Assembly (NCBI GenBank): GCA_963457665.1
Contig: OY735206.1
Span: 61,739,205 to 61,803,204 of the forward strand
Direction: 5' to 3'
DNA from: Thysanoteuthis rhombus
Lineage: Eukaryota > Mollusca > Cephalopoda > Oegopsida > Thysanoteuthidae
Length of the DNA: 64,000 nt
In this document: piece by piece, positions 1 through 64,000 of the stretch
Numbering within the stretch: the stretch's first letter is position 1
How the letters are laid out: each line of letters starts with the position of its first letter
Program-made: the position numbers and the translations under genes
The notes under the pieces: model-generated
Seen by the model: only the letters and a program-made list of their open reading frames with translations
Told to the model about the DNA's origin: nothing
Databases searched by the model: none

Positions 1-1430
1 TAATTTTAGAACAGATTAGTTGCACTTAATTGACATAAAACCAAATTACGAAGAAAAGAAAAGGAATTCGGGGGAACACAATTCAAAAACAAAGAATAAC
101 ATTCCCCAATGTTACATTTGCTGTAAATATCAAGAATTCCTGAAACCATATGCGCGGGTTTGGGGCCCAGAACATACGGTAGGAGAGAGATTCACTTGAA
201 ATTCTTCCTATTCAAATTTTTTGAACTGTTCCCTAGTCGTCAATTTTTTTTTGGTTCTTTTAACTTGAAGTTTTTAGTTTTCCTTCCTTCTTCCTGTATT
301 TTCCGTTTTTCTTCCACTAGTCTCTTTGTCTATCCTTAAACTTCTTATGGGTTTACCTACGCTTATTGTACATTTTTTCTCAATTCTTCTTCCCCACCTT
401 TTTTTTATTTTATTTTTTCCTTCCGAGAAAGAATTATGTGTCTAGTGCAGGGTGTTGCAAGAGTCTGCAAGGATACCGAGAAAGAAGATAGAAATTTGAA
501 GAGTTACTCAATCTCCAGCGATAACCACCGAACATATGATGTGAACATGAAATGATGACATTTCGATGTCTCATTAATACTTTACTTCTATCACAAGTGT
601 TTGTGTTTGTTATTAAAAAGAAGTTGCTCTTAAATTCAGAAGTTAGTTCTATTTAGAGAATTTTGAATTGGAGTATCCATAAACTTTCGAATCTTCTTAT
701 AGTAAAAAGAAAAAAAAAATCAGTCTGTTCGCTAGATACATTTTAGGGTAATCTCAGCCAAAGTTTCAATAGATACTGTATTTTTAGGATAACATTTTAA
801 AAAAGCGGCTGGCTTTCGCAATGTTTTTCAAGCAATAACAGTTCATTTCAACGAATACATAAACGATCAAAATAACTGTGAGTTAGTTCAAGTCGAGACC
901 TTTTGATTTAAATTTAGAAGCAACCGATAATTTGAAGAAAAAAATCGTTTGTAGACGCCCCGCCGAAAAAAATCATCTTTTTTTTTTTTTAACAAGGAAC
1001 TGCTTTAGTATCTGGGAAGTCATGAGATCAATATTACGAATATGGCCCGTTCTTCAGTTTCGGATATTGCAATTGATTCAAGAGTTTTGAGCGTATTGTT
1101 CTTTTTGAATTTTTCTACTTCTTTTGACCAGATCAAAGAAACCATATTGATTCTATCCCCAAGTGTTTCAGGCCATCTTTGAAGATTCCTTTTCACGAGA
1201 TATTTTTACTCTATTTGTTCCCTTAAATATTTTTTTTTCATTTGAATCAACATTTGTTTGTTTATTCCCTCTTTCTTCCTCTTCCGGCAAATTCGGAACA
1301 TAGAGTAAAATTATTCAAAAGAATTATTTTGTTAATTGACTTGCCATAGGCGTAAATCTGGATTAGCGGCACGTATCAAAATGTTTTTACAAAGAAAAAG
1401 TAAGATTCAATTAAGTTTGTAAATAAAAAA
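1..1430. other. Non-coding AT-rich DNA
   Basis: No frame with homology, no splice-supported exon, only homopolymer runs. Confidence 0.5.
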
Positions 1431-1434
1431 AGGA

Positions 1435-2110
1435 CAGAGTAGTCACCCCCCAGACGGCCCGTCTAAATGTTCTAAAATAGGCCTGGGTGGCTGGATATTG
1501 ATATCAACACAGCCATCGAATATCTAAAAGCATCACGACGGATATTTATTCACCTCTGCAAGAGGGAAGACACAATGCAAGGTCAGGTTTATTTCATTAT
1601 GTATATTGTGTATGTGTGGGCAGGGACAAAAATTACCAAGCCCCCCTAATCAGCATCGCCAAAGTGTCAAAACTACTCCCAATGCTGCTGCAGGGTTGGA
1701 ATCCCCAGGACTACATCCACTTCATTATGCAGCGTCCCACCCAGAGACAAAAACACGACTGAGGATCAGATACTCCACTATGATCCCAGTCCGAACATCA
1801 TTTGAAAGATTACACTATCCATAATGCTCGACTCTTCCACGAGGGGGACGGGATTAAAATTTTATTGATAAAAATAATTCCTTCCTACCATATTGCAATG
1901 ATCAGCAAGCTTATCTTGCAGGTCCTTGATAGTGAGTTTGATCCTCATCGGATCTCCCAGTACAGATCGTTTGATCCTCACTCAAGTTGATGTGTTTATG
2001 CATAATGAGCAGAGTGGCCTTTGTTTTCCTGTCCATAACACTGGATTCTTCCACTCAGAGGTTAAAATTTTGCTGATAAAATACTTCCCATCCAACACTT
2101 GAAAATATGG
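1435..2110. repeat. Dispersed-repeat-like segment with internal direct repeat
   Basis: Clearly less AT-rich than its flanks. A ~75-bp block around 1820-1895 (CCATAATGCTCGACTCTTCC ... TTAAAATTTTATTGATAAAA) recurs in altered form at 2031-2100 (CCATAACACTGGATTCTTCC ... TTAAAATTTTGCTGATAAAA). The short frames here carry no recognisable domain. Probably a transposon remnant of unknown type. Confidence 0.45.
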
Positions 2111-3700
2111 ACTCTTCAACTGAAACAAAGTGACTCTTTCTAAAAAAAGAATTAAATAAAATTCAGATATGTCTGAATTTTTTCACAGAAACTAACTAGA
2201 AGAGAAAAATAATCTACAGGTTAAAAAATGCTGTCGAAAGTCATTTTCCAAACTATTGAAAATAAGAAAAATATGTTCATTTCTTTCTGAATACTTTACG
2301 TTAAAAATAGTAATGAAAGGTGGATGCAGAAGTGCCATTATTTTGCACAATGTAGGGGAATCTTAAAAATATCTTTGGAATTAACTCAGCTCTTTATTGC
2401 TTGTACAAGGGGTTATTTAAAAGCTTTAAGAAAAATTCAGAAGCTAGAAAAATAGATTCCACATTGATAAAACACATTAAGCAACATCTAAACACTTCTT
2501 TCTCTTTTATTTTTTTCTCATTTTTGGATAAGAGAGTCACTAGCAATGAAAAATTTTGCTACAAGAATCCAAAATAAAGAAAATCATGACAAGACCAAGG
2601 ACAGCCTTCAACATAAATAGAATATACTAAGGGAAAAGTTTTTGTTTTGTGGAATTCAAAAGGGATTCTTTGTTATGACTTGCTGGAACCTAGTGTTACT
2701 GTCCAAAACTATAATGAGCAATTGGCTCATTTCAATGATACATTACAATAGTTAAGGCCCTTTTTTTCTCGGGGCAGGGAAGTCGACTGGTCATTTTACT
2801 GCATGACAATACCCGTTCTCTTGTTGCAAATGTGACATAGCACAAAAATTGTGGAGCTGGGATAAGGAGTTCTACTACATGCAGTGCATTTTTCAGACCT
2901 ATCACCTTCAGATTATCATTAGTTTTGCTTTTTGAAAATACTCCTTGTCTGGGCAACAGTTCCAATAGGTTCAAAATATATGGGGGGGGGGGACTTGTCA
3001 AGATTTCTTTGAATCAAAACCAATATCATCCTTTCATGGTGGAATACACAATTTAGCAGAAAGAGAGTGAAAGGCTGTAGAAAACCCAGGAAAATACTTT
3101 CATAACTGAATATTAAAGACATGAATTTATATGAATGTAAAATTTATAAAAAAATTTTTTAAAAACTGGAAACTTTTATATCAACCTAACAAAAAGAGGG
3201 AAAAACAGAAACAATTTCACAAACCTAAATAATCATCACTTGATGTAGAATTTTAAAAAATAATTTTAAAATAAGTAATAAACAGAGTAAAAAATGCAAC
3301 AAAAAGTAATTTGAGATAAGATTCACAAAGTTCTTCAGATATACTTCACAGGTTTTTTTTCCACATTTCAATTAATAGACTTAAAAACAAAAAATCAGAG
3401 ATCCCAATATTGAATCACTTTAAGGAATCAACTATTTGAAAAAAAATAGTTGATTCCCCCAAATGACTGATGATTATCAATAACAGCTTTACTATTAAAT
3501 CTAATATGAACATAAATCAATTTTTCATACTTTTTACTTGGTTCTTGCAAAATACAGTAACTTCATAAAAAGAATTAGCACTATGAGGTCAGTCTGCAAA
3601 GTATAGTCATTTTGAATACCTCAAAAATCAGCTGTAGAGCCTTGGTGTAACTTGGTAAGCAATCAGACAGGACTTTACTGTAGACACATGATCAGACACT
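2111..3700. other. Non-coding AT-rich DNA
   Basis: Nothing coding seen. A short perfect hairpin (GGAATCAACTATTT, 3424-3457) is the only distinct structure. Confidence 0.5.
3424..3457. repeat. Short perfect inverted repeat
   Basis: GGAATCAACTATTT and its reverse complement AAATAGTTGATTCC are separated by a few A residues, forming a 14-bp stem. Confidence 0.8.
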
Positions 3701-3779
3701 CTCTTTTGGAGTTACTTATTCAGCAGTGAAATAGTATCAAATGAGCTTGTGGACTGCATGATCATTGTATTCACAATGA

Positions 3780-4126
3780 CCAAGTGGGTAGATCAGCAAA
3801 AATACATCAAGGTTTTTTTTTGGCAAAACATCACCTCACTAGGTCTGCCAGCCCTGCTTACAGTCCAGATTTGTCTCCCTGAAACTCCTGGCTTTTCTTA
3901 AAAGCTAAATATCACCATTGGAAGATTTCAGGTATTAGACAAGATTAAAGAGAATGTGACAAGGCAGCTAATGGTGATTCTAACCTTGCAAACTGCTTTG
4001 AAAAGTGAAAAGGATGCTATTTTTTCATTAATATTAAATGGTTGGATAGTTTTCAAACAGACCTTGTGTTGATTATAACTGAGAGAACTCATTCCAGTTA
4101 CACAAATATATCTCATATTTGGCAGT
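3780..4126 (+). pseudogene. Mariner transposase C-terminal relic
   Basis: Translation from about 3850 gives SPAYSPDLSP, then after a stop NSWLFLKAKYHHWK, and further on ECDKAANG and CFEK. This is the order of motifs in mariner (DD34D) transposases: PPYSPDLSPCDFWLFPKLK, the D-E-N-V region, and the ECFE.WKRR end. Several stops and frame changes show it is dead. Upstream sequence (3650-3780) may be the poorly preserved middle of the same copy. Confidence 0.6.
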
Positions 4127-4139
4127 GACGTGCGTGCAT

Positions 4140-4165
4140 GAGAGAGAGAGAGAGAGAGAGAGAGA
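4140..4165. repeat. (GA)n microsatellite
   Basis: About 13 uninterrupted GA units. Confidence 0.95.
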
Positions 4166-4169
4166 CATA

Positions 4170-5470
4170 AGTTGCCGAAGGATTACCGCACTCTATAGCA
4201 TTGAAACTTTTGCCAAAAATATTACTCATGGGGTATACTCATTTTTGGCTGGCAACATATTCAAATTTCTTGCAAGAGTTTCAATGCAGCAGAGTAAGAT
4301 CATAAATAATACCTGATAATATCTGTTTTGATTGTGAAATATTCCATGAGAAATAATAACCTTCTGCTTTGTTTGGTTTAGTAGAAGGCACATATTACTG
4401 AGTCACAATAGCTTATGTCAATTATCTTGTCAGCTCCTAAGTCAATTGGACTTTGAAAGATACAATGAAAGCCTAATATACATATGAAGAAATGAACAAA
4501 ACATGGAATAATAATATTGTTGATCGATTACAACATGGGAGTTGTACTGTTAAAAACTATTGAGCCAAAGTATTAATCAAATGATCCTTGATTGTATAAC
4601 ATTTTGCAAAGAAGCCCAAGAATGACCTCACAAATCATTAAAATAAAATCTTTTTCCCAACAGAGTAATTGATACTCTGGGTATTATTCACCTTTAAATA
4701 TAAAGAAGAAGTTGAATGAAATAAAAGGAGGGAAAAAAGAAAAAAAAAAAATTAGTGTTTCACCAAAAGCAATTTATTATTACTTTTATTTTTTGTGGCA
4801 CCAATTTGTTATTTTTCAAACTTACCAAACCACCATTTCTTTCAGAATGTTCTCAAAATCTGTTGGAGGCGGCATTACATCAAAGAAACACAGACACTCC
4901 CCTTCCTGAATCCCCCATCATATCAAGTACCCACAAGCATTTTCAGAATGGTGAGTACCAGATAACTGGACAAAAGACAGAATTCGAAATCAATTTGTAC
5001 AGCACCTACCCAGAGTCTTTTTCTTTTTTTTTGTTCTTTCTTACACTTCTGTTTCAATCTTAGTTTCTAAACACCAAGTTTTTAGATACAAGTGAGTCTA
5101 ATGAGAAGGAGAAAGAAAGAAAAAGTGATTTATAATAATCAGATGACATTTAAATGTTGTCCATGAAGAAGGAAAACAATCAGGGAGGGGGGGTGATTTA
5201 TTTGAGAATCAATTTTTTTTCCTTGATACAAAAAAAAATTTATCAGAGAATTTTTTTTTTTTTTCTGGTACTGGTGGAGGGACTTCTATACTCATTTTCT
5301 GTGATCTGACCACACCTTGATTTCCTTGTCCACTGATCACTATCAGATAATGCAGTTAAGAGGTCGATAGCAGATCATAACTGGCAGTTGCTTCATAAGA
5401 AAAATCTGGAATCTTGTATACATACTAATGACCAGTTAAAAAAGAAAGAAAAAAAAAATTCATATACATA

Positions 5471-5547
<77 letters not shown>

Positions 5548-6380
5548 TAAAGACTCTTTAATCTATGTAACTCTTCAGAGGCATGTACTAAAGAGAAAGT
5601 AGAAGATGGAATAATCCACATTTCAGTTATCAGATCCACTATTATAGGTACTAATACACGACAGTAAACGTGCCAGTAAAAACTGATTTCCAACACAAAG
5701 GATGAATCAAAGTTTAAAAATTTAGATTTCACTAGTTCTCATTTTTTTTGTTTCGTTTTTTTTTTTTTTCATTTGCATTCAGAAAAAATGTTTCATTTGC
5801 ATTCAGAAAAAATGTTGACATACGAGTCTTCATCATTATATTGTTTATTTTTGTTTTGTGTTCCAGTTCGTTTGTTTCCATGAATTTTTTTGGGGGGGGG
5901 GGGGATTTCCTTTATCTCCTCCTGAAAGGAAGTTGCAGTGAGAAATATGAGAAAAAGTAGCATAGCTTCCCAATAGAGTTACCAGCAACTTCTGTGCATA
6001 CCACGTTTCGGGCAGTTCTGTTTCCTTCTTTTTATGAATTGTTTTTTTTTTTTTTTTTTTCTTTTTATTCATTTTTTTTTTATCTCACAGAGCATAAACT
6101 ATTTACAAAAAGTGATGCGCATAAAATGTGGAGATGTTCGCTTTGGGATCAATTTTTATTATTTTGCATTTTTGGTCCATACGTGGGTTTTCCGCTTTGA
6201 GATATATGCCAGCAGTATACAAAAAATTGAAAACTGGTGTGAGAGGGCATGGAGAAAATTGTGGTCATTGATGTTGGATGGTTTCAAATTCTAAGGAGGA
6301 TGAGGGATTCGTGTGTTGATTTCTTTCTTCCTCTTTCTATCTTCTCACATCATGGCCATTTCGACTTGGGCCAATCAGTC
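4170..6380. other. Non-coding AT-rich DNA beyond the MEAF6 3' end
   Basis: No supported exon. Contains a 68-bp (TA)n run, a 25-bp tandem pair (CATTTGCATTCAGAAAAAATGTT, 5768-5815) and poly-T and poly-G runs. May include MEAF6 3' UTR at its high end. Confidence 0.5.
5473..5542. repeat. (TA)n microsatellite
   Basis: About 34 uninterrupted TA units. Confidence 0.95.
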
Positions 6381-6389
6381 ATCAGGCTA

Positions 6390-17748
<11,359 letters not shown>

Positions 17749-18709
17749 CTTGAAATACAGTCGACCACGCTGAAAGTACGCTCTTCCTGATTGGTTATTT
17801 TTAGAAGGCTCTAACTTTTCGCTTTTTAATTTACCAGAAATATGTTATGAAATAGATACATAGAGGGAATAGAATATCGTGATGAAAATACCATTTAAAA
17901 ATACAGGTTATATCATATCAAAGGAGATCTTTTGAAAAAAAGAAATTCAAGTAGAAGTATTGATTCTATTCCCCGGGAGTAGTATGATGCGCTTGTGTTG
18001 ATTTTTAGCGTGTGGGTGTGTTTGTGTGCCTGTTAGAAAATAATGAACACCGGACCCTTCATTCAAATTAATTATGATTACTCAATTATTCTTTCATTAT
18101 TCTTTCCATTCATTTCACTTTAGCAGTTACTTTCGCAAGAATCGTCGAATATCAAAGCGGCAAATATTGAGTAAACCATTTTCAATCAGTTTCATTTCAA
18201 AAAATTGAATTACAAAAACATTAAAAGGATGCGTCTGCCTGGGGCAATGGTTGACAGTATAGCTGTTGTAAAACCATAGAAATATTACGTCGTCATACTT
18301 CTATGTGTAAAACACACTAGGCTAATTGTGAGACTACTGAGAATGACATTTTTTCTGACTTGAAATCAATTTCCTTTCTCCTAGACTCGCTTGGGGTCAA
18401 GTTTGACACCACCATGACACAGGTATAAAACTAAGCCACTCAAGTCCACAAAAGCTACTCTGTTCAAATGACTAGCATTATGTTGGTCTGTAGAATAAAA
18501 ATCTGATTTTGAAAGAGAAAAAAATAATGCTATAAATTATTCAGAAGCATTGATCTTGTTTTTTCCATCGAATAAAACTATTTAATTGACCTGAGCATTT
18601 CTTGCAAGTTTAGCATAAATGTTCAGTTGACAGATATGTCATGATGAATAGATTTGATCCAGCAAATGATTATCATATGGATCAAAATCTGATTTCAAGT
18701 CAGAATAAA

Positions 18710-18795
18710 GTAAGTAAGTAAGTAAGTAAGTAGGTAAGTCAGTCAGTCAGTCAGTCTGTCTATCTGTCTGTCCCTGTCTTTCTCTCTCTCTCTAT
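18710..18795. repeat. Compound tetranucleotide/dinucleotide microsatellite
   Basis: AAGT units change to CAGT, then CTGT/CTAT, then CT repeats along about 85 bp. Confidence 0.9.
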
Positions 18796-20353
18796 TTTGA
18801 TCAGTATAGTATTTCTTAGAAAATTTCATCAAGTATTAGTAAGATATCAAAGACAGTCATTTTTCTAATTTTCAACATTGAATTGTGACTCAGCTTCTAT
18901 ATGTGTAGAGTAAGTTAAAAATAACAAACCAAGCATATTTACTTTTTGTCTAAAGAGTAGCATTCACACTTTCTATAGCTTTCACTTATCTCTTCATTCT
19001 GTGTGTGATACAAATGAAATGAATTTTAGTTTAGTAGATATATATACATCTCTATCGTTTCTCTGGATAACTTGATATTTTGGGAACAATTCATAAGTAT
19101 AATCACTGATTTTTAATCTTTTCAAATCTTACTATAATCTATCAAATGTCTGTCCATCCATCTGTGTTCACATAACTTAGGGATGGCTACAGCTACAACC
19201 ACCAAATTTCCCATAGGACCTCATAGCTTGTTTTTTAGCGTATCAGTTTTTTAAAATTCCCCCAAAATAATAGTGTAGGGTTCTTGTTTGCTCTTTCCCT
19301 GATAACAATGATCTTATTTCCACCTATTTATATTGTACTAAAAGTCTGAATTCATTTGCCTGTATAAGCACTCAAAGTAGTCAAACTGGAGCTAAAATGT
19401 GCTTACTTGAAGAATGCAAAAAATGTCAAGGTGATTTGCAACTGAGTGTGGGGTCTGCATTTGTACTCACTCTGATAATAATGATTTCTATCTATTTATC
19501 TATGTATCTATCAAATTAAATTATACTAAAAGTCTGATTCTGTTCATCTGTATACAACTTCTAAGGACTAAAATAATGCATTCTTGCCAGAGGTTTTGAA
19601 CAAAGGTATTCTTGAAAAAAAATAGTTTTGATCTTTCATTGGGACCAAATGTCCCATTTACTGGAGGTGGATGAGAAGTTGAAACATCAACTGACATCAC
19701 ATTATCATCCTCGGAAGATTATGGTTAAGATTTGGTACAAGAGAAGTAGTTTGATACATCAGAGCCTCCATCAAAGTAGCCAAACAAATTATATACAATT
19801 GAAAACCAACCTGAAATAGTGCATTCAAAACTCAAACAGCACAGTTTGAGAAACAAAAAGAGTGTCTTTTACTGCTTGATAACACTTACCATGCTCCAAA
19901 AATAATGTCACTAGAATAAAGTTGGTTAAAGATGGAGACTTCATTGTGCTATTACCTGTCCTCTCCTATAGATTAGCATTTTTCAATCAGTTCATTATAA
20001 GCAAGAACTTGTATTGACTATGCCTAGATTATAACGAATTGAGCATTTGATTCTAAGAACTTACTGAGCAAAATCAAAAACAAATCAATCTTTTGGTGCT
20101 CACCATTTGTAATGGTGAAAAAAGTAAAATTTGTCTCAACCAGCATGACGTGCCTCTGCAATACAGTAATTGGCTAAAAGTTTATGGAAAAAGCTTTTTG
20201 CATTGTTCCTTTAGCTTTCCTCTTCATAATAACAACTACCAAAATTAATAGTAAATGACAAGTGATACCTTACTGCTTAAAAGAGTCTTTGAAAAGGACA
20301 AAAAGAATATAAAGAAGTTTTTAACTGTAGTAAAAGGCGAATGAAATTTATAT

Positions 20354-20415
20354 ACATATTTCTGTATATTCAGGCAGATAAGACACATATTTCTGTATAT
20401 TCAGGCAAATAAGAC
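20354..20415. repeat. 31-bp tandem duplication
   Basis: Two adjacent copies beginning ACATATTTCTGTATATTC differ at a single base (GGCAGATAAG versus GGCAAATAAG). Confidence 0.85.
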
Positions 20416-21170
20416 AGGACTTGGAGTATTAGAAAAGACTTCAAAAAATTGAGTCATCCTGTTGGCCAGGTACCAAAACAATGACCTTAGAATTTTACTG
20501 GCCATGCCCATCAGCTCAGTCAATACTGCATAACACATACGGTATGTAAAACAAAGTGGTCAATGACTTCCATTGAAGTCTTTGGTATTTACGTTATCAT
20601 ATGCCTCACTGATAATGTATCAACTATTCAAACTATTTTCAGGTAATAAATCATGGTACGTAGTTTCCTATTACTAGTAATACATTCATTGTATTATTAT
20701 TGGTTTCATAGTGCTCAATCACTGACCTCAACTTCACCACATTTGATTTGGTAGGTGCTGATCATCAACTTACCATTGATATGAGCTAAAACCATGAGAT
20801 GAAAAAAGCTGGGAAGACTGAGTGGGTTTAATTCATTACTAATTTCAACAGTCCACTTTTTTTAGGAAATTTTATTTTTCAATTGACTTTTTTTTAGAAG
20901 TTTTTATTTTTAAAGTTAAATAATTCTTTATGCAAATGACTATGGTTTTATTCAAATGTTGAATCGATGAATTTCATAACTAGAAAATCAATTTGGAGGG
21001 AGAAAAAACATCAAATTGAAATGATTGATACTTTGTGGTGGACTATCTGTTGAATAGATTTAGAATTCACATCAAAAAATATATCAAAAACAACAGACAA
21101 GGTAATTGAATCACAACAATAGAGTTACGTCCCTTCGGTAAAAAGTGAAATCTTTAGTGCTTCTGTGCAC

Positions 21171-21193
21171 ATGGTTGCGATGGTTCAATCGCG
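21171..21193 (+). CDS. TRMT2B: TRMT2B candidate first coding exon
   Basis: ATG GTT GCG ATG GTT CAA TCG CG before a GTATCG donor gives MVAMVQS plus two bases. These complete an Arg codon with the first base of the exon at 21717. The context GTGCACATGG is a fair start. Choice rests on phase and position only; a different upstream first exon is possible. Confidence 0.4.
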
Positions 21194-24100
21194 GTATCGA
21201 ATAATTTCCTTGAAGCAAATTACTTGGAATTGACAAAGGAAAAAAAGGATAGATACCCAACATGAAATTACTCTATATTCCCTTTAGAACCTGTAAAAGG
21301 TACATAAATACAAACTACGCCAGAAAGTGTGGGGTTTCATTTCTATGTACCTACAAAATGAAAATTGTGTACACAAATATTGCTTCTCATTTACATTCAT
21401 TTATTATCATTCGTTAGAGAATATTAACTCAAAAAAATAGTAAAGTATATGTCTTCTTTATCTTCAGAGGAAAACACCGATTATTAAATATAACGATTGT
21501 GACTATATCTGAGATATCGTACTTCGTTTTTTTTAGCTTTTTTTGTTTTTGTTTTTTCTACGTTTAACTTACTATAGACTAACAAACCACCTAAAATTGG
21601 CTTATGAAAATTAATAATATTTGTTTTTCTAAAAGTTTGTCCCTGCAAGGTAAATTTCCTCCCCATTCATTCATTTAAATCTGTTTGTAGGTTCATTTTC
21701 TGTATTATATTTTTAGATGCCTACCAAGTCGAACACTTTCGGCAATCAGAACTTTCACTTCACCAGCGACTGATTCTCATGAAAGGTCTGATGTATACAT
21801 CAACAACCCCAAAAGGTATTTCCATTATCACCAGGTTCCGAGGCATTTTTCTCAAATTGAATGACTTTATGTAATAACAGTTTACCCTTGTATTATTTAC
21901 TAAGTGAATGGGTGACCCGATACCAACAACTCAATGTGTCGGAGTACCCGAGCGCCTTGAAAAATACTTGCTCTAGCAAACACTTGTGTGTGAAAAAGAG
22001 GTTTCAATTCCTCAACTAGCAGATTATTATTATTATTGTTGTTGTTTTTAACCTGTGTTTACTTGCGTATTTTGAAAGATGAAGTACTACTTACATTTTG
22101 AGAGATCCTTCAATCGTTAAGATTTTCAGACACTTGGAATCAAAAGCAATAAGACAGAGGAAAAATTAGATTTGAAAATAAACAAAACAATGTTACTCCT
22201 AGCTAGTATCTAATTGTACAAATCATGTGCCCCAAGAGCCCTGTAAGTGCAATTTGTTAGATGGATCGAAGTTTTTGGTTTACCTGCAAGAACTATGAAG
22301 GTGGCAAAATTTGATGTCAGCAAATCAAGTTTTATGTATCTCTAGTGACTCAAAAACCTGCACATCTTAAATACAGAATTCGAAGTGATAGCAGTTCAGT
22401 TCTGAATGCCACTATCCTTCAAAAAGGAACTTACTGTTAAAAAGTCTTTGTGTTCATTATTCAGTGTTTCTCTCCACTCACTCAATAGTTGTCCTGAAAA
22501 CTTGAGTTGACATCACAAACATTTTTCAGCCAGAAAATATAACTTCTGTTTACAAAATGTTTTTATTCACTCCTACATCAAACATCTTTATCAATACACA
22601 AAGGCTACATCCCTGTGCTATCACAAGATTCATTTTTAAAACCAATTTGAATTTCTTTGTCTATGTGTATTTAGTATTTGCTTTTCATCTAAATAGGAAG
22701 CTTAAATCTAAAGCCAAAAAAAAAAAGATTTTTTGCTTGTAGAACACAAAAAAAAAAATTTACATTGGATTAGAAGTTATTTCTATGGTTAACCAGATTC
22801 AGGCCCTTTTTCTTGGTGCTAAAAATCTCATCTTCTCCTATGTTTGGTAACTGTGACTTGTTTATTTCAGAATGCCGGAGTGCATTGTACTTATGGTAAC
22901 AGCTGGTATAGTGCCACCAGCAGAAATTGTCTATAATTTTGTGAACTCAATAACATTTAAAGAATTCTTCGGACATTCGAATTCAGTGGAACTTGGTGAG
23001 GAATTCTTTGTTCAACAAAGAAAAGAATCGAAAAGATCTGTAACCTATGTGGAAGGCATTACTGCTGATGAAAATAGAATTCTGTTTGCTACCATTTCTA
23101 TACTTGGCACTACCAGAGAGTAGATAAGTTGACCTGGGGAGCACTTGATCATTTGATCATTTGATATGAAATGACCCAGAAGTTTGATTGTCCAAGAAAC
23201 TCTTTGACTACTAACAAAAATATTCTTTCATCCTGGCTTGATTAGGAGCAAAAATCTTGATTGACATACAATAGTCCAGCTTGTGGAATAAGGGCAAAGC
23301 AAGATGACCATAACTGACTAAACTCAAATTCTCTATAAAGAATTAGAATTTCTCACTGGCTAAAAACTTTCTTTATCTCCTCCAGCATCAGAGATTGTAA
23401 AAAAAAAAATAAAATGCTCAAATTTACTAATAAATCATCCAAAGGAGTTTCTGTGCTAAATGTGTGTAGAATTTCATGTATTGATATTAATTTGTATAAT
23501 AAATTGTTATTTCAAATTCAGTATGATTGATCTAATTTAATTTTTATTTTTGATATGTCTATTGTTTTAACTGGATCAATTTCATTCTTATCTCTTAATT
23601 GTGGCTGCATATTCATGTCTCACCTCGGTGGACCATAGCATGCAAAGTCTTGATTTGAAAGGTGGTGTGAGGTGTGCACATGTCGCACTTCACTTCAAAA
23701 CTCCATTGTGCAGCCCTTTTGGCTATTCACACCCAGGCTCCACCAAGACGTGAACCCCACCCCGGATCTCTATTCGCGGAGCCAAGCCATTATATTCATG
23801 TTAATGGAAAATTTTAGATTCATGCGTTTTCTAAGGATTTCCAAAAAATAACACTTACAACTTGGGTTGAAGACATTTTGCTGGCTTTTTCTACATTGTC
23901 TTATCAATTATGCTACCTCACGCTCCCTGAATCATTAGCAAATTATTTGCCATCTATTTCTATACTAAATAAAAAATATAGAAGAATGTATTATGAAAAA
24001 AATATTGTTTGTAAAATCATGCATTGTGTTATTCAAGGAGCATTTTGTAAAATTTTGACCCCATCTTATAACTAGCCTTATATTTGCTTCTGGATCATGC

Positions 24101-26540
24101 AAGTGACAGACACCCCAGAATTGATCAAATTGAAAGAGATTGCTTTTAAAATCTTCACCAGATGACATCACCTTGTATATCACCAGTCTTACAAACATAA
24201 ACAAATGTGATTTGTTCGATTAATTTTTAATTTTAGTTTATTTTTATTATTTGATGAAGTATTGTAAAACAATATTTTTATCAATAATTTTGACTAGTTT
24301 CTACTTTCATCTTAATTTTTTAGCTGCCTTTTATCCCAACTTTGACTTGGACCATAATTCTACAGCAACCAGTATTTATTTCTGATTGCATTATTTACTT
24401 GTGGTCATAAAAATTGATGTGAAGTTAAAAATACAATTTAGTTTCACAAAGATTCATTACCATGAAATAAATCACAAAGTTGTTACATATTTCACCTCAC
24501 CAACAATTGTTTTAAAAACCCAAACTGGATCTACATACCTCAAGTAACTACCCCCGGAAAAATATTTTTTTATGGTTTTTACAAGTAATTTTTTAACAAA
24601 CAAATCATTTACATGTGGATCAGCATAACTTTTGTTCCTAGGTAGGAAAGAAGGCGTTTATAAAAACCTAATTACCATTTTCCTAAGGCTTTTTTCCTAC
24701 AATAAAAAAAAAAATCTGATAGTCTTGTGTCTTGGTGAAATATTTGTTTAAAAGAAACCTCTCCGTAAATATTTTCTCTCCATGACGCTTACAAAAATAA
24801 AATCACCTCCAAGATGTCGGAGTTTTATTCATTGTTAATTTCATTTTCTTGTTGCCTACGTGGTCCTTATTTCTAATAGGCTATGACTACTTGTCATTCT
24901 GAGATTTTTTACATATATTTTGCAGGAAAAAGTATCGGCGTTTATTATCATCAACTTACATTAACTCAAACTCTCACACAAAAAATTCAACGCTTGAAAA
25001 CCAATATAAAAAGTGAGTTATTCCTTTTTATTTTTACTTGAAAATCTTTTTAATAGTTTTCATATAAAGCTGAATAATGTCAGCATTGAATTGAGTAGAA
25101 TTACAAAAGTAACATTCAAATCAATGTTGATATTGATAAGAATAATTATTAAAAAATTATATCTGATAAATAACATTATTTATTGTCGATAACAAGATTC
25201 CTTAACATTCCAAGATTTCCACTGACAATTGAACTGCTGGTTCTGTTACTTCAATGTTTTGGCTGATCCATTCTCCAGCTTTCTTCATATATACACTCCT
25301 GAGCAAAAAAATGAGCCAAGCATATAAAGGATCTTCACACCATAGAGAACACATGGGCATATATTTAGGTCAACCTGGTTGGGAGAAAATTTTGGAACAC
25401 TGACGAGATGTGGGAAGCAGTCGAAAATGGATGGAATAAAATTCGGCAGCACACTGTGAATAACTATCTGATAACTTGCCCAAACAACTCAGATTTCTTT
25501 AAAAAAACAAGGGTAAAGCTATCCCGTTCTATAAAGTACTCTGTACATAAACACTGCATTTACGGTTGTATGAAATCGTTGAATATTTCACTTATAATTG
25601 TTAGCATAGAAGAGTAATTGCAAAAAATGATTGGCTAATGATTGAAAAAAATTGGCTAATTTTTTCGGCCAGAAGTATATAATCAGTGAGGAGAGAAAGG
25701 GATTTCTTCTGCACAGGAAAAGTTGGCTACCAAAAATGGTTGTTACTTATGCTATCTGAACCAGTTGGTATATTTTGTTTTGTTTATTCCTGTAGACTCC
25801 TTGTGGAGCATAGGGCCACAACCATTCTACTGTAGTTTCAGCTGGAAGTAGGTTTTACATGATGGAGCTGCTGGCCCCATGCCCAACCCTCCTCCTTTAC
25901 CCAGGCTTGGGACCAGCTATTGGTTTTTTTCCATGCTGGTAACTGTTATAATACTCTCCATCTCTGGTTGGTATATTACCCACTACTTTCTGAGATCCCA
26001 GTCTTTCCTTACAGATTATATACCAGAAGAAGGCTATCGAATGGATCAGCCAAAATGTAACAACATCTGTAATTTAAAGGAGTTCAATTCTCCAAACAAA
26101 TCTTAAAATTATTCTACAAATATCATATCTGATATTATTATAAAAATTTATCAGATTATGTATTTATGAGTTTGTCTTAATAACCCCAGAAATATGAGAA
26201 ATGCTATTTTAAAGGGGTTTTTAATTCATTTAAAGAATAAGATATGATTAAAAAAATATATATTTACTTGATCTAGTAAAAAGAAAAAAAAAATGACAGC
26301 ATATCTCTCCACTGACTTTTCTATTTTTTTTCCTTCATACAGAATTGCAATGTCCGTCACTCCTTTATACTATATGTCATATGGTGATCAACTAAATGCA
26401 AGTAAAACCAATCAATTATTCCTTCCTGCTTTGTTTCATCTGAAAAAATATTTTCTTATTATGAACGCTTAAAATTTATTACTCAGTAAAAAATGTGCTC
26501 TCTGGGTTTTAATGAAAATGAAAGGGAAGCAATCAAAGTT

Positions 26541-26578
<38 letters not shown>

Positions 26579-26589
26579 CACGCACACAT

Positions 26590-26620
<31 letters not shown>

Positions 26621-29600
26621 ATGTGTGTGTGTGATACTGAGAAATGATATACGGTCCGACAAAATGATTATAAATTGCATTATATTATATTCAATGTGTT
26701 TCTACTTTCCTTGGGGCTAGAGTCTCTGTAAGCTCTTAGTGACTACCAATATGTGTGTGTATATGAGTAAGTTTGTCTCTCAGTGAGTATATTTTGAGAT
26801 AGTAATGTTGAATACATCACATTCTATCACACAACATTCTGTCGACATGGAAACCTCAATAATGAAATGGAGGTACAAAAAACTACTGACTTCAGCCCAC
26901 TCACAGAAACCTCAGGTAATTTCTACTTCAATGCATTGAAGTGAAGGTAATCCCCCAAAGAACAGTCACCATGTATTTCCCTAATGCATGCAGGATTACT
27001 TAGAAACTTCAGCCAGAGAACTAAGGCTACCCAAGTCAACAACTTTAATGAGGCCAGGACCCTGAGACTTATATATTACACCAAGAAAACTGTCTACTTA
27101 ACACAGAGGAGGAACTCAAACCTGAAGTCACTAAAACAAGTGAAACACAAATTCCCAGATTCCAACATAAACTCACATCCCTATCCGCTAATGGCTTGTG
27201 GAAAAACATCAGATAAGTTGACCTTGTAAAAAATCTATCTAGTACCAAACTGAACACTACTGAACAAGAAGCTTGAAGCTTCAGTCTAAAATTCACCACA
27301 GGGCTAGGCAATAATCATGTCTCCATCCTATTAACCAAAAATCACAGACAAACGGACACAGATTTCACCAAAGGCTACATACAAAGTATCATTACTACCA
27401 CCACAAACACGCAAAATACAGAACGCACCATTCCCAAAAGACATATCTAAGCACTAGTCAACTTGGCAAAATACGTCAACATGGTAATTGCACCCTCAGA
27501 CAAAGACAGGAGCATTATCACCCTGGATCTTAACATATACACAGATGAAATGAATTCCCTACTACTAAGACTAACAAATAAAGAAACAGACAAATTCAAC
27601 AAAACATACAAAAAATTCATGGAAAAAATGAGGACAAAACCTAGTCCACACTTGTCGAACACCACTCCAGATGCATAAAGAAGACATCCCATAAAACTCA
27701 CAACACCAAACATAGGCAGAGCCTTCTTCCACAGAATAGCTGAGGTCATTGCCAACATCTTAAGTGCCATCCTAGGAGTAATCAGCCTTTCACATATCAA
27801 TAACTCAGGAGACCTCATCAAACAACTGAAACACCTCAACATGACTTGCATATCCCTAGCCAACTTATATATCAAGCCATTTTGCACTAACGTACTGGTA
27901 AAAAAAGTCTTGAATTACTCAAAGCTCACTTCAAAAATTGAAATGGAGTCTGCCCCTACCTTCACACAAATTTTACCAACAGAAATTCAGGATACCCATG
28001 AGTTCACCAATTAAAGGGATCCTGGCTTGCCTATTTCTGGAATCAGGCTCTTCCAAGTACATCATGCCCAAAAAGCAGAACATTTTCGATACATCAATGA
28101 TGCCGTTTTCAAATACCCTCAGGACACCAACTTAGCCAACCTAGTAATCAGACTCAATAAAAATAAATCCACAATCGAACTCCCAAGTAGAATCTAATAA
28201 CAACAACCACCTTTCCTCGACATCTTACATTGGACAGGCACTAGGTATACTTTGGAAAACCAACAAACAAAAATGACTACATCAAATTCTACTTACCCTA
28301 CCACACTAAGATCAAATTGGGCTTAATCATAAGTTTCTACCTAAGGGCTCTAAGAATATGTAACCTATAATCCTTAGCAGATGAAGAGAAATACATAGAG
28401 CACACCTTCACAACTCTACACTACCTATACCCATTCTTATGAAACACAAGGTGGGAAATTGCATAAAAACGCAACACAATAGAAAACAAACCAGCTAACA
28501 GTAAGTCAGACAGACACATACATTATACTTATAACTCAGCTACTACAGAGCTCAAAAAAAAAAATACTAAACAACAGATTGTGACAACAACACCCAAAAT
28601 TCTCAAACCAATTCTCAGGAAACTACAAGGTAGTACAACCTCCAAGGTGGGCATATACCAAATCCCTTGCAAAGTCTGGCCGAAATTATATCTTGGAGAA
28701 ACATCCAGATCATTGAAGAAAAGACTATACAAGAACTGACAGACTCTACTGATAGACAACAGTCAAAATGGATTAGTCATTCATTGCTATGAAAAAGGAC
28801 ATAACTACGACCTTACGCGAGCCAAGATAATTAAATACATCCGCCAAAAAAAGTTACCATCATCAAATCCACAATGATCATGATAAATGATACCATACAA
28901 CACCAACCAGGATTTTACAATATATCCAAACCCCTGGCCATGTTGATAACTAAACAACAAAATGTTCAATTTCCATGGATACAGCCAATACAAACTCCCC
29001 CACCTGAATCGCTGGCTGGTACTTACTATCTCAACATATCTACGACATGAACGCAACACGCACTCACTGACTCATATTTATAGTCACTTACTATGAGCTT
29101 ACAATGACTCTAGCTTCCAGCAGACACATACACTTACACGAACATATAGACTCCAATCTACCTTCACACATGAAAATAGTGCACACAGTCCCACCTACAT
29201 TCAGCAATCTTCATAACTACTTCTTTCTTTCTGCCCTCCCTATTTTTCTTTTCCACACCACCATATAGATTAGAATCTCCCTTCCCTGCCCTCTTCTTTC
29301 CAGCTTTGTGCTATCATTTATCATATATATATATATATAATGTATATTTTGGAAAATGCCAGGAACATCATAAATAGAATTCATTCTGGCCATATTTAAC
29401 CTTAGATGGAATTTTTTTACACAACTTCAAATTTTGATGCTACAGTTGTTCAATTATTAACTGTGATGGCAAGTTATTGCCATTTTAAATGCTGTCCATA
29501 TCAATAATGTTTATGATGATATTCAATGCATCTAATATCATAAAGATCATTTTTGAAAAAATTGGAATTATCTACAGCAGGGAATTGATCACTCTATTTA

Positions 29601-32600
29601 CACTAGACTCAAAACTCATGAAATATTTGAATGCAAAATAAATCCTCCTCTTCCTTCAAGATCATCAGAATATTTCTATTTCTTTTCAGTATAAAACTGA
29701 ACATGTAAATGAATGTCTCCGCAGAACAATCAGAAAATATGCTTTAACGAAGAGGCTACCACTCTCTGAGTCACTTATCAAAAATATTGAACAGACAAAC
29801 GGTTCTTTGTGTCCAATGGAACCATGTCTACCTTCTGTAAGTATTGCAACCATAATGGAGGCAAGTGGGGGGCTTGCTTTTTTTTTATGCTGGCAACTTT
29901 TTATGTGATCAATATTGATATGGATTGGATAATTTTTTTTTGTCTGGTCCAAATCCTGAGAGAAAGAATCTCTGAATTGTCAATACTCCTGATAACAAAA
30001 AGAAAAAAGCAGATTTTCATTTTTCTAATCAGTTCATTTTATCAATCTCTAAATGCTGTTTAGTTAATACATTGTACCCTAAAAGTGCATTAATATGCAA
30101 ATCACATCAAATTATTCGATGATAAATTATTAATCATAATTCAAATTTTCTCATCTAAATAATCATTTTGAGACTCTGCTTTGTGAATTGGTTCAGGTCA
30201 ATTGAATTAAAGATGGTTCAACTCCCACCATTTTTTTTATTTTGATCTATTTTTTAATGCATACTCATTACCAATGGATTAAATCCTATCATTAGAAACA
30301 AGATAAACCAAAAGATTTATTTAGCACAAATTGTATCAATCGATTTTATTCTTAAAACTGATTCCTATTAAGGACACAATATATCTATGGGTTCATTGTC
30401 CTTAAATTTCTTAAAGCTGTTTACTATCCATAAAACTTCTACTGATTACATAAGCAGACATTTTACTAAAAAAGATGAAAATGTAGACGTGCACAAAATT
30501 GATATTCTCAAAAGTCATTTTGTGCCAGATAATTTGGAAACTAATACAGTAAACCCTTGCTATGACGAATTTCAGCTTCAACGAACACGTGGACCTTAAC
30601 AAACTTTCTTATTTACTGAATGAACTTTGATAAATGCAGCCAACACGTGGGCCTTAAAAAATTGAGCATAATTCCATCCTTTTGCAACCTTGAGATCAAG
30701 ATCAAAGTGTAGTATCTGTTCTATTGCATCAACAAAACATCACCTCCTATTTTTAACTTTACACATTATCATGGTTGTATTTTAGTTATTTTTTTTTCAT
30801 GAATTTTAATTTAATTTTGATACTGTTTCAATAGAGAGAAAAAGTTGTTATGGATCTGTCGTCACTGAAAACCATATGACTTAGCTTAGCATTCCAATTT
30901 TTAAGTTTACTTCACTCACATTTTACATTGTGAAAAAGTCAAGTAATTTGATTTCACTAACTCATTTTAACTTATAACTTTTTGTAACTCTTTTTTAACT
31001 TATTGATTATTAATGAATTTTGCATTAGAATGAATTGTTTTGTATTTGTGTAATTGAATTATTTTGTGTCTTGTACGTAGATTATTGTTTTATAAATTTA
31101 AAAAGAAACATTCAAGAAAATGATTAAAATAAAACCATGGTATGTTGTTTTTGTGAATTGAAAAAAAAATTCAAATTGAATTAAATTGAAATTTATGCAG
31201 AAAACAATTAAAATGCAACTATGATAATATTTGAAATTGAAAACAAGAAGTTGATGTTGTGTTTCATTGACATGAGGAAAACAGATACTACACTGATCTT
31301 GAACTAAATACCGTAAAAGAGTGGATCACAAAACCAAGATAGGGCCACAAACTTTTTTTATTATTTACAGAACAATATAAGGTCAAAATTAGAACAATGG
31401 GCAACCGAAATGAATTCTTGGTTACTGAACACAAAACAACCATCAGGTAGAATTAACTTCCAATACCCCTTTCCATTATTTGTTTTAGTAAGGGTTTACT
31501 TTACTCTGTATTTCATATTTTCCCGCTCATAAGAATGGTTTTTAAGTTCTTTTGTTTTTTGTCTGTTTTTTTCAGCCTGTTATTGATGGCTACCGTGGAA
31601 AAGATGAAGTTATTGTTGGACGTGGCCTGGATGGAGATCCTAGAACTGTGGGGCTAACTGTTGGCAAAGGTTTGTTCATCTGTTTCTAGAATCTCTCAAA
31701 AGAATGAATGCAAGTCAGTTTTTATTTGAATACCTTAAGGGAGGGAAACCAATTGTAAAAGATTTTGTCTCAAGGATATGCGATTCACATTCAGACAAAA
31801 TCCTCCATCAAAGGACAAAGAACCCAAAATTACACCATTTTCCTTCTGCTGAACTTTGGTCTGCTTGATGATCTAACTTCAATCGATGAAGTCTCTATAT
31901 GAATGTATGCACTGTGATAACTCAACCACTGGCCATTGTATCAAGTTGAAATTTAACAGATATATTTTTTTCAATACAGTCGGTGTTGTAGTGTTCAGTT
32001 TGAAGTTGATTGGTTCTTGAGAAATCTAATGCACAGGGATTGCTGAACAACTGGCCATTGTACAAAGTTTACATTCACCAGATATATTTGTCAGCTAACC
32101 AGACATTACCGTGGCGAGTTTAAAGTTGTTTGGTTCATGAGAAATCTAATGAAAATGAATTTTTTAGATTTCAGATAATAGAACTTTTATCTAAAATTAT
32201 AGATCTAAATTTAGATATAAAATATCTAATTTGGCAACACTGAAAGAAAGTAACCGAAATACTTCAAAGCCATGTACAATGGACGAAAAATCATTTTACC
32301 TGACTGTTATAGCAGGCTGGTCCCTTCCGAATATGCACTTTGAAATTGATACTGCTCTATTTAATTGAAAAGCTGATTTTATGAAAGTTTCTCCTTTCAC
32401 TATGTGCGCTTCTATCTGTTATGCTGGATTGTTTCTTAGCAATGCATTAATTAAATTCTAACCTTTGCATTTTCTTACATACTTAAAGAAGGAGCCTAAT
32501 TTGATCTGTTTATCTTCCAGGTTCCAATTCTTTCTGTGTCCCTGTTACATATTTGTCAAATATCTGCAAAAAACACAAAGAAATTTCCAAAGTAAGTACA

Positions 32601-34398
32601 AAAATATCATTTTATATGGATGTCACTTGACAGACATCACTACCTGTTTGGATTTATTACAAGCACACTAATAGCTACTGTTTGGAGGCTAAAACTCTTT
32701 TTTTTTGTATACAAAATACTAAAACCAATTTAAATGACTGCAATTATTGACTTGACCTGTTTTTATCTTGTTTGTTATTCTTTGAGATTATTTCAACTTC
32801 TCCATGCTTTTTTATTATTATTCTAGGTCTTTCAAGAATTTATAAGATCAAGCAAATTTGAACCATACACCTTACACCCTAGCGATTCTGATGATCATCC
32901 TTATCATACTTCTGGTCACTGGCGCCTGATCTGCACAAGAACTACTTCTTCTGATGAGTCATTGTCCTATGTCATATTCCATCCTCGAAGAGAATCCCAG
33001 GTGAACTACTGCAATTTATACAACTTGTGTAATAATGATTTCATGAGAGTGACCCTACCGGAGATAGTGGGAAAGACTTGACCAACATGTATGCATCCAA
33101 TCTTAAACTAAATAATCAGCACATTTATGAAATTTTGAAGACATTTATTGAAACGTCTTTGAATTTCGTAAATATGTAAAATAGAGAATTATAACTTTTA
33201 AAATCTTTTACTATTTATCAGGTCATCTCATTTAATATCCAGGATCTGATAGCGATTGATTGAATGATATTTTTTTACTTTCCTAAAAAGCCTAAATGAT
33301 GATATATGCTAGTACATATTTAAACAAGTGAGTCATATTGTCGCTGTACGATTTAACTTAGTTACTTACTTGACCCACCTGAAAATAGACATGTGTATAG
33401 GGCATATAAGACAGTTAATGCTGTATAAAGTTAGAAAAGGAAATAATGCCTCAGAAGCAACCAAAAATATTCATAATGTTTATAGGATGGATTCTTTATA
33501 CAAAAAAATTGCTAAAGATGGTTTGAAAAGGTTTAGAAAAGGGAGTTTCAGCTTAGAGATGCACCATAAACAATTTGACCCGTTGAGTTCACTGATGACC
33601 TTGCCATCTACCTTATCTCAGAGACAGCAAGATTTATTGGACTAGATGACTTCCTACAATGTAATAATGTCTAATTCTGATGCTCACGTGAAGACTTTTC
33701 CCACAACATAGGTGATCATGGGTATTCTGACTGGTTTAATATACAGCTACATGGATTGATATATTGTATTGTGTCACATTCCTTCCCTCACTTTGATTAA
33801 AGCTATCTGTAATTCATGCTACTGTAGCCTTTACTGTATGTTGTGCTTGGCAGAAAAGCCTCCATTCATCAATGAGTATTGGCCACCCAATGACGTGTCT
33901 CCTCCTCAGACCACTGCCAATCCGTACTCAACACAACCAAACATGAGTACTCTACTAATTGTGCTGTTTAGGAAATGGCCGTAACAATTTGGCTTCTATC
34001 AAAGTCAATAAAATCTTGCTTTTGCCCATAGTCTATCTGTCATGTGTGTATGTATGTATGTATGTATATATATAATTATAAGCATACATAGTTGAAAATA
34101 ACTGACAAACTCTGTCTGATTTTTTTTTGTTAATTTTTCTAGTTTGGTTACATCAAAATTTTTTTAAAAACATTACAAAGTTGGTGGTTTAAGATCTTTC
34201 AACCATGATTAGTCATTATCAAGAAAGTGTGATAGTGTTATTTAAAGTGTAATTAGTGTTATTTTCAGAACATCTTTGAAAAAATCTTTGATGACATTAA
34301 TAAATGATTTTTATACAACCTAGAAAAATTCAACAAAAAAATTTGAGTTCGTCTGTTTTTTTTACAATGTATGCTTGAATGAATGATTGCTGCCTTGT

Positions 34399-34445
<47 letters not shown>

Positions 34446-37400
34446 CATACACATAAATGCACAATAAAGAACATCATAGCTTTTTAGTATGCAGGGTATG
34501 CATTCCCTTATCAAACACTACTCATACTATTTTGTTCTCTAATTTCTTCCTTTCTCTCAATTCCTCTCATTTGGCTTCATTTTTTGCTTTTGTCACTCTT
34601 CCCACCCAACTCCCACTTTTCCTTACTAGTTTTGTGGTATCGTTAATCTTAGAAGACTTCCAATTCTTTACCCAGGAAGTACTGGAAGAGGCCAAAGAAG
34701 AATTAAAGAATTTTTACCTGCACGGCCCTGGAAGACTCTGTGGCATAAATACCATGTTCTTCCAGCCAACGTGAGTGACATTTTAATCAAGTTTTCAAAG
34801 TTTACTACAATCCTTCTTATCTGTATCTCTGGTGCAATACTGCATTTCTAGGACAATTAGTATCTGTTGAACTAGGTTAATTTGTAAACAAGGCTGCATT
34901 TCTCGAACATACTGTAAAGATTGAACTCACTGTCAATGATTTACAAGAATAGCATTATGTAATTCAACAATCTCTCCTATAAAATGGCTTTGTAAGCATT
35001 AGTTAGCCAACTTTGAGCCAAGATCATTTTTCAGAAACATTTGGTAATTGATTCTACTTTCCATGGCTCTTCACTATCTCTTGGATGCCAACCTCAGTAC
35101 AAAATAGTATTTCTTGAACTCTGGGTGAGAGACAGGCTCACTCTTAATGCTTTGTGAAATCTGCACATCAAAACCTACACTTTCGAACTGTTCTTATAAT
35201 GGAATTTTATTTATTGGACTAGGTGCATGGCTGTTTCACTTGCTCAGAAGACCAACAGATATATGGATATACATCCGTACCTTGCATAAATGAATCACTA
35301 TAGCCTGTGAGTGTATCAGAACTAATTATCTAAAAAAAATTTTATCTAAAATCACCTACATATAAAAAAGAATATCAGCTCAAGATTCGGGTGTTTTGGT
35401 TCAAAATGACCATAGAGACCCAAAAATGCACTTTTTTGAAAAAACAAGGTAAATGTTTTTAGATGGTGTATAGTGGTTTACTCAAACAAATTTTCAAGGT
35501 TGTAGCCCCAGAGATGTGGCCAATATTATATATAATATCATGTATTATGTATGATTATTATTATTAATATTATTTATATTTCATTTCATCATCATTATTA
35601 TATGACTCAATAAAGTCTTTTTCTTTTTTTTCCTCCTATTAAAGATATAAAAGCCGAACAAATGCGCATATTGTCCCATTTGAGCTGCTCTATGGTCAGC
35701 CATTTGTGACAGAGACATTGCTCGGCAACAAATTCCGAATCTCTCCTGATTCTTTTTTCCAAATCAACACTAGTGCTGCTGAAGTTCTCTACTCTGTGAT
35801 AAAGGACAGTGCCAAGTTGACACCCAGTGATGTCATTCTCGATGTCTGTTGTGGCACAGGTACGTTATAAAATACAGGTACCACACTGATGTTCAACTCA
35901 TGTGCGAGAAGAGGAAAAACGTTTTCTCTGTGGTTTCTCGAAAATATAATTATCTTTCAACAGGGAAAATGTTTATCCATTTTGTAGTTCCATAGTTGAC
36001 TAATTCTTCATTAAGACAGACCTTTTAAAAAAAACTCTTTTGTTTCAGTAAGAAGTAAATAATATCTATCGAAGCATTTTGTAAACAAATTTTCTTCTTG
36101 TAATTACTTGTTAATTTGATCTACTGAATGGGTTGTTGAAATATATTACAGGTGTTCATAAGCATATGATTCTTATTGAGATTTTTATTACATATTTGTC
36201 TATTAGTGTTTTTAAAGTTTTTCTCTAAAATGATATTAGTTTGTGATGATTAATAAGTTTTATTTTTCATTTCCATAAAAAATAATTATGTTGCATGAGC
36301 AAGAGTATTTCTGAATTGTACGAGGTGCTATCCAAAAGTTTGGTGAATTTGACAATATATAAAATGACTTACCCTAACATGTAGTATCCACTGTCACCTT
36401 CCAAGAAGTCTTGTTAAGGATGCATACAGTGATCTCATACAGAGTACTGCTCAAATGGTGAATACATAGCAGTGCTTAATGCGTAAAGGCTTGATGTACA
36501 AAAGACCTTATTCAGATTTATTTAACCCTTATCTTTTCTTTCGGGTTTTACTCTCCTAATGTGTTTAGTGAGAAGGTTATGCTTATTAGTTATCTGACTC
36601 TAATTGAATGAATGTAATATGATTGAATCAATATCCACTACAATTAAGAAAAATTGTGCTTATTGGATGAGCAATAACTGTATCCTAGGCATAGTAGTCA
36701 ACTATATAAGGTTAATCTGTTAGTGTGTATACACTAGAATGATTGGGGAGAAGGGTACAGTAGATGTATCAGTAAAAACATAGATGTGTGAAATGGAATG
36801 AAAGGTATCGGAACAAAATACATGTATCAAAACACGAATAAATAGAATGCAAAGACACTCATCGTAAAATAGAATAAAAGATATATTTATTTGCAGTTGA
36901 ATATGCAAGTTTGCTTAGGTGAAAAGTTATTAAGAATGTGGTAAGCATTAAAGTTTATATAGATGTTGTGATAGCCTATGGAAGGAATGAGTTCACATCA
37001 TAAGTTGTATGTGAGTTTTTACCTGTATGTGAGATTATTTGCTTGCCTTGTAATACTTTGTATATGTGCTGGTGTTATGGCATAGATGTGTGTATATTGT
37101 CCCTCATGTATGCATGTTGGAAATTTTTGGTTTGCCTAGCAATTGAGGTCAGGCCCATTGCTTATATGGTAGAAAAAGAGCTCCAGGAAAGCTGTGTTCT
37201 TATTGGTTAAAGTTCTACTGCTACATCCAAGCAATTTCTTAGAAAAAGGTGTTTTTCTTGGAAATATATTTACCAATGCAGAAAATTATACGTTTGTTGT
37301 TCAAACTATGAGAGCATTGGTGTAATGTTTGTAGGGAATCCTGGATATTGAAAGATATCCAGAGGTTCCTATACACTCTATATTTTTCACTCCGGGTTGA

Positions 37401-40400
37401 AGTGATAGCTTAGACTCAGACCATTTGATTAAAATTTTAAACGAAAGTCCTTTCTAGTCATTAAGAAAATGGTGGAAATGTATATCAAAATATGAATAAA
37501 ATCATTTACATGTTTCTTTGCATTATGTTCATAATTGTTTTTTATCAATGCATTACAGGTTCAATTGGGATTGTACTAGCACCAAATGCCAAACGACTAT
37601 TTGGTGTTGAAATTATTCAAGATGCAATCAACGATGCCAAAGTAAATGCTGAGATAAATGGTCTGTAAAAGTTGTTTTTATTTAATTTATTTTCACTCCC
37701 TTTCTTTTCTTCATGGCAATACTTACCATTATTGTGAACATTTTCAAAGCTAAAATGATTTCCTTTCCATTATTTTGGAAAAAAAAAAAAAACTTGAAAA
37801 AACATGGATGCTGTACTAAAGGAGAATTTCTAATGTCACTGTTATGTTTACGAAGGTCCTCTATCACTTGGAAATCATTGAATCAACAAATCATTGTGAG
37901 GTTATCATTTCATTCAGAGTCTGCTGTTAGACTTTTATTGAAAACTACACAAACCAAATTTAAAAAAAAACGTCAGTTTCCACTTTGATTCTTTTGTATT
38001 TAAACATTGGATGACATTTTTATGATTTGATTGTGTTGTGGCTATAACTTTCAGAAGATCATTAACATTCAAAATTTAGTCTAGACAATTGAATCTCTTC
38101 TTTGCACCCTTGATGTTGTCAACACCATGTTTTGACAAATCTTTTCTTCAGTTCTTGTCTGGAATATAATCCAGGAAAGAAAAAAACCTATTTACTCCAG
38201 CTAAATTGAATAGGCTAGGAGAAAAAAGTTTGCCTCTTTTCGTGAATTATACATTTGACCAGGGCTGGAGAATAGATTAGCCAAAATGTGATGTTTACAA
38301 CATCAAGGGTACAAAAAAAGGGATTCATTAGTTGGAACAAAATTTTGAATCGTTCATAATGGATTTTATAAAACTTGAATACTTAGCAAATCTCTTCAGA
38401 ATTTTAGAAAGAGATAGAAAATAAACCACATTATTTTTTTATGATTAATCCAAAAAGGTTGTCCTTTTTCACCCATTTACACTAGTTCCATTTTCCATCA
38501 TGTTGTTTAATGTGTCTTACTTTAGAGAAAAACATATGCTCTTCCTTGTTGATTTCTGATTTCAATTTCTGTTATTATAAAACTAGTTGTTTATGTAACC
38601 TGTGATAACACAGGTAAGATTTATTGAACACATCAAAACTCAAATTTGCTGTAATGAATATATATATATAGTGTCACAGCCAATACTAAAAGTATCATAT
38701 TTAGCACGTGAACAAGTACATGAATACCTTGAATACTGCAGGTTTGGTTTAGGTGTTGCTTTACAAATTAATGTAACTAAATACAAGCTGAAAAAAATCC
38801 ACATTCAATTATAATAAGACTTTGAACAATATGGAAAATTTTGGAATGAATTAATTGCACTAATTAAGGTATGGCAGATATATGAACACAAAAAGTTGAT
38901 GATTTAATACTTGTCTATCTTTTGCTGGCTAGACATCTTATGCAAAATATTAACTAGTTAAGGTATGGCAGGTGGGTTGAAAAATGCATTTTGACCCCAT
39001 TCACTGAAGAATTTGTTATAGCCCATTTTTGGTGAGTGTTGATCTTGGTGCAAGAAAGTGAAGTTTATTCACAGGGCCATGGATGAAAAAAAAACACCAT
39101 AACAACATAAGTGCTTAAAAGTGGAATTCAGCAATGGAAATTTGCATGTGCAAGTTTCAGTACTTGATCAATATGTTGTACATTAAAAATCCCTAAGAAT
39201 GACAGCATTGTCATGGTCAGGAATTATTGAAAGTATCACAGATAGAATACACTTATCATAAGTATGATTTTTTCTATGTTTTTCTTTTTGCAACAAATTA
39301 AAAAGTAGTGTATTTAAATGTGAATTCATTTTGGTTCTCTTTTTTTTTTCCAGGTGTGACAAATGCAGACTTCATTTGTTCTAGAGCTAGTCAGGCACTC
39401 AAACAAATTTCTCTTGGAGCATATTTTGATCCCAGTGAAACTGCAGTAGCTGTGGTGAACCCGGGGCGACCTGGTGTCAGTAAGTGCCTTCTAATTCCTT
39501 TATTATACCTCACATACCAAAAGCAAGGTATCGCAGATAGTCCTATCTCTATCTGTGCTAACAGCTAACTCAAAAACAGTCTGAGAGTGATAAAATCAAG
39601 CTGATGAGTTCATTGTGTAAATATCCGAAATTGCCTTCTAATTCCTTTATTATACCTCACATACCAAAAGCAAGGTATCGCAGATAGTCCTATCTCTATC
39701 TGTGCTAACAGCTAACTCAAAAACAGTCTGATAGTGATAAAATCAAGCTGATGAGTTCATTGCATAAATATCCGAAATTGATTAGATTCAGGGAATTTCT
39801 TGCCATCTTTATTTTTATTGATGCATTGGTGTTTTTATCAAACAAATCTGGTGTAATTTTCTTCATCACTTTTTGTTATAGAGTATAATGCACTAAAAAG
39901 ACATTTCTAGGTATGATTACAGCTATAATAGTTTGTAAGGGACATTTAATTTCTAATGAATTCCAAAAATTCTGCATGAAGAATAACAAAAAATAGATAA
40001 ACACTCACTTTGGCTCGTTATCACAAAATTTCAAATTAATTGGATTAGTTCTCAATTCTCACCAAGATAGTCAAAGTAATAGTTGATAAAATGTATTTTT
40101 TCATGTAGAAACAATAAGCTGTTTATATATTTTGATGGAGTACTCAGTACAACAGCTCCACTGAGCATTTCTAAACTTGTCTTTTACAAGTAGTTTAAGT
40201 AGCCAACTTGGGCTAAACAGTGGTAGTTATGGCTTCTTGCCTTCAAGAAAACATTTGTAGATATATTGTGGCTGTTTAGATTTAGACAAAGACAGACACA
40301 ATCTTTAATTGGCATAAAATGGTGTTTCAAGAAATTCATGTCTTTATTTCAGATTCTGGATCATCGTTAGAGCTAACTTCATAACTTGTTTGTATTTCTC

Positions 40401-41066
40401 AATTTGATCTTCAGATTTGTTGATCAAAAAAGCTTCAGCACTTTTAAACCAAGTTGTGGAAAAGTTTGTCACATGATGGCTTCAATCATTTAGACTAGCC
40501 TGATGTCTAAGCCACATATATTTATGTATATGAATATACACTGGTGAGTCAATAAGTTGATAGTCTAATGATGAAAAAAGCATTTATTTTAAACAACAAA
40601 TATTTATTGTTCAACATAATCTTGCTGGTCAATGAATTTAACCCAATGCTTCTCCATTAATCATATAGATCAACTGATATACAGTGAAAATTCAAGATCA
40701 AATGAATGTTTTAGGCTATAGACTTATTGATCTAACCTTATATGTATATATAGACAGGAAAGTGTGTGTATGTGAATGAATAAAAATATGCGTACTTATC
40801 TCAATTCATTGTATTTTCTTATTTTTTGTAGATAAATCTGTGATTCGGTCCATCCGTAGGTGCAAGCCAATCAAACGCTTAGTATATGTCACATGTCGTC
40901 CTATTGGTAACACTCTAACTAATTTTATTGAGTAAGTAAAGTTTCAATCCTCAATTTTGCTTCCTATTGTCTAAAGCAGTATTCTTTAAACTTTCACTAC
41001 TCCAGGAAATCCTTTTCAATTATCATATTTTCTAGGGAACTACTTCAAAAAACAACTTTTCTTTCC

Positions 41067-41110
<44 letters not shown>

Positions 41111-43074
41111 CATATGTATGCAACTACTGGATTTGGGCCTTTTTTATGGAATTATCCAAGTGTAAAGGCCATGACTGAATTGTCAATGTACTGAAGAATT
41201 ATTATCATTATTATGTCACTTTGTTTAATGGAACCACTGGAAAAGTTGTGTGGAACAGTTTGAATACCACTTGTCTAATGTACGTTTATAATTGCAACTT
41301 GACTTTAATGACTTATAGAATATCGACAAAAGATAACTTTATTTCCTGCATCAAATGTCTGACATTCAGCAAGAAGTTATATATATTACTTGTTATGTAA
41401 CTTCTCTCATCTTGATTTATCCCGTTATTGATTTCTTACAGTAAAATTGGAGAAGACACCACTGAGATTAATGCATAAAAGATTAATGATGTATAGGAAA
41501 CTGAAATTTAAGTTGTCTTTATAGATTAAGACTTATTCTTTTCAAGATCCACTAATTTTTCTCATCACATTCTCAGTTGATAATTATTTGTTGATGAGAA
41601 AGATTGAGTTATTCACATGGCCTAAAAAATTAGGGAACAAACTATTTATCTACTCTTATTGCTATGCTAAGAAAAGCGAGTCACACATACACACAAGGCT
41701 ACTTCTACATAACGAATAGGTATCTCCCTTTTAAATCTGTTTGCAATATTCCATTCTATTCATTTTTCTAATCAGTGAATATGAAAAAGTGCAAAGTGGC
41801 ACAACTGTTAATGGCAGAGAAGATGGAATTGGCAAGCCAAGATCAAATTTCAGCTGTGGTAGTTTGTGTTTACTTCACAATAACTCCCTTGGGAAAGTCA
41901 AGCATCCATCTCCTGTACCTCAGCTATGGATGAAACAATGGCACTAATTTATGATTGTTTTTTTCATATTGATACTATGTTACTACTAATTATTAATATC
42001 AATTGTTATCCTTATTGATATTAACTCAGCTTAACATAGTAGGGCACAAGGCCAAATGAAGGAAATGAGGAGAAAGATAGTGTTGCAACCACTTACCAAG
42101 TAGGGAGGATCTGTCTGCCTTGAAAATCAGCATTTGAAATCCTAACTTCTTCCTTGGCTCAAATATTAACCACTGGTACCAGTGTGAAATATACAACTAT
42201 TTAATCCGACAAATAAACCACTCAAATAGGTATTTACCAAGCTGTAAGCTACCAATGCAAGGCACATAGTGTGAATCAAACTCACTGCATCACACCTTTG
42301 CAAACAAAGGATTCTGAGAGTTTTCCACATCTGTCCCAGGCCCTCGAGGCAGGTGCATTGAATAGAACTCAGGTCTGTGCTAATGAGGTTTTAACTAAGA
42401 GGTTACATACCATAACTCACCGAAAGCAGATGATGGAAGTAATATCCTGAGGTGGTTGTTTGTTTTCCTATAGAAGTTTTTTCTTTCCCCAGCTAGATGC
42501 TCAAGCCAGATGTAGAGATCTAATGGTCTGCAAAACTAATTTGCTAACTATAGCTCCATAGTAAGATAACATAAGAATATATCCAGTCGTGAGGATTGAA
42601 TTTTCTACAGTAGTAATGGTCTGCTAATTTTTTAATCATTGAACCATATCAAGGCATCTTGCTAGTTACAAACCATCCACCAAAACTGTAAACATTGGTT
42701 CCGTCAGCTTTTAAGTTGATATGGCTGGATAGCTATGTATGTCTAGAAAAAAACTTGTTTTTTTGTTTTTTTTGTAAATTCCCTCTAAATAAGTTTACGT
42801 GGTGGGGGGGACAATTTGTAATGTAAGTTCATGCTAAATTGATCCCTTAGTTTGTCTCTGGCAGTATTCACGCTTGTTTTTTGAAAATTAGGAATTATTT
42901 AGTTTAATTTCTGAACTTTTGAACTAAACTAGGTTTCTTTTTTTTCTTTTCAGTTTGTGCCGACCTCCCAATGAAGATTTCCCTGGAGAAGCTTTTACTC
43001 CAATACATGCTGTCCCTGTAGATATGTTCCCTCACACACTTCACTGTGAACTTGTCATTGTATTTGAAAGATGA
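21171..43074 (+). CDS. TRMT2B: TRMT2B, mitochondrial tRNA/rRNA (uracil-5-)-methyltransferase, spliced gene
   Basis: S-adenosylmethionine-dependent enzyme of the TrmA/RumA family. The human protein makes m5U in mitochondrial tRNA (position 54) and 12S rRNA. Coding exons: 21171-21193, 21717-21815, 24926-25012, 26343-26397, 29690-29836, 31576-31669, 32521-32591, 32827-33000, 34676-34770, 35645-35859, 37559-37660, 39354-39479, 40832-40931, 42954-43074. All join in phase: 1509 nt, 502 residues. Seen: VTPL..MSYGDQL (75-87), FRISPDSFFQIN (312-323), SAM motif LDVCCGTG (347-354), motif-II Glu371, VVNPGRPG (421-428, replacing DPPR), VYVTC with candidate nucleophile Cys451, and PHTLHCE with general base Glu495. 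VVNP..G and the ending VPVD.FPHT.HCEL favour TRMT2B over TRMT2A. The Arg/Ser-rich N terminus fits mitochondrial import; the first two exons are least certain. Confidence 0.92.
21717..21815 (+). CDS. TRMT2B: TRMT2B candidate coding exon 2 (targeting-peptide region)
   Basis: Acceptor ATATTTTTAG, donor GTATTTCC. Reads CLPSRTLSAIRTFTSPATDS, then HERSDVYINNPK. It is rich in Arg, Ser and Thr with few acidic residues at its start, as in mitochondrial presequences. It ends two bases into an Arg codon, in phase with the exons at both 22871 and 24926. Confidence 0.6.
22871..23123 (+). CDS. Possible alternative last exon or nested ORF of unknown function
   Basis: The sequence TTGTTTATTTCAG is followed by an 83-codon open frame starting ATG at 22872 and ending TAG at 23123. 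An AATAAA at 23498-23503 could serve as poly(A) signal. Splicing from the exon ending at 21815 is in phase (AG|A), giving a 124-residue product with the TRMT2B presequence. Residues such as VELGEEFFVQQRKE and SVTYVEGITADENRIL vaguely recall the last strands of hotdog-fold thioesterases (ACOT13-like), but the N-terminal half of that fold is absent. It could be a true isoform, a separate gene fragment, or chance. Confidence 0.35.
23498..23503 (+). promoter_or_regulatory. Possible poly(A) signal for the 22871 exon
   Basis: AATAAA about 375 bp after the TAG of the open frame at 22872-23123, in TATAATAAATTG. AATAAA is common by chance in such AT-rich DNA. Confidence 0.3.
23630..23800. repeat. GC-richer insert in TRMT2B intron 2, possible SINE
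   Basis: About 170 bp of clearly higher GC than its surroundings, including GGCTCCACCAAGACGTGAACC and CGCGGAGCCAAGCC. On the minus strand GGGGTTCACGTCTTGG loosely resembles a B box. No second copy is in the window, so this is a guess from composition. Confidence 0.3.
24926..25012 (+). CDS. TRMT2B: TRMT2B coding exon 3
   Basis: Acceptor TATATTTTGCAG, donor GTGAGTTA. Reads KKYRRLLSSTYINSNSHTKN then STLENQYK, ending two bases into a Lys codon. The end, ENQYKKIAMSVTPL with the next exon, is collinear with the human segment just before VVTPLW. Confidence 0.75.
25790..25990. repeat. Dispersed-repeat-like segment in TRMT2B intron 3
   Basis: GC-richer block with GACTCCTTGTGGAGCATAGG and CCCAGGCTTGGGACCAGC, unlike the AT-rich intron around it. 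Type unknown. Confidence 0.35.
26343..26397 (+). CDS. TRMT2B: TRMT2B coding exon 4, followed by a GC donor
   Basis: Acceptor CTTCATACAG. Reads IAMSVTPLYYMSYGDQLN, homologous to the VVTPLW.LSYEEQL block. The in-phase end is before GCAAGTAAAA (26398), a good GC-AG intron donor. The GT three bases downstream would shift phase and create an immediate stop in exon 5. Confidence 0.85.
26540..26632. repeat. Compound (GT)n(TA)n microsatellite
   Basis: Alternating GT and TA runs, followed by another GT run. Confidence 0.95.
26860..29060 (+). mobile_element. Decayed Penelope-like retroelement with GIY-YIG endonuclease
   Basis: Reverse transcriptase plus GIY-YIG element inside TRMT2B intron 4, same strand as the gene. 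In order, with frame changes and stops: VIAPSDKDRSIITLD (27487 on); ILSAILGVISLSHINN and LIKQLKHLN (27755 on); FYQQKFRIPMSSPIKGILAC (27968 on); RYINDAVFKYPQDTNL, a decayed YxDD box (28090 on); FYLPYHTKIKLGLIISFYLR (28290 on); and VGIYQIPCKVWPKLYLGETS then RSLKKRLYKN, the GIY-YIG domain (28647 on). This is the domain order of Penelope-like elements. At least six disruptions show it is inactive. Ends are approximate. Confidence 0.85.
29690..29836 (+). CDS. TRMT2B: TRMT2B coding exon 5
   Basis: Acceptor ATTTCTTTTCAG, donor GTAAGTAT, 49 codons in phase 0 starting YKTEHVNECLRRTIRKYALT and ending PMEPCLPS. It is the helical, poorly conserved link between the VTPL block and the VI.GYR block of the family. 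Confidence 0.85.
30546..30660. repeat. Pogo-like terminal fragment
   Basis: ACAGTAAACCCTTGCTATGA followed by CGAATTTCAGCTTCAACGAA is the common CAGTAAACCC...TATAACGAA terminal pattern of pogo/Tigger elements. A second half-copy (GCAGCCAACACGTGGGCCTT) follows. No transposase frame remains. Confidence 0.5.
30686..30718 (+). pseudogene. U2 snRNA-like fragment in TRMT2B intron 5
   Basis: AGATCAAGATCAAAGTGTAG then TATCTGTTCT matches the U2 snRNA segment around the branch-site recognition sequence (GTAGTA), with one extra A in GATCAAAGTG. The same extra base occurs in the 61.1 and 63.7 kb copies. Only about 30 bp, so not a gene. Confidence 0.65.
31576..31669 (+). CDS. TRMT2B: TRMT2B coding exon 6
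   Basis: Acceptor CTGTTTTTTTCAG, donor GTTTGTTC. Reads PVIDGYRGKDEVIVGRGLDG then DPRTVGLTVGK, matching human PVINGYRNKSTFSV..G.DG.P.TVG, the start of the central domain. Confidence 0.92.
31925..32160. repeat. Degenerate ~122-bp tandem pair in TRMT2B intron 6
   Basis: ACTGGCCATTGTA at 31929 and 32051, followed in each by GATATATTT, then AAGTTG.TTGGTTC.TGAGAAATCTAATG. The second unit lies next to TTGGCAACACTG (32231-32242), an end motif also found at 55661. Confidence 0.65.
32521..32591 (+). CDS. TRMT2B: TRMT2B coding exon 7
   Basis: Acceptor TTTATCTTCCAG, donor GTAAGTAC. Reads GSNSFCVPVTYLSNICKKHK then EISK, matching the human VVCVQSNHLKNIPEKHSQVA region. Confidence 0.88.
32827..33000 (+). 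CDS. TRMT2B: TRMT2B coding exon 8
   Basis: Acceptor ATTATTCTAG, donor GTGAACTA, 58 codons in phase 0. Contains VFQEFIRSSKFEPY, HTSGHWRLICTRT and SYVIFHPRRESQ, aligned with human YEVFLRQSPLEP, GGYWRELTVRT and AIITFHPQ. Confidence 0.92.
33328..33645 (+). pseudogene. Mariner transposase N-terminal fragment
   Basis: A 105-codon frame in TRMT2B intron 8. It contains HIRQLMLYKVRKGNNASEAT, KNIHNVY and GLKRFRKGSFSLE, the helix-turn-helix start of mariner/SETMAR-type transposases (usual form HIRH.ML.EF..G..A.EA...I...YG). The DDD catalytic half is absent, so it is a truncated relic. An unrelated second mariner piece is at 3.8 kb. Confidence 0.75.
34404..34442. repeat. (TA)n microsatellite
   Basis: About 19 uninterrupted TA units shortly upstream of TRMT2B exon 9. 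Confidence 0.95.
34676..34770 (+). CDS. TRMT2B: TRMT2B coding exon 9
   Basis: Acceptor TTCTTTACCCAG, donor GTGAGTGA. Reads EVLEEAKEELKNFYLHGPGR then LCGINTMFFQP, aligned with human EIVKEFFIRGPGAACGLTSLYFQ. Confidence 0.92.
35645..35859 (+). CDS. TRMT2B: TRMT2B coding exon 10 (SAM motif I)
   Basis: Acceptor CCTCCTATTAAAG, donor GTACGTTA. Contains PFELLYGQPFVTETLLGNKF, RISPDSFFQINTSAAEVLY and VILDVCCGTG, the Rossmann-fold motif I that binds S-adenosylmethionine. The match to human TRMT2B is strong over the whole exon. Confidence 0.95.
36318..36480. repeat. Possible mariner-related terminal fragment
   Basis: TACGAGGTGCTATCCAAAAG followed by TTTGGTGAATTT resembles the TACGAGG.....CAAAAAGT ends of mariner-like elements. 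Only one end is seen. Confidence 0.3.
37559..37660 (+). CDS. TRMT2B: TRMT2B coding exon 11
   Basis: Acceptor TGCATTACAG, donor GTCTGTAA. Reads GSIGIVLAPNAKRLFGVEII then QDAINDAKVNAEING. FGVE carries the motif-II acidic residue expected to contact the cofactor ribose. The donor is weak but is the only one joining in phase to VTNADF in exon 12. Confidence 0.93.
39354..39479 (+). CDS. TRMT2B: TRMT2B coding exon 12
   Basis: Acceptor TTTTTTTTTCCAG, donor GTAAGTGC. Reads VTNADFICSRASQALKQISL, then AVAVVNPGRPGV. NPGRPG replaces the DPPR.G motif of TrmA; human TRMT2B likewise has NPARAG. Confidence 0.93.
39485..39780. repeat. 148-bp near-identical tandem duplication
   Basis: Two adjacent copies (39485-39632 and 39633-39780), each starting GCCTTCTAATTCC, differ at only a few bases (GAGAGTG/GATAGTG, GTGTAA/GCATAA). 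The first begins five bases after the TRMT2B exon 12 donor. Very recent event. Confidence 0.93.
40832..40931 (+). CDS. TRMT2B: TRMT2B coding exon 13 (candidate catalytic Cys)
   Basis: Acceptor TTATTTTTTGTAG, donor GTAAGTAA. Reads KSVIRSIRRCKPIKRLVYVT followed by CRPIGNTLTNFI. Cys after VYVT (residue 451) aligns with the nucleophilic cysteine of the TrmA family. Confidence 0.93.
41066..41107. repeat. (TA)n microsatellite
   Basis: About 18 TA units in TRMT2B intron 13. Confidence 0.93.
42954..43074 (+). CDS. TRMT2B: TRMT2B terminal coding exon 14
   Basis: Acceptor TTTTCTTTTCAG, stop TGA at 43072-43074. Reads LCRPPNEDFPGEAFTPIHAV then PVDMFPHTLHCELVIVFER. Glu in HCE (residue 495) aligns with the general base of TrmA enzymes. 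The ending matches human TRMT2B closely. Confidence 0.95.
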
Positions 43075-43135
43075 TTTATTTGGTGATTAGGCACAAAAGT
43101 AAATTAGACTCTTAATCATAGAATCTGTAAATTTG

Positions 43136-43141
43136 AATAAA
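43136..43141 (+). promoter_or_regulatory. Poly(A) signal of TRMT2B
   Basis: AATAAA 62 bp after the TGA stop codon, in TTTGAATAAACAG. It is the first such hexamer after the stop. Confidence 0.7.
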
Positions 43142-44930
43142 CAGAATTTCAAAAATATATAAACAAAGTTGTTATTTTGTATATTTTTCATTAACCTTTC
43201 TAGTAATTTATGTATGTGACTATTCCATTTTATTTCTTGTTTTATTTGTAAAGTCTTTTTCTGAACTGATTCTGAGTCTAAATGAAATATTGGCTCTATA
43301 AAAGTTTGGAAACTCAAAAACATAACTGCATTGTAAATAGCAGGGCATTTGGAGCCTTTTTGCCCTTTAAAGTTAACCATCTAAGAAAATGTTACTCTGA
43401 TAGAGAAAAGCTTAGCAGTTACCATAACTGGTTCGAAGCTCAAATAAAGGAGGATGATTAAGTGTGGAGCTAGCAACTCTACCCCATAAAACCTACTTGC
43501 TACTGCCGCAGAGTGCTTGAGGCTCTATGCTCCACATTTTGTCAGGGATGCTCATCACTTTATTGGCATTCTATTCAATAAGGATGAAACCACTGTTTTG
43601 ATTTTCTGTTTGGTAACAGATAATTCTAAACTTTTAGTAGAAGTGAAACCAACTAGAGAAATGTGTAGAACCAGTAAAAATTCCACTGAACATCTCTACA
43701 AAGGGTGATAATTTATTTTGATTAAGAAAAATAATCATTTGCAGTTTTAAACAATATCCTATCCACTTGGTGATTTGTAATCCTGATTTAAAAAAAAAAA
43801 AAACACCATTATTATTCATTTTTTTTAGAACTTTAGAAAAGATATTCGAAGTAATAAAGATGAAAATATTTGAAAAATTCCTCTTTTGATTACCATTAAT
43901 TGACATCACTTTGACACTTACAATATGAAATGCTCTGCTTATGGGAGAGGAAAAATTGCCAGTGGCTAAATACAGGCATTTTTCATACTTTGTCAGAACC
44001 TTATTTGGCTTTATTTATGGTCAGTTAATGGCAGAGTTTTCATGTTACTATAGAATCCTTATTGAACCAATGAAATTTGTGATAGGTGAGTCTCTAGGCA
44101 AAGTGAGGGAAGTTTTAAAAAATTGTTGGTAAGTAAAAATTTAGATAACTGATATCAGTGGTACATCACCTTAGAAGGTATGAGAAATAAAAACATTGTA
44201 ACATGCTGAAATTAGACTTTCATTTTTCAACATCACATTCTAATTATTCATTTGAATAGTCTCAAGTTGTCAAATTCTTGGATGAAGTACTATCATTACT
44301 ATCAAGTAGTGTATCCTTGCCATCAAAAATTTAAAGCAATAATTAAGAAATTTTGCTATTACATTGTACTTATAAAATATCAGAAACATTATGTTGCACA
44401 GAATTTTCTCGTTTATGTTCAATATTCCCTGAACATTATACTAATCCAAAAGGTAAAATTAAGTAATGGTACAATTTATTAAGTTGAGTGCAACATGAAA
44501 TTATATTTCTAAGTTATGATGACATGAGCATAACAGATGGCAAATACATGTCGCTAATTATGTGTGGATTTTTTTTATTCATATACCTTCAGATATTAGA
44601 ATTATTATTATTTAAATAAATTAACTGAACATGACGCAACAAATCGTAATTTGAAGTCAGCAAAGGCAGCAAGAACATTATATTGAAAAATCTGGCTTTG
44701 AGCCACTGTCTGCATTTATGAGAAATCAAAAATATATTGACTTCTACCATGAGTATAGTTATTTATCAAGAGTAATTTAGTCTGACTGAAAAATATAATG
44801 TAAACGATTGGAATAGTGCAACAAAAAATAAAGTATCAAAGGAGAGATTTGGAAAGAAAAATGGGATCAGAAAACAATCCACAGACAATTTAAAGGGCAG
44901 ATGAACAATCATAGAAATGGTTACGCAGAA
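43142..44930. other. Non-coding DNA downstream of TRMT2B
   Basis: No supported exon or repeat; AT-rich. Confidence 0.5.
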
Positions 44931-44939
44931 GACACAGAT

Positions 44940-45790
44940 ATCAGCTATAATCGTAACATTCGATAGCTAGCAACTCAAAGTGGACCACACCAACGCAATC
45001 CAACCATGTTCCGTACATGTTCAATGGGGGATAGGTCTGTCAATAGTGCCGACCAGGGAAGTTGTTGAACATATCTAGCAGAGTAGTACGGGCATCATCA
45101 TCATCCAGCAGGAACAGCAGAACGGATTAAACGATGTTATTGTTCTGAAAGGTACCTAGCGCTGTTCCCTCCACGAACACCAAAGCGAGCAAATGTTATA
45201 ACTTATGGTACTCCGTACTACGTTAACAGGGATTAGGCCTTTGTTGCGCTATAAGATGTCACTCCCCAGGTCCACGTCGCATGTGCAAACGACCATCACT
45301 TGCATGCATGAAGGCAGAACCTGGACACTGGCGCTATTCGACCCTCTCGCTACACCACAGGAGACGTGCACGATAGTGTTGTGGCGTAAGTGGAAGCCCG
45401 GCTGGCTAGAGGTACGCGTGCCCGTAGTCCTACTGCAAGTAAACAATCCCCGGCGGTCCCTGTTGACACGCCTGCTGGGGCTACATTTGCTATATGTGCT
45501 TGATCTACGTTTGTTCATTTACATTTGACAAATGACTTCCGTTGCCAACATAGAAGCACCACCGACGTGTGACGTCGAACATACACAGCAATTCTCCGGA
45601 ATTGCCAAGGCATTCAGCCTATCGAAGGTCCCCAATTCGACCCCTTGATCGGCTCTAATTGAACGAAAAGAGCACATGTGGGTCTCCGTGTCATTGACAC
45701 GTACTTGCAGTGGACTCCTTCGCCACAATGAACATATTTGCAGTATTCGTCACCGTCTGCATCTCAGACGCAGACGGTGCTCTGGTATGA
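44940..45790 (-). pseudogene. Tc1-like transposase relic
   Basis: The segment is strikingly GC-rich compared with its flanks. On the minus strand, frames give PAGLPLTPQHYRARLLWCSE and, further on, VQQLPWSALLTDLSPIEHV. These are the conserved (R)PPLTP.HR..RL.W and LPWPA.SPDLSPIEHVW blocks of Tc1/mariner transposases. Many stops and frame changes show it is dead. A 28-bp palindrome (45752-45779, CACCGTCTGC ... GCAGACGGTG) lies at its 5' end. Outer limits are approximate. Confidence 0.7.
45752..45779. repeat. Short palindrome at the edge of the Tc1 relic
   Basis: CACCGTCTGC and GCAGACGGTG are perfect complements around an 8-nt spacer. Confidence 0.85.
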
Positions 45791-45999
45791 ATGTTACTAC
45801 GTCACTAAATGACCGAAGACTTCAAAAATTTAATCAGAATCTACTACCCACTAGCACTAGTATACCATATCCAGGTAAACTCGGCATCGTCCTAAAAGGT
45901 GTTACTTTTTCATTTGCCGCTGGTGTATTTGTAACAAAGTATGGTTCAGGTTTGGTTTTAGGAATAAAAGTTTGAAGATTATGAATATTGTCAAAAAAT

Positions 46000-48900
46000 T
46001 ATCAACTTCCTCTAGTACAACACAAAAAAACTTCTTTTTTATTTCATTCCAATTCTTGAGTCTTATTATGTTCGTGTCAAGTAATAAAACGCCATATTTT
46101 GAAATAACTACAACGAAAAATGAGTTGTTTCGTTGTCCTACCTGCATAGAAATGGGCAACAGAAAAGAGGGGACATTTTTCCTTGGCTCACCGTTACACA
46201 TAAATAAATACCATAGTGAATGGAAGAGTAAGTAATGTTTTGTTTTTGTTTTCAATATTATTGCTCGATTTCTGGCTGTTTTGAACGTTTATATATTTAT
46301 TCATTTATTGGTCCATGCGTCTTAATGAGATCATCTACCGTCATAGACATGCAAGTATATCATTATATAGCCATTTTAACGCTTTTTCCAATGAAATAGT
46401 TGTTTTCTTTTCCGTGTAGAAAAACAACACATGATGAACACTGATATCAGCATCAACAATTGTGGCATGTCAAACTGATGAATGTATTTGTGATTTATTG
46501 ATTAATTTTCACTTTTGGAACTTGGCTGTATTGAGAATTAAATGTTTCTAGCAAAATGCATGATGTTTACAGTTAATTCCATTTGACCTCGTTTATTACA
46601 AAAAAAAAAAATCCTTACTCATTTTGAATCACTACAATGAATGAAGCAATAAGTATATTTATTCAAAAAATTACTTGAAGTTGCCGGCTGATTTTAACTA
46701 AAAACTATTTGGTGGTTACTGTTAAAAACTAAAACATAATTAACATCAATTTCACTAATTATTGATTATTTATTTATGCAAAATACATTTGATAAGTTAC
46801 TTTTTTGTTTCAGATCATTGAATTGAAATACCTTGCCTTACAAATTGTTTTTTTAATATTTCGATTTATTAAAAATTCAAAAGATTTTTTTATCTTCGTT
46901 TGAGAATTAATTGTAAAATGTTGATTCCTGTTTCTGAATAGACTCTATAATCCTGTGGAAAAAATGATGGCATGTTCTACTGTTCATGGTGAGTGATTCA
47001 TTCATTCGCTGATATCATTGTCGATGAGGTTTTAGGGAGGAAATTATGGTTAAAGCAATATACGCGTAGAATTTTCTTTAAATCAGAAAGATTGTAGTGA
47101 TGGCTTCTTTCAACCGACTCACCAAAAATATGATTGAATTAATGATTTTCGAAGGATCCAAAAGCCTTCTTTGTTTTTATGCTGGTGGTGGGCAAATATT
47201 CAGAAAATAGTGATGCTCTTCATGTGATTTTTAGCAATCAATTATTTCTACATTTACAATTGTGACAATATAATTCTTTCTTCAATTTGATGATCTTTCG
47301 TTATATGTTAGCAAGAAGGGAAGCTACTAATAATTACAGGTGGATGGAAAGTATACTATTGGCGAATGGTGACTTCGTATTGTTCAAAGAGAGGTGGGGG
47401 GGAGTACGTGAGAGAATGAGAATTTTCTGATTGGAAATGCTTTATCATACTATCAGTGGGTACTTAGGCATCATACATAGAAAGGGGAATAGACAGTAAG
47501 AGGAGGAATGACTTTGTTTATTTTCTCTTAAGCGGTTGGTATGTATGTGCATTTAACTTTTTTTTTTGTAGAAAAGAGCCTAAAAGTTACAAACATCACT
47601 TTTTAAAAACAAATTGAATTATACACTATCTGATTTCTATATATCCTACCTATTGGTGCAATACAATTAAAATGCTCTCACTTGGAGAATAAAGCAATTT
47701 CCAGTTTCAAAGTAATTGATTCAATTATAGGTTGACAAAAAAAAATGTATGTCCAAGGGAGATAACTCTAGGTCTATCAATTTACTAATTTTAAGAAAAT
47801 AAGAGGAATAAGCTGATATGAGTAAGACATGACTTGACATTGGGTTTAAAGGCCGTCAAAGCAGACATTCATGGTAAATTTGTTAATCAGCTTTCATTCA
47901 CCTACAAAACCTGTTCGTAAGTGACTTTGTTCCTGCGATCTCATCGCAATAGCTATATTTGTTTTCTAGCTATTAGACGCAATAGAATAAATCACTGTCA
48001 ATATGAAGTTTTTCTTGATCAATTTTATTGTTCGGCAGTAGTCTTCATTTTTTCCTCATTTATTAATTGATATAAGGAATGAATACTCTGTTAATTTATT
48101 AACATGTGACTTTCAAATTTTAAAGATAATTTACTAAAATGTGAATAACAAAATATGAAGGTGAATCAATAAATATGTAGCCTACCTGGTAGATATTGAC
48201 TGAAATATTCACAACATGATGTTCGATCTATGTGATTAATTTTACCACTGAATGAAGTGCATTAACAAGAAAGTTTATGTTGAAAAATGAATATTTCTTG
48301 CGTAAAATATATTATTATTGATGCACCAACGTGCAGTGAAGAATATAACATTTTAAAGCCTCCAACTACTATCAGTTGCAGACATCAGGGAATATTCTTT
48401 TGCTTCTTAGAATAATAAAGAAATGACTCATTAGAAACAAGTATCAAAGTTTTTCTTACAGCGGAAGCCCTTGAAATAAGCTAGGAACAATTCAATTTTT
48501 GATAGTTTATATACTGCTTGTTTTTTTTTTTATCATTTTTTGTTTTTTTTTTTTCTTATGATAGTGACTGGTCCGGGATATTTACGTAGAATTAACTAGA
48601 ACTGTCCAAATGACCAAAGTACAAAAATTAGAGAATTAGAAAACTTTCATTTCTAAAATCTATACGTGAAAAGGCAGACATTCCGTCCGAAGTGACTCAC
48701 TGCTGAATTAATTATCATGAATATTCAAGTATTCATTGTGACACAGAAGATTGAAGGGGCCTGCATGTTGTTCTTTTTTTTTTTAATCCATAGATTTCCC
48801 AGATTCCTTTTTACTTCCTTCAATAATACACTGGCCCTATTTCCGCAATTCATTTCACTTCTCATCGATTCGTTTATGATTCAATTGGACAGAAATAATT

Positions 48901-49150
48901 TGGTCATAAACAAAGTCCAAGAAAAAAACTTCCAAGTACTTGCTACAATTTTATGTTGCTTTCCTCTACGTACGATAGTTGAGACAATAAGCAAAGAGGA
49001 AAAAGACGGAAAAAAAGAAAATATTTTTTCACGAGGAATATTAAATAACGAATACATCATATTAGCATTAGAAGTAAGTTGTAACTTCCCTTTCAACCTT
49101 GAAACTAAATAAAAGAAAACAATTCTAATTGTACCTTATTAATTTTACAA
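46000..49150. other. Non-coding AT-rich DNA
   Basis: Several short frames, none with recognisable domains. Contains one AAGGGAGATAACT motif (47755). Confidence 0.5.
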
Positions 49151-49154
49151 ACTT

Positions 49155-49350
49155 AGCCGTCAAAAATGATGGAATTGTTTTCTTATGGGCTGATCTACTA
49201 AGGATCAGAGAGTACCGTTGTATTTGTGCGCTTTGCCTCGGATCAAAGTGTTGCTCCCTGGCATTTCTACCTGGGATCAGAGTTCATACGCTCATTGAAA
49301 AGTTTTACACACTAAAATATGGATATACACATTGTGTTTTAGTTTTGTGG
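49155..49350. repeat. SINE-like dispersed repeat, copy 2
   Basis: TGTGCGCTTTGCCTCGGATC, CATTGAAAAGTTTTACACAC and TATGGATATACACATTG align in order with 9890-10010. Confidence 0.6.
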
Positions 49351-49359
49351 ATCATCCTC

Positions 49360-51390
49360 CCCCACTACTTCCTGCTTTCGTTGGATTTTTCAAAGAATAA
49401 TATTTATTTAAATTCTTGTAAAAAAAAAAAATATTTAGGGAAATCTGGAAACTTTCTACTAGGCAGTCGTTTTTTCCAACAATCCCAACACAGCTGATTG
49501 TGACGCTTTTAGGATCATCCAACATCGAAATATCTTTTTCTTGTGAGCTCATCTTTTTTCTTCATTTGCATCTTGTCCCTATTTTTTCCATATCGCACGA
49601 AAATCTAAGTTCAAATTTCAAGAGAAAAAACTTGTTTCACTGATTGATTACTGTTTAATTGATCAATTTTTTTTCAAAAATCGATTTCGGCACTCCCTGA
49701 ATTTATCAAAAATAACCTCACACATTTTTACGGGAATAATGACCAGAAATCTGATTTGCCTTATCCATTTTTTTGGTAAAATTTAACCGTCCTTCATCTT
49801 GCATTTGATCTAGCCAACACTGCTTCACTTCAATGTTCATCAAAAGTACAATGCTTGCGCCTTTTCAGCTATAATATTGCACTAATAGCAACAAAAATCT
49901 TGCTAGAAATTGCTATTAACTGCATTGTGTGAAAAGTCGGTCAGTCAGGGATAGCTTATAATCAACCTGCGTTATCATTTACCCAACTATGTTCTTTTAG
50001 TGTCAATCTTCTCTCTCATTCTCTTCCTTCTCTTCTTTTCTCCTTTCTCCCCAATTTTCCTCTCTTTTTTCCCATCTATTTTTTCTCCTTTTGTTTGTCC
50101 TTGGTGAACTCTCATATATGAGTAATCGTTGGCCAGTACAATTCAGGCATAGATTAGGACATGTAAACTAAGTTAAGAACATTTATTTAGGAAGTTTAGA
50201 AGTAAAATTTGGTAATATTATTCAATAATACTCACACTCTCTTACTTACAACCACAAAACCGACAAAGCAAAGCAGCTCCTCCTTTTCATAAACCTAAAC
50301 TCTAAAAAATGTCCAGTTTACACTGTTGGTGTCAGCAAATTCTAAATACTAGATGCGAGAAATCTATGCACTTACTATTATTTTATTAGAGCAATACTTC
50401 TAACTTTCGGATCAAAACTGTACGTTTCTTTGTTAGTTTCATTATGGTCAATTGCAATGTTGATGATATTGTCTAAGTACTGTCCAAGTCGGAGGCTGGA
50501 AATGATTCGGGTCTTCCATCCTAACAACAAGAACTATCTTCACTTAATTTAGGGAAGTGAACTCCTCACCGTTCGCTCTTCCCCTCATGCAAAACGAAAC
50601 CGATGTATATAATTATCATTTCCCTGCTGTGATTTGAAATAACGAACAAGTGATCAACTGAGCCAAACTGACCAGTCTACGAAATCTACGAAAAGTTATT
50701 TTACAAATGCACAAAGGCTTATTTCATCTTAATCAACAAATACATTTATACTTCTATATATTTTTTAATCATAAATACAAAAATTGCTGTAATCCTCTTC
50801 AGTTGGAATATAGGTAGGATTGGAGTTAGACAATGCAGTAGATATGCTGTTTCTATTTAAATTTGGTCACATGTTAAATTTGTAAGCGGAGGCTTGTCTG
50901 GCACAAGATAATAATTTGGAGAGCACCCAGTAAGAACCAAACTCACTAGCGTTGACTTTATATGACTGGTAACATTGCTCTGCTTCAGGTTGTAGACTTG
51001 CCAACATTGAGTCGGTCACAACTGATTTGCATACATTGCTATGTAATCGTTGTTATGCTTTTGGTTTTATATTAGTCTGTGAATGGATGAGACTATATGA
51101 AAATGTTAGATTTTTTTTCTTCGGTATTTTTAAGAAGAATTGTAAACATGCACTAATGGTACAATTTAAGTAGCGTGGTCCCTAAAAAGAAGTGCAGTCA
51201 TTCCTGAGCTAGTTGTAACAGTGACCGTTGTTGACCAAGTCTAAAACCAGTTGACCTAACTTAGTGACTCGATACATATATGTTCTAAAACTAAATTGTC
51301 TTGTATTGTACTAAATCTAATTTTTCCAACGATTTTGTACAAAAATAGAAATTGCAGAATCGTTTTCTTAAATAGCCAAAATATTATTGT
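49360..51390. other. Non-coding AT-rich DNA
   Basis: No supported gene or clear repeat. Confidence 0.5.
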
Positions 51391-51403
51391 TTTTAAAGTT
51401 TCA

Positions 51404-51475
51404 TACATCATCATCATTATAATGATGATGTATAAAAATTTTAAAAACATCATTATAATGATGATGATGAAGAAA
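51404..51475. repeat. ATC/GAT palindromic microsatellite
   Basis: ACATCATCATCATTATAATG is followed by ATGATGT, then a second CATTATAATGATGATGATGA. The two halves are mutually complementary. Confidence 0.85.
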
Positions 51476-51796
51476 TTGTAAATCGCTGAATCAATAAAAT
51501 CATTTTTTTTTTTAACTTAGTGAAATTATTCTTCTTAATTCTGATATTTTTTATATTTTTAAAGCACTGTTTTTACATAAAAATGATGTTTTCCATGACA
51601 GAAATATTAGAATATCCTTGAAAATGTCATTTTGATGTTTACAAATAGATTTTGATAATATAACATTTTATCCATGTTAGAGGCATTTTTCCCGGGTGTT
51701 GAGTGAAATGTTTTGCGAAGAGGCAATAAAAGATCTCAGTTATAAACTTGATTTCTAACTCATTAACAACTCACTTATCAGTTTTAAGAGTTCATT

Positions 51797-53690
51797 CTGC
51801 AATTTCCAATATTTTCACTCTAAATCTTTGACAAATTCTGATTTAGTACTTATCATTACAATAGTTTGCGTACACTTTTTGTTTTTATTCATTAAATTTC
51901 AGCAGGGACCGATCTTTTTAAAATGTGAACATTTTTTTCATTGGATGTGATTTCATAAATTAAAACATTGGGGATTGATTTGAAAAAAAATTCCATGAGT
52001 TTTACTTGCAAAATAACCTTTCCATCAAAAGTTTCATTAATGAATGAAAAAAATAACCAAAATTGTATTGTAATCGGTTCATTAGTTAATTTTCTGAATA
52101 AAAATGAAAACATTTGATTTTTGTAATTTGTTCTGTGATAAATTCACCGTTTTTACTTGTTTTTTGTGTATGAGGCTAGACTCGAGAAAATGACTCGAAT
52201 ATGGATAAGATATTATTTTATCAAGAAGAAAGATTGGGGAAAAAACAGCTCATATTTCTTGGAAAAAATATATAGAATAGGAGATTTACAGAAAATTAAC
52301 AACGTGAAAAGCTGTCCATTTGTGAGCATTAGAACGATGTATTCGAAGATTTTCTAACGTTTCTGTCATGAAAAATATCATTTTTATAAAATTACAGTCG
52401 TGCTTTAATGATTAAAAAATATCAGAATTATGAAAAATTATTTCACTTGTTTTTTTGTTTTGTTTTTGTTTTTCAATTGATTTTATGATCCTGTGTGAGT
52501 CTGAACAACTCTATAAGAATTAAATAATGATAATAATATCCTGGGGGATATAATTAATTCTGCAATTTCAAATATTTTTACGCGAAATCGTTGACAAGAT
52601 AAGATTTAGTGCTTATAATAATAGTTGAGATGATCTGTGTCTAGTCAAACTGCAGATAAACCGTAGGAGGGTGCGCACTTCAGTTTGGGGCCACTATACT
52701 CAATGTTTATCGAATTAAAACAGTTTCTATTAGTTTCTTTTATTAGTATAAACTGTTTTAGTCACGGTTTTCGTAATTGATCTATATTTATTTCGTTTTC
52801 TTTAGTAAACATTTTTATCTTCACTCTTCTTTACTTTAAGCCTTTTGTTTTTATCTATTGAACGTTTTACTATCAAGTTCCTCCCCCAGTGACAATTGGA
52901 TAAATTTGTATACTATTGAAGTCTAATATTTCTGTACTTTATTTGACTGTTGTAGTGTATTTTCTTCTCACTTAACAATGTTATTGTAACTTGATATTGT
53001 TATATCAATGATTTACTTATAATCAGGAATGCTGCGATTTCAGTAAAAAAAATAATCTTGGAGCTTTAGTTATTATTCTTAACAGTCTTATATATATAGT
53101 CTAATATATAATCTAATATATATTCTTATTTTAGTTTCTCTTATTAAAAAAAAACTCTTAAATTATACGTAGTGTTTGTGAGAATAACAATTGTATGTGA
53201 AATTTGAACATAGGTGAAATATTATTTTATCGTCAAAATCTCTGCTATTATCAAGAAGACAGTTTTGGAAAGAAACATTATATTTCTATGATAAAAAAAT
53301 CTATAGGATAGGAGATTTATAAAAAAAATTAACGTGAAAAGCTGTCCATTTGTAAGCATTAAACGATATATTCGGATATTTTCTAACAATTCTGTTATGA
53401 AAAATATTTTTTATAAAACAGTAGTGCTTTAAAGATTAAAAAATATCAGAATTATCTAAAAAAAAAGATAATTTTACTTGGTATTTTTTTAATTTGATCT
53501 TATCGATTCTTCCATTTCCATTGTCTTAAAAATGAAATACTGTATATTAAGAAATAATATTCTGGGTATTTTTTTTAAAATTTAATAGTTCTGCAATTTC
53601 CAATATTTTTTATACAAAATCGTTGACAAAATTAAATTAAGCTCTTATTGTAATAATTGTGACTATCTGTGTTGACATAAACTGCACATG
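51797..53690. repeat. Degenerate ~1.03-kb tandem duplication with a third partial copy
   Basis: Landmarks recur in order: CTGCAATTTC.AATATTTT at 51797, 52561 and 53591; GTGAAAAGCTGTCCATTTG at 52303 and 53334; ATTAAAAAATATCAGAATTA at 52411 and 53434. The 52.15-52.66 and 53.19-53.69 kb blocks align along their length with small indels. Confidence 0.8.
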
Positions 53691-53874
53691 AAACGTTGGT
53701 GATAATCCAGGTGATTGGTCCAGAACTTGGTCTGTATTGCTCACTTAGTGGTAAAAGCATAAAACTTGGCATAGTGATACTAAAGGGTGTACTGAACGAT
53801 TTCTGATACGGGGACATTCTGAAACGGACTTTCCTTGCTAGGCAATATTTCCAACCTAGCAAGCCGATATCTCC

Positions 53875-54515
53875 CAATGAAACAGTAGCTCCTGGATCTA
53901 CCCAAAAATTTGATCACCTTTTTTTTTCTCTAGTGGCCCACTGTTCCACAAACTTTCATTGAAATTCATCGAGTACTTTCGGAGATACTGTGTGGAAAGA
54001 AATGAGCGAATACAAAAATGTACAAAAAACGGGGTTTAGATGTCTATATTCGCCCCTGTCTCTCTGTTCCACATCACAGACAATTTTCAATGAAACTTTG
54101 TAGAAGGGTGAGGCATATCATAAGGAAGAAGTTACTAAATTTTCGGATGGATCCAGGAATTTGCTTCTGATTGATAGATATTTTTCCGTTTTGATATTTT
54201 GTATATTTCTGTATTCACTCCTGTTAGTCAACACAATATCTCCAAAAATTCTGAATTAATTCCAATAGATTCTTATGAAGTGTAAGGCATATTGTTAGGA
54301 ATAACTTATAAAATTTTTGCGTGGGTCCAGGATTTTGTTTTTGATTGAAAGATATTTGTTCGTTTTTTTTTTTTGGGGGGGGGGTCATACATTTCTCTAT
54401 CTTCTCCTGTCTGTCCATACGATATCTCTGATATTTCCTAATGAATGAAATTTCATGAAAGGGTAAGGCCCGTAGTAAGGGAGATGTGATGAAATTTTGG
54501 AGTAGATCCAGGAAT
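53875..54515. repeat. ~178-bp tandem repeat array
   Basis: Three to four degenerate units, marked by GATGGATCCAGGAATTTG (54148), GTGGGTCCAGGATTTTG (54321) and GTAGATCCAGGAATTTC (54502). Each is preceded by a GATATCTCC/AATATCTCC box and GGT(G/A)AGGC. The shared layout with 6860-7085 shows one dispersed family. Confidence 0.75.
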
Positions 54516-55000
54516 TTCTTTTTAAAAGAGATATTTAAACTTCATTCTTTTCGATGTTTTTCCTTCATACGTTTCTATATTTGCCATTAAAAAATAGTTT
54601 ACGCCATCCATCTTCTGAATTTCAAGCGGAAAAAGTAGCAATTGCCTATAGCCATAACATGTGACAGAAGACTGGAGGGGACTTACATGACAAGAAATTG
54701 ATATATGAACGACCACATCAATAAATATTTCTCTAGAAATGTAAAGGGCGGTATCTTTAGATCGAGAATATAGGACCCTTTTTTTTCTTTTCTTCTTCTT
54801 TTTTTTTTAAAGAAATCTGGCTATTTTGATTTATTCGACGTGGCGGGTTCAAAATAACTGTTCTAAGTGCGCATTTGTAAAGATTGCCGAAGAAATATTA
54901 GCAGAAATTTCAGAGACAAACATATTTTCTCTTGACTCTGACTTTTCTCTATAGTATGGCTCTTTAAGTACCGGAGTTGTTTTTTTAAAAAGAAATAAAT

Positions 55001-55359
55001 TTTATTGCTACCGATAATGTTCAATTTCATGGAGGCCAATTCAAACAGCTTAACGGTCGGCTATAAAATGGCTGCCCCTTTTGCGAATTGTTAAGTTCCA
55101 GGCCACACCATCGCCCAATCGATGTTGAAAACAGCGCACAAATGTTGTGCACCGATTTTAAAATTAAGTGAATGAGTGTGTAGATTGCACTATAATTCAT
55201 GCATCAACTTTTTATTTTACTTTTATGGATGTCTTTCAACATCGAGTGAGCGAGTGTGTGGTGTGGAAATTTACAATTGGGATAGCCATTTTATTGCCTA
55301 CCGAAATAATTGTTTTAATTAACCACCACCACAACATTAAACATTACTGATTTATCAAT
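55001..55359. mobile_element. Large foldback (inverted-repeat) element
   Basis: Two imperfect arms of about 140 bp, in inverse orientation, surround a spacer of about 70 bp. Left arm landmarks GATAATGTTCAATTTCATGG, TATAAAATGGCTGCCCC and CCCAATCGATGTTGAAA pair with the right arm TTTCAACATCGAGTGAG, GGGATAGCCATTTTATTGC and CAACATTAAACATTACTG. No coding capacity; a foldback or MITE-type DNA element. Confidence 0.75.
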
Positions 55360-55500
55360 ACTGCATGCAAGAGACTGCTTGGTGGCTGAGGTAGTTATAT
55401 ATTTCCCAGCGGAACACTGCATTTACGAAGTACAACCCTGACTTGATTCACCCCGCTTGAGGTATTAAATCTGGTAAAAAGAATGCAATGCATATAACTA

Positions 55501-55672
55501 GCGTTGCCAACTCAAAAATTATGTTTGCGGTAGTTATACTGCCAAAAGGCGCTGGATTAAAAAAAAATAGCCATTAAACGCCAAAAGTGGCTAAAATGTT
55601 TAAACACGCCCACGCTACTTTAGTAGCCTTTGTCACTGGCAGAACAAGAAACGTGCTAAATTGGCAACACTG
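55501..55672. mobile_element. MITE with GTTGCCAA termini
   Basis: Begins GCGTTGCCAACTC and ends TTGGCAACACTG, which are inverse complements over 9-10 bp. 172 bp, no coding capacity. The same end motif stands alone at 32231-32242. Superfamily not certain; target duplication not clear. Confidence 0.55.
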
Positions 55673-56159
55673 TAACGTAAATCTCGATGCTGAATATATA
55701 TCTTATCTCACCTCTTGTTAATGGTTGAGTCGGGCGAGTCGATTTAAAGTTGGCTTATGGATGCACAAGTCACTTGATGAAACAGATGCTTACTATCTGC
55801 TAAGGATATTGACTAGTCACAATGTAAACAAGGAATACACTGGAGATGTTGGAACTACGTATTACTGAGTTGTGTATGTGTATAAGTAAACTACCCTGAC
55901 ACACACGGGTCTATGGGTATGTACGCAGTATATATACTTTCGTTTTTAAATTCTTGTCCTTGTTCAACTTGTTGAGAATAATTTTTCCCGTTTTGTTTTG
56001 TTGACCATTTTTTTTTTCAGTGTCGATTTTTCCGCCGGTCGACAAGCTGAGCTTGGAAACAACTTCAGTTTCTTTTTCTAATTGTATTGTTTTGTTCAAA
56101 ACAAATGCCTTGGGCGAGATATTTTGTGTTAAATAGACTTTGATACTCACTTTAATTTT

Positions 56160-57840
56160 CCTTCTTTTTTTTTTTTTTTAAGCAAATAGATAGTAACGCT
56201 ATAACTGATAAGGAAATGTATTTATTGCTACAATTACTAAGTTACGCCGGAATATGGACTAATAATGGAGTATTGTCTATAATTTGTATCGCCTCAGTAT
56301 TGTTAATTCAGTGTTATGATGATTTCATTTTATTATGAGATTTTCTTCCCCTAGTAACTTAGCACCGATTTTTTTTTCTTTTTCAACAGCCTAAACCATT
56401 ATTGTATAGAATGTCTGTACTACTTTTTACTGCCAAGACTTGTCCGTCTGAACTGTTATCTTTCTCCAAAGCCAAAATGTTTCGTTTTTTATCAAGTCTT
56501 TTACTATTTCTGTCTTCTCAATCGTTACAAAACTAAAAAAAATGCTGAGATAGGGTGAGGGGAAATATCCCTTAAAGTTTAAAATTGTAAAACTTAATAG
56601 CATTATGTTCTACGAATTGTTTCTGTGAGTCACCGCTGCAATTTCTCTCGTTCTTTACTTATTTACGTTTTTTTTTCTTTGGTAGATGAGATTAGGATAT
56701 ACACATACTTACCCCGGATAAGTACTACCTCAAGTAAATAGTAATAAGACCAAGTCAACCAGCTGATATAATGCAGACGACAGACAGTAAAAAGCTGTTT
56801 AAAAAAAAATCCATGGTTTTATTTTTAACAACAAGCTTATAAACGTTATTTACGACCATACTGCTAATATTGTTCTGACGAGTTCATTCTGGGTAAGAAA
56901 TGAAATAATAGGGTTAAGTTGTTTGTTGTTCTCTCTAAACATCAAACAAGTTTTTGAAACTAGTCTCCAACTCTTCAGTCGATCTAATCCAAACAAACAG
57001 AACGGCTGAATTTAGTTATAGTTTTTCTTTCTTTTCTTGTTGAATATTCAAGCCCGGTATATTACTTGAGTCTATTTATTTCATATGTTCCTTGTTTCTA
57101 CTTTCTCCTGCACCTCCTTATTTCCGGATGTCTGCAGTCTCGAGTAGGGCGATGATGAGTCAATTCAAACCATCATCATTGTCCATTATTACATCATCAC
57201 CATTTTATTCGTGTTGCAACTGATTAGTTGAAACTTTGGTGAAATATTTTCATCTATGCAGCTTGTTGCCTCATTTTTAAGGTTAGTTTTAGATTAGAGA
57301 GAAGGAAAAGGCTTCAAACCATTTACCAAAATGAAACTAAAAAGTCAACAAACTATTTAGCTGATGAATTAAGTTACGAAGGAAAATACTCATTCGTTGA
57401 TTTCTCTGCCTTCTGGTTCTTCTCATCAAAATATCTACCCTAGACTTGGAATTGATATGAATTCGATTGTCACACACAGACACACGCATTCTTTTCTAGT
57501 AGATTCAAAGTAATTTAATTTGAATAAAAGTTACATTGAAATGATTATCATTACATGTGGATGGATACGATACCTAGTTACACAGTTGAGTGAATTACTT
57601 TATTGTTGTGAATAGTCACTCGATTATTCTGGTCTGACCTCAGATGGTGCTTCCAAAAAAGTTGTTAATTTGACATTCTTTTCCTACTTGGCTATTCTAA
57701 TTTTGTGGTTCGAGTTGGTCAAGGCATTCAGCCAATTTAATTTTTGAGTGAATATTTTCGCCCTTTTTCCATTACCCTGCTTGTAATTTCGTGAAAGTTC
57801 AATTTTATAAGTTAAGACTTGTCGGTACAAAGTCTAAAGG
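56160..57840. other. Non-coding AT-rich DNA
   Basis: No supported gene or clear repeat. Confidence 0.5.
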
Positions 57841-57860
57841 CATTAGACACAAAGGCAGCT

Positions 57861-57917
57861 GTGTAGTACGGATTACTGCAAGTTACAATCGCGTTTTTGG
57901 GCGAAAGGCATCAGTCA
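57861..57917. repeat. Copy of the 59.8-60.2 kb inverted-repeat family
   Basis: GTGTAGTACGGATTACTGCA then AGTTACAATCGCG ... AAAGGCATCAG aligns with the reverse complement of 60176-60240. Confidence 0.55.
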
Positions 57918-58054
57918 GAAAAAAAGGATAGCAACAGTTACGAATGTTTTTACTGAATTTCTACTATTCAAGTTATCAAAGTATTTTATTTATTGATTTT
58001 TTTTTTTGTTTATTTCTTGCACTGGATTCACACGAAATTTTAAATTAAAAGGTA

Positions 58055-58375
58055 TGATTTTTATGTTATTGATAAGATTTATTTTGTAAATTTGAAGGAT
58101 TAAATGGTTTTGATTTCATTTTCAAAACAAAACATCTTATGAATTTGTTGTTTAATCTTATTTCCTTATGTATGCAATGGTGAAGTGAACTCGTTTATCT
58201 TATTAAGTAATTATAAACTTTATAATCACTTAATAAAGTAAATGAGTTCACTTTATTGGGTCTTTCATAAGTGCTAAAAAAGTTCGTTTTTGTAGCATCA
58301 AACATTATGTAAAGATGTAATCAAAACCTTTTTATTCCTTCAAATTTACAAAATAAGTTCTATTATCAAGAATTT
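58055..58375. mobile_element. Foldback element with long arms
   Basis: The inner arms GAACTCGTTTATCTTATTAA (58187) and its inverse complement near 58250 form a stem of about 31 bp with almost no loop. The outer arms TTATTTTGTAAATTTGAAGG (58080) and CCTTCAAATTTACAAAATAA (58337) pair perfectly for 20 bp and continue with GGTTTTGATT. The middle is less well paired. No coding capacity. Confidence 0.8.
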
Positions 58376-59087
58376 CTGATACGGTCATCATACGATGGAG
58401 CAAATAGCTTACAGTGCCTCCTGTTAGTCTTGACATTTTTTCCAGTACGGGAGGGGGGTAAGTCATCAAGCTTCAAATCAATAAGGCGTATTATTGAATA
58501 CATTCGACACAGCATTAATCATACACTTTGATTGCAGGAGAATAAAGCACTCTAATAAAAATAATGAAGACCAACAATAAAGTGGGTTACGTACGATAGC
58601 AAAACCATACAAAACTTGCTTCTTGAAAAAGGTGTGTGATGAGATCACTTGAGTTTGGCATCATTCCAGAGGATTGAAAGTTGTCTTTTTCATTTACCGA
58701 TAATGAGTATTGGCTGCCTAGCTTGTCAATAGTAATAATCGTTATACCGAACCCCACACTCTATCAACATTGATACCATTGTCAACTACGATTGTGACAT
58801 TTTTTTCTGGGACTGAAAACGATAAAATCATTATAAGAACAGAAAAAAAACTACTAGTTAGGCGAGTGGGCGCATTAATTCTTCCTTTGGCTTCGTCTAA
58901 TACTAAAATAGAAATTAGACGTTTGTCAACCAAGAAGTATTAAAAGGTTCAAAATAATTTACTAAGCAGTTTCTTAAATTGGTGAATGATTCACCCAAGG
59001 GTTAATCAAATTGTATTTGGGTGCGAAAGAATGGTGAATGACTTGATTTACTCAGATATTTATATACTCATTCTTGAAAAAATAATT

Positions 59088-59326
59088 GTTGTGGTTATCA
59101 TCATCAGTCTTTTACTGTCCGTCGTTAGACATAGACCTTCCCTAGGATTCGCCACACCTCACTGTCGTGGAGCCAGTATTTTCTGAATTTGTCTAGTTCG
59201 TCTCTCCATCTTGTATTCTGCCGGCCTCGGTTGCGCATGTGATCTCTGGGGATCCATGTTGTGAATCGTGATGCCCATCGGTTGTTTGCCTTTCTTGCAA
59301 CATAACCAGTCCAATGCCTATTAAGT
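59088..59326 (-). mobile_element. LINE 3' end (RTE/jockey-like), 5'-truncated copy
   Basis: Minus-strand reading contains TWIPRDHMRN and RWRDELDKFRKYW, ending VWRILGKVYV-stop, then AAAAGACTGATGATGAT. The end is nearly the same as that of the plus-strand copy at 61976-62512. Only the extreme C terminus and tail survive. Confidence 0.8.
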
Positions 59327-59841
59327 TTTCGTTAAATTTACATTATAAAAAAAATGTTCCTTCCAATATCTAAGAATCTAATTCTGAGTTTTAAGATTGT
59401 TGTTGTTTACTCACGTTAACGTTTACTAGAACGGTTCGGCCAATAACTTTTTTCAGCGTTAACCTTTTCTCATCGATAGTTTTCTTTACATAATTTTCAG
59501 GATGTGAAAAAAAACTTGAATAAAATTGAAAATAAACACCAGAAAAATTAGTTAATTTATCATTTTTTGCTTATGATACAAAATGAATTACTAATAAAAT
59601 ATACGTAAGGGAGAATAAGGCGAAAATGTTTAGAAACAAGGAAATATAGTAGTGGGTGAATATCATTGTGAAATAATTCAACTCTTATCACATATTTTCG
59701 ATTTAATGTGAGGGAGGGGCTTCATTCACTTTTGAATTCAGAATTTGCCCAATCTTACCACGACAACCCTTTTATCACGGCAACGGACGTATCCCTTACG
59801 AATCCAGGTAAAAAAAAAGCATCAAGTTCATATCGCAGTCG

Positions 59842-60174
59842 GTCAAAAGGCATCAAACCCGAATGTCAACATTGTTATACGAATATTTTAACTAATTTGT
59901 ACTAAGGAAATGGATTATTGCGTTTTTTGTTTTGTTTTTTTTTTGTAGTTGCTTTTTTGGGTTTTTTTTCGTAAAAGTTTCCTAAAATGTTACAAGTATC
60001 ATTTATTTTATCAAAATAATTTTTCAATTTCTTATGACTTATGATACGAAAAAAATCATAATAAAACGTTTATTCATTCGTATTTACGAAAAATACTAAA
60101 TTGAATTAATTAGTATAAATTCAGTTCAAATATTTGTATAACAATATTGACATTCTGGTATGTTGCCTTTTGAC
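59842..60174. repeat. Inverted repeat pair with ~240-bp spacer
   Basis: Left arm GTCAAAAGGCATCAAACCCG ... TTGTTATACGAATATTTT (59842-59889) pairs with the right arm AAATATTTGTATAACAATAT ... GCCTTTTGAC (60128-60174). Another AAAAGGCATCAG arm follows at 60225-60240. Confidence 0.7.
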
Positions 60175-60737
60175 CCAACACAATTATAACTTGCAGTTGT
60201 CCATACTACACTGTTATCATTTTGGCTGATGCCTTTTGACTGGCCACCACCCCTGACTACTCTGTTGGTGCTATGGGTATGTGAAAAAAAAATAATAGGT
60301 TGAATATGCATTTTTTTGCTGAGGCCCAGGGCATTATACTTGGGAGATAACCGAACACAATGTATGTACATAATGACTAGCTACCAGTAAAGTGCACTAT
60401 TTTGTCTAAAAATGAGGTTCCATGCAGATTTAGAAATTCAAAATAATGTCTATAGCTGGAAAAAACTTTTTTGTCTCTTATTGACTGAATGGAATCTACC
60501 TCTGTGATTTTTAACACCTATGTAAATGAAGCCTGCCTTAGATATCAAGGCCCATTCTCCCAAGTTTTATTGAATTTCCATCCTTGAAAAATGAAGTGGA
60601 AAGTCAATATGAATTACAAAGGTATAGGAAAATCAGCTTTTAGTGTAATAATTATTACTGCTAGCTGATGTCAGCTCATACACGTGATGTTACAGCCGCA
60701 ACATGACAGCATGGGTCACATCGCACTGTAATTCTCT

Positions 60738-61130
60738 TCTTGGCCTCTTGGCTAAGATCGAATTGTAGTATCTGTTCTTTGTCGCACTTGGGCTGTGAAG
60801 TTGATCATTGTCCAAGATTGTCCCCCATCCTGGAATTACTGACCAGCATGCTGAGGCTCATCCTGAGAGCATCAACAGGATTCAAAACTCTGCAAAATCA
60901 TGTGTTGAGACTCAGGGACTCTTGCACTACAGGATTTGTCTTGTGAAAATATTCCAGCCTGTACCAACATCCTTGCAAAATCATGCAAAAAAACTCTGGT
61001 TCATTGCACCCTGTGCCCTCGCATTTTCAAATGTGTCGGACCCCACCATAATTCGACTTTGCGTCAGATTTGTAGTCATAGACATGCAAATAAATAAACT
61101 TGGCCTTTTGGCCAAGATCAAAGTGTAGTA
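60738..61130 (+). repeat. U2-headed tandem repeat, unit 1
   Basis: Head: TCTTGGCCTCTTGGCTAAGA then TTGTAGTATCTGTTCTT, the U2 snRNA 5' region (stem I and branch-site recognition GTAGTA). A non-U2 body follows (TGATCATTGTCCAAGATTG, GACCAGCATGC), then a tail (GGACTCTTGCACTACAGGAT, TCATTGCACCCTGTGCC) ending CATGCAAATAAATAAACTTG. The next U2 head begins at 61098, so the period is about 360 bp. Confidence 0.8.
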
Positions 61131-61162
61131 TTGGACCATATCAGCTTAATATCAGATACGCT
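61098..61162 (+). pseudogene. U2 snRNA 5' segment fused to the Tx1-like LINE
   Basis: TTGGCCTTTTGGCCAAGATC, AAAGTGTAGTAT, then TATCAGCTTAATATCAGATA and CG follow U2 for about 60 nt, further than the other heads, which leave U2 after TCTGTTCTT. GATCAAAGTG carries one A more than canonical U2 (GATCAAGTG). Sm site and 3' stem-loops are missing, so it is not a functional snRNA gene. Confidence 0.8.
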
Positions 61163-63120
61163 TCATTTCATCAGGAAATATGAGTCCTGATGTTGGGGAA
61201 AGCCAAATGTCCCTGAGCCAGCCACAGTGACCAGCCTTCTGGCTGGTCAGGGCTGAAGCTCAGACATTAAGCAAGCTAATGCTCTGGAGTCATCTGAGTT
61301 GACCAGCCCTCAGTCTGGTCTAGGCTAAAGCTAGACAAACAAGGAAAGCAGAAGACCCTGTCCCATAGACTAGGCGGTGGGCTGGACTAGGCTGAAGTGT
61401 TTCCTGAACGCAAGGGTCCAACATTGTTAATGCTGGCACGATAGGTAGATTGATCAAAGCTAATGTTGCTGTGGACCGAAGCGACTAGGTTTAATGGGAG
61501 ATTGGAATGCCATCCTTGACCCCAAAATAGACAAGGGTGAGAAGGGAGCTAGCAGGCTGGCAGAGTGTGAATGCAGTCTAATTGACCTGGTTACAGAACA
61601 CTACCTGGTCGAAAGATATCATGGAAACAACCAAGGCAGAAGATGTGGATGTGGACTCCTAGTATGTCTTCTATACAGGACAAAAGCTACCTGGATAGAA
61701 TATTAGTAAGAAAAGTCGATGTAGATTTTTTAACTTGTCCCACATACTACTGGCGAGGGCATTCAAACCACAAATTGGTGATGGCTCAGTTGCAGTTAGG
61801 GGATAGGCCTAGTCTAGCTAGTTACTGAAAGTTCAATTCTTCCTTACTGGAGAAAGGACTTCTGGGAACATCTGAAGAGGTTAGTCTAGCAAGAATTAGT
61901 GGGGATGGTTACAGGCAATAAGTGGTGGTACAACCTGAAAAATAAGATTAGAATGTTTACTGTCAACGAATCTCTATGAGACTCTCAATTCAAGAAAAAA
62001 TCAAGCGAAGAATCACACTAGGATGGCATGCCTTTGGCAGAGCAAGCTCAACCTTAAAAAATAAGAAAATCCTATTGATCCTAAAGAGAAAGGTGTATAA
62101 CCAATGTATCCTCCTAATAGTCACTTTTGGAGCTGAAACATGGAAACTACCCAAGAGACAGATCTGCAGATTGAGAATCATGCAACGTGCACATGAAAAT
62201 TATTCTGGGCTTCACATGGAGAGACCACAAGACAGCACAGTACATCCGGAAAGAGACAGGAGTCAGGGACATCATAGAATCCATTAAAAATCTCAAATGG
62301 CAGTGGGCTGGCCATGTTGCAAGAATGACAGACAACCGATGGACATCGCGACTCACAACATGGATCCCCCGAGATCACCAGCAGAATATTAGATGGAGAG
62401 ACGAGCTTGACAAATTCAGAAAGTATTGGCTCTGTGACACCCATGATAGAGAAGTGTGGCAAATCCTGAGGAAGGTCTATGTCTAATGACGGATGTTAAA
62501 AGACTGATGATGATAGCCAACAACTCACACTAGATAAGGCTAAGAGGAAAGTGTTGTTGGACGATAAACTTACCTGGGCATTAGCAGGAGAAGACCCCCT
62601 AACTATAGAACTAGCTAAGAGGGACCTACCGCAATTGGTTAGTGAGTGCTACCAGGGTCAAGTAGTTCGGGCTAGGTTAGAGAGAGTATCCAATTGAGCA
62701 GAAGGAAGAGATGCAACAATGGCCCAATTGTTATATTCATTATATCAAGACCCCATACGGGTGAACCTTCCAACCGACACATGACATCTGCTAGGGGTTC
62801 TGGTAGCACCTCCAGGAGCGCTTCACCAAGAGGCCTGGCCTGTGTGAGCAGGAGTTTTGCAGCTATTTGGCTGACTTTCCCCGACTTGGTTTGGCTGAAG
62901 TGGCTCGCTGCGAGGGCGGATCACAGACTGCAAGATCCACACTTCGCTGATGCAGGTTGGCAGTAACATGTCGCCAAGGCTGGATAGTCTGCCCTTTGAA
63001 CTGTATTTAAGGATGTTGCACATGTTTGTATCCCACTTAGCAGTAATGTTTAACCACTGGTTTGACCAGGGAGCAATCCCAGGCCAGATGTTCTTGTCTG
63101 AGAAACCGCCCCACTTAATG
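61163..63120 (+). mobile_element. Tx1-clade-like non-LTR retrotransposon, broken
   Basis: Frames read MGDWNAILDPKIDKG and ECSLIDLVTEHYLV (61494 on), from an AP-type endonuclease. Then come KSYLDRILVRKVDVDFLTCP and NHKLVMAQLQLGDRPSLASY (61683 on), then, after an insertion, LDKAKRKVLLDDKLTWALAG and ELAKRDLPQLVSECYQGQVV (62527 on). Last are PRLDSLPFELYLRMLHMFVS and FNHWFDQGAIPG (62973 on), the start of the reverse transcriptase. The rest of RT is missing. Stops and frameshifts throughout. The clade is judged from remembered Tx1 protein text. Confidence 0.75.
61970..62512 (+). mobile_element. LINE 3' end nested inside the Tx1-like element
   Basis: Reads ITLGWHAFGRASSTLKNKKI, VYNQCILLIVTFGAETWKL, KWQWAGHVARMTDNRWTS and RWRDELDKFRKYW, ending KVYV-stop and GACTGATGATGAT. 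This is the typical C terminus of RTE/jockey-like LINEs (W.GHVARM.D.RW). The flanking Tx1-like frame stops at IRMFTVN and resumes at QQLTLDKAKRK, so this is a later insertion with its TGATGAT tail at the junction. Confidence 0.82.
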
Positions 63121-63469
63121 TAAAGATCTTTTGGCCAGAAGAATGAATGTAGCACTAAGCCGAGCTTCAGTTAGTTATGCCTTTTTTTCAAGAAAAGAAA
63201 AAAAAGAAAAATGAGGATATTTCAAACAAGATTAACCCCACAGAGTAAATGAGACTTTTTGGTAAATGAACGGAACAGAAGAGAAGAACATGATTTTATG
63301 GTGACAGGACATAATAAGTATGAATAGGTCACAAAAAAATTTAGTGAAGAGTAAGATAGACAATGAAGACCACACCTCACCCCTACCCCACAAATTGGTC
63401 TTAGTGCCCAAGTTTTTGCATTTTTTATGAATAAAAAAACCTAAAAAATTGGCATTTTTGCACAAAGAC

Positions 63470-64000
63470 ATGGGGACTCTTGCTCTACAGGATTCATCCT
63501 GTGACTAAAGTCCAGCTTGTCATGACGTCCTCACAAAATCATGCATAAGGAGTCAGATTCATTGCACCCTATGCCTGCACATTTTCAAACATGTGGGACT
63601 CCATTTTAATCCAACTACATGTTGTATTTGTAGTTGTAAAAAAGCAAATAAATGAACTCTGCCTTTTGATCAAGATCAAAGTGTGGTATCTGTTCTTTAA
63701 CGCCCTTGGGCTGAGAAGTTGATCATTGTCCAGGATTGTTCCCCATCCCAGAATCACTGACCAGCATGCCCAGGCTCATCCAGTAGCATCAAAAGGATTT
63801 GTCTTGTGAACCAAGTCAAGCCTGCCCTAATAACTTTGTGAAATCATGCACGAGAACTTGGGGACTCTTACACTACAGAATTCGTTCTGTGAATTAAGTC
63901 AAGCTTGTTAAAATAATGTGCAAGGAGTCGGGTTCTCTTGCACCCTGTGCCTACACGTTCTCAAACATGCTGAACCCCCACCTTAATCCCAACTTTGTCA
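63470..64000 (+). repeat. U2-headed tandem repeat, further units
   Basis: Tail block (GGACTCTTGCTCTACAGGAT) from 63472, U2 head GCCTTTTGATCAAGATCAAA then GTGTGGTATCTGTTCTT from 63661, body TGATCATTGTCCAGGATTG and GACCAGCATGCC, then the next tail from 63857 (ACTCTTACACTACAGAATTC). Tail-to-tail distance is about 385 bp. The array runs off the window. Confidence 0.8.

Follow-up and report, generated by a model that had tools for sequence, protein, structure and literature searches.

Probable remains of a self-targeting array of U2-headed L1/Tx1-like retroelements in Thysanoteuthis rhombus

The locus described here is very probably a decayed array of self-targeting, U2-headed L1/Tx1-like retroelements, in which a LINE and three copies of a SINE follow each other in the order SINE A, LINE, SINE B, SINE C. 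It lies within a 64,000-nt stretch of Thysanoteuthis rhombus DNA, referred to as the window, on contig C9 of the host assembly (2.73 Gb, 514 contigs); unlabelled positions are those of the window. There is no detectable U2 gene at the site. Related LINEs and SINEs elsewhere in the genome carry the 5' end of U2 snRNA as a head of their own and join U2 at recurrent positions, and it is these copies that carry the argument.

U2-derived sequence and order of the array

A blastn comparison of a typed U2 sequence (nt 1-70) with the window placed U2 nt 8-68 at 61099-61160 (E = 1.4e-13, 64.4 bits); in the reversed window, used as a control, matches reached at most 24.7 bits. In a permissive search, the same stretch scored 38.6 bits with Rfam RF00004 (E = 3.2e-4), which is under the gathering score of 46, and at the gathering threshold the whole window gave zero Rfam matches. 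Aligned to the host U2 gene, 61099-61160 corresponds to nt 8-69 with 87% identity, where host numbering runs one ahead of typed, human-type U2 past approximately nt 29 owing to a single additional A. An 8-nt block of this head, at typed U2 nt 40-47 (CTGTTCTT), is replaced. The first-pass annotation had described a relic LINE joined directly and in the same orientation to U2 sequence, with a longer U2 match than in the neighbouring U2-headed repeats, and both observations held: the head is followed by LINE sequence from 61161 to ~63449 and reaches nt 69, whereas U2 in the neighbouring repeats (60733-60779 and 63657-63697) ends at nt 47-48.

All parts of the array lie on the + strand. SINE copy A starts with a U2-derived head at 60733-60779 (U2 nt 2-48; blastn E = 6e-12 for typed U2 nt 2-47, 89% identity to host U2 nt 2-48, 42.4 bits with Rfam) and continues with its body and AATAAATAAA tail at 60780-61098, the tail meeting the LINE's head at U2 nt 8. 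The 5' part of the LINE (61161-61475) includes, at 61208-61266, the ORF1 start of an intact relative termed K; next comes part of the ORF2 region for the APE-type endonuclease (61476-61966, 81% nucleotide identity to the intact K copy L041). A 3' fragment of another LINE, which I take to be RTE-type and not Tx1, then occupies 61967-62512 inside the relic and breaks the collinear match at K 3075/3078. ORF2 resumes at 62513-63090, leading into the reverse transcriptase (76% nucleotide identity to K; the protein encoded by 62518-62694 is 71% identical to ORF2 copies at a U2 array), and the extreme C-terminus of ORF2 with the start of the 3'UTR (63073-63173, 72% to K 5634-5732) precedes the remaining 3'UTR and 3' end (63217-63449, 76% to K 5965-6187, K's last bases before U2). 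At the 3' junction, 63450-63472 may be a weak remnant of a U2 head (TTGGCATTTTTGCAC..), which random stretches equalled in 21 of 5000 trials against the LINE's own head and in 277 of 5000 against canonical U2. The 3' half of SINE copy B (63473-63653) is 74% identical to 60915-61095, and SINE copy C has a U2-derived head at 63657-63697 (nt 8-48, from blastn and host U2) and a body at 63698-64000 that extends ~35 bp beyond the window end.

The outer flanks of the array show no significant target site duplication (TSD), with 1408 of 5000 random pairs being as good, and no U2 upstream sequence was found before the array in a comparison with four U2 upstream stretches. I read the array as an old, dispersed one and not as a U2 gene.

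The relic LINE and its intact relative

The coding pieces of the relic are frames with stops. K, as represented by L041, aligns collinearly by blastn at 61208-61266, 61476-61966, 62513-63090, 63073-63173, and 63217-63445, and the relic therefore reaches both element ends, with large internal deletions; in this comparison with the intact host LINE, the relic showed no match to the C-terminal half of ORF2 or to the greater part of ORF1. The annotation had placed the element at 61098-63120, where a LINE is indeed found, but the 3'UTR match puts its end near 63449, and the RTE-type interior has to be subtracted. Pfam gave nothing useful on the short relic pieces, and plasmid and viral collections held no relatives. 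A second copy of the RTE-type 3' end lies close by at 59329-59092 (-), matching 62005-62510 (+) with 76.5% identity over 247 columns.

A 59-aa piece of the relic ORF2 gave 150 matches in the host genome. After the relic itself, the top matches were five copies with 71% identity and 1163-aa frames free of stops, of which three lie inside the listed U2 gene array on C36 and two further along the same contig; one of these two (L049) is followed at its 3' end by a U2 gene. Besides the C36 tandem array of ~2-kb units, U2 genes are present on C42, C35, and C44, a count that is a lower bound because 46 of 185796 candidates were scored. The C36 array (L096-L098) holds many K elements and variant U2 genes (CCTCTTGG for CCTTTTGG, ATAGG for ATACG).

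K is the closest relative of the relic, and its intact two-ORF copies sit in the U2 gene array and begin at U2 nt 1. Its ORFs comprise 682 codons (stop to stop) and 1163 aa. In Pfam, the ORF2 of the intact relative matched Exo_endo_phos (E = 5.5e-11), RVT_1 (E = 1.9e-33), and zf-RVT, and its top PDB match was L1 ORF2p (E = 2.7e-67, residues 6-861), which places it in the L1 superfamily. ORF1 has no Pfam match and contains a CCHC knuckle (CWSCRKQGHIARVC), a feature taken to define the Tx1 clade, to which this LINE presumably belongs. The earlier assignment to an L1/Tx1-like, U2-targeting group of LINEs is thus supported, with the nearest relatives at a U2 gene array.

The LINE carries its U2 head

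Two dispersed relatives show to which side of the junction the U2 sequence belongs. On C27, a LINE of a second type (U-type), whose ORF2 frame runs for 1160 aa without stops, is laid out as a 17-nt duplication, U2 7-48, the LINE, its tail GGATAAATAAA, and the same 17 nt again. On C47, an exact 15-nt TSD encloses U2 19-48 and the LINE (17-48 if an ambiguous TT is assigned to the head). Both duplications are non-U2 sequence with the U2 head inside, and the U2 sequence therefore belongs to the element. The flanks of a third dispersed, headed copy (C27:53.9M) have only 5 nt in common.

The same two copies weigh against the idea that each insertion, through nicks staggered by ~48-69 nt, creates U2 1-48/69 as a long TSD, the element itself being without U2. 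Such staggered nicks would account for U2 on both sides of an element, as at the K copy in L041, and for the renewal of sites, but they are at odds with U2 lying inside 15-17-nt duplications of non-U2 sequence, and where elements entered U2 genes the duplications measure ~7 and ~15 nt. L001 is a 5'-truncated insertion before a U2 gene with a duplication of only ~7 nt relative to the empty paralogue L002, and in L066 a truncated copy is preceded by U2 1-15, which I read as its duplication; because truncated insertions show such short duplications, U2 1-48 is not a long TSD. Furthermore, the heads contain family-specific bases that are absent from the target: K heads on C36, C22, and C10 have derived bases in common (GCGTAATACC), unlike the U2 target (GCTTAATATC). 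I consider long duplications extremely improbable as the source of the heads.

A detectable U2 head was present at 28 of 40 LINE 5' starts (16 of 21 for K-type, the window included, and 12 of 19 for other types), although these are not all independent insertions, as copies inside arrays are included and many C36 copies are array duplicates. Five fetched stretches had no 5' start (L056, L060, L064, L070, and L074), and a rearranged K fragment in L042/L095 was kept outside the count. One of the 28, L072, retains only U2 4-25, joined to the inner 5'UTR. The 12 starts lacking a detectable head are truncated, rearranged, or down to 8-10 nt of it: L122, L123, L125, L127, and L128; L076, L082, L134, L137, and L138, which begin just past the head and apparently represent one duplicated lineage; and L080 and L130, in which 8-10 nt are left. 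In seven cases, the sequence immediately before the head is not U2, SINE, or LINE (L058, L062, L068, L072, L078, L120, and L136). The annotation had named, as the observation that would speak against it, full-length copies that lie at unrelated sites and lack U2 at the 5' junction, and a partial test gave a divided answer, with these seven copies keeping the head and 12 of the 40 starts being without one.

The U2 head is thus carried by the element and is common to several families. The annotation had offered a U2-LINE chimera produced by template switching as one of its two explanations, and it counts in favour of this that LINE machinery is known to generate U2 pseudogenes and U-RNA fusions. 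The head was found in several LINE types and in two U2-headed SINE types on several chromosomes, and a one-off event is excluded because the head is common to several families on several chromosomes; of all readings considered, this one is the least probable. Template switching is nevertheless a good origin for the first heads.

Where the elements meet U2

Upstream of U2 nt 1, three empty and four K-bearing units on C36 and one K copy on C22 differ little over 120 bp, and at U2 nt 1 the K-bearing units change to the element's own head. The preference is for the 5' part of U2, and the position is directly behind the U2 upstream sequence.

On the 3' side, 15 of 21 informative K ends were joined to U2, leading into a U2 gene, another K, or a SINE, while six were not (L089, L091, L092, L095, L125, and L127); L090 was uninformative and the window was left out of this tally. 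In all 15, U2 starts at nt 9, or at nt 11-24 in eroded heads, and in none at nt 39. The 3' ends of the K copies in the C36 array meet U2 at nt 8-9, and U-type ends meet it at nt 1, with six exact junctions of a U-type tail and U2 nt 1 genome-wide and 0 in a reversed-pattern control. Zero-mismatch U-type 17-mer tails were followed by ATC in 18 of 20 cases and by U2 in five, several of them being segmental duplicates, and tails at one mismatch were mostly chance (177 in total, 128 in the control). A strict nt-1 rule is contradicted by three duplicate tails on C12 and one tail on C43 (L071), which run into ATCTGTTC or GTCTGTTC and then into the body of a second U2-headed SINE, inside whose head they lie no more than 1 nt from the Keno/Utopia site. 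This second U2-headed repeat (L069, L071, and L084) has U2 to ~nt 45 and then CACGGCAGAGCC. U-type LINEs on C27, C12, and C43 (L058/L059; L076, L082, L134, L137, and L138) lie in copies of one repeat (ATCATACTTT.AAGGATCATTTC), which is possibly a second preferred target of theirs.

These junctions bear on the first explanation given by the annotation, namely that of a Keno-type element inserted into a U2 gene, with the U2 on its 5' side being the target gene. According to PMC4640811, the U2 site of Keno and Utopia is nt 38/39, with the 3' flank starting at nt 39. The L1/Tx1-like ORF2, the nearest relatives at U2 arrays, and the few U-type tails that meet U2 near nt 39 inside SINE heads all agree with such an element. 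The U2 sequence in the window, however, continues past nt 38/39 to nt 69, the 15 U2-joined K 3' ends start elsewhere, the window array is not preceded by detectable U2 upstream sequence, and for the two dispersed copies with U2 inside their TSDs the explanation is refuted. A Keno-type insertion at the window is therefore very improbable. The question of whether the U2 junction is constant among other copies, which the annotation had also raised, was answered by a reproducible junction.

SINE copies and mixed arrays

The body of the window SINE had at least 45 matches in the genome (714 candidates, 40 scored), of which 20 were fetched. A U2 head, derived from the snRNA, was present in 18 of the 20, being reduced to 12 nt in L104. 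Five of the 20 copies lie directly behind another element's tail (four SINE tails and one U-type LINE tail). Among copies with a complete tail, setting aside L100, L102, L105, and L117, the next bases were CTC or CTT in 15 of 16, like U2 nt 8-10, although these may partly belong to the tail; in L115 and L118 the duplications take in the motif. A TSD test was modest, with four of 20 pairs scoring at least 16, against 15 of 380 mismatched pairs. The junctions of SINE and LINE with U2 are the same. Genome-wide, a U2 5' 26-mer at two mismatches was found 2501 times, U2 genes included, and its reversed pattern 0 times.

LINEs and SINEs occur in mixed head-to-tail arrays, with junctions at U2 nt 1 and 8-9 and with family-specific heads. 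C10 has a U-type LINE, K, and a SINE in succession, C35 has two LINEs, a SINE, and a U2 gene, and C6, C16, and C42 have K followed by a SINE. A 5-kb stretch of C1 contains eleven U2 heads and ten complete SINE units head to tail, and two of its inner junctions (one being the higher-order copy of the other) show an additional ATC in front of ATCGC, the outcome expected from placement of a complete head behind the first bases of another.

Tandem arrays, that of the window included, could alternatively be products of recombination between U2-like stretches, by unequal crossing-over or gene conversion, and not of insertion into heads. The C1 SINE array contains a 7-unit higher-order repeat, so that unequal crossing-over also added tandem copies there, and LINE units of near-identical sequence recur at ~6.2 kb on C36 and C22. 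However, the mixed arrays on C10, C35, C6, C16, and C42 consist of different families with common U2 junctions, and insertions with short TSDs are directly visible. Recombination as the main source of the arrays is accordingly unlikely, although it is a serious contender. Tandem arrays with pieces of these LINEs are also present at C37:26.37-26.76 Mb (period ~10.25 kb) and C46:36.74-36.96 Mb (~9.5 kb).

Proposed mode of propagation and known systems

In the proposed self-targeting cycle, the LINE RNA would begin with the 5' end of U2 snRNA (nt 1 to ~69 in the window's family), which would be copied along with the element. The LINE machinery would favour U2 before nt 1 (ATCGC) and before nt 8-9 (CTCGGCC), occasionally near nt 39, and the SINE would use the same sites, presumably being mobilised by this LINE. 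Each complete insertion would supply a new U2 head and landing site, and therefore later elements would insert before earlier ones. A full-length copy at the U2 start would have the U2 promoter immediately in front of it, and this promoter, judging from the sequence arrangement, may transcribe it from nt 1 and so renew the head (promoter capture). The U2 end of the cDNA may pair with the target at 5' joining, which would leave clean joints without duplication where both are U2. Read-through or template switching may have provided the first heads, and heads were perhaps acquired several times because those of different families end at differing U2 positions (~nt 45-69). On balance, I lean towards the fuller reading of a target-carrying LINE/SINE system, whose RNA would start with U2, integrate exactly at the U2 start, be driven into the next generation by the promoter there, and sow landing pads genome-wide.

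Keno resembles the present LINE in its U2 gene target and in having an APE endonuclease and a reverse transcriptase in ORF2, as found here by Pfam in the intact relative. It differs in that the 3' junction is mainly U2 nt 1 or 8-9 here and nt 38/39 there (PMC4640811), and in that the elements described here carry the U2 5' end themselves. Utopia, an RLE-type LINE, also targets U2 and is occasionally inserted in tandem (Utopia-1_NVit), but it has another endonuclease class, its site is nt 38/39, and its 5' flank is deleted or duplicated target and not a carried head, as described in PMC4640811. In Octopus vulgaris, SINE/U and U-L1 classes are named among recently active repeats in the accessible portion of PMC13282606; the SINE/U class is similar in being U-RNA-headed, whereas that portion does not describe a junction, a LINE head, or U2 targeting. 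Within the mostly open-access literature covered (PMC4640811, PMC5753468, PMC13282606, and PMC8869645, each in its accessible part), neither a U2-headed LINE nor insertion at U2 nt 1 is described, and the novelty of a U2-headed, U2-targeting LINE is provisional.

A shortage of target copies has been raised for U2-specific LINEs (PMC4640811). Carrying the target on the element would be an answer to it, with promoter, target, and 5' end combined in one sequence. The system would represent an APE-type LINE integrating at the start of an RNA gene, and it opens to testing the idea that 5' joining is aided by homology of the RNA 5' end to the target. It may also account for the ~2500 U2 5' segments (genes included) other than as ordinary U2 pseudogenes. 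Crocodilian U1/U2-headed SINEs (SINEU; Kojima 2015) are reportedly mobilised by Tx1-like LINEs (Tx1-Mar), which are said to target the Mariner transposon and not to have been described with a U2 head; in the present case, unlike what is reported for that system, LINE and SINE both have U2 and target U2.

Other repeats in the window

Short fragments of U2 nt 23-47 occur at 30698-30722 (+), 31300-31280 (-), and 9931-9954 (+), and no adjoining LINE or SINE body was recognised; ~560 bp separate the first two, which are oppositely oriented. A frame at 33313-33645 (+) resembles what I take to be the N-terminus of a mariner-type transposase, and 39485-39780 consists of two repeats of a 147-bp unit with 97% identity.
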